DNA from: Candidatus Kaiserbacteria bacterium RIFCSPHIGHO2_01_FULL_54_36
GTDB taxonomy: Bacteria > Patescibacteriota > Minisyncoccia > Phycocordibacterales > UBA2100
Reading direction: 5' to 3'
DNA length: 45,821 nt
NCBI GenBank assembly: GCA_001781105.1
Contig: MFKV01000004.1
Coordinates: forward strand, 1 to 45,821
Both the position numbers and the translations under genes were made by a program. This document shows positions 1 through 45,821 of the stretch, in pieces. The notes under the pieces are model-generated. The model had not been told where the DNA came from and did not search any database. It saw nothing but the letters and a program-made list of their open reading frames with translations. Numbering within the stretch: the first letter of the stretch is position 1; the number at the start of each line of letters is the position of its first letter.

Positions 1-90
1 GCGCGCGGAGCGCGCGAAGGTCAGGGGTTGGTAAAATAGGTTCGAGCGTGGTTGTATAGAGTCACACGAAGTAAGCGGAGCGCACGAGTG

Positions 91-161
91 TGCGGGTACG
101 GAGAATCGAACTCCGCTCTCGTCCTTGGCAAGGACGCGTTCTACCACTAAACCATACCCGC
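91..161 (-). tRNA. tRNA-Gly (GCC)
   Basis: Read on the minus strand this folds as a full cloverleaf of 71 nt. The acceptor stem is GCGGGTA/TACCCGC, the anticodon stem CGTCC/GGACG encloses loop TTGCCAA with anticodon GCC, and the T arm holds GTTCGATTC. No CCA follows the discriminator A (next bases CAC), so the 3' end must be added by the CCA-adding enzyme encoded 270 bp away. The call rests on hand folding. Confidence 0.95.
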
Positions 162-337
162 TACGGAGGGGATTATACAGAAATAGTGATGCCAAGCAAT
201 CTTTATGGTCACAAGTCGGCTTTGCTTGGCAGCAAAGCCGCTCGCGACCCCGACTCGCGGTCGCGCAAGCTTGCGCGACATCGCTCCGTCCAGCACAAGC
301 GTGCAAACAAGCAAAGCAGTTTGCTTGTTTGACCTTG
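162..337. repeat. Hairpin cluster in the tRNA spacer
   Basis: This 176-bp spacer holds four consecutive strong inverted repeats. They are CGGCTTTGCT/AGCAAAGCCG (217-240), CGCGACC/GGTCGCG (244-265), a perfect 20-bp palindrome around AAGCTT (260-279), and AAACAAGCAAA/TTTGCTTGTTT (305-330). The last is U-rich when read on the minus strand and may terminate or process the tRNA-Arg transcript. No convincing gene lies here; the overlapping ORF-track entries look like chance frames. Confidence 0.6.
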
Positions 338-409
338 TGCTCCCGCCAGGATTCGAACCTGGAACGTCAGTTCCGAAGACTGATGTGATATCCGTTTCAC
401 CACGGGAGC
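338..409 (-). tRNA. tRNA-Arg (TCG)
   Basis: The minus strand folds into a 72-nt cloverleaf with acceptor GCTCCCG/CGGGAGC. Anticodon stem TCAGT/ACTGA encloses loop CTTCGGA, so the anticodon is TCG. The T arm contains GGTTCGAATCC. CCA is not encoded (discriminator A then CAA). It lies head to head with cca, so the likely cca promoter region overlaps this gene. Confidence 0.95.
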
Positions 410-416
410 GTGCGTC

Positions 417-422
417 TATAAT
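417..422 (+). promoter_or_regulatory. -10 box of cca, leaderless type
   Basis: A perfect TATAAT ends 8 nt before the cca ATG at 431. Transcription would start at or next to the start codon, and no Shine-Dalgarno sequence is present. The -35 region would fall inside the tRNA-Arg gene and matches the consensus poorly. Confidence 0.65.
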
Positions 423-430
423 GCACTACA

Positions 431-1906
431 ATGCTTGATATGGAAACAAAGCTCTCTGTCCCGAAAGAGGTCCTCGAGGTCCACCGTGCGCTGCGAAGCG
501 CCGGCTTCGAGGCATATCTCGTGGGCGGGTGCGTACGTGATCTTATTCTGCAGCGCGAGCCAAAAGATTGGGATATTACGACCAACGCCACTCCCGAAAA
601 GATCCAGACGTTGTTCGAAGAAACGTTCTATGAGAACGAATATGGCACCGTCGGCGTTGTCACGCAATCTGGAAATCCGCGCCTCAAAGTCATTGAGGTA
701 ACGCCGTATCGCATAGAAGGGAAGTACTCCAATGCGCGGCACCCTGATGAAGTGAAATTTAGTAAAAGTCTTTCGGACGATCTCAAGCGCCGCGATTTCA
801 CCATCAACGCGATCGCCTACGATCCTGAAAAAGGAGAGCTCGTGGACGAGCACGGCGGCAGCGATGACTTGGCTGCGAAGCGCTTAAGAACGGTCGGTGA
901 TCCGCACGAGCGATTTGAAGAAGATGCGCTGCGGATGCTGCGCGCCGTGCGCCTCTCCGCTGAGCTCGACTTTGTGATCGATGCGCAAGCAGCCGAAGGT
1001 ATCGCAGCGCAAGCAGCGCAACTAGCGAAGATCTCGCGTGAACGTGTACGCGACGAGCTTACTAGGATCTTGCAGAGTGATCGGCCAATGCAGGCGCTCT
1101 ACGTGGCGCAGAAGCTCAGCATTCTGAAACATGTTATTCCCGAGTTGGAGGAGGGGATTGGCTGCGCGCAAAATCAGGCGCATTCGTTCGACGTATTCGA
1201 ACACCTTATGCGGGCTCTCCAGCACGCTGCCGACCAGAAGTGGCCGCTCGACGTGCGTCTCGCGGCCCTTTTGCACGATGTAGGCAAGCCAGCGACGAGA
1301 GTGTGGTCCGATGAGAAAAAGGATTGGACATTTTACGGGCACGATGTCGTTTCGGCCAGGATGACGAAGAAAATCCTTGCCGACCTGCGATTTCCCAAAG
1401 AGACGATAGAAAAAGTCTCGACACTGGTGCGTTTGCATATGTTCTTCTCGGATCCAGATCAGATCACGCTCTCTGCGGTACGACGCGTCATCTCGCGCGT
1501 AGGCAAAGAAAACATTACTGATCTCCTCAACTTGCGCGTGTGCGACCGCATCGGCACGGGCAGGCCAAAGAGCCATCCGTTCCGTTTGCGCAAGTACATG
1601 TCGATGGTGGATGAAGCAATGCGCGACCCGGTATCGGTGAGTATGCTCAAGATCGACGGCACAAAGATCACTGAATTAGGGGAAAAGCCCGGACCTCGCA
1701 TCGGCTGGATACTGCACGCACTCCTGGAAGAAGTGCTCGATGATCCAGCAAAAAATACCGAGGAATATCTCGAGAAAAGAGCGGCCGAGCTAATGGCATT
1801 GCCCGAGGCAGAGCTTAAAAAGCTTGGAGAAGCAGGCAAAGGTCGCCGCGAAGAGGAGGACGAGATAGCGATTGCAGAACTACGCAAAAAACATCACGTG
1901 AGCTGA
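431..1906 (+). CDS. cca: CCA-adding tRNA nucleotidyltransferase (HD domain)
   Basis: This class II CCA-adding enzyme or poly(A) polymerase family protein has 491 aa. The nucleotidyltransferase head carries the LVGGCVRD motif (about residues 30-37) and the catalytic DxD in KDWDIT (about 45-50). The RRDFTINA motif typical of the family follows near residue 125. An HD-type phosphohydrolase domain (LLHDVGKP, about residue 280) lies in the second half, as in bacterial enzymes that also repair tRNA ends. The C-terminus is charged and helical. Because both adjacent tRNAs lack a genomic CCA, CCA addition is the more likely role than polyadenylation, though sequence alone does not fully separate the two. 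I keep the ATG at 431, which sits 8 nt from a TATAAT box; ATG 440 is the alternative. Confidence 0.92.
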   Translation: MLDMETKLSVPKEVLEVHRALRSAGFEAYLVGGCVRDLILQREPKDWDITTNATPEKIQTLFEETFYENEYGTVGVVTQSGNPRLKVIEVTPYRIEGKYSNARHPDEVKFSKSLSDDLKRRDFTINAIAYDPEKGELVDEHGGSDDLAAKRLRTVGDPHERFEEDALRMLRAVRLSAELDFVIDAQAAEGIAAQAAQLAKISRERVRDELTRILQSDRPMQALYVAQKLSILKHVIPELEEGIGCAQNQAHSFDVFEHLMRALQHAADQKWPLDVRLAALLHDVGKPATRVWSDEKKDWTFYGHDVVSARMTKKILADLRFPKETIEKVSTLVRLHMFFSDPDQITLSAVRRVISRVGKENITDLLNLRVCDRIGTGRPKSHPFRLRKYMSMVDEAMRDPVSVSMLKIDGTKITELGEKPGPRIGWILHALLEEVLDDPAKNTEEYLEKRAAELMALPEAELKKLGEAGKGRREEEDEIAIAELRKKHHVS

Positions 1907-2394
1907 GGCAAAGAAAAACCCCACGAGCCGCCTTTGCGATCCCGGCGGGCTTTGCCTCACGAAGACCTCCGCAATCCCACTCAAATAACAAACAAATAAA
2001 GTGAGTGGCAATAGGTTTTTGCCGTGTCTCGCAGGCCGACGGGCCGAGAGGCAGCGCTGCCGTAGCAACGGCAGATAGCGACGGCAAAGGCCTGTTGTCA
2101 CGAACTGTAAAGAAAAAGCCGCCTCACCAGGCGACCCGCTTTCTCTATTGAGGTCGCCGCCGTGAAGCGGCTTAAACATTGTCTCCGTTCCTCCAAAAGA
2201 ACTGGGAGTACGTACACGCAGTACCTTGGCATTCAATGGCGCAGAGGCGCCTAAATTTAATTGCGAGAGTACTTTGTAATGTATTTACTCGTGAATTAGA
2301 GTCACGAGAGACAGAAAGAGCGCCTACGAGCAATGATATCGCTCTATAGGACGCTGTAAAGGACGGCATGTTGATAACATGTCCTTTACAAAAT
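1907..2394. other. Gene-free structured region, candidate ncRNA
   Basis: About 490 bp without a supportable gene. It contains a run of stable folds. Stem CAGGCC/GGCCTG (2032-2094) encloses hairpins, including CTGCCGT-AGCA-ACGGCAG (2057-2074). A nested helix AAGCCGC/GCGGCTT with inner GGCGAC/GTCGCC spans 2116-2173. A long hairpin TGTAAAGGA/TCCTTTACA with inner CATGTT/AACATG spans 2355-2390. I compared it by eye with RNase P RNA, tmRNA and SRP RNA signatures and found none. It may be an unrecognised structured RNA or several terminators; neither strand is favoured. Confidence 0.4.
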
Positions 2395-2413
2395 AGGGCC
2401 CAAAATGGGCCCT
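2395..2413 (-). terminator. Terminator of the exoA unit
   Basis: Perfect 8-bp stem AGGGCCCA/TGGGCCCT with a 3-nt loop, 8 bp after the exoA stop codon on the minus strand and followed there by ATTTTG. The short U tract makes it a plausible but not ideal intrinsic terminator. Confidence 0.6.
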
Positions 2414-2420
2414 TTCAGGG

Positions 2421-3218
2421 CTATAGATCAAGCTCTAAAAGGGTAGGGCAATGGTCGGATCCGAAGACTTCGGGGTAGATCTTTGAGGCTTTTACCTTCG
2501 ATTTGAGGCTCTCGCTTACAAACCAGTAGTCTATCCGCCAGCCTATATTGCGCGCACGAGCGTTGGCGAAGTGGGTCCACCAGGTGTAGTGCCCGTTGCC
2601 TTTCGTAAAAAGGCGAAATGTATCCACAAATCCCGCTTTTATGATGGTGTCAATGCCCTCGCGCTCCTCTTTGGTAAAGCCATGCTCTCCTTCGTTGGCC
2701 TTTGGATTGGCTAGATCGTCAGGGGTATGGGCCACATTGAGATCTCCAGTGAAAATGACAGGTTTCTGCTTTTCGAGACGCTTCACAAATTCCAGAAATG
2801 CGGGGTCCCACTGCTTGTGGCGCAGCGAAAGGCGGCTCAGATCGGGCTTGGAGTTGGGCGTGTAGACGTTGACCAAGAAAAACGTCTCAAATTCGGCGGC
2901 AATGACGCGCCCCTCTTCATTTGGATCTCCGTACCCGTCTTTGAGCTTGTACTTCTTGAGGATCTCTTCCGGAAAGCCGAAAATAAGGCTCAAAGGCTTG
3001 ATTTTTGAGAAGATGGCAGTACCGGAGTATCCCTTGCGACCCTTAGAGGAATTCCAGTATTCCTCATACTCAGGGAGGTCAACTTCCGACTGATGCTCCT
3101 CTGCCTTGGTCTCCTGGAGGCACACGATATCTGGTTTCACCTTTTCGAGGAAGGGGACGAGTAGATCTTTGCGGTGGATGCTGCGGATGCCATTTACATT
3201 CCAAGAGACGAGTTTCAT
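2421..3218 (-). CDS. xth: Exodeoxyribonuclease III / AP endonuclease
   Basis: 265 aa, the normal length for the ExoIII/ExoA family of metal-dependent repair nucleases that cut at abasic sites and degrade one strand of duplex DNA. The active-site blocks are all present: NVNGIRS (8-14), LQETKAE with the metal-binding Glu36, TGDLNVAH with Asp159 and Asn161, WRIDYWF near 228-233, and GSDHCP (253-258) with the catalytic Asp-His pair. Its ATG overlaps the stop of the upstream GIY-YIG gene as ATGA, so translation now depends on coupling. Removing the element at 3218-3494 would put this same ATG exactly 6 nt behind the -10 TGCTATCGT, which suggests that exoA was originally a leaderless gene. Confidence 0.95.
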   Translation of the reverse strand: MKLVSWNVNGIRSIHRKDLLVPFLEKVKPDIVCLQETKAEEHQSEVDLPEYEEYWNSSKGRKGYSGTAIFSKIKPLSLIFGFPEEILKKYKLKDGYGDPNEEGRVIAAEFETFFLVNVYTPNSKPDLSRLSLRHKQWDPAFLEFVKRLEKQKPVIFTGDLNVAHTPDDLANPKANEGEHGFTKEEREGIDTIIKAGFVDTFRLFTKGNGHYTWWTHFANARARNIGWRIDYWFVSESLKSKVKASKIYPEVFGSDHCPTLLELDL

Positions 3219-3499
3219 CCCGTTAGAGATAGGAAGCGTTTCATACGATTCTGTAGGTAACGTTTACCCATGCCAGATTTAAGAAATAATTCTCTCGACC
3301 GTGCATCACCCTCGTTCCTGCACATCTCGTAGTATATCAACTCAAGCTTGCCGCGATGCTTGGTCGAGGAAACCTCACCGTCAGTATGCTGTTTGAAACG
3401 CTTCCGTAGATCACCTGTCGAACCTGTGTACCACTTACCATCCCGCTTACTTCGTAAAACGTAGGTATACCAACCTTTGTCATCTCTAACGGGATTCAT
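3215..3499 (-). CDS. GIY-YIG endonuclease carried by a palindromic element
   Basis: This 94-aa single-domain GIY-YIG nuclease has the signature pair as YTY (11-13) and YTG (24-26). Arg32 lies in DLRKRF, His38 follows, and the catalytic Glu70 lies in SRELFLKSG, so the active site looks intact. Such proteins resemble the small UvrC-N/YhbQ-like group. The unusual feature is its ends: MNPVRD at the N-terminus and SLTG at the C-terminus are translated from the two halves of a perfect inverted repeat. The ORF therefore fills the insertion element 3218-3494 exactly. The start codon sits 6 nt after -10 TGCTATCGT. The stop overlaps the exoA start. A role in moving or homing the element is inference. 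Confidence 0.88.
   Translation of the reverse strand: MNPVRDDKGWYTYVLRSKRDGKWYTGSTGDLRKRFKQHTDGEVSSTKHRGKLELIYYEMCRNEGDARSRELFLKSGMGKRYLQNRMKRFLSLTG
3218..3494 (-). mobile_element. Palindromic element E1 with GIY-YIG ORF
   Basis: The 277-bp unit is bounded by perfect 13-bp terminal inverted repeats (TCCCGTTAGAGAT at 3218-3230 and its complement at 3482-3494). It is flanked by identical 4-bp sequences TTCA (3214-3217 and 3495-3498), the expected target duplication. It lies after the first base of the former exoA start codon. The terminal A of the element re-creates an ATG for exoA. Confidence 0.82.
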
Positions 3500-3505
3500 G
3501 CGACC

Positions 3506-3514
3506 ACGATAGCA
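3506..3514 (-). promoter_or_regulatory. Extended -10 for GIY-YIG/exoA
   Basis: Minus-strand TGCTATCGT, an extended -10, ends 6 nt before the ATG at 3499. It lies outside element E1, so it probably drove exoA before the insertion. Confidence 0.65.
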
Positions 3515-3524
3515 CGCGGGTTCA

Positions 3525-3651
3525 CCCCGTTAGAAATAGCCCGCCCCAGCCCTTCGGGCGCGCAAGCCCCGTTAGAGGTAAGAATGCAAAGCGTTCTGGC
3601 GGCGAAGCCGCACCTCTAACGGGGCAAGCGCGGGCGCGATTTCTCACGGGG
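3525..3651 (-). mobile_element. Palindromic element E2 (non-autonomous)
   Basis: This 127-bp unit has 13-bp ends CCCCGTTAGAAAT (3525-3537) and ATTTCTCACGGGG (3639-3651), one mismatch, and perfect TTCA duplications (3521-3524, 3652-3655). On the minus strand a GTG (3656) lies 6 nt behind -10 TATGAT (3663-3668). It opens a 44-codon frame (3522-3656) that begins MNPVRN and ends LFLTG, the same termini pattern as the GIY-YIG protein but with no nuclease domain. It hosts the nested element E4. Confidence 0.75.
3567..3624 (-). mobile_element. Palindromic element E4 nested in E2
   Basis: The 58-bp unit has perfect 13-bp inverted repeats CCCCGTTAGAGGT (3567-3579) and ACCTCTAACGGGG (3612-3624), with perfect 4-bp duplications CAAG (3563-3566, 3625-3628). 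It interrupts E2, so it arrived later. The interior holds a GC-rich GCGGCTTCGCCGC hairpin. Confidence 0.78.
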
Positions 3652-3662
3652 TTCACGAAATC

Positions 3663-3668
3663 ATCATA
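3663..3668 (-). promoter_or_regulatory. -10 box in front of E2
   Basis: Minus-strand TATGAT ends 6 nt before a GTG at 3656, the same spacing as at the leaderless genes of this window. It would drive the E2 reading frame and may be an upstream promoter of the exoA unit. Confidence 0.45.
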
Positions 3669-3753
3669 CTCATTGTAATAGGATGTAATACGTAAGTGGC
3701 TATATCGTCTTACTAGTAGCGGAGGATTATTAATCTAAATCCTACGTACGTAT

Positions 3754-3966
3754 ATGAAAAATCCAATTTCGGGAAATCAGATGCATCTCTTCAGTGCCCC
3801 GCGCGAGCACGGCTCTCGCGAGTGGAGTACTTTCGATGTTGTCCGAGGCGATCACGCAGGCGCATATCAGGTGCTCACGCCACGCAAACACGAAACCCCC
3901 CGCTACCCCAACATCCTTCACATCACCCGTCTCCCACGCCACCTCACACCTAAATTCAGCAGCTAA
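3754..3966 (+). CDS. Small hypothetical protein (70 aa)
   Basis: A short frame of 70 codons, rich in His, Arg and Pro, with no recognisable motif. Support comes from context only: it is followed 18 bp later by the best intrinsic terminator of this part of the window. A GGAGG lies about 30 nt upstream of the ATG inside an AGGATT/AATCCT inverted repeat, too far to serve as a normal ribosome site. The locus could equally be a short non-coding transcript ending at the terminator. Confidence 0.3.
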   Translation: MKNPISGNQMHLFSAPREHGSREWSTFDVVRGDHAGAYQVLTPRKHETPRYPNILHITRLPRHLTPKFSS

Positions 3967-3984
3967 CAGCTTCGCAAATAGTTA

Positions 3985-4018
3985 CCCCACGCGATCGCTC
4001 TGACCGCGTGGGGTTTTT
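3985..4018 (+). terminator. Strong intrinsic terminator
   Basis: Nine-bp GC-rich stem CCCCACGCG/CGCGTGGGG with an 11-nt loop and an immediate TTTTT. It ends whatever is transcribed from the 3700-3966 region. Confidence 0.85.
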
Positions 4019-4064
4019 GCTATGAGTTTCTTCTTTATTCCTCTTCACCACGCGCTGGACGTTT

Positions 4065-4658
4065 TTACCACCACATTTCACCTTTTCGTGGCATCCGAAG
4101 TCTACTATGATAACCAACGACCGGTGCAAAGCCCTGTAGCAACGCTGCGCTCTTGCTACTAACGATCCAGCCGTAGATGTCACGATCATCTAGCACCTCG
4201 CACGCAAGCCCTCGACTATTTCGGCGAAGCAGTGCGCGTATAAACGCGCCGATTTCTGCGTCAGTCATGTGCTTACTGTGCCGATGTCCATGGATCACGA
4301 TCATCCGAATGTGGTATACGATTCTTTCTGAGGGGACTATCTTTTGAAACAGCTTCCGTTTCTGCTCAAAGGTCAACACCTCATAGCACGGCTGACATGT
4401 CCACAGTTCGCGCGCGAGTTCGTCATCTGCGTGTTGAGCCGCAAAATCAACGAGCACTTTTCGAACGCTCGGAAACGTCTCATGTCTCCAGGAACTTTCG
4501 AACGCGCATCGCGGATCACCGCCGGCTGAGGTCGCAATTTTTGCAAGTTCCAACTGCTCCTGTTCAGTTAGAGCATTCGCTTGCTTCATGGAATAGTGGC
4601 CATTGTTGAGCAGCAAAGTGACTGCCCATATGGGCTTCTTGTACAAATCGACCTGCAT
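4065..4658 (-). CDS. Hypothetical protein (197 aa)
   Basis: I do not recognise the family. The protein is soluble, with no signal peptide or membrane segment. The first half is helical and acidic and the C-terminus basic, ending in KGEMWW. Two CxxC/H-like patches (TCQPCYE; HGHRHSKH) might bind metal, but spacing does not match a known finger. The start is well supported: AAGGAG lies 6 nt before the ATG, a real Shine-Dalgarno site, unlike the leaderless core genes nearby. Its leader shares TTCTTTCACnGAG with that of the orphan gene at 17254-17514. The next minus-strand gene (4770-5114) is of the same orphan type. Confidence 0.65.
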   Translation of the reverse strand: MQVDLYKKPIWAVTLLLNNGHYSMKQANALTEQEQLELAKIATSAGGDPRCAFESSWRHETFPSVRKVLVDFAAQHADDELARELWTCQPCYEVLTFEQKRKLFQKIVPSERIVYHIRMIVIHGHRHSKHMTDAEIGAFIRALLRRNSRGLACEVLDDRDIYGWIVSSKSAALLQGFAPVVGYHSRLRMPRKGEMWW

Positions 4659-4701
4659 GTTTTTCTCCTTCTCTGTGAAAGAACTTTCTCTAAGAGAGTT
4701 C

Positions 4702-4721
4702 GATTCGCCAGCTGGCGAATC
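4702..4721. repeat. 20-bp perfect palindrome
   Basis: GATTCGCCA-GC-TGGCGAATC, in the leader region of the 4065-4658 gene and next to a second inverted repeat GAACT/AGTTC (4681-4701). It could be an operator or an RNA hairpin. Confidence 0.45.
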
Positions 4722-4738
4722 ACAAACCCTCTAATAAG

Positions 4739-4761
4739 GGCAGGAATGTTTCATTCCTGCC
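4739..4761 (-). terminator. Hairpin terminator after the 4770-5114 gene
   Basis: Perfect 10-bp stem GGCAGGAATG/CATTCCTGCC with a 3-nt loop, 8 bp beyond the stop codon on the minus strand. The tail CTTATTAG is only weakly U-rich. Confidence 0.6.
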
Positions 4762-4769
4762 AGGCAGCC

Positions 4770-5114
4770 TCACGACTCAATGTCGATGTCGGCACACGGA
4801 TAAGCAACGAGCCCCCAGGAAGGATGATGTTTGTTCTTACCGTCGTATCTAATCCATCCCAAGTAATGCTCCGCACCGTCAATCATGATCTTTTTAAGAT
4901 GCCAAGGAAAAACAAAGTGCTTTTCTGCTTCCAAATAGAATTTTTTGGCAAGCTTGATGAATTCTTCTTTTGGAATCGGCATCTCTTCTCCAACAACTAC
5001 GTGCGACCAATGTCGAGCATTGGAATCTTCGATTCCGATATTCGACATCCACCCGAGACCGTCGTGGTAAATGTGCCGCATGGCGTTACGCCGAAGTTGT
5101 GAGATAGCGATCAT
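4770..5114 (-). CDS. Hypothetical protein (114 aa)
   Basis: No family recognised. The protein is soluble and rich in aromatic residues and histidine, with no cysteine-based metal site. I start it at 5114 (MIAISQLRR), not at the 5153 start of the ORF track, because GGAGGG sits 5-6 nt before this ATG while nothing precedes the longer start. A hairpin terminator follows. The pairing of clear Shine-Dalgarno and own terminator marks it as one of a class of orphan single-gene units in this window. Confidence 0.6.
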   Translation of the reverse strand: MIAISQLRRNAMRHIYHDGLGWMSNIGIEDSNARHWSHVVVGEEMPIPKEEFIKLAKKFYLEAEKHFVFPWHLKKIMIDGAEHYLGWIRYDGKNKHHPSWGLVAYPCADIDIES

Positions 5115-5211
5115 GTAGCCCTCCATAGGCTCGGCGCAGGATTGCGCTTTCAATGTGCGAAGCCAGACGAATGTCCGACTTTCCCGACCGAGATATTACA
5201 ATACTAGAGCC

Positions 5212-5247
5212 AAAAGTCAATATACTTTAGAGATACTGTTGACTTTT
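5212..5247. promoter_or_regulatory. Probable operator of the TrmB gene
   Basis: Perfect 9-bp inverted repeat AAAAGTCAA/TTGACTTTT with an 18-bp centre. The right arm contains the -35 hexamer TTGACT, so a bound dimer would block transcription. Autoregulation by the downstream regulator is inference. Confidence 0.6.
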
Positions 5248-5266
5248 TCCAACAACAGATTAGACT
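5239..5266 (+). promoter_or_regulatory. Promoter of the TrmB gene
   Basis: -35 TTGACT, 16-bp spacer, -10 TAGACT. The message would have a leader of about 30 nt, including the hairpin GGCGAC-TTTG-GTCGCC (5272-5287) just before the ATG at 5303. Confidence 0.55.
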
Positions 5267-5302
5267 GCATAGGCGACTTTGGTCGCCGTCAAAACAAACA
5301 GT

Positions 5303-6067
5303 ATGTCCCCGACTATCAAGAATGCCCTTGAAACCATCGGACTTGGAGGCAAGGAGGTTCGGGTGCTATTAGTATTGCTCGAGGGGGGAGCCATGTTTGC
5401 GGCGGCAGTAGCGCGTGCAGCCAAGCTCAACCGAACAACGACATACGGCATCTTGAAAGAACTGGCAGCAAAGGGGCTCGTGTCCGCTTCTACCGGCACC
5501 GCCACCAAATATCAATCGATTGCGCCAGAACTTCTGCCCGCTTATATCGAACGCAGAGGCAATGAGCTGCTCGAAGTGAAAAAACAGGTTGCCGAATTGG
5601 TGCCACAGATCAAGTTGCTTCGTTCGAAAGGTAAGGCATTGCCAAAAGTACAATTTTTCGAAGGTGAGGACGGAGTAAAACAGGCATACGAGGATAAAAT
5701 TGAGAACAATGTGGGCAAGAAACTCTACGAGTTTACCGGCATGGATGCCGGCTATGACAAACTTGGCCAAAAATTTGTCGACTACTACATCAAAAGGCGT
5801 ATTGAAACGAAAACGTACTCCGAATATATCTCTCCTGATACTCCCTTTGCTCGCAAAGAGGCTGAGCTTGATGAAAAATATTATCGCAAAGTAAAATTCA
5901 TTCCGCCAGAGTTTGCGATGGAGACCGAGATCTCGATTTATGACAATAAAGTATCGATCACGTCGTTCTCCGTCGAGAATCCGATCACCGTTTTGATAGA
6001 AGATGAGAATATCGCTCGCACAATGAAGAAAATCTTTGATTACGTCCAATCCACAATCCAAACATGA
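5303..6067 (+). CDS. TrmB-family transcriptional regulator
   Basis: 254 aa from the ATG at 5303 (the ORF track uses a TTG at 5279). The N-terminal winged helix matches TrmB regulators: LGGKEVRVLLVLLEGG, then the recognition region AAKLNRTTTYGILKELAAKGLV, then a wing ending KYQSIAPE. A short coiled linker (about residues 85-115) leads to an effector domain ending in a DNKVSITSF strand motif common in these proteins. TrmB proteins bind sugars or other small ligands; the ligand here cannot be read. The inverted repeat over its promoter suggests autoregulation. A second paralogue lies at 18079. CPR genomes often carry several copies. Confidence 0.85.
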   Translation: MSPTIKNALETIGLGGKEVRVLLVLLEGGAMFAAAVARAAKLNRTTTYGILKELAAKGLVSASTGTATKYQSIAPELLPAYIERRGNELLEVKKQVAELVPQIKLLRSKGKALPKVQFFEGEDGVKQAYEDKIENNVGKKLYEFTGMDAGYDKLGQKFVDYYIKRRIETKTYSEYISPDTPFARKEAELDEKYYRKVKFIPPEFAMETEISIYDNKVSITSFSVENPITVLIEDENIARTMKKIFDYVQSTIQT

Positions 6068-6108
6068 TGTCCAAAAATTGCTACGACCGTGGGTAATCTT
6101 GGACATTC

Positions 6109-7026
6109 TCACTTTCTTCGTTTTCCGTGAAATGCTTTGTGTATTTCTTTTAGATGTTTGTCGGTGACGTGCGTGTAGACCTGGGTCGTTGCGATATTAG
6201 CGTGGCCTAAGAGCGCCTGCACGCTTCGAAGGTCGGCGCCGTTCTCTAGAAGATCCGTGGCGAATGAGTGGCGAATAACGTGCGGCGTGACTTTACGGGT
6301 AATACCGGCCTTGATTGCGTACTGCTTCACGAGCCGCTCCACTGAGCGGGGAGTGAGACGCCCGAGGTCTTTGCTTTTATTCTTGGAGAACTGTTTTCCA
6401 TAGCCGACGAACAATGCTTCGCCCATGTCGCCGCGCTTTTTGAGATACTCAGCGACCGCTTTTTTCGCTGACGCGGAGAGAAAGACGACGCGAACCTTGT
6501 CGCCCTTGCCGCGCACGGCGAATTCATCGCGCGAGAGGTCAATGTCGCTATTGAGCGCGCACAATTCTGAGACGCGCAGGCCAGTAGAGAACAAAAGTTC
6601 GAGTATCGCGCGGTCACGAAGCGCGCCGAGCCCATCACCGGCAGGTGCACGCATAATTCGATTCAATTCATCGGCAGTGATGAGGTCGAGATCGCGACCA
6701 GAAGTCTTTGCGAGCTCAATGCGCTCGGGATTGAGCGACTCGATATCGCGCTTGCGGAGGAACTTGAGGAACGCGCGCAGCGCGATGAGGTGATAATTCT
6801 GCGTATTCTTCTTCATTGTGCCGGAAGTGCCCAAGGAGCGATTCAAACCGATACGGAATTCGCGCACCATCGCCTCAGTGATCTGGGAAGGGGACTTCAC
6901 TTTCGCGAAACCGAAAAAACGATTCAGGTACCGGTCATAATTCTCGACCGTTTTCACGCTTCGGCCCTTTTCTATCTCAATGTATTCGAGAAATTGGGTC
7001 TTGAGGGACTTGAGATCAGCCGTCAT
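6109..7026 (-). CDS. Tyrosine recombinase, XerC/XerD type
   Basis: 305 aa from the ATG at 7026. Catalytic residues are complete: Arg151 (STGLRVSEL), Lys in the beta-hairpin GKGDK (about 174-177), His249-x-x-Arg252 (PHVIRHSFA), His275 (LLGHANI) and nucleophile Tyr284 (TQVYTHV). The N-terminal SAM-like domain (FLEYIEIEKGRS...) is typical of Xer proteins that resolve chromosome dimers at dif. The ORF-track start at 7071 is a GTG inside a perfect palindrome and is rejected. The ATG at 7026 lies 6 nt behind -10 TACAAT. It is the only recombinase in the window, so a housekeeping Xer role is likelier than an integrase role. Confidence 0.9.
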   Translation of the reverse strand: MTADLKSLKTQFLEYIEIEKGRSVKTVENYDRYLNRFFGFAKVKSPSQITEAMVREFRIGLNRSLGTSGTMKKNTQNYHLIALRAFLKFLRKRDIESLNPERIELAKTSGRDLDLITADELNRIMRAPAGDGLGALRDRAILELLFSTGLRVSELCALNSDIDLSRDEFAVRGKGDKVRVVFLSASAKKAVAEYLKKRGDMGEALFVGYGKQFSKNKSKDLGRLTPRSVERLVKQYAIKAGITRKVTPHVIRHSFATDLLENGADLRSVQALLGHANIATTQVYTHVTDKHLKEIHKAFHGKRRK

Positions 7027-7032
7027 CACCTC

Positions 7033-7038
7033 ATTGTA
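7033..7038 (-). promoter_or_regulatory. -10 box of the Xer gene, leaderless
   Basis: Minus-strand TACAAT ends 6 nt before the ATG at 7026. The interval GAGGTG looks like a Shine-Dalgarno site but would be only 2 nt from the ATG. Confidence 0.6.
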
Positions 7039-7042
7039 CCCG

Positions 7043-7077
7043 AATATTGTGCGACGCTTTCCGCGTCGCACAATATT
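7043..7077. repeat. 15-bp perfect inverted repeat beside the Xer gene
   Basis: AATATTGTGCGACGC and its exact complement are separated by TTTCC. It lies between the stop of the surface-protein gene and the Xer promoter. It may be the terminator of the upstream gene (the stem ends AT-rich, with no U tract) or a protein-binding site; its size is close to, but not the same as, a dif site with 11-bp arms and a 6-bp centre. Confidence 0.6.
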
Positions 7078-7098
7078 GATTCACATACGGGTCCCAAA

Positions 7099-9114
7099 CT
7101 ATGAGCCCGGTGTCGGTGCGTCCGTATCTGCCCAGTCCGCAGCTGTGTCAGTGTCGGAGGTGAGCTGCACTCGCATGATCGAGTGGCCGTCGTGCAAGCC
7201 AGCTCCTGGGATCGTTACATTGGGCGAGACGCTGCTGTTGTCGCCAAAGCCGACCATATCGATGCTCGTGCTTGCGATGTTGAACAATCGTGCGGCATCA
7301 CCTTCGTTGGAGAAGCCGTTGTTGCCAATGCTGCTATGCAACACGAAGACGGGTACACCGCCCGGAATGCCCGAAGGCGTGGTAGAGGCCGCAATGATCG
7401 CGAGGCTGCCCGACGGGATCACAAAGCTTGAGGAGATCATATCTACAGAAGTCTCATCGCCGATCCACCAGCCCTGGAGGTCAACGGCGCCGTTTGTGCC
7501 GTTGTAGATCTCGACCCACTCGAAGAGCGAGTCAGTACCGGTCACCGTGGTCGAGGCGACGTCGTAGTACACCTCGCTGATCATAACTTGCCCGGTCACT
7601 TCCTCATCATCATTCGTAATGATGCAGGTCTTGTTGTCTCCGGCTGCGAGTGTGATGTTGCCATTCAAGAGACAGTCTCCGCTGATAGAAGATGTGTAGC
7701 CAGCATGCGCTCCTTCGGAGACAGTGTGTGTCCCGGTTGCGACAGTCATCGCGACGCCCGAAGTGGTCGTGGCGCCATCGATCATGAGCGTGAAGTCAGT
7801 CGTTGTGCCAGTGCCGCCGTCGTTATTCACGATCATTTTTGTAACAATGAGTGTCGGCAATTTTGCATTGGTTATCGTGCACGTCTCAGTTTCTCCTGCT
7901 GCGACAACTATGTCCGTGCAGGTATTGCTCACTATCATCCACTCGCTTGAGGTCGCCTCAGTGACAGAATACGTGCCGGGCGTGACTTCGTAATTCGTAC
8001 TCGTTGCGTCCGTTACCATTCCCGATCCGCCACCCATGATCGCGCCTGTTCCCGTTGCCATGATGTCGAACTCCACTGAGCTTCCAGAAGGTTGCGTCAC
8101 CTTGTCGACGATGAGATGTCCTGTCGTCGAAGCCTGCGCGATGTCGTCATTGGTAACGGTGCAGATCTTCACATCGCCAATACTAAGCATGACGGAGCCG
8201 TCGGCTGCGCAATCGCCGCCGATCATCGAGGCATACCCCGCGTGAGCCCCTTCGGAGACCGTGGTCGTCCCGGCAACGTATGAATTCTGTACGCCGGAAG
8301 TCGTAGTCGCACCGTTTACGAAGAGGGCAAAGTCCGTCGTCGTGCCCACTCCTCCGCTGTCATTGACCACGATTTTGGTGACAGTGAGTTTGGGCAATTG
8401 GTGATTCGTGATGGTGCATGTTTTCGTCTCTCCCACACCCACGACGACATTGGTACAGGTGCTGCTCGCTTGTACCCATCCCGCGAGCGCGGCTTCTTCT
8501 ACTGAGTACGTGCCCGCCGAGACCGTGTACTCCTTGCTCACGGCATCGGTCGTTGTGCCGGAGCCGCCGCCCATGATCGAGCCGGTGCCTGTTGCCATGA
8601 GGCTGAATACTGCGCCACTGCCTGAGGGGACCGTGACTTTATCGACGATAAGCCTGCCGGCCTGATCGTCATTTGTGATCGTACAGGTTTTGTTGTCTCC
8701 CGGTGTCAGGATGATCGTGCCGTCCGCGGCACAGTCGCCGCCCCACGAAGATGCGCTATACGTAGAGGTCGCGACTTCCGATGCGGTGTGAAGCCCTGGC
8801 AAAAGGGTCTGTGCTGCGTTCCATGGGACATTGGTGCCATCGATACGCCCCTGGAAGGTCGTCGTCGTCGCGGTGCCGCCGTTGTCGTTGATGACCGTTT
8901 TTATCAAGGTAAGAGTCGCCATGGGCTGAGGTGTTTGCTGACAGCGAGACCCTTTCAAGACGCCAGCCGCACACAGACGTGCGAATACCTGGTTAACGAT
9001 CTGCCGCCCGAAGGATTCATTGCTCACCTGAGCAAAAGCCACGAGCGGAAGTGCTACTAAAAGCGACGCTACCCCCATTGCGAGAGCGCGCCGTGCATAT
9101 GTTTTCTGCTGCAT
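7099..9114 (-). CDS. Secreted repeat protein with lamin-tail domain
   Basis: 671 aa. A signal peptide (ALAMGVASLLVALPLVAFAQ) is followed by five repeated beta-sandwich modules of about 75-90 aa that alternate in type. Type A begins (L)TKxVxNDxGG and ends DxKxCxITNDD; type B begins LIVDKVTxPSG and contains MATGTGxIMGGGSG. Each module has a Cys pair, suggesting one disulphide, and they resemble SpaA/prealbumin-like stalk repeats of surface adhesins. The last ~130 aa (MISEVYYD...FEWVEIYNG...LQGWWIGD) form a lamin-tail domain, ending PTPGS. No LPXTG or C-terminal membrane anchor is visible. -10-like TATAAC lies 12 nt before the start; no Shine-Dalgarno. Likely role is cell-surface display or adhesion to a host cell (inference). 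Confidence 0.82.
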   Translation of the reverse strand: MQQKTYARRALAMGVASLLVALPLVAFAQVSNESFGRQIVNQVFARLCAAGVLKGSRCQQTPQPMATLTLIKTVINDNGGTATTTTFQGRIDGTNVPWNAAQTLLPGLHTASEVATSTYSASSWGGDCAADGTIILTPGDNKTCTITNDDQAGRLIVDKVTVPSGSGAVFSLMATGTGSIMGGGSGTTTDAVSKEYTVSAGTYSVEEAALAGWVQASSTCTNVVVGVGETKTCTITNHQLPKLTVTKIVVNDSGGVGTTTDFALFVNGATTTSGVQNSYVAGTTTVSEGAHAGYASMIGGDCAADGSVMLSIGDVKICTVTNDDIAQASTTGHLIVDKVTQPSGSSVEFDIMATGTGAIMGGGSGMVTDATSTNYEVTPGTYSVTEATSSEWMIVSNTCTDIVVAAGETETCTITNAKLPTLIVTKMIVNNDGGTGTTTDFTLMIDGATTTSGVAMTVATGTHTVSEGAHAGYTSSISGDCLLNGNITLAAGDNKTCIITNDDEEVTGQVMISEVYYDVASTTVTGTDSLFEWVEIYNGTNGAVDLQGWWIGDETSVDMISSSFVIPSGSLAIIAASTTPSGIPGGVPVFVLHSSIGNNGFSNEGDAARLFNIASTSIDMVGFGDNSSVSPNVTIPGAGLHDGHSIMRVQLTSDTDTAADWADTDAPTPGS

Positions 9115-9245
9115 AACTAAAAATTCGTTATACGCACCTTACGGCGCGTGAATACTGCTAATGCGTTTACTCTAGCTCTCCCAAATGAGGAAACAATGAG
9201 GAGGCTTGTGCATAACCTGTGCACAAATTCTATGATTCCTGGAAT

Positions 9246-11996
9246 CTACTTTGAAAGCGGTAAAAAGAGCCGGTCCGTAGCTAAAGCACCGCGTTCTACA
9301 TCGACCTTCCTGAACCAGGCGCGCCACTGCACATAATCCTGTATCCCCTTACCACGACGATGCTCGTCAGCAGACGTGCTGTGCAAACTGATTGTCAGCG
9401 AAAAGAGATTTCCCTTCCTGTCCTTGACCAAAAGCATGTTTTCTCCGGGTTTTTTCAGCGGTCCACCTTTCTCTCTCTTATGCATCATCTTATTTTGCTG
9501 CATGAGGACTAAGTAGGCTTCTTCCAAAGTAAAGCAGTACTTATCTGGTACAACGAATTTGTCGTCTTTAATCGTAAATTGTATGTTGTGCTTTTTTGCA
9601 AATTCCGGGAAAGGCACGTAGGCTTTTTCTTGATTAATCGTCTTGAAATCAACGTGTTGCAATTCGGCTTTCGATACTTCGAAGTGAGGATATTCGAATC
9701 CTTCTTTTTCGCGATGACGGTACTCACCCCAAATATTCACGCCTATGTAGTTCGGATAATCAGAATAAGTCGTTCGGGTGTGACCAAACGGATAGTTACG
9801 ATCGATTTTTCCTACAACATTCCAGGCACGCATTCCTCTTGCGCTATCCAAGACCTTTGCTTCTATAGGTGGCGGTTTGGCGTTGGGTCCTTTTGTCGGT
9901 TCAAACGAATACCCTTTGTGGGTCTTTCCACCGTAGTACTCTCCTCTCACTTGTTCTAGCATTTGCTCGCAGAACTGGTGGTATATTTCCGGGGCGAAAA
10001 ACTCGCGGCACAGAAGTCCGGCACGGCTGAGACCTTCAAGGAAGTCGTTCATATATTTGACGATGTCTGACTGTGCTTCCGGATAGTCTATGCGATGTGT
10101 TTCTTCCCATTGTTTCTCGTTGAATTCGTCAACGAAAGCGCTACGTTTGTCGCCACGCGCAAGATCGAGCAATTCTTTGATCGCGGCCTGCCGATCATCG
10201 GGCGTGAGTTGATAATCCGATAGACCATCGCGATTGGTATCGTAGTCGTACATATCGGTTTTGAGATCTGCCCAGTGGCGGTGTCCAAAAATCGTATTCG
10301 TGTATACGGTACCAATAGAATCTTTAATATCTTGAACGCTCTTCCACTCTTCTTTTCCCGGAGCAAAGTCTGCGAGGTGCAACGCACCCCACTCTTGAGA
10401 ACTGAGCTCATCAGGTTGTGGAAGCCGCTTTTTGTCGTATTCGATTATATGTGAAAACAGTTTGTAGATGTTTGGTGTGCGGATTTTAAATCTGTCGACA
10501 TACCGTTTCGTTTCTTCAAAAGAATATTTCTTGATGAATCGTTCCAGCCCCAAGAACTTCGCCCAGCCCTTGAATTCATCGCCAAATGTGACGCGCGGTC
10601 TTAGGGGCAAACCAAGCTGGTTGCGGAATTTCCCCGGAAGGCGCTGGTACTCTTTCACTGAGGTTAGTTTTAACTCTTGCACATTCCTTTCTGCGTCCTC
10701 GTAAGAAACGTAGCGACGTTCATACCGGCGTAGCACTTCTTCGATATCGCTGACGATCTTCTGGTCGAACGTGAAGACGTTGTTGCCGCCAACAAGGGTG
10801 GTGTCGAAGTAGCGTTCTTTGTCTTTTCTTTCGCCTTCTTTGCCACCGATATCCCGCATGATCCCGTTGATGAGATCGAGTCGCTCGATGGAGCCAACGT
10901 AATCGAATACAAGGGCTTGCTCTTTGCTCGGGTGTTTGCGCAAGACGCGGCCAAGCTGTTGCAAAAAGATGCGTTTCGAGTCTGTGGGACGCAGAAATGC
11001 GACAGCACCGAGCTCTGGTACGTCCACTCCTTCGTTCATCATATTTACTGCTGTAATAAACTGCGTACTTCCTTGTTTGAACCGCTTTAGAGCCTCATCG
11101 TCCTCAGATTCCGAATGGAATGCTTCGGCTAGAAGCCCACGTGAGCGCAAAAAGTATGCTGCCTGCTCGGCCTCGTCGATGCTTTCGCACATGATCGCTG
11201 TCGTGCGATTGCCCACATTGCTTATGAGGTGTTCGAGATTTTCTTCGAGTGATTTCTTTTTAAAAATGACTTCGTTCAGCTCCTCTCGCGATAGCGGCCC
11301 GTTTATCCGCATCAGCAGTTCTTTGAGGCCTTCTAGGTCGACGTTCTCTGTCACCAGTCGGTAGTCAACTTTCGTGAGCCAGCTGTTGCGCATGCCTTCC
11401 GCAAGGGTGTAGCTCACTGCGGGCGGACCAAATATCTCGCGGATATCCTTCCAATCCATACGGTCCGGGGTAGCCGTCATACCGAGAAGATATTTGGGCT
11501 TGAAATAGCGGAGCGTCGGCTCGTACGTTTCCGCCATCGAGTGGTGCGATTCATCATCGATAATGAGGTCGAAATGTTCGGGAGAGAATTCTTCTAGATA
11601 ATCACGCATTGTTTGCCGCGTCGAGAATACGACGTCTGCGCCAGCTCCCGCCTTATCCTCACCAATAAAAAACCCGCGACTATATTCTTCGAGATACGGA
11701 GAAAAGCTTTCTTCGTGGTTTTTTAACACGGTCTTGTTGTCAGAGAGAAAGAGGATCTTTTGCGGCTTGAGTCGCTCTGAGACCTCGATAGAGACACGCG
11801 TTTTTCCGAGCCCAGTCGCCATATCCATAAGGGCGACACCGGTCTTTTCCAGAGATTCAACCGATTTATCCGCAGCCACTACCTGGTACTCAAATAGTTC
11901 TTGGCGTTCCAACGTGTTCTCTATGCTGCCCCCTGCGGCGTCGGATCTTTCGACTGGAGCAAGCGTCTTTCGCGGCAATCTTTCCAGAGACCTCAT
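9246..11996 (-). CDS. Large SF2 DEAD/DEAH-type helicase with unknown C-terminal half
   Basis: 916 aa. The N-terminal ~440 aa are an SF2 helicase core of the type III restriction/ResIII class: motif I MATGLGKT (59-66), motif II DDESHH (about 145), motif III GMTATPDR (about 172), and motif VI QQLGRVLRKHP (about 350). The remaining ~470 aa match nothing I recognise. They are rich in aromatic and charged residues (YSFEPTKGPN; NIWGEYRHREKEG; LHSTSADEHRRGKG). No methyltransferase or HNH motif is visible, so a restriction role is not supported. The start at 11996 lies 6 nt behind -10 TACAAT. It sits between a surface protein and an isoprenoid-synthase-like gene, neither of which explains its job. 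Confidence 0.8.
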   Translation of the reverse strand: MRSLERLPRKTLAPVERSDAAGGSIENTLERQELFEYQVVAADKSVESLEKTGVALMDMATGLGKTRVSIEVSERLKPQKILFLSDNKTVLKNHEESFSPYLEEYSRGFFIGEDKAGAGADVVFSTRQTMRDYLEEFSPEHFDLIIDDESHHSMAETYEPTLRYFKPKYLLGMTATPDRMDWKDIREIFGPPAVSYTLAEGMRNSWLTKVDYRLVTENVDLEGLKELLMRINGPLSREELNEVIFKKKSLEENLEHLISNVGNRTTAIMCESIDEAEQAAYFLRSRGLLAEAFHSESEDDEALKRFKQGSTQFITAVNMMNEGVDVPELGAVAFLRPTDSKRIFLQQLGRVLRKHPSKEQALVFDYVGSIERLDLINGIMRDIGGKEGERKDKERYFDTTLVGGNNVFTFDQKIVSDIEEVLRRYERRYVSYEDAERNVQELKLTSVKEYQRLPGKFRNQLGLPLRPRVTFGDEFKGWAKFLGLERFIKKYSFEETKRYVDRFKIRTPNIYKLFSHIIEYDKKRLPQPDELSSQEWGALHLADFAPGKEEWKSVQDIKDSIGTVYTNTIFGHRHWADLKTDMYDYDTNRDGLSDYQLTPDDRQAAIKELLDLARGDKRSAFVDEFNEKQWEETHRIDYPEAQSDIVKYMNDFLEGLSRAGLLCREFFAPEIYHQFCEQMLEQVRGEYYGGKTHKGYSFEPTKGPNAKPPPIEAKVLDSARGMRAWNVVGKIDRNYPFGHTRTTYSDYPNYIGVNIWGEYRHREKEGFEYPHFEVSKAELQHVDFKTINQEKAYVPFPEFAKKHNIQFTIKDDKFVVPDKYCFTLEEAYLVLMQQNKMMHKREKGGPLKKPGENMLLVKDRKGNLFSLTISLHSTSADEHRRGKGIQDYVQWRAWFRKVDVERGALATDRLFLPLSK

Positions 11997-12002
11997 GCTT
12001 GA

Positions 12003-12008
12003 ATTGTA
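12003..12008 (-). promoter_or_regulatory. -10 box of the helicase gene, leaderless
   Basis: Minus-strand TACAAT ends 6 nt before the ATG at 11996. It lies in the 29-bp gap after the stop of the upstream gene, so the helicase can be transcribed on its own. Confidence 0.6.
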
Positions 12009-12025
12009 CCGTACTGCCGCCGCAA

Positions 12026-12760
12026 TTATTTTTTCGGGCGATCGCGCATTGTGTCGCGTACAGAACGAACAAATTTGCTCAATAGCTCCTTGGATATATT
12101 TGCATTCTTCACTAGCGATGGGGCGTCTGTGAGTACGGCACCCAGGAGAACCGCTCGATTGAGCAGCGTAGGGCGCACGCGAGTTTGCCCGCTCTGGTAA
12201 TCAGCTGGCAGATCAAAAAGCGAATCGATTGAATTTCCTACTCGCCCGAGCCGTGCGAAGAAGTTGACGAGCTGCGGATGTTTATCACTCGCGGTATATT
12301 CATCAGGCAGGAATGGTAGAAAAAGTTTGCTTGTTAGCTGTCCTTCTAATCGCGTGAGCTTTGCGAAGCTGCCGGCTTTCTCTTCTAATTTGATATCTTC
12401 CGTCGTTTTTAGAATCATCTCAACGGTCCGGATAAAGAAAGCTCGCTTATCATCGGATATCGTCTCCAAAAGTCCGCGAACATCGCTCATCGCAGCAGCA
12501 AGTGGAGGATCGGCAGAGAAATCGGCTGCTCCGTCCTGCAGGAAGCTTTTAATATGTGAGTAAACCCTCTTCCGTTCTTCTACATTTTCGATGCGGTCGA
12601 GCCGATCATCGATAATTCGCATCGAAGAGAGTAGCGTCCGCCATTTCTCGATGGTTTCAGTGGGTACCTCGAGACCAGTTATTTGTTCAGCGAAACGCTG
12701 CAACCCTCTTGAGCCATCTACATACCGTTGACGCGAGATCTCCAAGGCGTCACTTTCCAT
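12026..12760 (-). CDS. Uncharacterised all-helical protein, possibly class I isoprenoid-synthase-like
   Basis: 244 aa, predicted largely alpha-helical, without signal or membrane segments. No family is certain. It contains DDRLD at residues 51-55, the spacing of the aspartate-rich first motif of trans-isoprenyl synthases. Near residue 190 the stretch LGRVGNSIDSLFDLPADYQSG parallels the second Asp motif region of squalene/phytoene synthases (LGxxxQxxNxLRDxxEDxxxG). This could be a divergent squalene/phytoene-synthase-fold protein, or coincidence in a helical protein. The start follows extended -10 TGATATCAT by 6 nt. The helicase gene follows after 29 bp with its own -10 box. Confidence 0.5.
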   Translation of the reverse strand: MESDALEISRQRYVDGSRGLQRFAEQITGLEVPTETIEKWRTLLSSMRIIDDRLDRIENVEERKRVYSHIKSFLQDGAADFSADPPLAAAMSDVRGLLETISDDKRAFFIRTVEMILKTTEDIKLEEKAGSFAKLTRLEGQLTSKLFLPFLPDEYTASDKHPQLVNFFARLGRVGNSIDSLFDLPADYQSGQTRVRPTLLNRAVLLGAVLTDAPSLVKNANISKELLSKFVRSVRDTMRDRPKK

Positions 12761-12766
12761 AGGTAA

Positions 12767-12775
12767 ATGATATCA
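12767..12775 (-). promoter_or_regulatory. Extended -10, leaderless, for the 12026-12760 gene
   Basis: Minus-strand TGATATCAT ends 6 nt before the ATG at 12760. It lies in the 36-bp gap after rarA. Confidence 0.6.
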
Positions 12776-12796
12776 CCCGGACCGTGAGTGCTTTAA

Positions 12797-13993
12797 TCAC
12801 TTTAAATACTTCTTATTCTTGAGTTTGTCGGGGAGGTAGGATTCTTTGTCGCCTGCCCGGCCAGGGTACATCTCATAGCCTTTTCCATACCCCAACTCTT
12901 TCATGAGCTTCGTGGGTGCATTACGAACTTTCATCGGGATGGGGAGGTTGCCGTATTTTTTTACATCATCGAGCGCTTCGAATATCGCTTCGTACGAACG
13001 CCGGTCTTTTTTGCACTGCGCGAGGTAGGCAACGCCGTGGGCAAGATTAATCGTCGCTTCCGGGTAACCTATTTTGTTGACCGCTTCGAAGACCGCATTG
13101 GCAACGACGAGCGCGGTGGGCTGGGCCAAGCCCACATCCTCGCTCGCGAAGATGACCATCCGCCGCGCGATGAATTTTGGGTCCTCTCCCGCATCCACCA
13201 TGCGCGCGAGATAGTAGAGTGCGGCGTCGGGCTGGCTTGCGCGCATGCTTTTGATGAACGCGGAGATGGTGTTGTAGTGCTCCTCTCCTTTTTTGTCGTA
13301 GCGCAGATGCTTGGACTGTATGGCCTCTTTGAGTGTATCGAGCGTGATCTTACCGTATAGCTTCTCCGCGGTCTCGAGCGTCGTAATGGCTTGCCGCGCA
13401 TCGCCTTGGGCCATTTGGATGAGCCAGTCGCGCGCGTCTTTAGGGATAGTCATTTTTGTACGCCTGACTATCTTTTCCATCTCATTCTCGGTATGTTCTT
13501 CAAGCACAAACACGCGCGTACGCGAGAGAAGCGGCGAGATTATTTCAAATGACGGGTTCTCTGTCGTTGCGCCGATGAGCGTGATGTCGCCGCGCTCGAC
13601 GAACGGGAGCAGGAAATCCTGCTGCGCTTTGTTGAATCGATGGATCTCGTCGATAAACAAAACCTTCGGTTTTGTTAAGCCAGTAGCTTGTAGCTGGTAG
13701 CTTGCAGCAGAGTCTCGGGCAACAATTTTCTTAATGTCCTCCTTTCCTGAGTCAACTGCAGAAAGTTCGTGAAATTCGGCATCAAGCGCGTTGGCGTATA
13801 TGCGCGCAAGCGTCGTCTTTCCTGAGCCGGGCGGGCCCCACAATATAAATGAGAACAGTTCTTTCTTCTCGATCGCGACTCGCAACGGCTTGTCCTTTCC
13901 GGTGAGATGTGCCTGCCCGACGAATTCATCAAGGTTCTTTGGCCTTATTTTCGATGCGAGCGGTTCCATGAAGCCAGTATACTCTTTTGCCAT
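12797..13993 (-). CDS. rarA: Replication-associated recombination protein A (AAA+ ATPase)
   Basis: 398 aa, full length for RarA/MgsA/WRNIP1 clamp-loader-like ATPases that act at stalled replication forks. Walker A GPPGSGKT (53-60), Walker B FIDEIHRF (113-120), sensor 1 GATTENPSFE, and the C-terminal YPGRAGDKESYLPD region are all conserved. Between helix IKKIVARD and the Walker B strand there is an extra, low-complexity segment (about residues 95-106, AASYQLQATGL). It is encoded by a copy of the TAGCTTGTAGC repeat also found between genes at 15126-15160 and 31650-31740. The reading frame is preserved. It is divergent from the FKBP gene with a 43-bp gap. Confidence 0.93.
   Translation of the reverse strand: MAKEYTGFMEPLASKIRPKNLDEFVGQAHLTGKDKPLRVAIEKKELFSFILWGPPGSGKTTLARIYANALDAEFHELSAVDSGKEDIKKIVARDSAASYQLQATGLTKPKVLFIDEIHRFNKAQQDFLLPFVERGDITLIGATTENPSFEIISPLLSRTRVFVLEEHTENEMEKIVRRTKMTIPKDARDWLIQMAQGDARQAITTLETAEKLYGKITLDTLKEAIQSKHLRYDKKGEEHYNTISAFIKSMRASQPDAALYYLARMVDAGEDPKFIARRMVIFASEDVGLAQPTALVVANAVFEAVNKIGYPEATINLAHGVAYLAQCKKDRRSYEAIFEALDDVKKYGNLPIPMKVRNAPTKLMKELGYGKGYEMYPGRAGDKESYLPDKLKNKKYLK
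13676..13711. repeat. TAGC-type dispersed repeat inside rarA
   Basis: Plus-strand text runs AGCCAGTAGCTTGTAGCTGG then TAGCTTGCAGCAG, near-identical to the reverse complement of the intergenic copy at 15126-15160. It is in frame within rarA and adds roughly ten residues to a surface loop. Confidence 0.6.
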
Positions 13994-14002
13994 TGTCCCC
14001 AG

Positions 14003-14030
14003 TTGCGAATCCAGAAAGATGCGTTATGGT
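14003..14030 (+). promoter_or_regulatory. Promoter of the FKBP gene, leaderless
   Basis: -35 TTGCGA, 16-bp spacer, -10 TATGGT, then 6 nt to the ATG at 14037. No Shine-Dalgarno. Confidence 0.55.
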
Positions 14031-14036
14031 TCTTGT

Positions 14037-14534
14037 ATGAATACAAAATCAATCATCATTTCGATCGTCGTTATCAGCGCTATCGCGCTTGGCGGGTACT
14101 TGGTTTATAAATCAATGAATAAGTCGAGCGCCGGCACAGAGCAGCAAACTGCCACGACGACCAGTGACCAAGAGCAAGTACAGGGGCAAGATGTGAAGGT
14201 GGGCACCGGAGTAGAAGCAAAGCCGGGTGATACCGTCTCAGTGCTCTATGTCGGCAAATTCGCTGACGGCACGATCTTCGATAGCTCGGCTGCGCACGGC
14301 AACCAGCCACTTACATTCGTGCTCGGTGCGCCAGGAGTCATCCCAGGCTTCCAGATCGGCGTGCGAGGTATGAAAGAGGGCGGGCAGCGCTTGCTTGCGA
14401 TCCCCCCTTCGCTTGGGTACGGAAGCGAGGACCAAAAAGACCCCGCAACGGGCAATGTCGTGATTCCTGCGGACTCCACCCTCGTTTTTGAAGTGCAGCT
14501 TGTGAAGGTTGTGCCTGGTACAGAAGCCCAATAG
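14037..14534 (+). CDS. FKBP-type peptidyl-prolyl isomerase, membrane anchored
   Basis: 165 aa from the ATG at 14037; the ORF-track start (13791) runs into rarA on the other strand. An N-terminal hydrophobic anchor (IIISIVVISAIALGGYLVY) is followed by a Thr/Gln-rich linker. Then comes one complete FKBP domain: VSVLYVGKFADGTIFDSS, PLTFVLGAPGVIPGFQIGVRGMKEGG, RLLAIPPSLGYG and IPADSTLVFEVQLVKV. The ligand-pocket aromatic and Asp positions are kept. It should fold proteins outside the membrane, plausibly the many secreted proteins encoded here. The start lies 6 nt behind its -10 box. Confidence 0.92.
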   Translation: MNTKSIIISIVVISAIALGGYLVYKSMNKSSAGTEQQTATTTSDQEQVQGQDVKVGTGVEAKPGDTVSVLYVGKFADGTIFDSSAAHGNQPLTFVLGAPGVIPGFQIGVRGMKEGGQRLLAIPPSLGYGSEDQKDPATGNVVIPADSTLVFEVQLVKVVPGTEAQ

Positions 14535-14579
14535 ACCTCACCGGCAAGGCTGAATTTGCTCAGCGAAACACGAAACTGG

Positions 14580-14724
14580 GCTTGCCCGGTTAGTAGAATT
14601 TCGGCTTGCCGAAGGCGAGAGCTGAAAATGTTGGAACGAAGGCACGAAATCAGGGCTGCGTTGTCGACCTCGATTCTCTCTGCGGGGGCAGAAAACATAG
14701 CCGAAATTACACTACCGGGCTTGC
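14580..14724. repeat. 145-bp unit with long imperfect inverted ends
   Basis: The left end GCTTGCCCGGTTAGTAGAATTTCGGC (split at 14580-14605) and the complement of 14700-14724 share most positions, notably ATTTCGGC and CCGGT-AGT. The interior holds no ORF. It fills most of the 221-bp FKBP-rpsO gap and ends at the rpsO -35 box. It may be a MITE-like unit or a structured leader. Confidence 0.4.
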
Positions 14725-14749
14725 ATTAGGCATCAGAATGTGATATCGT
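14721..14749 (+). promoter_or_regulatory. Promoter of rpsO, leaderless
   Basis: -35 TTGCAT, 17-bp spacer, extended -10 TGATATCGT, then 6 nt to the ATG at 14756. A ribosomal-protein gene without leader or Shine-Dalgarno is notable. Confidence 0.6.
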
Positions 14750-14755
14750 TGGCCC

Positions 14756-15022
14756 ATGCTTACGAAGCGCAAAAAGCAGCATGTGGTCTCGAAAACGCGC
14801 CGCCATGACGCGGATACGGGCTCACCGGAAGTGCAGGTCGCCATTTTGACGCGAAGAATCGAGGAATTGTCGCAGCATTTGGATAAGAATCGCAAAGACA
14901 AGCACGGCCGCAGAGGTCTTTTGGGCCTCGTTGCCGATCGCCGCAAGCATCTCAAGTACCTCGAGTCGACCAACAAGCGGCAATACAGCTCGCTCGTGAA
15001 GAAACTCGGTCTCAAGAAATAG
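14756..15022 (+). CDS. rpsO: 30S ribosomal protein S15
   Basis: 88 aa, the exact usual length. The family signature is present: DTGSPEVQVAILTRRIEELSQHL, then KDKHGRRGLLGLVADRRKHLKYL, and the C-terminal YSSLVKKLGLKK. S15 binds 16S rRNA at the h20-h22 junction and nucleates the platform. In most bacteria rpsO sits directly before pnp; here pnp is also downstream on the same strand but separated by about 4 kb. The start is 6 nt behind an extended -10 box, so leader-based autoregulation of the kind known in E. coli is unlikely. Confidence 0.97.
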   Translation: MLTKRKKQHVVSKTRRHDADTGSPEVQVAILTRRIEELSQHLDKNRKDKHGRRGLLGLVADRRKHLKYLESTNKRQYSSLVKKLGLKK

Positions 15023-15160
15023 CCGGCAGCTCGTAGCAGGTCAGCCCGGAGCAAGATCTTCATTTGCTCACGCTTCGTAAGAGAGTACACTTTAGTAAGT
15101 TTTTAATAAGTTTGTTTTTCTTTTTATTGCTGCTAGCTGCAAGCTACTGGCTACAAGCTA
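15023..15160. repeat. TAGC-type repeat pair between rpsO and the NYN gene
   Basis: TAGCCGGCAGCTCGTAGCAGG (from 15021) and the inverted copy GCTGCTAGCTGCAAGCTACTGGCTACAAGCTA (15130-15160, quoted in part) form an imperfect inverted pair around an AT-rich centre. The right copy supplies TACAAG, the likely -10 of the next gene. Confidence 0.55.
15152..15157 (+). promoter_or_regulatory. -10 box of the NYN gene, inside a repeat
   Basis: TACAAG ends 6 nt before the ATG at 15164, the window's usual leaderless spacing. The hexamer belongs to the TAGC-type repeat. Confidence 0.45.
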
Positions 15161-15163
15161 TTT

Positions 15164-15796
15164 ATGTCTATCATCAAACATCCAGAACAGCGCGTCGGCG
15201 TTTTCATCGACACGCAAAATCTCTACCACAGCGCGAAGAACATCTATCATGCGCGAGTGAATTTCGGCAACGTCCTCAAAGATTCCGTCGGCGGCAGGAG
15301 GCTCATCCGCGCACGCGCCTACGTCGTGACCACAGAATCGGGCGAGGAAAAAGGCTTTTTCGAGGCCCTCGGCAAGATCGGTATCGAAACGACGACGAAG
15401 GACCTCCAAGTATTCTTTGGGGGCGCCAAAAAGGCGGACTGGGACGTCGGAATGGCGGTTGACGCTATTACGATGTCGCCCAAGCTCGACACGGTCATCC
15501 TTTTTACCGGCGACGGCGATTTTATCCCGCTCGTCAAATACCTACAAGTGCATGGCGGCTGCCAAGTGGAGATCGCATCATTCGGGCGCTCGACCTCAAG
15601 CAAGCTCAGAGAAGCGGCGGATCACTTTCTCGATCTCGATGAAGATCCGAGACGCTACCTTATGAACTACCGCCCGATGCGCAATTCCCGCGGCCGATCA
15701 CGGGATACCGGCGATGTGCAAGTTTCGGCACCTGAAGACTCCATTGCAGAACAGTCCGATCCTTCAGAGATCGGCAAGATCACGGGAGTCGAGTAA
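15164..15796 (+). CDS. NYN/LabA-type PIN-fold ribonuclease
   Basis: 210 aa. The NYN (DUF88) core shows the four acidic positions of this PIN-like fold: Asp16 in VFIDTQNLY, Asp94 and Asp100 in DWDVGMAVDAI, and Asp117/Asp119 in FTGDGDFIPLV. The usual GRSTSSKLREAADHFLDL segment follows. A polar tail of ~45 aa ends the protein. Family members are metal-dependent RNases or RNA-binding regulators; the RNA target is unknown. Position between rpsO and pnp fits an RNA-metabolism role but does not prove it. Its stop region overlaps the convergent DUF475 gene by 17 bp. Confidence 0.85.
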   Translation: MSIIKHPEQRVGVFIDTQNLYHSAKNIYHARVNFGNVLKDSVGGRRLIRARAYVVTTESGEEKGFFEALGKIGIETTTKDLQVFFGGAKKADWDVGMAVDAITMSPKLDTVILFTGDGDFIPLVKYLQVHGGCQVEIASFGRSTSSKLREAADHFLDLDEDPRRYLMNYRPMRNSRGRSRDTGDVQVSAPEDSIAEQSDPSEIGKITGVE

Positions 15797-16781
15797 CTAT
15801 TCCCGCGCGCATTTCTCTGCGGGAGGAAATGTACGCGAAGGTGATAAACACAAGCCCGATGAAGCCGGTGATTGCTTCGGGCACGTGCACGAAAATACCA
15901 AGAAGCATTGCGAGTGCGAGCCCAAATATGGCCCAATGTGCTCCGTGCTCGAGGTAGGGAAGCGCCTTCAGTGTATGCGCACGCACCAGCGCGACCGTAA
16001 ACGCGCGCACAAATACCGCTCCGATGCCAAGGCCGGCAATAATGACGGGGAGCGCCGAGGTGATGGCGAACGCCCCAACGACGCCGTCGAGCGAGAATGC
16101 GGCGTCGAGCACATTGAGATACACAAAGAGCGCTAATCCACTGCTTACAGCGCCTGCTCCTGCTTCCATTTCAAATGACTGCGCGATGCCTTCGATGATG
16201 ATAAAGAGGACGATACCGATAATTCCGGAAATAAGGATCGTCGCCGCCTCCGCGGGCACCAACATGGCGCACACTACAAGTACGACAAGCGAGAGCGCAA
16301 CCTCGATCGCCTCAATGCCGCCCCAACGAGAAAGATGCTTTTCAATAGTGGTGATCCAGTGAATGGTCTTGCGATCGTTGAAGAAATACTTGAGCGAGAC
16401 CATAAGCAGGAATGTGCTGCCGAATCCCGCGATCGCCGTATGCGCTTCGTCGAGGTATTCACCGTACTTCGCCGCGTCGAAAAATGCGAGCTCCGTCACA
16501 AAGATTGGTGAGAGGCCGGCAGCGGCGGCAACGATGAAGATAGGGAGGACGAAGCGCGTCCCGAACACGGCGACCGGAATGCCGTAGATGAGGAATCGGC
16601 GCTGCCATTTCGCATCCATCCGTGTGAGCACCTTGGCATTCACCACCGCATTGTCGAAAGAGAGTGTCGTTTCCAAGACAGCGAGGAGCGCTACCAAAAA
16701 AAGCGCCTGCACCCCACCCCAGACGAACGCACCAACGAGCGCCAGAGCAGCAACGATGCCAGGAAAAATAAAAATTTTCAT
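15780..16781 (-). CDS. TerC/DUF475-type integral membrane protein
   Basis: About 333 aa from the ATG at 16781. There are roughly nine hydrophobic segments, with the TerC-superfamily motifs LETTLSFDNAVVNA near the start and LDAAFSLDGVVGAFAIT in the second half. These paired acidic motifs lie in membrane helices and are thought to bind or move divalent metal ions. DUF475 proteins are often linked to tellurite/metal stress or to metal loading of exported enzymes. The ORF-track start (16937) adds an unlikely Arg-rich extension. ATG 16781 lies 7 nt after extended -10 TGCTAGGAT, while ATG 16790 overlaps that box. The 3' end overlaps the convergent NYN gene by 17 bp. Confidence 0.85.
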   Translation of the reverse strand: MKIFIFPGIVAALALVGAFVWGGVQALFLVALLAVLETTLSFDNAVVNAKVLTRMDAKWQRRFLIYGIPVAVFGTRFVLPIFIVAAAAGLSPIFVTELAFFDAAKYGEYLDEAHTAIAGFGSTFLLMVSLKYFFNDRKTIHWITTIEKHLSRWGGIEAIEVALSLVVLVVCAMLVPAEAATILISGIIGIVLFIIIEGIAQSFEMEAGAGAVSSGLALFVYLNVLDAAFSLDGVVGAFAITSALPVIIAGLGIGAVFVRAFTVALVRAHTLKALPYLEHGAHWAIFGLALAMLLGIFVHVPEAITGFIGLVFITFAYISSRREMRAGIVTRLP

Positions 16782-16788
16782 TTGCGCC

Positions 16789-16797
16789 ATCCTAGCA
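16789..16797 (-). promoter_or_regulatory. Extended -10 of the DUF475 gene, leaderless
   Basis: Minus-strand TGCTAGGAT ends 7 nt before the ATG at 16781. The AGGA within it could also be read as a Shine-Dalgarno site 8 nt from the ATG; the two readings are not separable by eye. Confidence 0.45.
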
Positions 16798-16815
16798 CAC
16801 TTGGTTCTTAATATT

Positions 16816-16835
16816 GACGGCGCCGAAGCGCCGTC
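16816..16835 (-). terminator. Hairpin after the 16844-17092 gene
   Basis: Perfect 8-bp stem GACGGCGC/GCGCCGTC with a stable tetraloop (TTCG on the minus strand), followed by AATATT. It lies just past the stop codon. Confidence 0.65.
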
Positions 16836-16843
16836 GTTGAGGT

Positions 16844-17092
16844 TCAGGAGATAAGCGCGCGATCGATGACGCGGATGGCCTCGTCCGGCGTGACCACGTC
16901 GTACCTGCCGAGCCTTTCTGCCTCCGCCGCGGCCCACAGTTTCTTTTTGACCGCCTCAAACGCATCGCCACCGGCTGCCTTTACGCCGCAGAAGGTGAGA
17001 CTCGTGAGATCGAACTTGTCCGCATAGTCCTTCTTCGCCTTCTCTTGCTCCGCCTCGATCCATGCACGCATCTTCGTCAAGGTTTCGTTCAT
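16844..17092 (-). CDS. Small hypothetical protein (82 aa)
   Basis: No family recognised. The protein is soluble, helical and Ala/Glu/Lys rich. It ends DEAIRVIDRALIS and has a single Cys in TFCGVKAAGG. GGGAG sits 7 nt before the ATG, a clear Shine-Dalgarno. It is followed by its own hairpin terminator. It is one of the group of SD-led orphan genes (4065, 4770, 16844, 17254, 17561, 24760). Confidence 0.6.
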   Translation of the reverse strand: MNETLTKMRAWIEAEQEKAKKDYADKFDLTSLTFCGVKAAGGDAFEAVKKKLWAAAEAERLGRYDVVTPDEAIRVIDRALIS

Positions 17093-17200
17093 TTGCAGCT
17101 CCCGTTTTGTTCGGGTCCAACCCTACCACATTCACGGAAAACGGTCACTCACTATCAACTATTCCATGGAATCGTTGTGATGGTGCCCCAAAAGAAACAG

Positions 17201-17220
17201 CCCCGCGATTTCTCGCGAGG
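17201..17220 (-). terminator. Intrinsic terminator after the 17254-17514 gene
   Basis: Minus-strand CCTCGCGA-GAAA-TCGCGGGG (8 bp with one G-U), followed by CTGTTTCTTTT. Confidence 0.75.
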
Positions 17221-17253
17221 CCGAAGCGTATTTGTATCCCGCAACGCATGCGG

Positions 17254-17514
17254 TTAGCGCGGGAGGTCTCTGTCGTACTCGAACTCCGTGTCAAGTATTT
17301 TCAGGATCTGCTCGCAATTACCTTGTTTTGCAGCCAAACGAACTTGCTGGATGATCTCTGCAATTAGCCTGATGTTGGCGATTGCATTGGAGAAACGTTC
17401 AGAGACAAACTCTTCATCCAGACCTCCCAGCGCCGCCATCAAACGAACCTTGTGCGGTTCCAGGTGATGTATCGTCATGCTTAGGCATTTTCCGAGATCT
17501 CCTGTCTTTGCCAT
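17254..17514 (-). CDS. Small hypothetical protein (86 aa)
   Basis: No family recognised. It is soluble and mainly helical, with the pattern FSNAIANIRLIAEIIQQVRLAAKQGN, which looks like an amphipathic helix pair. GGAG lies 6 nt before the ATG, and the leader shares TTCTTTCACGGAG with that of the 4065-4658 gene (TTCTTTCACAGAG). An intrinsic terminator follows. The gene lies 46 bp downstream of the AlpA/sigma4 gene on the same strand and could be read with it. Confidence 0.6.
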   Translation of the reverse strand: MAKTGDLGKCLSMTIHHLEPHKVRLMAALGGLDEEFVSERFSNAIANIRLIAEIIQQVRLAAKQGNCEQILKILDTEFEYDRDLPR

Positions 17515-17560
17515 TTTGCGCTCCGTGAAAGAAGGGAAGTTTGATCTCCCGAGACTCTAA

Positions 17561-17965
17561 CTAATCGTCTAGAAACGATTTGAGTTTGCGCTGACGCGAG
17601 GGGCTCTTACGTCTTTTCAACGCGTCCTTCTCAATCTTGCGAATGTGTTCGCGGGTCGCCGTGAACTGTTTACCAACCTCGTCCGACCCGTGGTCAGCGT
17701 TTATACTTGGATCAAAACGCATGCGGAGCGGGTTTTTTGCCTTTGGTATCAGATGTTTAAGAACCCTCTCGGCTCTCGCTCGGTTCCTAAGCCATTGTTG
17801 AACCCATCGCTTAACTTCGCTTTGTTTCCACGCGACTTTGCAGTTGCCAACGTTCATTCGCGGGGGGAATTTTCCTTCTTTTTCGAGATTACAAAGATGA
17901 ACGAACGAGTAGGGAATTCCATAGACCGTCAGTAGTTCACGCCGTGAGACCATTTTCGCTGCCAT
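17561..17965 (-). CDS. AlpA-type HTH fused to a sigma-70 region 4.2-like domain
   Basis: 134 aa with two recognisable parts. Residues 7-59 resemble the AlpA/MerR-like excisionase helix-turn-helix: SRRELLTVYGIPYSFVHLCNLEKEGKFPP, then VAWKQSEVKRWVQQW. After a basic linker, residues 93-134 resemble region 4.2 of primary sigma factors: SDEVGKQFTATREHIRKIE, then ALKRRKSPSRQRKLKSFLDD, which in sigma-70 reads DEVGxxFxVTRERIRQIE...LRHPSRSxxLRSFLDD. There is no region 2 or 3, so it cannot open promoters alone. It may bind a -35-like site or the RNA polymerase beta flap. AAGGAGGT lies 6 nt before the ATG, the best Shine-Dalgarno in the window. It is divergent from a TrmB regulator across a shared operator. 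Homology calls are by eye. Confidence 0.72.
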   Translation of the reverse strand: MAAKMVSRRELLTVYGIPYSFVHLCNLEKEGKFPPRMNVGNCKVAWKQSEVKRWVQQWLRNRARAERVLKHLIPKAKNPLRMRFDPSINADHGSDEVGKQFTATREHIRKIEKDALKRRKSPSRQRKLKSFLDD

Positions 17966-17990
17966 GAGAAACCTCCTTGTTTCTACGGTG

Positions 17991-18019
17991 AATGTAGCAT
18001 CGGTGGTGCTTTACATCAA
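17991..18019 (-). promoter_or_regulatory. Promoter of the AlpA/sigma4 gene
   Basis: Minus-strand -35 TTGATG, 17-bp spacer, -10 TACATT. The -35 is one arm of the palindrome at 18014-18031, so the operator would control both directions. Confidence 0.5.
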
Positions 18020-18038
18020 ACTTATTTGATGATATTAT
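18010..18038 (+). promoter_or_regulatory. Promoter of the second TrmB gene
   Basis: -35 TTTACA, 17-bp spacer, -10 TATTAT. The transcript would have a leader of about 34 nt before the ATG at 18079, with no evident Shine-Dalgarno. Confidence 0.65.
18014..18031. promoter_or_regulatory. Palindromic operator between divergent genes
   Basis: CATCAAA-CTTA-TTTGATG, perfect 7-bp arms. It fills the spacer of the rightward promoter and overlaps the -35 of the leftward one. TrmB (18079) is the natural candidate to bind it; this is inference. Confidence 0.6.
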
Positions 18039-18078
18039 TTTGACATAATGCCTAGGTAATCCAGCGAAATGTATTCGT

Positions 18079-18852
18079 ATGTCAAAAAGCACTGATGAAA
18101 AAACACAGACTGACTTGTATAGGCGCCTTGAGGAGGTCGGCCTTTCTCAAAAAGAGGCGCGGGTGTATATGGCATTGCTTCCATATAGAGATATCGGTTC
18201 AAGTAAACTCATTCGTGCGACCGGACTACATGGGCAGTTTGTTTATGATTCATTGCAAAGATTGGAGGAACTTGGATTGGCGAGACATGTAATACAAAAC
18301 GGGCGAAAGAAATTTAGCGCAAGTACGCCGAAAAGAATTCTATCGTTATTGGACGAGAAACGACTGCGCTTCCAAAATATCCTCATGCAATTGGAGGAGA
18401 AGTTCTCCGGCCAGCATGAGCAGGATTTTGAGGTGTTGCAAGGCGAGGAAGCGTTTGTTGCATACCAACTTTCTTTCATCGAATCAACGCCGGAGAATGG
18501 AGTCATTGATGTTATTAGTGGACCGAACGATCGGTACTTCCAGATTCTCGATTCAGAAGGTGCTGCTGATGAGTACGAGCGCAAGCGATCGAAAAAAAAC
18601 ATAGCGATCCGATACATAGGAGCAAAGTCCCAAGCAGAAAAATTCAACAAATGGGAAAAAGATCGACCATTGTGGACATATAAAATTTTTCCAGGACTCT
18701 CTACCGGTCTCGTTGATATCAGTATCTGGCCGCATGCAGTTATGTTCGTTACCTTTGGCAATCCACTTCTATCGTTCGTTCTTCTTAGTAAGGAGGTGGC
18801 TGACGGGTACCGGGAGTTCTTCGAAGCGCTCTGGAATCTTTCGAAGAAGTGA
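18079..18852 (+). CDS. TrmB-family transcriptional regulator
   Basis: 257 aa. The N-terminal winged helix follows the family pattern: LEEVGLSQKEARVYMALLPYRDIGSSKLIRATGLHGQFVYDSLQRLEELGL, then a wing NGRKKFSASTPKRIL. A coiled helix (LLDEKRLRFQNILMQLEEKF) links it to a C-terminal effector domain with the VDISIWPHAVMFVTF beta pattern. The paralogue at 5303 shares the plan. Effector unknown. It is transcribed away from the AlpA/sigma4 gene across a 113-bp region with a palindromic operator placed to regulate both. pnp follows after 121 bp on the same strand. Confidence 0.87.
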   Translation: MSKSTDEKTQTDLYRRLEEVGLSQKEARVYMALLPYRDIGSSKLIRATGLHGQFVYDSLQRLEELGLARHVIQNGRKKFSASTPKRILSLLDEKRLRFQNILMQLEEKFSGQHEQDFEVLQGEEAFVAYQLSFIESTPENGVIDVISGPNDRYFQILDSEGAADEYERKRSKKNIAIRYIGAKSQAEKFNKWEKDRPLWTYKIFPGLSTGLVDISIWPHAVMFVTFGNPLLSFVLLSKEVADGYREFFEALWNLSKK

Positions 18853-18973
18853 TATATAGTGTCAACATACAAGATAATCGTGGTGTTTGGATAGGCAGTA
18901 TTGGCCAACAAGGCTCACTACTGAAATCCACACATCACCCCCCTCGACAAGCTCGGGGTAAACAAAAGAGTAT

Positions 18974-21169
18974 ATGGAAAAGAAGGTATATTCCGTCAAT
19001 ATTGGCGGAAAAGAAATGACCGCCGAGTTCAACGACTGGGCGGATCAGGCCAATGGTTCGGTACTCGTGCGATATGGCAACAGCGCTGTTTTGGCGACTG
19101 CGGTCATGGGCAAAGAGTCAGACAAAGATTATTTTCCACTCTCCGTGGAGTACGAGGAGAAATTCTATGCCGCCGGCGCGATCTTAGGCTCGCGCTTCAT
19201 GCGCCGCGAAGGCAGGCCCTCCGACGAGGCAATACTTTCTGGCCGCATCGTGGATCGCACCATCCGTCCGCTCTTTCCCAAGGGCATGAAAAATGAGGTG
19301 CAGGTCATTATCACCGTGCTCTCGCTCGAAGAATACGACACCGACGTCTTGGCAGTAAATGCCGCGTCACTCGCACTCGCCACTTCCGACATCCCGTGGA
19401 ACGGACCAGTGTCGGCTGTACGCATCGGTACCGAAAAGGGCCAGGGCGAATTCATCGTGAATCCGAATTATATACAGCGTAATGAGGCGACGGCGCAGAT
19501 GGATTTGCTTGCCTGCGGCAAAGATGAGCACATCAATATGATCGAAGTGGGCGCAGCTGAGGTATCAGAAGAAGTTCTCTCCGAAGGCCTCGCACACGCA
19601 TCCACCGAAATAGAAAAAATACAGAAATGGCAGCAAATGATCATCGCGGAGCAAGGCAAAGAGAAGCAACCGTTCGAGTTGCCAGCACTGCCGAGGGATG
19701 TGATCGCGGCATTCCAAGAGCTCGTGATCCCCAAGCAAGAGCAAGCGGTCTTCGGATCAAAAGATGGCAACGTCGGCAAGAAAAACATCGGTATCTTGGA
19801 AGGCGAGTGGATGAAAGCGGCCACCGAGAAATTCCCGGATGTTCCCAAAGGGCGTCTCAAAGCGTATTACGAAGAACACATCGACGATTACATCCACGAC
19901 GAGGTGATTTCGAACGATCGGCGCGCCGATGGCCGTAAGCTCGACGAGATACGCCCTCTCTTCGCGCAAGCCGGCGGGATCTCTCCGGTTTTACACGGCT
20001 CCGGCATTTTTTACCGCGGTGCCACCCACGTGCTCGCTGCCCTCACGCTCGGAGGCCCGGGAGATGCGCAGCTCATCGACACGATCGAGTATCAAGAGTC
20101 GAAAAAGACATTCATGCTCCACTACAATTTCCCGCCGTTTTCGGTAGGAGAGACAGGACGCGTGGGCGGCTTGAATCGTCGTGCGACGGGCCATGGCGCG
20201 CTTGCCGAAAAAGCGCTGCGGGCGGTCTTGCCGGGCAAAGAAATATTTCCGTACACGGTTCGAATTGTGTGTGAATCGCTTGCATCCAACGGTTCGACCT
20301 CGATGGCATCCGTATGCGCCGGGACGCTCGCGCTCATGGACGCAGGCGTGCCGATCACAAAGCCGGTCGCAGGCATCGCGATGGGCATGATGTCGGACGG
20401 CGAGATCCACAAAGTACTCACCGACATTCAAGGGCCCGAGGATCACCACGGCGATATGGATTTCAAAGTCGCGGGCACTGCAGATGGTGTCACCGCAGTG
20501 CAGATGGACGTGAAGGTCAACGGCGTGCCCGTGCCGGTACTTACGAATGCGTTCGCGCAGGCGAAAAAGGCTAGGCTGCAGATCCTCGACGCCATCACCA
20601 AAGAGATCCCGGTGCCTCGCGCCGACATTAGCCCACGCGCGCCGAAGATCTTGACAACACACGTGAAGGTCGACCAGATAGGACTCGTTATCGGCCCGGG
20701 CGGCAAAATGATCAACGGTATCCGTGAACGCACGAAGTGTGATGACATCACGATCGAGGATGATGGCACCATATTCATCACAGGCCGAGACGGATCAGCG
20801 GAAGCGGCACTCAAAGAAATTACCGACCTGACGCGCGAATACATGGTGGGCGACAAGTTCGAAGGGCCGGTCGTGCGCATGATGGACTTCGGCGCGTTCG
20901 TAAAGATCGGCCCCAACCAAGATGGGCTTGTGCACGTCTCGGAGGTCGCACCCTTCCGCATTGCGAAGATCTCGGACGCTGTGCAGATCGGAGACATCAT
21001 CCCCGTCGTGTTGAAAGAGATCGACGAGAAAGGACGCTATAATCTCTCTATCAAAGCTGCTGATCCGGAGTGGGCCGCACGCAAGGGGCTCAAACCAGAT
21101 ACGGGCGGTGGAGAATACAATGGCAGACGAGAACAAGGCGGCCACAGAGGACCACCGCGGAGAATCTAG
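18974..21169 (+). CDS. pnp: Polyribonucleotide nucleotidyltransferase (PNPase)
   Basis: 731 aa, full length. It contains two RNase PH domains (first near YGNSAVLATAV; second near DGRKLDEIRPL and GRREIGHGALAEKAL-like GGLNRRATGHGALAEKALRA), then a KH domain (IGLVIGPGGKMINGIRE, about 570) and an S1 domain (GPVVRMMDFGAFVKIGPNQDGLVHVSEV, about 630-660). PNPase degrades RNA 3' to 5' with phosphate and can add tails. The tail GGGEYNGRREQGGHRGPPRR is RGG-like, common in CPR copies. Its last 50 bases overlap the next gene in another frame. AAGAG precedes the ATG by 6 nt as a weak Shine-Dalgarno. rpsO is about 4 kb upstream. Confidence 0.97.
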   Translation: MEKKVYSVNIGGKEMTAEFNDWADQANGSVLVRYGNSAVLATAVMGKESDKDYFPLSVEYEEKFYAAGAILGSRFMRREGRPSDEAILSGRIVDRTIRPLFPKGMKNEVQVIITVLSLEEYDTDVLAVNAASLALATSDIPWNGPVSAVRIGTEKGQGEFIVNPNYIQRNEATAQMDLLACGKDEHINMIEVGAAEVSEEVLSEGLAHASTEIEKIQKWQQMIIAEQGKEKQPFELPALPRDVIAAFQELVIPKQEQAVFGSKDGNVGKKNIGILEGEWMKAATEKFPDVPKGRLKAYYEEHIDDYIHDEVISNDRRADGRKLDEIRPLFAQAGGISPVLHGSGIFYRGATHVLAALTLGGPGDAQLIDTIEYQESKKTFMLHYNFPPFSVGETGRVGGLNRRATGHGALAEKALRAVLPGKEIFPYTVRIVCESLASNGSTSMASVCAGTLALMDAGVPITKPVAGIAMGMMSDGEIHKVLTDIQGPEDHHGDMDFKVAGTADGVTAVQMDVKVNGVPVPVLTNAFAQAKKARLQILDAITKEIPVPRADISPRAPKILTTHVKVDQIGLVIGPGGKMINGIRERTKCDDITIEDDGTIFITGRDGSAEAALKEITDLTREYMVGDKFEGPVVRMMDFGAFVKIGPNQDGLVHVSEVAPFRIAKISDAVQIGDIIPVVLKEIDEKGRYNLSIKAADPEWAARKGLKPDTGGGEYNGRREQGGHRGPPRRI

Positions 21170-22634
21170 CGGCGTATCTTCTACACCCCCAGCCGTACCC
21201 TTGGCAGGAGGACCTAATGCAGACCAAAAAGCGGTAGTCACACCTGTGCCCGAGGCGCACATTCTTGAAGAAGTAATAATCAAAAAAGCGAAGTCCCTCG
21301 GCCGTAGGCCAACAGGCGAGGCTGCCCCGGTAGCAAAAAAGGTGCCGCCTCCGCCTCCGCTGCCAGCACAACCGTCTCCTATACCTCCCGCTCCAGTGCC
21401 GGCTAAAGCCGCGTCAGTCATACCCGTGCAGCCGCCCGCGCGTCCTGCACCTGCCGGTATGCCCGCGCCGCAGGGGACGCCCGTCGATATCTCGAAGCCG
21501 CCGGTGCGTGAGGCGCCGGCGCTCGGCAGTGATATCGAGAAAATTCTTGCGGGCGTGAAATTGCCCGAGCGCCAAGCTCCTTCTACGGAGAAACGCTCTC
21601 CAGCCGAACCGACAAAATTTGATACCACGCTCGGCACTACTGCGGCGGAGGCAATTCGAGCACCAGGGCAGGCAGCGCCTTTGCAAGAAACGGTCGCGAC
21701 ACCCAAAGACGTGCCTCCGGTCCTGACACCACAGCAAGCAGAACAAGGCGCCAGCAGCGTTGTGGCCGTTCACACACTCAAAAACGACCTGCAAGGAGTC
21801 GTGCGTGACAAAAAGATCTCCGTTGTGAAAGCGGTTTCACTTGAAGAAGAGCGCAGAGCGCGACGGGCTGCCTCCACACCGAGTACCCCCGCAACAGTGC
21901 AACGCTCCAAGCGGACCTTCGGCGTCATCTTTACCGTGCTATTGCTTTTCGGGCTCGGGGCGGCAGCGATTTTTGGCGTTACCACTATCATGAACCAGCA
22001 GCAAGATCAGCCGCCTCTCGATACAAGCTCATCCATCCTGTTCGCAGAACAAAGCCTGCTCCTTTCGCTCGACGATCAATCGCCCAATGACCTGAAACGT
22101 GCGCTCGCCGCCGCCCGCTCGAGCCCTGGGACGCTCGGCTCAATTATCCGCATCATTCCCGTCATCACCGCACCCTTGCCGGATGGTTCGATGCAGAAGC
22201 GGCCAGCCACCTTCCAAGAGTTTATGAGTGCCCTAGGCGCGCACGCGCCGGACGATCTCTTGCGTGCTGTTGGGAATGATTTCTTCTTTGGCATACACAC
22301 TGTTGATGAGAACGCTCCATTGCTCGTCATCCCGCTCATAGCGCACGATCGTGCCTTCCAAGCCATGCTCCAGTGGGAAGAGAGACTCAATGCCGATCTC
22401 TCTCCCGGCTTTACCGCGCTCTCCGTGCTTACGACAGATGGGGACGGTCTTCCGGTAAAGCGCAGCTACCAAGACCTCGTGATGCGCAATTATGATGTGC
22501 GCGCCCTCAAGGATGACTCTGGCACCATACAGCTTTTCTACTCGTTCCCGACCCAAAACATTCTCATCATCGCGGAGAGCCCGTACTCATTCACCGAGAT
22601 CATCTCTCGCCTCCAGGCAGGGCGTAATCTTTGA
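21120..22634 (+). CDS. Single-pass membrane protein with Pro-rich cytoplasmic region
   Basis: About 504 aa from the ATG at 21120 (a GTG at 21108 is the alternative). The first ~265 aa are disordered, rich in Pro, Ala and Glu, with a PPPPPLPAQPSPIPPAP stretch. A single membrane helix follows (FGVIFTVLLLFGLGAAAIFGV, about 270-290). The ~200-aa outer domain has mixed alpha/beta character (LLVIPLIAHDRAFQAMLQWEERL; YDVRALKDDSGTIQLFYSF). I do not recognise the outer domain. The gene overlaps the 3' end of pnp by 50 bp, so the two are co-transcribed and probably translationally coupled. The direction of insertion (N-in) is inferred from the charge pattern. Confidence 0.7.
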   Translation: MADENKAATEDHRGESSGVSSTPPAVPLAGGPNADQKAVVTPVPEAHILEEVIIKKAKSLGRRPTGEAAPVAKKVPPPPPLPAQPSPIPPAPVPAKAASVIPVQPPARPAPAGMPAPQGTPVDISKPPVREAPALGSDIEKILAGVKLPERQAPSTEKRSPAEPTKFDTTLGTTAAEAIRAPGQAAPLQETVATPKDVPPVLTPQQAEQGASSVVAVHTLKNDLQGVVRDKKISVVKAVSLEEERRARRAASTPSTPATVQRSKRTFGVIFTVLLLFGLGAAAIFGVTTIMNQQQDQPPLDTSSSILFAEQSLLLSLDDQSPNDLKRALAAARSSPGTLGSIIRIIPVITAPLPDGSMQKRPATFQEFMSALGAHAPDDLLRAVGNDFFFGIHTVDENAPLLVIPLIAHDRAFQAMLQWEERLNADLSPGFTALSVLTTDGDGLPVKRSYQDLVMRNYDVRALKDDSGTIQLFYSFPTQNILIIAESPYSFTEIISRLQAGRNL

Positions 22635-22643
22635 GAGCGCTCT

Positions 22644-22672
22644 TTGACTTTTGCATTTGCGTCACATACGAT
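22644..22672 (+). promoter_or_regulatory. Promoter of the DksA/TraR gene, leaderless
   Basis: -35 TTGACT, 17-bp spacer, -10 TACGAT, then 6 nt to the ATG at 22679. Both hexamers and spacer are good, which makes this the clearest leaderless case in the window. Confidence 0.7.
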
Positions 22673-22678
22673 TGGAAC

Positions 22679-23053
22679 ATGAAGAAAGTTCCTGATGTGG
22701 AACTCACCGAAGAGCAGCTAGAGGAGCTGCGCGGCGCACTTGGGGCGGAGAAAGATTCGCTCGAAGAAGAGCTCGCTGCGCATGGCAAGAAAATAGGGGG
22801 CGAGTGGGAAGGGGATTCGGAATCCAAGGGTGCTGAGGCCGATCCAATAGACGCGGCGGACAATATTGAAGAACTTGCGACCAACATTCCGCTCGTCGGA
22901 GAAATGCAGAAGCGTTACAAAGAGATCGAAGAGGCGCTTGAGAAAATAGAGGCGGAAACGTACGGCTCCTGCGAAACGTGCGGTGACCCTATTCCGTATG
23001 ACCGCCTCGAAGCCAACCCTGCTGCCAAAACCTGCATCGCACACACAATATAA
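22679..23053 (+). CDS. DksA/TraR-type zinc-finger protein
   Basis: 124 aa from the ATG at 22679; the ORF-track start at 22631 precedes the promoter. An N-terminal coiled coil (ELTEEQLEELRGALGAEKDSLEEELAAHG; MQKRYKEIEEALEKIE) leads to the finger GSCETCGDPIPYDRLEANPAAKTC followed by IAHTI. In the family the finger is CxxC...CxxC; here the fourth ligand position is His (CIAH), which can still bind zinc. DksA-like proteins act in the RNA polymerase secondary channel. The coiled-coil tip motif of true DksA (DxxDxA) is present only approximately as DPIDAADN, so function in ppGpp response is uncertain. Confidence 0.85.
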   Translation: MKKVPDVELTEEQLEELRGALGAEKDSLEEELAAHGKKIGGEWEGDSESKGAEADPIDAADNIEELATNIPLVGEMQKRYKEIEEALEKIEAETYGSCETCGDPIPYDRLEANPAAKTCIAHTI

Positions 23054-23097
23054 ACTCACAACTTCACTCAGTGGCGGCGCTCTGAGGCGGCGCCACT

Positions 23098-23106
23098 TGC
23101 TACAAT
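23098..23106 (+). promoter_or_regulatory. Extended -10 of comM, leaderless
   Basis: TGCTACAAT ends 7 nt before the ATG at 23114. Confidence 0.6.
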
Positions 23107-23113
23107 TGCACGA

Positions 23114-24685
23114 ATGGGTTCGAAGCAAAAAATAGAATCGGGATTCGCACGAGTGTATGGCGCGCAGCCGATGCTGCCGAAAGGCGCAGTAGTCTCCGTC
23201 GAGTGCGACATCGTGAAAGGCTTGCATGCCTTTACGATCGTGGGGCTACCGGATAAATCGGTGGAGGAGGCGAAAGACCGATTGGCAGCGGCGATAAAAA
23301 ATACTGAATTTGAAGATGAAGAACGCGCATTAGAATCGCCGAAACGCTCGAACAAGAAGATCGTGCTCTCGCTCGCGCCCGCCGCGCTCAAAAAAGAAGG
23401 CGCGGTCTTCGATCTACCGCTCGCGCTCTCTTTTTTGCTCGCATCCGAGCAAATCCATTTTCTCCCGCAAGGAAAAATGTTCGCCGGCGAGCTGGCGCTC
23501 GATGGAGTAGTACGCCGGATCCTGGGCACCCTCTCGATCGCGAGCGCAGCATTCGACAAAGGCTTCACCGATATCTACGTCCCCGAAGAAAACGTCGCCG
23601 AGGCTTCGCTCATTTCAGGGTTGATGGTACATCCGGTCGCATCACTGCGCGACGTTATCGACCAGCTTGAAGACATTGAGTCACATATGGTGCGCACCGT
23701 GCCAAATGTAGAGCGGCCTGCGCGCGAAGAGGACGACACCGCGCTCGACGAGATCCGCGGCCAGGAAAGCGCCAAGCGCGGGCTCATCATCGCCTCTGCA
23801 GGCGGACACAATCTCGCGCTCTATGGCCCACCTGGGACAGGGAAGACTCTGCTTGCGCGGGCTGCCGTCTCGATCCTTCCGGATCTGACCGAGAGTGAAA
23901 TGATCGAAGTGACGACGATCCACTCGCTCTCGGGCACTCTCATGGGCGATGCGATCTTCCGCCCGCCGTTCCGCTCACCGCACCACACGAGCTCATATGC
24001 GGCCCTGATCGGCGGCGGCTCATCGGGCATTCGGCCGGGAGAAGCGACACTCTCGCATCGTGGCGTGCTTTTTTGCGACGAATTTCCAGAATTCCACCGC
24101 GATGTCATCAACGCGCTTCGCGAGCCGCTCGAAGACCGCGTGGTAAGTATTTCGCGCGCCAAAGGCTCCGCCACCTTTCCGGCAAATTTCATGCTCATCG
24201 CAGCGCTCAACCCCTGTCCGTGCGGATTCTTGGGCACCAAGGCGTGCCAATGCATGCCACACATCGTGGAAAAATACCGCCGCAAGATTTCCGGACCGGT
24301 TGCTGATCGTATTGATATGTGGGTATCCGTCGGGCACCTCTCGCCCGAGACACTCTCGACAAAAGCGAAGCGCGGCGGCGGCGAGACCAAAAAAGCGCGC
24401 GAGCATGTCGCTCGTGCTCGCGCGCGCCAATATGCGCGGTTCGAGCATCTCAAGAATGTCTCAACCAATGCGGATATGGGGCCCAAAGAAATCGAATCGC
24501 TCGCCGAGCTCACCCCGAAGGCTGAGGAAGCACTGCAGGGGGCTGCGCGCTCGATGAAGCTCTCTCCGCGCGGCTACCACCGCACGATCAAGCTCGCGCG
24601 CACCATCGCCGATCTCGCCGGAAGCAATCCTATCGAGCCCAGCCACATGTTGGAGGCGCTCCAGTACCGCGCCCGTGAGATTTGA
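23114..24685 (+). CDS. comM: YifB/ComM-type Mg-chelatase-like AAA+ ATPase
   Basis: 523 aa, full length. The N-terminal Lon-protease-like domain carries the family hallmark FTIVGLPDKSVEEAKDRL and SLAPAALKKEGAVFDLPLAL. The AAA+ core has Walker A GPPGTGKT (238-245), Walker B VLFCDEFPEF, sensor SATFPANFMLIAALNPCPCG and a Cys cluster (CPCGFLG...CQC, about 368-381). The C-terminal lid with SMKLSPRGYHRTIKLARTIADL is typical. In Vibrio and others ComM is a branch-migration helicase that helps integrate imported DNA. Together with RarA, UvrD and the pilus-like locus it suggests DNA uptake, though comM is also common in non-competent bacteria. Confidence 0.95.
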   Translation: MGSKQKIESGFARVYGAQPMLPKGAVVSVECDIVKGLHAFTIVGLPDKSVEEAKDRLAAAIKNTEFEDEERALESPKRSNKKIVLSLAPAALKKEGAVFDLPLALSFLLASEQIHFLPQGKMFAGELALDGVVRRILGTLSIASAAFDKGFTDIYVPEENVAEASLISGLMVHPVASLRDVIDQLEDIESHMVRTVPNVERPAREEDDTALDEIRGQESAKRGLIIASAGGHNLALYGPPGTGKTLLARAAVSILPDLTESEMIEVTTIHSLSGTLMGDAIFRPPFRSPHHTSSYAALIGGGSSGIRPGEATLSHRGVLFCDEFPEFHRDVINALREPLEDRVVSISRAKGSATFPANFMLIAALNPCPCGFLGTKACQCMPHIVEKYRRKISGPVADRIDMWVSVGHLSPETLSTKAKRGGGETKKAREHVARARARQYARFEHLKNVSTNADMGPKEIESLAELTPKAEEALQGAARSMKLSPRGYHRTIKLARTIADLAGSNPIEPSHMLEALQYRAREI

Positions 24686-24700
24686 AACCATATAAAACGC

Positions 24701-24726
24701 GAGGGACCCGTGGGTCCCTCTGTTAT
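24701..24726 (+). terminator. Intrinsic terminator of comM
   Basis: Perfect 8-bp stem GAGGGACC/GGTCCCTC with tetraloop CGTG, then TGTTATTT. It starts 15 bp after the stop codon. Confidence 0.8.
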
Positions 24727-24759
24727 TTGAACACCAGCCCCCAACGACGAGCGCCCCGG

Positions 24760-25134
24760 TCAGAGCAGCCTAAGAAGCTTCAGGCAATCGGCAACCTTTG
24801 CGTCGAGAAGCTCTGGATTCGTTCCCACTGCCCAGTCCGCTCCCAATTCGAGTGCCTCTTCACCTGACGCACCGCAGAAAATGGTCTTCGGACGCATGAC
24901 GTTGCCCTTGGAAGGCAGCGCTCGGAACGCTTTCATGGTATCGGCATCGTTTTCGCCTTCACCGAACACGACGACGTCCAGCCTGTGCTTTGCGATGCAC
25001 TTCTGCGCTGAGTCCGCACCAGCAGCTTCAAGCGCTTCAAAGCCGTACTTCTCAGCCGTCAAGCAAAGCTTCCGGCGGAGCAGGGGGTCTCCGGAAACGA
25101 TCAAGCAAATCTTGGAAGTACTTCCCTTCGGCAT
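24760..25134 (-). CDS. Degenerate receiver-like protein
   Basis: 124 aa from the ATG at 25134, chosen because AAAGGAG lies 6-7 nt upstream; the ORF track starts 30 bp earlier. The sequence follows the five-strand receiver (REC) plan: KICLIVSGDPLLRRKLCLTAEKYG; LDVVVFGEGEND; RPKTIFCGASGEEALELGADWAVGTNP. The phosphoacceptor Asp at the end of strand 3 is replaced (VVVFGEGEN), and the conserved Lys near strand 5 is Thr. It should therefore not be phosphorylated in the normal way; it may bind a partner as a pseudo-receiver. The C-terminus VADCLKLLRLL is a helix. No kinase gene is visible in the window. Confidence 0.6.
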   Translation of the reverse strand: MPKGSTSKICLIVSGDPLLRRKLCLTAEKYGFEALEAAGADSAQKCIAKHRLDVVVFGEGENDADTMKAFRALPSKGNVMRPKTIFCGASGEEALELGADWAVGTNPELLDAKVADCLKLLRLL

Positions 25135-25224
25135 GGCAATCTCCTTTAAGCCATGACTCGCCATTCCGTGGCGACCGGTTTCTTCTCCGGCGCAACTATA
25201 TGCGAAAGGTGCTACGCTGTCTAC

Positions 25225-26232
25225 CTAGATCGTTTCCTTGCTGTCGGAGAAATAGACTTTGTTGCGAGAGATGCCGAGCGATCTCAGTCGCTTAAGCACA
25301 AAATCTTGCATTGTTTTCTCGCTTTTGAATTCGACGACTTTCTTATCGTCTATCACTGCCCACGCGCCAACGTCGCGCAAGACATCGGTCTTGCTGAACA
25401 CGATGTGCGTGACGCCGTTCATACGGATAGCGCGCTCGAGCGAAGCCATGTTCATCCAATTCGTCTGCCGGCGGCGGCCGGTCGTTGCACCAAACTCTTC
25501 GCCGATGTCGCCGATTGTATCGAACACCGCCCCCACAGGCTGAAATTTCTTGCTGCCGACGTAGGTCTCGTAGATCTTCGCGACTCCCCACACGCTGCGG
25601 ACTGCATGTGCAGGTAGGCCGTTCAGGAGTGCGCCGGCGGTCGTGCAGTGCGAAGAAGTGACGAACGGATAGTCGCCCCAGTCGATGTCGAGTCCGAATC
25701 CTTGCGCGCCCTCAGCAAGAACATGTTTGTTGCCTTTCACCTCAAACCACTCGTCATACAGGTCGATGAGGTAGGGCTTGAGAGCCTTCACATGCTCGGC
25801 GCGAAGCCCGGTGCGGCCGTACTTGTCGCGGTACGCAGGTCCATTGCCACGGCCGGTCGTGCCGATCTTGCCACCCTTCTGTTTGTCCTCATTCTTGTGC
25901 GCATCGGTTATGACATGCGTGTTCTTCGCAATGAAGATCTTCCCTTTCGTGCGCACGCCACCCTTTTCGAGCATGGCTATCTCGCGGAAGAATTGATCAG
26001 GATCGAGTACGCAGCCGGAGCCGATAATGGATTTGATGCCAAAAAAAACGCCCGCCGGAATATGGTGGGTGATGAATTTCTTCCCTTTGTGGAAGATCGT
26101 GTGCCCGGCGTTGCATCCGCCGTTGTAGCGGAGCACGTGGGTGTAGGAGTGTTTATTTGCCAAATAGTGGGCAACTTTGCCCTTGCCACAATCTCCATAC
26201 TGGAGATCAACTATGACATCCAAAGTCAACAC
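25225..26232 (-). CDS. purA: Short-form adenylosuccinate synthetase
   Basis: 335 aa, about 90-100 residues shorter than typical bacterial PurA and close to the archaeal short form. The P-loop-like start YGDCGKGKVAHYL keeps the catalytic Asp (GDxGKGK), so it is not of the PurZ type, in which this Asp is replaced. Other family blocks are NGGCNAGHTI, GTTGRGNGPAY, LAEGAQGFGLDIDWGDYPFVTSS, EEFGATTGRRRQTNW, and the IMP/GTP segment NGVTHIVFSKTDVL. It converts IMP plus Asp to adenylosuccinate, a salvage step to AMP. No purB is in the window. Start is GTG 26232 (TTG 26229 possible), 9 nt after TGCTAGACT; no Shine-Dalgarno. Confidence 0.9.
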   Translation of the reverse strand: MLTLDVIVDLQYGDCGKGKVAHYLANKHSYTHVLRYNGGCNAGHTIFHKGKKFITHHIPAGVFFGIKSIIGSGCVLDPDQFFREIAMLEKGGVRTKGKIFIAKNTHVITDAHKNEDKQKGGKIGTTGRGNGPAYRDKYGRTGLRAEHVKALKPYLIDLYDEWFEVKGNKHVLAEGAQGFGLDIDWGDYPFVTSSHCTTAGALLNGLPAHAVRSVWGVAKIYETYVGSKKFQPVGAVFDTIGDIGEEFGATTGRRRQTNWMNMASLERAIRMNGVTHIVFSKTDVLRDVGAWAVIDDKKVVEFKSEKTMQDFVLKRLRSLGISRNKVYFSDSKETI

Positions 26233-26334
26233 AGCTGCCGTAGTCTAGCAGACCACGGGCCTCGCCGCAAATGCCGCAATTTAGAGAAATATTCGAATTA
26301 TAAGAAACGCTGTTTGCAGGAGATTGTGCATAAT

Positions 26335-27447
26335 TTAGAAAGGATTACGGATGCCATTGCGTATCTCGAAGTGCAGGTGCGAACCAGTTGACTTGCCTGT
26401 AGAGCCAACGTATCCGATCACTTGGCCCTGGACAACGTGCTGCCCCCCTTCAACCGCGACCCGGGACTGGTGCGCGTAGAGGGTTTGCGAGCCATTGGCA
26501 TGCCTGATGACGACGTAATTGCCGTAGCCTGTGTTCCACCCACTTTCTTTGGCGACAATGACATCGCCTTCAGCCGAAGCAAGTATCGGCGTGCCGACAG
26601 GAGCTGCCAAGTCCACGCCGTTGTAGCCGTGGACGCCCTGCGTCTTCACGTAGCGGGCAAGCGGGATCATGTAGTAGCCGATCTGTATTGCCGTGCCTTT
26701 CGGCCCCGAGAGTATGGCTATTGTCCCAGTTTTTGAAGAAGAATTCTTCGACAGCACAGGGGCTGCCGCGACTTCGCCGTCGGGAATAAGAATATCTACT
26801 CCGACAGCAAGGTTCCCATCAGTAATATCATTGAATGTTGCGATCTCCGTGACATCCGCTCCAAATCGCTTCGCTACGCTTGCGAGCGTATCGCCCTTCT
26901 TGACCGTGTACTTAACCCCCGTAACTGGAAGAATGACGAGCTTCTGCCCTATCTGTAGCGCGCTTCCTCGCGGCAAATCGTTGGCCCATATAATCGTATT
27001 GGGCGAGACGTTGAAAAGCTTCGCTACGCCATTCAGCGTATCTCCCGATCGAACGATGTAGAGGCTAATCGTAGAGTTCTTGGGTTTTTCAATATCCGCG
27101 ATGGTTCCGGACGGGCCTTCTTCTGGGACAAGGGCTGAGTTGTCGGCAATATTTATCTCACCGCCACCGCGGCCGGCCATCGGGTCAGCGTTCATCGCGG
27201 GCTTGGGTAGCGCCATGGTCTGGAGATTACTTCCGCCTGAGACAGCGTTGGTCTGCCTTTCTGGCTTTTGCAGTATTGCAGCCATAAAATTCCCTAAAAC
27301 AGACGCCCGCGCGGTCGCGGGCAGAAGGGTGCCAAGCACGAGGATAAGCGATATGAGAGTAGCCGCCGTGCGCACGGATCTCAACGATGTATATTTCACC
27401 GCTCGCGGAATTGCCAAATCCGCCTGCGGATCACTTTTTTTACCCAA
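26335..27447 (-). CDS. LysM-M23 murein endopeptidase
   Basis: 370 aa from a TTG (a GTG at 27399 is the alternative). An N-terminal signal segment (TAATLISLILVLGTLLPATARAS) is followed by a low-complexity region and two LysM domains (YIVRSGDTLNGVAKLFNVSPNTII; YTVKKGDTLASVAKRFGADVTEI). An M23 domain follows with HxxxD-type motif HGYNGVDLAAPVGTPI and the HLHFEIR motif near the C-terminus, so the zinc site is complete. It should bind and cut peptidoglycan crosslinks outside the cell, either for its own growth or against a host wall. The protein ends right after the M23 core. Confidence 0.9.
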   Translation of the reverse strand: MGKKSDPQADLAIPRAVKYTSLRSVRTAATLISLILVLGTLLPATARASVLGNFMAAILQKPERQTNAVSGGSNLQTMALPKPAMNADPMAGRGGGEINIADNSALVPEEGPSGTIADIEKPKNSTISLYIVRSGDTLNGVAKLFNVSPNTIIWANDLPRGSALQIGQKLVILPVTGVKYTVKKGDTLASVAKRFGADVTEIATFNDITDGNLAVGVDILIPDGEVAAAPVLSKNSSSKTGTIAILSGPKGTAIQIGYYMIPLARYVKTQGVHGYNGVDLAAPVGTPILASAEGDVIVAKESGWNTGYGNYVVIRHANGSQTLYAHQSRVAVEGGQHVVQGQVIGYVGSTGKSTGSHLHFEIRNGIRNPF

Positions 27448-27690
27448 AATAAGCCTACAAAATGTCTAACTGGAGCCACGGCACGGGCAGAAGATCGGAA
27501 ATATGGCTCTAAATCTCGCTCAAAAAAGACAACTGCGAGACGAGCCGGGAACAGGAAGTGCCGCTCCGTTCACTCTACCCTCATGGTTGTTCATGGTCAA
27601 TTCATATTGAGTTTGGGCGGTGGATAACGGTACGTGTCAATGGATTTTAGTCATATTTTAAGCCATTTCCTAAATGAAGGAGCAGACGCA

Positions 27691-27699
27691 TGCTATAGT
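27691..27699 (+). promoter_or_regulatory. Extended -10 of the uvrD/pcrA gene, leaderless
   Basis: TGCTATAGT ends 6 nt before the ATG at 27706. This selects 27706 over the ORF-track start 27634. Confidence 0.65.
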
Positions 27700-27705
27700 C
27701 CGCGC

Positions 27706-29613
27706 ATGTCTGTGCTCGATACTCTCAATGATCGACAGCAAACTGCTGTCCTCCATACCGAGGGACCACTTTTGATAATCGCCGGTGCCGGAGCGGGAAA
27801 AACGAAGACCATTACCCATCGGATTGCCCACCTCATCGAGAAAGGGACGCACGCGTACAGGATACTTGCGCTCACATTTACCAACAAAGCAGCAGGTGAG
27901 ATGCGCGAGCGGGTCCGGAAACTCGTGCCCGCCGGGCGCGGGGTGCCTCTCATTTCTACCTTTCACTCCCTGGGCGTGCGGATCTTGCGAGAATTCGCCG
28001 GACGTGCAGGAATTGAACGCAATTTCAGTATTTGGGATCACGACGACAGCCTGCGGGCGCTCAAGCGAATTCTTGATACGAAAGATGATTCTCTCGCACC
28101 GCGCGCCGCACTCTCGCGGATCTCCCGCGAGAAAGGGGCGGGCATCACGGTTGAAGCATTCGAGAAAGCTGCTCGCAATTTTAGGGAGCGCGACATCGCA
28201 CGCGCGTGGCAGCAATATGAAAATGCACTTCACGAAGAGGGGGCGCTCGATTTTGACGACTTACTAGTCCGCACATTGCGGCTTCTGCAAAACTCTCATG
28301 ATGTGCTCTCGCTCTTGCAAGAGCGCTGGACTCATCTCACGATAGATGAATATCAAGATACCAACTTTGTGCAATACGAGATCGCGAGGCTCTTGGCGGG
28401 GGCGCGAATGAATATCTGTGTCGTTGGCGACATCGACCAAAATATATACAGCTGGCGAGGGGCCGATATCGGACACCTGTTGCAATTCGAACATGCGTTC
28501 CCCAATACGGCGGTGGTGACCCTCGAGCAAAATTATCGCTCCACCCGCACCATACTTGCTGCAGCGAATTCGGTCATCGAGAAGAACATTCGCCGCAAGC
28601 CAAAGAATTTATTTACGGAAGGTGAGATCGGGGAGCCGATATTGCTCTATGGCGCACAAAACGAAGTGGACGAGGCATGGTTCGTTGCCGGCGCCGCCAC
28701 AAAACTTACCGAACGTGGGGTGATGCCAAGCGAGATCGCGGTCCTGTATCGCGAAAATTTCCAATCGCGAGTTCTCGAAGAGGCATGTCTGCATATGGGA
28801 GTGCCCTACCTTGTGCTCGGTACACGGTTCTTCGAGCGCAAGGAAGTAAAAGACCTCCTCAGCTACCTGCGCGCGAGCCTCAACCCGAAGAATCGCACCG
28901 ACCTTATCCGCATCGCAGGAGTCCCAGCCCGTGGCATCGGCCGCGTAACGATAGAGAAGATGCTCGCAGGACAAGGCGGCGACCTGCCAGCTGGAGCGCG
29001 CTCGAAGGTAGCGGCATTCCGGCAGGTACTTTTGAGTATTCAGAAAGCTATTGGCGTGCTCCCGGCATCCGAAGCTGTCAGGTTCGCCGCAGAAGCGAGC
29101 GGGATGGAGAAAATGTTTAAAGATATGGGTGAAGAAGGAAGAGAGCGGCTCCTAAACATCGGCGAGCTTATCAACGTGGCGACCAAATACGATTCTGCGA
29201 AGCCGTCGGAGGGAATCGAGCAACTTTTGGAAGAAGCGGCGCTTCAGAGCGAGCAAGATGGCCTCGGCGTCTCGGGAAGCCCTAGTGAAAGACCTGAAGC
29301 GCTCTCGCTCATGACCGTGCACGCATCGAAGGGACTTGAATTCGAGGCGGTCTTTATCGTTGGCTTAGAACAAGGCTTATTTCCATGGACGCGCGTCGAC
29401 GAGAATCGCGATCCGGAGGAAGAGCGGCGTTTGTTCTATGTAGCGCTTACGCGAGCGAAGAAGCGCTTATTCCTATCGTACGCCGACGAGCGAATGAAAT
29501 ATGGCTCTCGGGATCGCGCCATTCCTTCTGAATTTTTGAGTGACATTGATGCCCGGCTCATAGAATATGCCCGGCCCTACACAACGACCTATGAGGAAAA
29601 AACGATCCGGTAG
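27706..29613 (+). CDS. UvrD/PcrA/Rep-type SF1 DNA helicase
   Basis: 635 aa, slightly shorter than the usual 720, lacking most of the C-terminal Tudor-like tail. SF1A motifs are complete: Q motif LNDRQQTAVLH, motif I AGAGAGKTKTI (about 25-35), Ia LTFTNKAAGEMRERV, II TIDEYQDTN, III VGDIDQNIYSWRGAD, IV LEQNYRST, V MTVHASKGLEFEAVFIVGL, and VI EEERRLFYVALTRAKKRLFL. It unwinds DNA 3' to 5' in repair and fork clearance. ksgA overlaps its 3' end by 23 bp, indicating one transcript. The start is fixed by an extended -10 box 6 nt upstream. Confidence 0.95.
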   Translation: MSVLDTLNDRQQTAVLHTEGPLLIIAGAGAGKTKTITHRIAHLIEKGTHAYRILALTFTNKAAGEMRERVRKLVPAGRGVPLISTFHSLGVRILREFAGRAGIERNFSIWDHDDSLRALKRILDTKDDSLAPRAALSRISREKGAGITVEAFEKAARNFRERDIARAWQQYENALHEEGALDFDDLLVRTLRLLQNSHDVLSLLQERWTHLTIDEYQDTNFVQYEIARLLAGARMNICVVGDIDQNIYSWRGADIGHLLQFEHAFPNTAVVTLEQNYRSTRTILAAANSVIEKNIRRKPKNLFTEGEIGEPILLYGAQNEVDEAWFVAGAATKLTERGVMPSEIAVLYRENFQSRVLEEACLHMGVPYLVLGTRFFERKEVKDLLSYLRASLNPKNRTDLIRIAGVPARGIGRVTIEKMLAGQGGDLPAGARSKVAAFRQVLLSIQKAIGVLPASEAVRFAAEASGMEKMFKDMGEEGRERLLNIGELINVATKYDSAKPSEGIEQLLEEAALQSEQDGLGVSGSPSERPEALSLMTVHASKGLEFEAVFIVGLEQGLFPWTRVDENRDPEEERRLFYVALTRAKKRLFLSYADERMKYGSRDRAIPSEFLSDIDARLIEYARPYTTTYEEKTIR

Positions 29614-30388
29614 GGGAGCACGGCTTGGGCAGCATTTTCTCACCGGGTTGTGGGCTGCAAAGAAGTTAGCTGAGGCGATCGCAGTGCTCCCAAGTGAAAC
29701 GATCCTTGAGATAGGGCCAGGAAAAGGGGCGCTTACGAAAGAATTGCTTGCCCTGGCCGGGCAGGCAACTGGCGCGCATGTCGTTGCAATAGAGAAAGAT
29801 GAAGCGCTTGTCGAGCAGTTACAAAAAACATTCGCACGCGAAATTACTGACGAGAAGCTTACGCTCGTCCATCAAGATATCAGGGATTTCGAACCTGCCA
29901 CCTGGAACCTGGCACCTGGAACCTATATCGTTGCTGCAAATATCCCATACTACATCACCGGCGAGATCATCAGAAAATTCTTAACCGCGGATATGCAGCC
30001 GCGCGAAATGGCACTCCTGGTGCAAAAGGAGGTTGCCGATCGGATCATAGCGCGCAACGGCAAAGAGAGCCTTCTCTCGCTTTCAGTAAAAGCCTATGGC
30101 GCGCCGAAAATCGTTGCGAATGTCTCGCGTGGCAACTTTTCGCCACCCCCGTCAGTTGATTCAGCGATACTGCTTATTGAAAACATCTCGAGAAGTTTTT
30201 TTGCGGACCTTGATGAGGAGAAGTTTTTTGAGGTACTACACACGGGGTTTGGTTCAAAAAGGAAACAGTTGTCAGGCAACTTGAAAAAGAAATTCGGCGA
30301 TATTGCACTGCCAGACGTTCCGAAGAATATCCGTGCTGAGGACGTCGCTCTTGATCAGTGGAAGAAAATTGTCCAGCAGCTTTTCTAG
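29591..30388 (+). CDS. ksgA: 16S rRNA dimethyladenosine transferase KsgA/RsmA
   Basis: 265 aa from ATG 29591 (29567 also possible). Motifs are RLGQHFLTG, the SAM-binding ILEIGPGKGALTKELL, the acidic VVAIEKDE, and the catalytic NIPYYITGEII with VQKEVADRI. It dimethylates two adenosines near the 3' end of 16S rRNA. Just before the catalytic strand there is an unusual segment PATWNLAPGTY, encoded by a tandem ACCTGGNACCTGGCACCTGG-type repeat at 29896-29922. Other family members pass straight from the Asp strand to the hNIPY motif, so this looks like an in-frame repeat insertion. The gene overlaps the uvrD 3' end. Confidence 0.95.
   Translation: MRKKRSGRGARLGQHFLTGLWAAKKLAEAIAVLPSETILEIGPGKGALTKELLALAGQATGAHVVAIEKDEALVEQLQKTFAREITDEKLTLVHQDIRDFEPATWNLAPGTYIVAANIPYYITGEIIRKFLTADMQPREMALLVQKEVADRIIARNGKESLLSLSVKAYGAPKIVANVSRGNFSPPPSVDSAILLIENISRSFFADLDEEKFFEVLHTGFGSKRKQLSGNLKKKFGDIALPDVPKNIRAEDVALDQWKKIVQQLF
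29896..29922. repeat. In-frame tandem repeat inside ksgA
   Basis: CCTGCCACCTGGAACCTGG then CACCTGGAACC: three or four imperfect 7-8-bp copies of ACCTGGNA. It adds about eight residues before the catalytic NIPY motif without breaking the frame. Confidence 0.6.
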
Positions 30389-30399
30389 AACTTTAGCAA

Positions 30400-30417
30400 A
30401 GCAGTCGCTAGCGACTG
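30400..30417. repeat. 18-bp perfect palindrome between convergent genes
   Basis: GCAGTCGCT-AGCGACTGC lies over the stop codon of the minus-strand gene 30408-30722 and 12 bp after ksgA. It may serve as a bidirectional terminator, although U tracts are absent. Confidence 0.5.
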
Positions 30418-30722
30418 CTCCCCATCATCGTGATATAGGTTCCCGGCCAGACGATGACCGGCTGAATAGAGATGATGCAGTAGTACGGCGCTCCGGCAAG
30501 CCCCAAGAGCCATTGCCCCGCGTGCGTGGGCGGTCCGAATTGATAGGTCTTAGTCGAAGGGGTCCAGATGTAGGGGCCGCCGCGCGGAGGACCAAGGCTC
30601 GCATAGATCGCCTTGTTGTAGCACGGGCGAACGGTGCCAGCTTGCCCTCCAAAAGGGAACGCCATCGCCGTCATAGGAGCTACAAGAAGCGCTATCGTTG
30701 CCGCTACTGCGAACCTGTGCAT
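30408..30722 (-). CDS. Small secreted protein (104 aa)
   Basis: From the ATG at 30722 (ORF-track start 30782 is upstream of the -10 box). A classical signal peptide (FAVAATIALLVAPMTAMAF) is followed by a ~80-aa mature part rich in Pro, Gly, Tyr and Trp, with two Cys (RPCYNK; PYYCII) that could form a disulphide. No family recognised. It is divergent from the first gene of the secretion locus across a 39-bp gap with a -10 box for each direction, so it may belong functionally to that locus. Confidence 0.6.
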   Translation of the reverse strand: MHRFAVAATIALLVAPMTAMAFPFGGQAGTVRPCYNKAIYASLGPPRGGPYIWTPSTKTYQFGPPTHAGQWLLGLAGAPYYCIISIQPVIVWPGTYITMMGSSR

Positions 30723-30728
30723 GCACAC

Positions 30729-30737
30729 ATTGTAGCA
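30729..30737 (-). promoter_or_regulatory. Extended -10, leaderless, for the 30408-30722 gene
   Basis: Minus-strand TGCTACAAT, 6 nt before the ATG at 30722. Confidence 0.65.
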
Positions 30738-30746
30738 TTGTGAAGC

Positions 30747-30755
30747 TGGTATAGT
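30747..30755 (+). promoter_or_regulatory. Extended -10, leaderless, for the secretion locus
   Basis: TGGTATAGT, 6 nt before the ATG at 30762. Only 9 bp separate it from the opposite -10 box, so the two promoters must compete for RNA polymerase. Confidence 0.65.
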
Positions 30756-30761
30756 TATGCA

Positions 30762-31658
30762 ATGGAATGGCTGCGCGCACACCCGTATATATCCGCACTC
30801 TCCGCAGCGGCAATCATTTTCTTAGTTGGCATATATATAGTGCAGCGGCAAGTGGCGGGCCCGATTCATTCAGGAACTTCAACCTGGGAAGGGGCAACCT
30901 CTCCGTTTCTCAATCCGACCGGTTACGCGACCATACATAGTGCGCCCGGCACGCCCCAAACACAGGAAAATATCATGCAGAACGTAACGAGTGGGCCGCC
31001 GTATACCTACACTCCGCCTACCACCGCGCCCACCGATACAAATACGAACAGTGATGATTCATTTGATTTTGATGCGTTCATCAAGACGCTTTCTTCTGGT
31101 CAGAACCGCACAACGGCTGGCACGAAGCAGGCAGAGATCGATACGCCCGCATACTCCTTCATCCCAAGCAAACTTATGAGCGCGACGAGCGCACCAGACA
31201 GACGAACTGACATGGAGCAAAAGCTCTACGATTATGGCAACGAGGTCGGATCGTTCATCCAGTCATTCGAAGACCAGCATCCTGGCGTTGCCCAGATCCT
31301 CAAGAATCAGGTGGAAGACCGAAACGATGCGTCAAAGGCCGCAGCGGTGGTAGCAATCGCCGACGCACTGAAAAGCGTTGGCAACAACCTTACTATCATC
31401 GACAACGTTCCCTCGCAGATGGCAGTAGTCCATGTCCGCGTGGCAAAAAGCTACATTGCGATCGGCACGAACCTCGCACTCGTGCCCCAAGCGCAAAATG
31501 ATGCGGATTTCCTCAAAGCAATAGAGACCTACAACGCCCACGCTGACACGTTTGTCAAAAATTACGTTGCGCTTGCCGAGCTGTTCGGCGCATACGGGAT
31601 CGTTTTCGCTTCGATCGATGCTGGTTCAGTCTTCACGTTCACCCCAAACAGCTTGTAG
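30762..31658 (+). CDS. Membrane-anchored hypothetical protein (298 aa)
   Basis: First gene of the secretion/pilus locus. An N-terminal anchor (ISALSAAAIIFLVGIYIVQ) precedes a Thr/Pro-rich disordered stretch (about 45-110) and a helical outer domain (KLYDYGNEVGSFIQSFEDQHPGVAQILKNQVEDRND...). The helical part (VAIADALKSVGNNLTIIDNVPSQMAVVHVRVAKSYIAIGTNLALV) resembles in pattern that of the next gene product (about 31757-32614), suggesting related folds. No known family. Likely exposed on the outside and part of the machine or its cargo. Confidence 0.65.
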   Translation: MEWLRAHPYISALSAAAIIFLVGIYIVQRQVAGPIHSGTSTWEGATSPFLNPTGYATIHSAPGTPQTQENIMQNVTSGPPYTYTPPTTAPTDTNTNSDDSFDFDAFIKTLSSGQNRTTAGTKQAEIDTPAYSFIPSKLMSATSAPDRRTDMEQKLYDYGNEVGSFIQSFEDQHPGVAQILKNQVEDRNDASKAAAVVAIADALKSVGNNLTIIDNVPSQMAVVHVRVAKSYIAIGTNLALVPQAQNDADFLKAIETYNAHADTFVKNYVALAELFGAYGIVFASIDAGSVFTFTPNSL

Positions 31659-31744
31659 CTCGTAGCTGGTAGCCCGCAGTGGGAACCCATCTGAGTTTTC
31701 CCTGTTTTGCTACAAGCGACAGGCTTCGAGCTACAAGCCTGAGT
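31650..31744. repeat. TAGC-type repeat pair between two locus genes
   Basis: AGCTTGTAGCTCGTAGCTGG then TAGCCCGCAG (31650-31679) faces the inverted GCTACAAGCGACAGGCTTCG then AGCTACAAGCC (31710-31739). Same family as the copies in rarA and before the NYN gene. Confidence 0.6.
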
Positions 31745-31750
31745 TATAAT
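31745..31750 (+). promoter_or_regulatory. -10 box, leaderless, for a GTG-start gene
   Basis: Perfect TATAAT ends 6 nt before the GTG at 31757. It sits at the downstream edge of a TAGC-type repeat. Confidence 0.6.
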
Positions 31751-31756
31751 TCATAC

Positions 31757-32614
31757 GTGGAAAAAGAACGCGCGTACAGGAGCGTGAGTTTTTGCATTAT
31801 GCGCGCACGCTCTGCGTATTTCTTACGATCGACGAGCTCGTATCAGCGCGGCTTTTCTCCCATCGTGGTCACCGCGACACTTTCATTGGTTGCACTGCTT
31901 GCCGTCACAGGCTGGCAGATAGATAGAGTGGTGCGCAACAAAAACGTGGCGACTTCGTACGTCGCGAAAGCGGCGCTTCAGGCGCAAGATGACAGTGGTA
32001 TCGATCTCTCAACATTCCTTTCTGATTCAGCAGAGGTGGGGAGCACGGTGATCGGAAGCACGGTGCTCGATGGACTTATTGGCAAATACAACTCTCTTCA
32101 AGCGCAAGGCATCTATACGGAAGAAGTGGGAGAGAAGGTGGCGGAAAAAATGGCAGCGACTCTCACGGCTCCCGTTGCCTACCGCACCTACGCCGCAGCT
32201 GATGTCACCACCGTGCCGGACACGTCATATGAGCGCATGCTTGCGTACCGAAGCGATTTGCAGACATCGCTTTCTCCACTACTTAAAAATACGCAGGCTG
32301 AATTTGAGATATTCGCGTACTATGTAAAGACAAACGATGCCTCCTACCTCACGGAACTGCGGGAAGTGGCAGAAAATTACCGCGCCGCGATACGGGCAAG
32401 CGTGCGTGTCGTGGTACCCAAAGATGCACAGAACCAACACCTCGGCATCTTGAATGCGATGGAGGAATTTGCGGCCACCCTTGATGCGATGGCAGCAAAT
32501 GCCGACGACCCCTTCGCCGCAGTAACACTCCTTCGTACGTACAATCAAGCTGAACAGCACATGTTCGTCTCATACAAGTTGCTCGCCGACTACTATCGGC
32601 AGAAAAAATCATGA
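31757..32614 (+). CDS. Membrane-anchored helical protein (285 aa)
   Basis: I start it at the GTG 31757, 6 nt behind TATAAT; the ORF-track start runs into the repeat. A pilin-like hydrophobic segment occurs near the N-terminus (GFSPIVVTATLSLVALLAVTGW, about 35-55), with GFSP reminiscent of, but not clearly, a type IV prepilin cleavage site. The remainder is helical and soluble, with a second half (LLKNTQAEFEIFAYYVKTNDASYLTELREVAENYRAAIR...) that parallels the previous gene product. It overlaps the next gene by ATGA. No known family. Confidence 0.65.
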   Translation: MEKERAYRSVSFCIMRARSAYFLRSTSSYQRGFSPIVVTATLSLVALLAVTGWQIDRVVRNKNVATSYVAKAALQAQDDSGIDLSTFLSDSAEVGSTVIGSTVLDGLIGKYNSLQAQGIYTEEVGEKVAEKMAATLTAPVAYRTYAAADVTTVPDTSYERMLAYRSDLQTSLSPLLKNTQAEFEIFAYYVKTNDASYLTELREVAENYRAAIRASVRVVVPKDAQNQHLGILNAMEEFAATLDAMAANADDPFAAVTLLRTYNQAEQHMFVSYKLLADYYRQKKS

Positions 32615-34389
32615 AAACTCTCACGGTAAGCATCATGTTCCTCTTGCTCGCTCCAGCGTTCGCTTTTGCGCAGACGCCGCCATCGTGCGTTACTGTGAAT
32701 GGAACAGAAATATGCGCCCAGAACCCGCCGGCAGAAACGCCTCCCGCTGTTGATCCGCCGTCGGTCGCTGCCGCGTATCAGTTCATGCGCCAGGGGATCT
32801 TCGACTGCAATCTCAATGGCGCATATGCCATGTCGGTGGGTGCGATGTCAGCAACGGGCGGGGTGTATGTACCAGTAGCGGACGCCACGGTAGAGCTCAA
32901 CACTGGTATTCTTGTATACAAAGAGTGCGTGCTTCGCGAAGTGATCAATCGTGAGAAAGAAGCGGCAATGGCAGGTATCACGCGGATAGCCAACAACGGC
33001 ATCCAGACAGGGAGGAATGGTAATAAGCAATACGTCGTGAATCAGGGACGAGAACTGGTCGCGTACGCCCGCGAACCGGAATTTGTAAGGTTCCTGCAGG
33101 ATGGCACGTTGCAAAACCTCAACCCTGCGTTCGAAGGACCGGTAGGCCGTGCCGTAGCTCTCAACTTCCAGGCAGTAAATTATGCGCCAGCAAGCATACT
33201 TACATGCCCGTATCAGGGTGATCTCAATGGAATCCTCACCAATCCTACTCAATCTTTTAGCTGGAAGGGCCTTGGAGCGCTTGCCAATCCAGCGTGCAAT
33301 CCGCTCGGTGCGTACTATCTTGCGCGAGATCTGGCAGACAATCGCATCGCAGAATGCGAACAGTATTTGCGAAATCAATGGGAGTGGGGTAACGGGTATT
33401 ACGACCTGAATACTGACCCCCGAAATCCTTGCCGTGGGGATACTGTCACGCCGGCGATCACCGTGCAGCAATCGTTCCAGAATATCATTGATAGCCCGGT
33501 GCGCATGCTCGAAAGCGCCAACGATATCGGCCAGATGATCAATGCGCTCTACGCCGGCATGACGGCGCAGATCATTTCTGACAACAGGGGACTCTCTGGG
33601 CTCACACAAAGCGTCGGCGGCCGGCCGTCGTATATCGATCAGGTCGTTTCCGAAGCATCTGCAGGCTTGCGCAATGCCGCCGTCAACGTTGCGCTGCAGA
33701 ACCTCTCTGCGGCCCGACAGGTAGAGTCTGCGTATTGGCAGACGGTGAACGCAATGGGGACGGCGCTGACAACGGCAATCAGGCAACTGCGCAGCGCGGA
33801 GAATCAGTGTTGGGATCTCATCATATCGAACGCAAACGGACCACATGTGTGCGCGACAGAGCTTGCAAGCGATAAGACTTGTACCGCAACGGCAGGAGCT
33901 TGCACTACGGATAGCGACGGCAACCAGACGTGCCCTACCGGAGCGCAGCTTCGGGTCGCGACCTCAACCGCCTTCTCACAGCGGATCATTGACTCTCAAA
34001 TAGCACCGCTTGCTTCAAGTACTCTGAATAAGATAAATGTGTCGCAAAACGCGCTCCGGCTCATCGATCAGCTTATCGCCGGCGTCACGGGCACCTCGCT
34101 CGATTCTCAGCGCCTAGCGCTCCAACAGCTCGACTCGCTCATCGCGCAAAAGCTGCTTCACATCAAGCCCGATCTCGACGGGCCCAACGGCGTCATCAAA
34201 CAATTGGATAGCATACAGAGCGCAGTCTTAGGGAGCGATGGACTTGTCATAAATACCATTAAAGCGTGGGCCGATTCGATGACGATACCGCCAGGCTGGT
34301 GCAACGTGAATAATCCTGCAGTCATCGAGGCATGGAAAAAATGCTGGGACAAGGATAACCCCGATAAGTCTCGTTGCCCAATTCCATAA
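32611..34389 (+). CDS. Secreted hypothetical protein (592 aa)
   Basis: A signal peptide (LTVSIMFLLLAPAFAFAQ) and then a large extracellular protein with about 14 Cys, several in pairs (CVTVNGTEIC; CTATAGACTTDSDGNQTC), so disulphides are likely. The middle is helical (AARQVESAYWQTVNAMGTALTTAIRQLRSAENQCW). It ends CWDKDNPDKSRCPIP. No membrane anchor. The gene overlaps the preceding one by ATGA and the VirB6-like gene starts 3 bp after its stop, which places it inside the operon. Conserved placement before a VirB6-like protein suggests a surface part of the machine; the family is not recognised. Confidence 0.7.
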   Translation: MKTLTVSIMFLLLAPAFAFAQTPPSCVTVNGTEICAQNPPAETPPAVDPPSVAAAYQFMRQGIFDCNLNGAYAMSVGAMSATGGVYVPVADATVELNTGILVYKECVLREVINREKEAAMAGITRIANNGIQTGRNGNKQYVVNQGRELVAYAREPEFVRFLQDGTLQNLNPAFEGPVGRAVALNFQAVNYAPASILTCPYQGDLNGILTNPTQSFSWKGLGALANPACNPLGAYYLARDLADNRIAECEQYLRNQWEWGNGYYDLNTDPRNPCRGDTVTPAITVQQSFQNIIDSPVRMLESANDIGQMINALYAGMTAQIISDNRGLSGLTQSVGGRPSYIDQVVSEASAGLRNAAVNVALQNLSAARQVESAYWQTVNAMGTALTTAIRQLRSAENQCWDLIISNANGPHVCATELASDKTCTATAGACTTDSDGNQTCPTGAQLRVATSTAFSQRIIDSQIAPLASSTLNKINVSQNALRLIDQLIAGVTGTSLDSQRLALQQLDSLIAQKLLHIKPDLDGPNGVIKQLDSIQSAVLGSDGLVINTIKAWADSMTIPPGWCNVNNPAVIEAWKKCWDKDNPDKSRCPIP

Positions 34390-34391
34390 GT

Positions 34392-37100
34392 ATGACTTCT
34401 GCGCTTCAGAAATCTCTCGCATTTTTCACTCTTAACGTATTGATATGCGCATCGGCACTTGTGCCAGCTCCTGTTGAGGCACAGTTGCAAGCAGAGTCCC
34501 TCTCTCCTTCGCTAGGGACTTGTCGATACTACAATCCGATACCAGTAACCAACGGTCAGCTTCCGACCACATCTTCAATCCAGGGCTTGGTCGTGCCCCC
34601 TAACGCTACGTACGCTTGTGCATACCCGGGAGGTGGAGGGTACCAGTTTTTTGACGCCAGTGGCAGCTTAATTAATGCAACAACAGGGGGCCTTAATCAG
34701 CCCACTCGTACCTATGATAGCAATCTCAATTCGACTGGGTCGCTAAATGAGTCGTGTAATTTTTCAAGAGATTGGGCACCTTTCTTCAGCGTCACGTGCT
34801 GGGGGCGACTAATTGGCGCCGTCGTCGTTGGCGCGTTTTTGTCTATCGGTGTAGCAATCCTGCAGATCGCGGGATACTTATTCAATTTTCTCCTCAACTA
34901 CACGATAGTCGGATTTAGTACCGAGATATACGCAAGGATAAAAGACGCGATCGAGATCGGCTGGACGGCGTTTCGCGACATTGCCAACATCCTCATAATC
35001 GGGATGTTCACGTTTATTGCCATCTCCATAATTCTTGGCGAGAAAACATTCGGCCAAAAGAAGCTCATCGCCAAGGTCCTTATCATCGCAGTCCTCATCA
35101 ACTTCAGCCTGCTTTTTACCAAGATGATCATAGATGCGTCCAATTTCACTGCGACGCAATTTTACAAGGCAGCGCTCGAGCAGGTGGCGAGCCCGAGCGC
35201 GGCGGGCGCAAGTGTTACTGCCGTGGTGGCAGACGCGGACGCGAGAGCGAAGACCGCTACAGAGACCGCCCAGAGCTCCAGCAACGGCATCGCTGGTCAA
35301 TTCATGCAGGCCATTGGCATAACTGGGGCCGCAGATTCAATCGACTACGTGCGGGGCCAGCAAGAGAGAACGAAAGATGGATTCAAGGGAATGATGTTCG
35401 GGTTTCTTGCACTGGTATTCTTCCTCGGGGCGGCGGCCGTGCTTTTCTACGGCTCTTTCCTTCTTATCTCACGCGCGGTTCTTCTCATCTTTCTTATGGT
35501 CACCTCCTCTCTTGCTTTTGCTTCGTATCTTATACCTTCGTGGGAGACGAGTAGCTACGGCTGGAAGACGTGGTGGAATTCTCTCCTCAAGAGCGCTGTA
35601 TTTGCGCCGATACTCATGCTATTCCTATGGATCACGCTCATGATCTCGCAGAGGCTCGCCCTGCCGGGCTCGAGCCTAGCAACGCTTGGAGCAGCGGGAA
35701 GTAATCCAGAGGGCAACATTGCCGCCGTATTTTCATACCTCATGATCCTCGGCCTACTTTTCCTCTCATTCAAGCTCTCAAGCTCCTTCGCCGGCAAGAT
35801 CGCAGGATTTAATTTTGCGCAAGGCGGAGTAGCTACTGCGCTTGGTCTTGGCTCGCGTCTCGCAGGATTTGGACTGCAAAGAACACTTGGTCGAGAGTAT
35901 GCCAAGAGATCATCCGCCCTGGGAGATAAGATAAAAACGCAGCGTGAATTTGTAGCAGACCAGAATCTTAGTGCATGGGCTAGACAAGACGCACAAAAAC
36001 GTGTAGATAAAATGACGCGACAAAAAGGACGGGCTGACTGGATCCAGAAACAAAACTTCAACATCGCACAATCGAAACTTGGGGACATCGCGGCGAAGCA
36101 AACAGGGGCTTCAAGCTGGCTCTCGTCGGGCGATAAGAAAGATAATTTCGAAGCAGATGCGAAGAAAAAAGCGGAGGCCGCAGCTACACGAGCAGAAGGA
36201 GCATACAATCTTACACAGGGAGAGCAGAATAAATTGCGCGATAGAGAGCAATACCGCCTTATTCGCGAACAAAAACTTACAGCAGAAGCCTCGCGAGACG
36301 CTGCGCAACAACAGGTCCTCGCAACAGAACAGCAAGCACAAAACGAAAAAACTCGTTTACAAAATGACAAAACTGCTGCGGACCGAAGAAATACGACAGA
36401 GAAAGCGCGACTCGAGAATTTGAAGCAGACAGAAGAACGAAACGCGCAGACAATAGAAACCCAGGCAAAGACAACGAAGGATATCCTCGAGAAAGAGGTG
36501 CAAGGTTTGATGGATGAACGTTCACATGCGCCTACAGCCTCACACACTGGAATCGATACGGAGATCGCAAACAGGCGCGGTCTCCAAGCGGTAGAGGATG
36601 ACAAAATAAAGCGCGTGCATGCAGAAGTAAAGAAATTTGAAGAACAAATCCAAGCAGTGGGAGACAATATGCGAGTAGACCAACAAAGACACGGTCAGCA
36701 GGTGCAGGAACTTGATGCGGGCGTGGAGGCGGCCAAACAAAAACTTGAGGCGGAAAAGTCAAAGGTTAAGGAATTCGATGACAAAAATAGCCCTACGATA
36801 AATAGGATCGCTGGGGAAGCTCGTACGATTGTTCAGGAACATGTTGATACTGCAAAAGCCGCCGGGGCTGCTGCTGCGCAGCGGTATGGTACAAATCCTC
36901 TCGCTCGACTCGTGGGAATGGAGACATATGGAGGCAAGAAAGCAAAAGGTACGTACGAAGAGAAGCAATCAAAGTCGGCGGGGAGAAAGGCGCTTGAGGA
37001 TGCGGTGACCGAAATGTCAAAAACTCCCGCAGCGGGGACACCTGCATCTGTCACACCGCCCCCGCCAGCCGCAGGTGGAACTGGAGGACATACTCCTTGA
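34392..37100 (+). CDS. VirB6/TrbL-like polytopic protein with coiled-coil tail
   Basis: 902 aa from ATG 34392. A signal-like segment (FFTLNVLICASALVPAPVEA) precedes a ~110-aa outer part. Then six to seven membrane segments follow between about residues 130 and 480 (LIGAVVVGAFLSIGVAILQIAGYL; NILIIGMFTFIAISIIL; KVLIIAVLINFSLLFTKMI; MFGFLALVFFLGAAAVLFYGSFLL; SAVFAPILMLFLWITLMI; VFSYLMILGLLFLSF). This plan is that of VirB6/TrbL inner-membrane channel subunits. After residue ~500 comes a very charged coiled coil rich in Gln, Glu, Lys and Arg (QQQVLATEQQAQNEKTRLQN...), then a Pro/Gly tail. The long cytoplasmic coil is larger than in classical VirB6. Confidence 0.78.
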   Translation: MTSALQKSLAFFTLNVLICASALVPAPVEAQLQAESLSPSLGTCRYYNPIPVTNGQLPTTSSIQGLVVPPNATYACAYPGGGGYQFFDASGSLINATTGGLNQPTRTYDSNLNSTGSLNESCNFSRDWAPFFSVTCWGRLIGAVVVGAFLSIGVAILQIAGYLFNFLLNYTIVGFSTEIYARIKDAIEIGWTAFRDIANILIIGMFTFIAISIILGEKTFGQKKLIAKVLIIAVLINFSLLFTKMIIDASNFTATQFYKAALEQVASPSAAGASVTAVVADADARAKTATETAQSSSNGIAGQFMQAIGITGAADSIDYVRGQQERTKDGFKGMMFGFLALVFFLGAAAVLFYGSFLLISRAVLLIFLMVTSSLAFASYLIPSWETSSYGWKTWWNSLLKSAVFAPILMLFLWITLMISQRLALPGSSLATLGAAGSNPEGNIAAVFSYLMILGLLFLSFKLSSSFAGKIAGFNFAQGGVATALGLGSRLAGFGLQRTLGREYAKRSSALGDKIKTQREFVADQNLSAWARQDAQKRVDKMTRQKGRADWIQKQNFNIAQSKLGDIAAKQTGASSWLSSGDKKDNFEADAKKKAEAAATRAEGAYNLTQGEQNKLRDREQYRLIREQKLTAEASRDAAQQQVLATEQQAQNEKTRLQNDKTAADRRNTTEKARLENLKQTEERNAQTIETQAKTTKDILEKEVQGLMDERSHAPTASHTGIDTEIANRRGLQAVEDDKIKRVHAEVKKFEEQIQAVGDNMRVDQQRHGQQVQELDAGVEAAKQKLEAEKSKVKEFDDKNSPTINRIAGEARTIVQEHVDTAKAAGAAAAQRYGTNPLARLVGMETYGGKKAKGTYEEKQSKSAGRKALEDAVTEMSKTPAAGTPASVTPPPPAAGGTGGHTP

Positions 37101-37117
37101 TAAAGTAAGGTGTATAT

Positions 37118-37693
37118 ATGGCTGATGATACAAAAGAAAAAGAGGAGCTCAAGAAAATGCTTGCAGAGCGTTTCGCAGCATTGCCCTCGCCCGTGAAAAA
37201 CGCGATTACTTCCGCAGATGTGGAGAAGGAGATGCGAAAGCTGGCTGAACGGCACAAGCTGCATCTGGATCAGTGGGAAGCGCTTGAGAACAACGTGCTG
37301 ATGACGCTTCTTGGATTTAAGGAGGTGGGCAAACTTGCAGACAATATAAAGAGCGAGGTTGGCGTTGATACTGAAACTGCCGCAAAGATTACAACCGACA
37401 TTTCGCTGATTGTCTTCGAGCCGATCCGCGAAGAACTTGAGCGAGAGCTTGAGCATCCGGAAGCAAAGCAGGCAGAAGTAAGCGGCGTTGAAGCCGCTCG
37501 AACGCAAGAACTTGGCACGGTCGCGAGCGCGGCAGCTCCTCCAACGCCTGCCGTTGCCCCAGCAACACCTCCCGCCGCTCCTCCTGAAGGCAAAATTGAG
37601 CGAGCGCCCATCTCAGCCGCGTACAAAGCAGGAGAGGCGAGCACTGTACGCAAGTCAGTCGACGACGACCCGTATCGCGAGCCTCCGCAGTAA
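37118..37693 (+). CDS. Helical hypothetical protein with Pro/Ala tail (191 aa)
   Basis: The first ~110 aa form a compact helical domain (MLAERFAALPSPVKNAITSADVEKEMRKLAERHKLHLDQWEALENNVLMTLLGFKEV, then GVDTETAAKITTDISLIVFEPIREELERELE). I have an impression that this two-helix-bundle pattern recurs in CPR secretion loci but cannot name a family. The remainder is Pro/Ala rich and probably disordered. No membrane segment. AAGGTG lies 5-6 nt before the ATG as a Shine-Dalgarno site. It lies between the VirB6-like and PrgI-like genes, so it may be a soluble partner of the channel. Confidence 0.65.
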   Translation: MADDTKEKEELKKMLAERFAALPSPVKNAITSADVEKEMRKLAERHKLHLDQWEALENNVLMTLLGFKEVGKLADNIKSEVGVDTETAAKITTDISLIVFEPIREELERELEHPEAKQAEVSGVEAARTQELGTVASAAAPPTPAVAPATPPAAPPEGKIERAPISAAYKAGEASTVRKSVDDDPYREPPQ

Positions 37694-37825
37694 GAGTTTT
37701 TGTACACAAATCACCCCTATCGCAAGGAGCTTTGATGTTGCGTGCTATGATTGAGCGACGGGGAATCAGCGCCTAGCCTTCTTTATTTTCTGCGCGGCTA
37801 GTACTTTCCCTACGAAAAAACCCAT

Positions 37826-38338
37826 ATGCAGTTCCAGGTTCCCCAGTTTATTGAAGTGGAGGACAAGATCTTCGGCCCGCTGACCTTCAAACAATTCATC
37901 TACGTGGGTGGGGGGCTTGGCGCTTGCTACATTCTTTGGCGCATACTCCCGATATATATTGCCGCACCTTTCATCGCGGCCGTCGCTGGTCTTGCGGCGG
38001 GATTGGCCTTTTTCCAGCTCAATGGACGGCCCTTCATCTTAGGCCTCGAGAGCGGCTTTTTCTTCCTCATCCGCAGCAAGCTCTACCTGTGGAACAACAC
38101 CCGCAAGAAAAACGCGGCGCCTGTCGCTGCGAAGCTCGCTGCAAGCGGTGGCGTATACGTCCCGAAGCTTTCGGAAAGCAGGTTGCATGAGCTCTCGTGG
38201 AGTTTGGATATCAAGGAGCGGATCGCACAAGGTGTGGCTAACGACGAAGAGCGTCATGTCACGCACACGCAGCACGCTGTTTCTGCAGTCCACACGCCTC
38301 AGCAGATCATGGACGAGCTCTCAGAAGCTGCCCACTAA
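37826..38338 (+). CDS. PrgI-family membrane protein (VirB3-like)
   Basis: 170 aa. The N-terminal pattern MQFQVPQFIEVEDKIFGPLTFKQFIYVGGGLG is characteristic of the PrgI family of conjugation-associated proteins. Two closely spaced membrane helices follow (FIYVGGGLGACYILWRILPIYI; PFIAAVAGLAAGLAFF), then GRPFILGLESGFFFLIRSKLYLW and a charged C-terminal tail. The position directly before a VirB4 pair is the normal place of VirB3/PrgI in type IV secretion operons. The tail of ~75 aa is longer than in Firmicute PrgI. The next gene starts 5 bp after the stop. Confidence 0.85.
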   Translation: MQFQVPQFIEVEDKIFGPLTFKQFIYVGGGLGACYILWRILPIYIAAPFIAAVAGLAAGLAFFQLNGRPFILGLESGFFFLIRSKLYLWNNTRKKNAAPVAAKLAASGGVYVPKLSESRLHELSWSLDIKERIAQGVANDEERHVTHTQHAVSAVHTPQQIMDELSEAAH

Positions 38339-38343
38339 TTACC

Positions 38344-39009
38344 ATGCCCACACAAACAGAAGACAAAGGCCCGCGCGCATCCGCAAGGTCGACTCAGGAA
38401 TTTCTCCCAGTTTCTGAGGTGCGCGATGGCATCATCGTCCTCAAAGATGGCAGCTTGCGCGCAATTCTGCTTGCCTCATCACTGAACTTCGCGCTCAAAT
38501 CAGAAGACGAGCAAACCGCCTTTATCATGCAGTTCCAAAATTTCCTCAACTCGCTCGATTTTTCCGTGCAGATATTCGTGCAATCGCGCATGCTTGATAT
38601 CCGTCCATATGTCGCGACCCTTGAAGCTGCCTATAAAAATCAGCTCGACGACCTGATGCGCATTCAGATCCGCGAATACATTCAGTTCGTCAAAAGCTTC
38701 ACGGAGGCGGCAAATATCATGACGAAAAACTTCTTCGTCTGCGTCCCGTATTCTCCTTCTATCGCAATCAACAAAAAAGGGATGCTGTCGATGTTGCCGT
38801 TCGCAAAAAAGAGCAGTACGGAAGAGACGAACAGGACCTTTGAAGAGCAGGTTACGCAACTCGAACAGCGCATTTCCATCGTGCAGCAAGGATTGGTGCG
38901 CACAGGGGTGCGCACCGTGCAGCTCGGGACTGAGGAGGCAATTGAGCTCTTATACAAAATGTTTAATCCTGGCGAAGAAGGGAAGCCAATGCCCTTGAAC
39001 AGTCAGTAG
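38344..39009 (+). CDS. VirB4/TraC N-terminal-domain protein
   Basis: 221 aa. It matches the amino-terminal part of TraC/VirB4 ATPases: STQEFLPVSEVRDGIIVLKDGSLRAILLASSLNFALKSEDEQTAFIMQFQNFLNSLDFSVQIFVQSR. It has no Walker motifs. The ATPase domain is encoded separately by the next gene, so VirB4 here appears divided into two proteins, with the break in a region between. The C-terminal 60 aa contain a coiled stretch (EEQVTQLEQRISIVQQGLVRTGV). An 86-bp gap with an inverted AGTAGTTAG-type repeat lies before the ATPase gene. Confidence 0.75.
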   Translation: MPTQTEDKGPRASARSTQEFLPVSEVRDGIIVLKDGSLRAILLASSLNFALKSEDEQTAFIMQFQNFLNSLDFSVQIFVQSRMLDIRPYVATLEAAYKNQLDDLMRIQIREYIQFVKSFTEAANIMTKNFFVCVPYSPSIAINKKGMLSMLPFAKKSSTEETNRTFEEQVTQLEQRISIVQQGLVRTGVRTVQLGTEEAIELLYKMFNPGEEGKPMPLNSQ

Positions 39010-39093
39010 TTAATAGAAAGTAGTAAGTAGAAAATCCAAAAACCCGTTACAATTCTTTATGCCGACTACTAACTACTAACTACTTTCTACCTA
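39004..39093. repeat. AGTAGTTAG-type inverted repeat pair
   Basis: AGTAGTTAATAGAAAGTAG then TAAGTAG (39006-39030) faces CTACTAACTACTAACTACTTTCTAC (from 39065, quoted in part). The centre holds TACAAT (39048-39053) and, 5 nt later, ATG (39059) opening a six-codon frame MPTTNY that stops inside the repeat. It separates the two VirB4 parts. Confidence 0.55.
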
Positions 39094-39095
39094 CT

Positions 39096-41030
39096 ATGAG
39101 CCTTGTAGACTTGTTCAAGAAGAAAACGGAGGACAGCCCCAATGTCTTGCCGGTACTTCCGGAAGAGATCTATAAGTCCGGCGTGTTGGACCTCCAAGAC
39201 GTCATTGCGCCGCACGCGCTTCGCATCAATTCGCGCGAGCTCGACCTTGGGGAGAAGATCGCGCGCACGTTCTTCGTTATCTCATACCCACGATTCTTGA
39301 CGACTGGCTGGTTCGCGCCGATCATCAACATGGACAAGGTCATCGACATTTCCATTTTCGTTCACCCGATGGATACCAACGAAATGTTGCGGAAATTCCA
39401 GAAGAAAGTCGCTGAGGTGCAAAGCCAGATCTCGACGCGCGAAGAGAAGGGCATGGTGCGCGACCCAATGCTCGACACCGCATACGCCGATCTTGAGAGC
39501 TTGCGCGATTCGCTGCAGCAGGCACAAGAGAGGATATTTGAAGTCGGGCTCTACCTTACTATCTACGGGAACACGCGCGAAGAGATAGACAAGGTAGAAA
39601 CCGAGGTACGCTCTATTTTGGAGTCGCGGCTTGTCTACATCCGCCCGGCGCTCTTCCAGCAAGAGCAAGGATTCCGCAGCGTCCTTCCGATCGCGACCGA
39701 CGAGATCAACGTGCACACGAAGCTTAACTCTGCCCCTCTTTCTTCCATATTTCCATTCATTTCTTTCGACCTCACATCGGATAGGGGCATCCTCTATGGC
39801 ATCAACCGGCATAACTCATCGCTTATCCTCTTCGACCGCTTCTCGCTCGAGAACTACAATTCGGTGACCTTTGCAAAATCCGGCGCGGGCAAGTCGTATA
39901 CGACCAAGCTGGAGATTTTGCGTAGCCTCATGTTCGATGCCGAGGTCATCGTCATCGACCCTGAGCGTGAGTACGAATACTTGGCGGAGACAGTGGGTGG
40001 GCGCTACTTCAACATCTCCCTCTCGTCCGAGCACCACATCAATCCCTTTGATCTCCCGATCCCGCGCGAGGATGAGAACCCATCTGACGTGCTGCGAAGC
40101 AATATCATTACGCTTGTCGGTCTTTTCCGCATCATGCTCGGCGGCCTTACGCCCGAAGAGGATGCTGTCGTCGATAGAGCAATTACGGAAACGTATGCCC
40201 TTAAGGATATCACCGCAGATGCGAATTTCGCGCTCGTTGAGCCGCCGCTTCTGTCAGACTTCGAGCTGGTGCTCTCCGGCATGGAAGGCTCCGAGAGCTT
40301 GGTTGCGCGTCTCTCAAAATACACCAAAGGCACATGGGCGGGATTTATGAACCGCCCGACCAACGTGGATATGAACAAGAAGCTTATCGTTTTTTCTGTC
40401 CGCGACATGGAAGACGACCTCAAGCCGGTCGCGATGTATATCATCACGCACCACATCTGGAACACCGTACGCAAAGAGCTGCGCAAACGATTGCTCGTCA
40501 TCGATGAGGCGTGGTGGATGATGCGCAGTGAAGACACGGCTTCGTTCCTCTTTTCGATCGCCAAGCGCGGCCGCAAGTACTACCTCGGCATTTCCACGAT
40601 CACCCAAGACGTCTCCGACTTCTTGAACTCTCCCTATGGCATCCCCATGATCACCAACTCTTCGATCCAGCTCCTCTTGCGCCAGTCGCCGACTTCCGTG
40701 GATCTCGTGCAGCAAACATTCAAGCTCTCCGACGAGGAGAAATATTTGCTTCTTGAAAGTGACGTGGGGGAGGGGATCTTCTTCGCCGGATTAAAGCACG
40801 TTGCGATCAAGGTCATCGCATCGTATACTGAAGATCAGATCATTACTTCGGACCCTTCGCAAATACTCGCCATCAAAAAAGCGAAGCAAGAGCTTGCCAA
40901 TGCGAATGACGCAGAACTCGCTGCAACACCCCAAACAACAGCCGCCGCGGCACAAGCAGCAGCGCGCGTGCAACAATCACCGGTCAACTTCAATGCAACG
41001 CAAGCGGAGAACGTGGTTCCTAAACAATGA
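39096..41030 (+). CDS. VirB4/TraE-type secretion ATPase
   Basis: 644 aa. Walker A AKSGAGKSYTTK (about 261-272), the VirB4 block VIVIDPEREYEYLAETVGGRYFNIS, Walker B LLVIDEAWWMM (about 466-476), and the arginine-finger region RGRKYYLGISTITQDVSDFL and TNSSIQLLLRQSP are all conserved. VirB4 energises pilus assembly and substrate transport at the inner membrane. The C-terminal 70 aa are Ala/Gln rich. The next gene starts within the stop codon (ATGA). No VirD4 coupling ATPase, VirB11 or relaxase is found in the 13.7-kb locus. Confidence 0.93.
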   Translation: MSLVDLFKKKTEDSPNVLPVLPEEIYKSGVLDLQDVIAPHALRINSRELDLGEKIARTFFVISYPRFLTTGWFAPIINMDKVIDISIFVHPMDTNEMLRKFQKKVAEVQSQISTREEKGMVRDPMLDTAYADLESLRDSLQQAQERIFEVGLYLTIYGNTREEIDKVETEVRSILESRLVYIRPALFQQEQGFRSVLPIATDEINVHTKLNSAPLSSIFPFISFDLTSDRGILYGINRHNSSLILFDRFSLENYNSVTFAKSGAGKSYTTKLEILRSLMFDAEVIVIDPEREYEYLAETVGGRYFNISLSSEHHINPFDLPIPREDENPSDVLRSNIITLVGLFRIMLGGLTPEEDAVVDRAITETYALKDITADANFALVEPPLLSDFELVLSGMEGSESLVARLSKYTKGTWAGFMNRPTNVDMNKKLIVFSVRDMEDDLKPVAMYIITHHIWNTVRKELRKRLLVIDEAWWMMRSEDTASFLFSIAKRGRKYYLGISTITQDVSDFLNSPYGIPMITNSSIQLLLRQSPTSVDLVQQTFKLSDEEKYLLLESDVGEGIFFAGLKHVAIKVIASYTEDQIITSDPSQILAIKKAKQELANANDAELAATPQTTAAAAQAAARVQQSPVNFNATQAENVVPKQ

Positions 41031-41347
41031 ACACGTCGCGTATTAGTCTCGCAACAGGCGGACTCATGATCGCATGCGCAATAGTGATCGATTCTTTTCA
41101 ATTTCTACTTGACCTCATTCCGTTCGTTGGGTGGGCATTGGCATGGTTCGTCAGCATTGTGGCTGCACTTGTATTTGGTATTTGGCTTTCGCATCACGAC
41201 GTGAGCATGATGCATCACAAAAGAGCGCTTCGGTTCCTGGGCACGATGCTCGGAGAATTCATCCCCGTAGTGAACGCGATCCCCCTATGGACTGGGTCAA
41301 TAACATACACGGTCATTCAGGAATGGCGCTCTCCCGACGAGATATAA
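41027..41347 (+). CDS. Small membrane protein (106 aa)
   Basis: Two or three hydrophobic segments (LATGGLMIACAIVIDSFQFLLDLIPFVGWALAWFVSIVAALVFGIWL; LGEFIPVVNAIPLWTGSITYTVI). It looks like a VirB3- or accessory-type small inner-membrane subunit, but no family is recognised. It overlaps virB4 by ATGA at its start and the next gene by TAATG at its stop, so it is translated as part of a tight cluster. Confidence 0.65.
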   Translation: MNTSRISLATGGLMIACAIVIDSFQFLLDLIPFVGWALAWFVSIVAALVFGIWLSHHDVSMMHHKRALRFLGTMLGEFIPVVNAIPLWTGSITYTVIQEWRSPDEI

Positions 41348-42396
41348 TGAACGTCTGCATTGGTATGCGAACCGTATCCTTTCTAGGTATCTTTCTTGGT
41401 GCGATATGTGCTTTTGCGTTCCCTTTGCACGCCCAGTTTGGGCTTCCGGGCGCTCAACATGCGCTTTCGATCTCTTTCTCGCCGCTGTATCCTGGACCAG
41501 GAGAAACAGTCTCGCTTACGGTGCAAAGTCCACTGTTCGATATCTCTCAAAGCAAGGTGCTCTGGCGCGCCAACGGCAAAATAATCGCGCAAGGGACCGG
41601 AGTTGACTCGGTACAGGTGCAGGCAGGCGCTCTGGGAGCTGCGACTACCGTCGAGGTTGCAGTTTCTACTCCCGACGGAACAGCCGCGTCTGCAAACGCC
41701 ACGATACTTCCGGCCGAATTAGACCTGCTGGTTGATTCCAATACCTATATCCCGCCATTCTACAGAGGCGGCGCCCGAACCTCCGCGGGGGGCGAGCTTC
41801 GGCTCGAAGCGCGCCCGCGCTTTAGGCGTGGGGGGGCATTTGTCTCAGCATCGGAGCTTACCTATACGTGGCGGCGCAACGGTGAAGTCATGGGAAGCAT
41901 CTCGGGGCGCGGGAAAGCAAGCGTCATCATATCTGCTCCCCCCCTCTTTGGAACGGACACTATTTCGGTCGAAGCGCGCACAAGTGATGGAGTGGTCTCG
42001 CGCATCCAATCTCTCACTCTCTCATCGGCAACGCCTATACTCGCGCTCTACGAAAATCACCCGCTCTTCGGGATCCTCTACCACCGAGCGCTCGGTCCCG
42101 CGACGTTTATCCCTGAATCCGAAATGACCTTTACCGCCGTGCCCTTTTTCGCACCGGCAAGGAGCGCTGATGATCCTGGACTTCAGTATGCCTGGCAGGT
42201 TAACGGAGTGAACGTGGCGTCGAGCCCCTCCAGGTCAAACGAGCTTACTATCAATGCTGAGAACTCAAGCGGAAGGGCGCTTGTGGGGCTCGACCTCACG
42301 CACGCAACCAATTATTACTTGGACGCTCGGGCAACATGGAACATTACGTTCTCAACGGAAGGCTCGGCCACCAATCCATTCCGTACTACGCAATAA
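41347..42396 (+). CDS. Secreted protein with Ig-like repeats (349 aa)
   Basis: ATG 41347 overlaps the previous stop (TAATG). ATG 41365 is an alternative just before the signal peptide (VSFLGIFLGAICAFAFPLHAQF). The mature part has beta-rich repeats: SISFSPLYPGPGETVSLTVQSPLFDISQSKVLWRANGKII, LTYTWRRNGEVMGSISG, LQYAWQVNGVNVASSPSRSNELTINA. The repeated W-R-x-N-G-x pattern matches PKD/Ig-like folds seen in adhesins. No anchor is seen; the C-terminus TNPFRTTQ is plain. It is likely a surface-exposed component of the pilus locus. Confidence 0.7.
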   Translation: MNVCIGMRTVSFLGIFLGAICAFAFPLHAQFGLPGAQHALSISFSPLYPGPGETVSLTVQSPLFDISQSKVLWRANGKIIAQGTGVDSVQVQAGALGAATTVEVAVSTPDGTAASANATILPAELDLLVDSNTYIPPFYRGGARTSAGGELRLEARPRFRRGGAFVSASELTYTWRRNGEVMGSISGRGKASVIISAPPLFGTDTISVEARTSDGVVSRIQSLTLSSATPILALYENHPLFGILYHRALGPATFIPESEMTFTAVPFFAPARSADDPGLQYAWQVNGVNVASSPSRSNELTINAENSSGRALVGLDLTHATNYYLDARATWNITFSTEGSATNPFRTTQ

Positions 42397-42433
42397 AGAA
42401 GATGTTATGAGCAAAGCGAATTACATATTCTTT

Positions 42434-42491
42434 ACCCTGTTAAATCGCGGCTCTGCCGCGCCTTCGCCCGTGGCGAAGGATTTAACAGGGT
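42434..42491. repeat. 58-bp perfect three-way-junction palindrome
   Basis: A 12-bp closing stem ACCCTGTTAAAT/ATTTAACAGGGT encloses two directly abutting hairpins, CGCGG-CTCTG-CCGCG and CCTTCGCC-CGT-GGCGAAGG, with no unpaired base between stems. It lies in a 140-bp gap of the secretion locus. A 42-codon frame (42407-42535) runs through it but is not convincing as a gene. Confidence 0.7.
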
Positions 42492-42536
42492 GTAAGTTAT
42501 TTCTAAGCTCGTTAGCACTCGCTAAGAAAAACTAAC

Positions 42537-43925
42537 ATGAAAGCACGAGCGATCATCGAATATATTCTCGCGGCACTTATCGTCCTCATCTTGGGCGCGC
42601 TTTCAGGATGGTACTTTTTCCTGCGCACACAAACACAATCTACGCAAGCGCAGAGCGCCGCGCGGGGTTATGAGACAGAGATCCCAAGCGCGAGCGGGGT
42701 AGAGAGCACCGCGAGCGTCCCAGAGACTGAGAGCGCTCCACAAAAACAAACCCCTCAGGCCAGCATGCCTGCGCCAGGAGAAGGGTTTCTGTCGCGCATG
42801 TGGAACGCACTCATGGGCAGAGGCACAGGAGTTTCTGAGCCTGCTGGCAGTGTATCGTTTGGCGAAGCCGCGAGCTTTTCAAACGCTGCTTTGCAAATAC
42901 AGACTGCGCCTGCTCAAGCACGGCCGCAGCAACTGTGGCAAGTGCAAAACAAACCAGTTGCCGGCATGGCGTTCGTACAAATAGGCGGAAATACTCGATT
43001 GCGGTACGTTGAGCGCTCCAGTGGGCATGTCTTCGATGCAGACCCTGAGACCGGTAGCATTGTACGGCTTACCAATACGTTGATGCCAAAAATATACGAA
43101 GCGATCATCACAGAAAATCACATTATCGTGCGTTCGCTTGACGCGGGAGATGCTATAACGACCTTTGTGGGCTCTATCGCTACTTCGACACAAGAAGACG
43201 GCGCTACTTCGACGATGCGCGCGCTTGCGGGCGTACAGCTTGCCAAGAATATTATGTATGTTTCAGCCGATCCTCGGTCTACAGCGCTCTTTTATACCGT
43301 GAAAGACACGGACGGAGTACTTGGGATACGCTCAGAGTGGAACGGCACCAAACAAAAACAGATCTTCCGATCCGCGCTCATGAATTGGCGATCGACACTT
43401 CTCCAAGATGGCCGCACTATCCTTGCGCAGGCACCACTCGATAGCACGCTCACGCATGCTTACGAGCTCAAAGGCGATGGCTCCCTCGTGCGGTTACTTG
43501 ACCCTGCGCCCGGGCTCACGATCTTGCCGCGTTCGGGCGGGGCGCTGCTGTGGGGTAGCTCCTCCGGCGGGTCGCTCGGTCTATTCGTCAAAGTAAATCC
43601 AAGTGCTTCATCGGTACAGCTCCCAATACGGACGATCGCGGATAAGTGCGTGTGGGCGAAAGCCGACAGCCCGATCGCGTACTGCGGAGTGCCGCAGGGG
43701 ATAGTAGCTCGTAATTTCATTGACGAATGGTACCGTGGCGCTGCGCATTCGTCGGACGCTATCTGGAGAGTTGATGCGGGGGCGGGAAGCGCCGAACTCG
43801 TTTATGCGCCCCCTACTGGCACTTCTATTGATGTGGAAAATCTTACATTAGACAGCAAGGGGGATTATCTCTCATTCACCAATGCGGCTGATAAATCTCT
43901 TTGGCTTTTCCGACTCGTCAAATAA
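42537..43925 (+). CDS. Membrane-anchored beta-propeller-like protein (462 aa)
   Basis: An N-terminal anchor (IIEYILAALIVLILGALSGWYFFL) is followed by a Gln/Ser/Pro-rich spacer (about 35-115) and a ~330-aa outer domain of beta-strand character. Its repeating blocks (LWQVQNKPVAGMAFVQIGGNTRLRYVERSSGHVFDADPETGSI; ALFYTVKDTDGVLGIRSEWNG; LSFTNAADKSLWLF) resemble a WD40- or six-bladed propeller. No catalytic signature seen. The gene stops one base before the next ATG. It is likely a structural or binding part of the locus. Confidence 0.68.
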   Translation: MKARAIIEYILAALIVLILGALSGWYFFLRTQTQSTQAQSAARGYETEIPSASGVESTASVPETESAPQKQTPQASMPAPGEGFLSRMWNALMGRGTGVSEPAGSVSFGEAASFSNAALQIQTAPAQARPQQLWQVQNKPVAGMAFVQIGGNTRLRYVERSSGHVFDADPETGSIVRLTNTLMPKIYEAIITENHIIVRSLDAGDAITTFVGSIATSTQEDGATSTMRALAGVQLAKNIMYVSADPRSTALFYTVKDTDGVLGIRSEWNGTKQKQIFRSALMNWRSTLLQDGRTILAQAPLDSTLTHAYELKGDGSLVRLLDPAPGLTILPRSGGALLWGSSSGGSLGLFVKVNPSASSVQLPIRTIADKCVWAKADSPIAYCGVPQGIVARNFIDEWYRGAAHSSDAIWRVDAGAGSAELVYAPPTGTSIDVENLTLDSKGDYLSFTNAADKSLWLFRLVK

Positions 43926-43926
43926 T

Positions 43927-44421
43927 ATGCGCTCATGTATCCAGTATCGTGTGTACTTGCTCACCGCGATTTTCGCGTTTGTATGCGCGTGTTTGCTCGC
44001 ACCATTTCTTGTGCACGCGCAGACGGGCAACTTCGTGCCGCTCGCAGAAACACCCGGGGGCAAGCTCGCCGAACTGTATAGCTCTCCAGACCTCTCAGGT
44101 TTTATCAACGGCCTTTTCAAATTCGGCATAGCGCTCGGCGCGATCATCGCCGTTTTGCGCCTCGCCTATGCTGGATACCTCTACATGGGCCAGTCCGACA
44201 TGTGGAGCCACAAAGGGGAGGCTCGTACGATCATTGCCGACGTGACATTGGGGCTTCTCATTCTCCTCTCTATCTATCTCATACTCTTCCAGATCAATCC
44301 AGATATCGTGCAATTCAAAGCGCTCGACGTGATCAAAAGCGCTCCCGCTTCATCAGGGCAGCAAAACGTCTACCAAGGGCCAATCCCCGCAGGTGAGGAA
44401 GGTCGAGGCTTTACAGACTAG
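43927..44421 (+). CDS. VirB2-like type IV secretion pilin
   Basis: 164 aa from ATG 43927 (the ORF track starts earlier). A long signal peptide (YLLTAIFAFVCACLLAPFLVHAQTG) precedes two membrane helices separated by a short loop (FINGLFKFGIALGAIIAVLRLAYAGYLYM; IIADVTLGLLILLSIYLILF). This is the plan of VirB2/TraA pilins and of the T4SS pilin families of Gram-positive and CPR bacteria. The loop SDMWSHKGEARTI is polar. The tail of ~45 aa is longer than in VirB2. As last gene of the locus it ends only 8 bp before the convergent jag gene. Confidence 0.8.
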   Translation: MRSCIQYRVYLLTAIFAFVCACLLAPFLVHAQTGNFVPLAETPGGKLAELYSSPDLSGFINGLFKFGIALGAIIAVLRLAYAGYLYMGQSDMWSHKGEARTIIADVTLGLLILLSIYLILFQINPDIVQFKALDVIKSAPASSGQQNVYQGPIPAGEEGRGFTD

Positions 44422-44429
44422 TAAAGCGA

Positions 44430-44948
44430 TCAAACTTCACTTGAGTATTTAATGACTACCCTGCGATTTCTTCCTTCGCCCTGAGATTCCGTCTTCACAT
44501 TAGGCGCGTCCTGGAGCGTCGTGTGCACGATGAGGCGCTCGTACGAGCTCATGGGAGAAAGCTCGACATCGTATTCCAAGCTCCGAGCACGCTCCGCCAT
44601 CATGAGCGCTTTCGCCTGCAGGTCTTTGATCTGCTTCGTGCGGTACTCGTTGACATCGACCAAAAACATCGGCGTTCGGTTCTCTGTAGCGGCTGTTGCT
44701 TCAGCAGATTCGTTCGGATGTGCATCATCAGTGCCCTTCTCGTATATCTTTTTTACGAGCGTATCAAGCGCGTGCACCGTATCTCCATGCGCGCCGATGA
44801 GCGAGCGCGCGTCGCCATCGGTGCGGATCGAGAAAATTTCCTGGCCTGCAACTGATGTTCTCTCGATGCTCGAATACGGTATGCCAATGGTTATAAGCAG
44901 CTCTTTGAGGATGTTTGTGACTGCATCGCTCACCCCGTTAGAAGCCAT
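44430..44948 (-). CDS. jag: KH/R3H RNA-binding protein Jag (KhpB)
   Basis: 172 aa. The KH-like domain (GDARSLIGAHGDTVHALDTLVKKIY, about 43-68) has the GxxG loop as GAHG. An R3H domain follows (YRTKQIKDLQAKALMMAERARSLEYDVELSPMSSYERLIVH, about 108-150) and ends VVIKYSSEV. The usual N-terminal Jag_N part is absent, as in many short forms. It lies downstream of yidC, the normal synteny. The N-terminal residues ASNGV are encoded by element E3; without the element the protein would begin MSDAV at ATG 45018, 7 nt behind -10 TATAGT. Confidence 0.9.
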   Translation of the reverse strand: MASNGVSDAVTNILKELLITIGIPYSSIERTSVAGQEIFSIRTDGDARSLIGAHGDTVHALDTLVKKIYEKGTDDAHPNESAEATAATENRTPMFLVDVNEYRTKQIKDLQAKALMMAERARSLEYDVELSPMSSYERLIVHTTLQDAPNVKTESQGEGRNRRVVIKYSSEV

Positions 44949-45013
44949 AGGAAATTGAGCTACGGGGATTAATGGCTCTTATCGAAAGAGATTTTGTGAA
45001 GCTTCTAACGAGG
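44933..45013 (-). mobile_element. Palindromic element E3 at the jag start
   Basis: The 81-bp unit has ends CCCCGTTAGAAGC (44933-44945) and GCTTCTAACGAGG (45001-45013), 12 of 13 complementary, with perfect 4-bp duplications CTCA (44929-44932, 45014-45017). It sits after the first base of an ATG (45018) and leaves a 26-codon upstream frame (44938-45018, MSLVRS...). Its end plus the duplicated TGAG also re-creates GTG in frame with jag. Confidence 0.8.
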
Positions 45014-45025
45014 CTCATGCGGGGC

Positions 45026-45031
45026 ACTATA
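45026..45031 (-). promoter_or_regulatory. -10 box of the ancestral jag start
   Basis: Minus-strand TATAGT ends 7 nt before ATG 45018. It now drives the short frame created by element E3 and then jag. Confidence 0.55.
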
Positions 45032-45081
45032 CCCTGGGGCGCCCGCCTCCCGCAATGTACCGGGAAGCCCCTTTCTGTGTC

Positions 45082-45106
45082 ATAACGGCGTCTCCGTTAG
45101 GCGCCG
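45082..45106 (-). terminator. Hairpin over the yidC stop codon
   Basis: Minus-strand AACGGCG...CGCCGTT, 7-bp stem with an 11-nt loop, beginning in the last codons of yidC. No U tract, so termination would be partial at best. Confidence 0.35.
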
Positions 45107-45821
45107 TTGAATCTTCGCCCTGACGCGTATTCCTGAATGATCATAAATATATTGCTCGTCACCCAGTAGAGCGGCGCCGCTGCGGGAATAGTGTAGGCAA
45201 TGACGCCAATAATGACCGGGAGCACGTAGCGAGCTTGGAGATCAAAACTTCTCGCCATATCTCCCGAAAGGGTGGCTTCTGTCGCCGTTACCTGCCCACG
45301 TGGGCCCATGGAAAGTCGCGTGTAGATGAGCTGTGTAGCCGCTGCGAGAAGGGCAACAATGAGGCTTCGCTGTGATATGTCGAGAAGTCCAAGGAATTCC
45401 ATATTGACCGACGGCGGTGTCTGCACGAATGAATAGAGCAAGGTTGGATCTACCTGCGGGAAGCCACCTGCGTAAAACACCCAATAGAGCCCGATTAGCA
45501 CTGGAAATTGAATGAGTACTAATCCGAAGCTTGCGAATGGCCGTACGCCGCGCTCTTTGTAGAGCGCAAAGATAGCCTTCGCCTGCGCTTCGCGGTTGTC
45601 CTTATGTTTCGCTTTGAGCGCATCCACCTCTGGCGCGATTTTTTTCATTGCCATTTGTGTTTTGATGGCACGGCTCGAAAGCGGAAAGATAATAATGCGC
45701 ACAACTATGGTGAGGGCAATGATCGCGAGCCCCATATCATGTGAAGGGACGATCCCGACAAAAAAAATGATCCCGTTGTAAAGCGGGTCATAGATCGTCG
45801 CGTGGAAGAGATTAGAAATCA
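45097..45821 (-). CDS. yidC: Membrane protein insertase YidC (5' end at window edge)
   Basis: The visible frame runs to the last base of the window. Codons continue upstream of the ORF-track start as SNLFHATIYDPLYNGIIFFVGIVPSHDMGLAII, and the window ends with the last two bases of a probable start codon (nTG ATT TCT). The protein is therefore about 242 aa and complete except for one base. The conserved block MGLAIIALTIVVRIIIFPLSSRAIKTQMAMKKIAPEVDALKAKHKDN includes the cavity Arg in VVRIIIFPL. The later segments GLYWVFYAGGFP and PAAAPLYWVTSNIFMIIQEY are typical. It inserts membrane proteins. jag follows downstream, as usual. Confidence 0.93.
   Translation of the reverse strand, partial: ISNLFHATIYDPLYNGIIFFVGIVPSHDMGLAIIALTIVVRIIIFPLSSRAIKTQMAMKKIAPEVDALKAKHKDNREAQAKAIFALYKERGVRPFASFGLVLIQFPVLIGLYWVFYAGGFPQVDPTLLYSFVQTPPSVNMEFLGLLDISQRSLIVALLAAATQLIYTRLSMGPRGQVTATEATLSGDMARSFDLQARYVLPVIIGVIAYTIPAAAPLYWVTSNIFMIIQEYASGRRFNGA

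Follow-up and report, generated by a model that had tools for sequence, protein, structure and literature searches.

A 127-bp unit upstream of an exonuclease III-like gene in Candidatus Kaiserbacteria bacterium RIFCSPHIGHO2_01_FULL_54_36 probably represents a non-autonomous copy from a family of minimal mobile elements in which a GIY-YIG nuclease cuts the target and small units are moved in trans, a reading to which we assign a probability of roughly two in three. The units form a real and mobile family. Their inverted ends, 4-bp duplications, insertion-site pattern, rebuilt start signals and multiplicity, together with a coding unit that is open from end to end, can be read from the window (the whole stretch of 45,821 nucleotides analysed here) and from the genomes compared with it.

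The unit, termed E2, has 13-bp ends that read CCCCGTTAGAAAT at 3525-3537 and, inverted with one mismatch, ATTTCTCACGGGG at 3639-3651, and TTCA flanks it on both sides. On the minus strand the adjoining sequence is TATGAT-GATTTC-GTGAA, where the TGAA duplication begins right behind the first G of the GTG (3656-3654) that was hit. The initial annotation had described the 127-bp unit with its one-mismatch end motif and TTCA duplications, the GTG 6 nt behind TATGAT, an insertion after the first base of the start codon, and a 44-codon frame that crosses the unit to a TGA in the far duplication; each of these features is present in the sequence. The features of E2 are listed below.

3525-3651, minus strand: E2, a composite non-autonomous unit of 127 bp with 13-bp inverted ends (one mismatch), from sequence
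3521-3524: left copy of the 4-bp TTCA target duplication of E2, from sequence
3652-3655: right copy of the TTCA duplication (TGAA of GTGAA on the minus strand), from sequence
3522-3656, minus strand: 44-codon open frame from the GTG to the TGA of the far TTCA/TGAA duplication, open at chance level as judged by shuffles
3663-3668, minus strand: TATGAT, a putative -10 box 6 nt before the GTG of E2, with a leaderless-type spacing that is enriched at insertion sites
3567-3624: 58-bp unit nested within E2, with a 13-bp stem and two hairpin arms (fold z = -7.2)
3563-3566: left copy of the CAAG duplication of the nested unit, which forms the loop in one hairpin arm of the outer unit, from sequence and fold
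3625-3628: right copy of the CAAG duplication, from sequence

E2 consists of two units, the 58-bp unit being inserted in one of a 65-bp type, a composite nature that was absent from the initial annotation. The nested unit reads CCCCGTTAGAGGT..ACCTCTAACGGGG with perfect 13-bp ends. A genome-wide search showed that positions 18077-18151 of contig C23 (G000) match E2 in two pieces, and an uninterrupted 65-bp relative of the outer unit lies there at 18081-18145, flanked by TTGA. This relative contains GCGCGCAAGCGCGGGC, where E2 instead has GCGCGCAAG, the 58 bp and CAAGCGCGGGC. Because the C23 unit is uninterrupted and CAAG occurs twice in E2, the inner unit was inserted with a 4-bp duplication and C23 represents the natural empty site. 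Composites with the inner unit in this same CAAG loop occur at other loci in two other genomes (L115 in G026 with a TGAA duplication, and L046 in G029 with TCAA), which points either to movement of the composite as a single unit or to a hot spot at the loop. E2 shares its 13-bp end type, its kind of duplication and its position at a start codon with the nuclease-carrying unit described below, which supports its reading as a non-autonomous, MITE-like relative of that unit. The initial annotation had proposed a non-autonomous derivative of that unit, which holds as regards the relationship but not as regards an origin by deletion, as the interior of E2 belongs to a 65-68-bp hairpin family present in at least 8 genomes, with the nested unit added. 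A comparison of E2 with plasmids gave no DNA match.

The frame that crosses E2, which starts at the GTG and stays open as far as the TGA of the distal duplication, might suggest a shortened nuclease gene kept open for a mini peptide MNPVRN...LTG, and the initial annotation had regarded the open frame as a retained feature. We consider this very improbable. The frame of E2 is open in 42% of shuffles, and 9 of 47 small start-codon units are open as compared with 9.3 +/- 2.1 in dinucleotide shuffles (P = 0.65), so that the proposed excess of open frames is not seen and selection for a mini peptide in the small units is rejected. The sister composite L115 is 128 bp long and falls in another frame class, and the homologues of the interior of E2 are hairpin units that lack a conserved frame, and not the nuclease. 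The peptide does resemble the nuclease at its start and end (MNPVR...LTG), but this likeness is due solely to the 13-bp ends, translated as NPVR and ..LTG.

The coding counterpart, E1, lies in the same window and carries a TTCA duplication as E2 does. Its features, and the host gene that it has hit, are as follows.

3218-3494, minus strand: E1, a 277-bp nuclease-coding unit of the same family as E2, with perfect 13-bp inverted ends TCCCGTTAGAGAT, from sequence
3214-3217: TTCA duplication of E1 (TGAA of the exonuclease III start codon), from sequence
3495-3498: TTCA duplication of E1 that supplies the nuclease start codon ATGAA, from sequence
3215-3499, minus strand: GIY-YIG nuclease of 94 aa with start and stop codons within the duplicated target (PF01541, E = 1.4e-15)
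2421-3218, minus strand: exonuclease III-like protein (Exo_endo_phos), host gene hit by E1 (PF03372, E = 1.4e-32; empty-site orthologs)

The nuclease ATG overlaps one duplication and its TGA the other; this TGA also shares bases with the ATG of the exonuclease III gene (ATGA). Membership of the GIY-YIG superfamily is indicated by the PF01541 match, by the fold and by the catalytic-type residues Y13, Y24, G26, R34 and E70, which are invariant in 10 proteins. A structure model of moderate quality (pLDDT 75.6, built from ten sequences) has 1ZG2 as its best PDB match, and the nearest solved folds are those of UPF0213 and the branched-DNA nuclease SLX1, a likeness that fits a structure-directed enzyme. 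These single-domain GIY-YIG proteins (1ZG2, 1YWL, 7CQ2) are the best hits by sequence and fold, and UPF0213 is also of the same size class as the E1 nuclease. The UPF0213 and SLX1 records differ in that they are not described as mobile, SLX1 being a housekeeping nuclease.

GIY-YIG is a homing-endonuclease domain, and the E1 nuclease has a weak match to the group I intron endonuclease model TIGR01453 (E = 3e-4, far below the cut-off). Homing, in which double-strand-break repair would carry the nuclease solely from allele to allele of a single site, is nevertheless highly unlikely. The units occur in many unrelated genes and with target duplications, as opposed to the single conserved site and the intron or intein carrier of a homing system, and an Rfam search of 3100-3800 gave no match and no intron. 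The GIY-YIG homing endonucleases I-TevI and I-BmoI and the Penelope-like elements likewise tie this domain to DNA mobility, but the present system has no intron, accessory DNA-binding domain or reverse transcriptase and hits many unrelated target genes. A 2024 survey of CPR rRNA genes also places GIY-YIG proteins within non-intron insertions that are seemingly outside a homing context (PMC11270868).

The end motif is far more frequent than expected. The window contains 8 end motifs (at most 2 mismatches) against 2.6 expected, a number never reached in 100 shuffles, and the genome-wide matches are 11 + 12 versus 2 + 0 for a reversed control. Of 60 relatives, 29 contain the two-ended pattern, as do 31 of 287 genomes sampled across the phylum; the reversed control pattern is present in none of these genomes. 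The initial annotation had made its reading depend on duplications at other copies, a point on which that reading stands. Exact 4-bp duplications flank 130 of 210 distinct units, as compared with 28.9 expected and a maximum of 47 in 1000 shuffles of the full set, and are absent in approximately 38% of units. In a first set, 61 of 102 units had a 4-bp duplication (8.4 expected) and only 2 a 5-bp duplication, which sets the length of the duplication at exactly four.

The two ends of a unit also agree with each other copy by copy. Among nuclease-size units they match in 85 of 86 at position 1 and in 84 of 86 at position 13 (47 and 40 expected), and the agreement within each unit extends over positions 1-13, including the variable positions 1, 11, 12 and 13, and falls to chance level from position 14. 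The ends of the small units co-vary likewise over positions 1-13. Such co-variation would be expected if the two ends of a unit must pair with each other, presumably as a hairpin or cruciform.

The strong hairpins of the units (z = -4.8 to -8.6) and their location in gene leaders would also suit static palindromes, such as REP sequences, terminators or regulatory leader hairpins, that spread by recombination or arose by convergent evolution. Insertion is strongly preferred over this explanation, to which we give little credence, as it leaves the 4-bp duplications, the empty orthologous sites, the nesting with duplication and the near-identical copies in unrelated flanks without a cause. REP sequences lack target duplications. 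The REP/REPIN systems with their RAYT transposases (Y1 HUH) resemble the present family in having dispersed short palindromes and a single small nuclease gene as suspected mover; they differ in that the present units have exact 4-bp duplications and, in place of a linked Y1 HUH transposase, a nuclease of family PF01541.

The genome census was done by pattern searches and on sequence stretches. In G003 it identified 49 units, 34 of them with a duplication, and besides a few unpaired ends no unit longer than the 277-bp nuclease unit. Same-genus genomes with a nuclease unit contain more small units (mean 5.5 versus 1.2, p = 0.009). Small units are also found without a resident E1-type nuclease in G006, G014 and G017, where they may be old insertions.

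Several observations concern the diversity of these units. The 77-82 bp units of G003 (for example L098, L101 and L103) form a large subfamily that keeps AAGCTTCG...TATGGCTTC beside the ends, while the middle approximately 45 bp diverges freely at nearly constant length. Units of 60-70 bp that share the 13-bp ends of the family and carry two near-perfect hairpin arms, a three-way-junction shape, occur in the distant CPR genomes G134, G218, G269 and G305. At L161 and L234 nuclease units stand directly behind the end of another unit; as insertion rebuilds the target, units can stack.

To analyse the targets, we took out each unit and one duplication and thereby rebuilt the empty site. The duplication falls on NTG in 51 of 55 nuclease-size and 50 of 75 small units, and among these the rebuilt site is the start of a long ORF in 44 of 51 and 40 of 50 cases, respectively, as compared with 274 of 2482 control RTGAA sites (p ~1e-28 or less). 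A TANNNT box lies 3-9 nt upstream of 43 of 93 insertion sites versus 147 of 667 control starts, which gives many targets the appearance of leaderless starts. TTGA is the second target; it reads TTGAC in 11 of 12 units and has a -10 box 16-17 nt downstream in 9 of 12, as compared with 5.6% of control TTGA (p = 1e-9), and these insertions sit in -35 boxes. Most units thus lie either on a start codon or within a -35 box. Since units end in A or G, ATG or GTG is rebuilt before the host gene, and TTGAC is rebuilt at -35 boxes. Host genes in the genome of the window itself include those for ribosomal proteins L31 and L3, named from protein sequence. Survivorship, in which only harmless insertions remain, may sharpen this target pattern and is inseparable from target choice by sequence alone. 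Some units (L090, L097, L098, L103, L115, L118, L124) have a length of 2 mod 3 and can extend the host N-terminus in frame; these extensions read NPVRN...SNG-type and are a source of odd N-termini in CPR annotation.

The exonuclease III orthologs of the genus (G002, G003, G010, G017 and others) have a leaderless promoter, TATCGT-N6/7-ATGAAA, without E1. A different 67-bp unit (GTCTGATGATTTGATGAAC, compare GTATGATGATTTCGTGAAC) occupies the very site of E2 in G006, and a different unit occupies the site of E1 in G012. Independent hits on the same base step indicate that insertion is directed by sequence or structure.

To evaluate the distribution of the nuclease units, we scanned 84,980 GTDB species with an alignment of ten nucleases, which gave 456 relatives, and took on the best 80. 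Both ends are present in 79 of these 80. The units are 277 bp (32 units) or 280 bp (20 units) long within a range of 274-291 bp, an exact duplication flanks 50 of the 79, including 45 that lie at a start codon, and in 48 of the 79 the nuclease stop lies within the second duplication. The frame is broken or shifted in several copies, as expected of mobile DNA, and copies 82-93% identical to each other have unrelated surroundings, among them a pair at two loci of G047 (88%). Paceibacteria make up most of the hosts among these best 80 of 456; the others are Microgenomates, Doudnabacteria, Omnitrophota and individual MAGs from further phyla. Nuclease units also occur in MAGs labelled TA06, Planctomycetes, Thermodesulfovibrionia, Desulfobacteraceae and Syntrophaceae (L184, L207, L209, L212, L224, L228), and such occurrences outside the CPR reflect either transfer or binning errors. 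In viral contigs 0 of 54 pattern matches for the nuclease were confirmed. The only clearly coding type of unit found is the approximately 277-bp GIY-YIG nuclease gene, which is coding along its full length.

Further GIY-YIG genes in the same genomes are bordered by inverted repeats in 21 of 63 cases versus 1 of 187 mismatched (shuffled) flank pairs. These repeats have a different sequence, mostly beginning CCC, and the end type follows the clade in the nuclease tree; several such units have 4-bp duplications TATG, TGTG, TGAG or TTGA. Inverted-repeat units of 277-320 bp from other clades (L069, L077, L078, L080, L081, L084, L288, L294, L295, L301, L304) have the ends CCCGCACACTAA.., CCCGGTAGTACAACTA, CCTGTACACACGAAATGACC and ACCCYGTTAAATCC, with some TATG or TGTG duplications at the start codon. 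No small units with one of these other end types, CCCGCACACTA, were found in 60 genomes, which runs counter to a prediction of the trans-mobilisation model; trans-mobilisation is thus suggested for one end type only.

These features suggest the following mechanism, in which mobilisation of the units by the GIY-YIG nuclease is the central inferred step. The coding form E1 is a gene that forms its own transposon, approximately 277 bp and coding throughout, taking promoter and start codon from the host gene at its front and, in canonical copies, its stop from the TGA of the second duplication. The nuclease would recognise a unit via a hairpin or cruciform of the 13-bp ends and make a staggered 4-nt cut at the target. 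GIY-YIG enzymes are nucleases, for which strand joining would need host enzymes, and these would join and fill in, leaving the duplication. The duplication rebuilds the host signal, as the A or G at the unit end with TGAA gives ATG or GTG, or else TTGAC is restored. E2 and other small units would be mobilised in trans. E2 itself may have arisen when the Y-shaped 58-bp unit entered the CAAG hairpin loop of a 65-bp-type unit, the composite then moving as one to the GTGAA site upstream of the exonuclease III gene.

It is also possible, though we think it unlikely, that an unrelated transposase moves the units in trans and that the GIY-YIG gene is one cargo filling a unit. The small units seem to tolerate any sequence between their ends, some genomes have units without an E1-type nuclease, and we know of no precedent for a GIY-YIG enzyme as sole mover. 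Against this, there is no transposase-sized unit among the 49 of G003, and the same cargo with its cognate ends is present in 79 of the 80 best of 456 relatives. End type tracks nuclease clade, with several other GIY-YIG clades arranged alike between other ends, and the retention of active-site residues, or of a frame up to the last base, would be surprising in a cargo.

The system has the body plan of transposons and MITEs, namely inverted ends, a duplication, and coding and non-coding copies. As with MITEs and their parent insertion sequences, short non-autonomous units have terminal inverted repeats (13 bp, co-varying) and duplications of fixed size (4 bp), and a coding unit has the same ends. 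The differences lie in a coding unit of approximately 277 bp whose only product is a 94-aa GIY-YIG protein, with no recognised transposase of the DDE, HUH, serine or tyrosine type between the ends, in small-unit interiors that are mostly unrelated to the coding unit, in ends that are complementary copy by copy, and in insertion at start codons and -35 boxes. To our knowledge the enzyme, size and targets of the units match no family known or found, and an autonomous transposable element of approximately 277 bp would be smaller than any we know of. On balance, the elements would constitute a new class of transposable element with a single-domain GIY-YIG nuclease as its sole enzyme and a coding form that is wholly coding, aimed at leaderless starts and -35 boxes, borrowing promoter, start and stop, returning a working start codon and moving structured non-coding units in trans. 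The system would be categorically new on this best explanation and less so if a conventional transposase is the mover. A literature search, with preprints and most subscription papers outside its reach, found no description of such elements, and an earlier description may exist.

The rRNA gene survey also reports many unexplained ORF-less insertions of less than 200 bp in CPR bacteria (PMC11270868). These resemble the present elements in host group, in GIY-YIG ORFs within non-introns and in short ORF-less insertions; they differ in lying in rRNA genes, and the available part of that survey makes no mention of inverted ends, of duplications or of start codons as targets. For both kinds of insertion the present family offers a candidate explanation.

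If the nuclease is the mover, these elements represent a new solution to transposition that relies on one 94-aa nuclease domain and no known transposase chemistry, and a gene without its own promoter, start codon or stop codon. The rebuilding of targeted start codons and -35 boxes would explain how the elements survive in tiny, gene-dense CPR genomes, even at the genes for L31 and L3. The elements could explain why small GIY-YIG genes are so numerous in CPR bacteria, which is testable on existing sequences, and possibly also the non-intron insertions in their rRNA genes, and the annotation of start codons and N-termini in CPR genomes would change with them.
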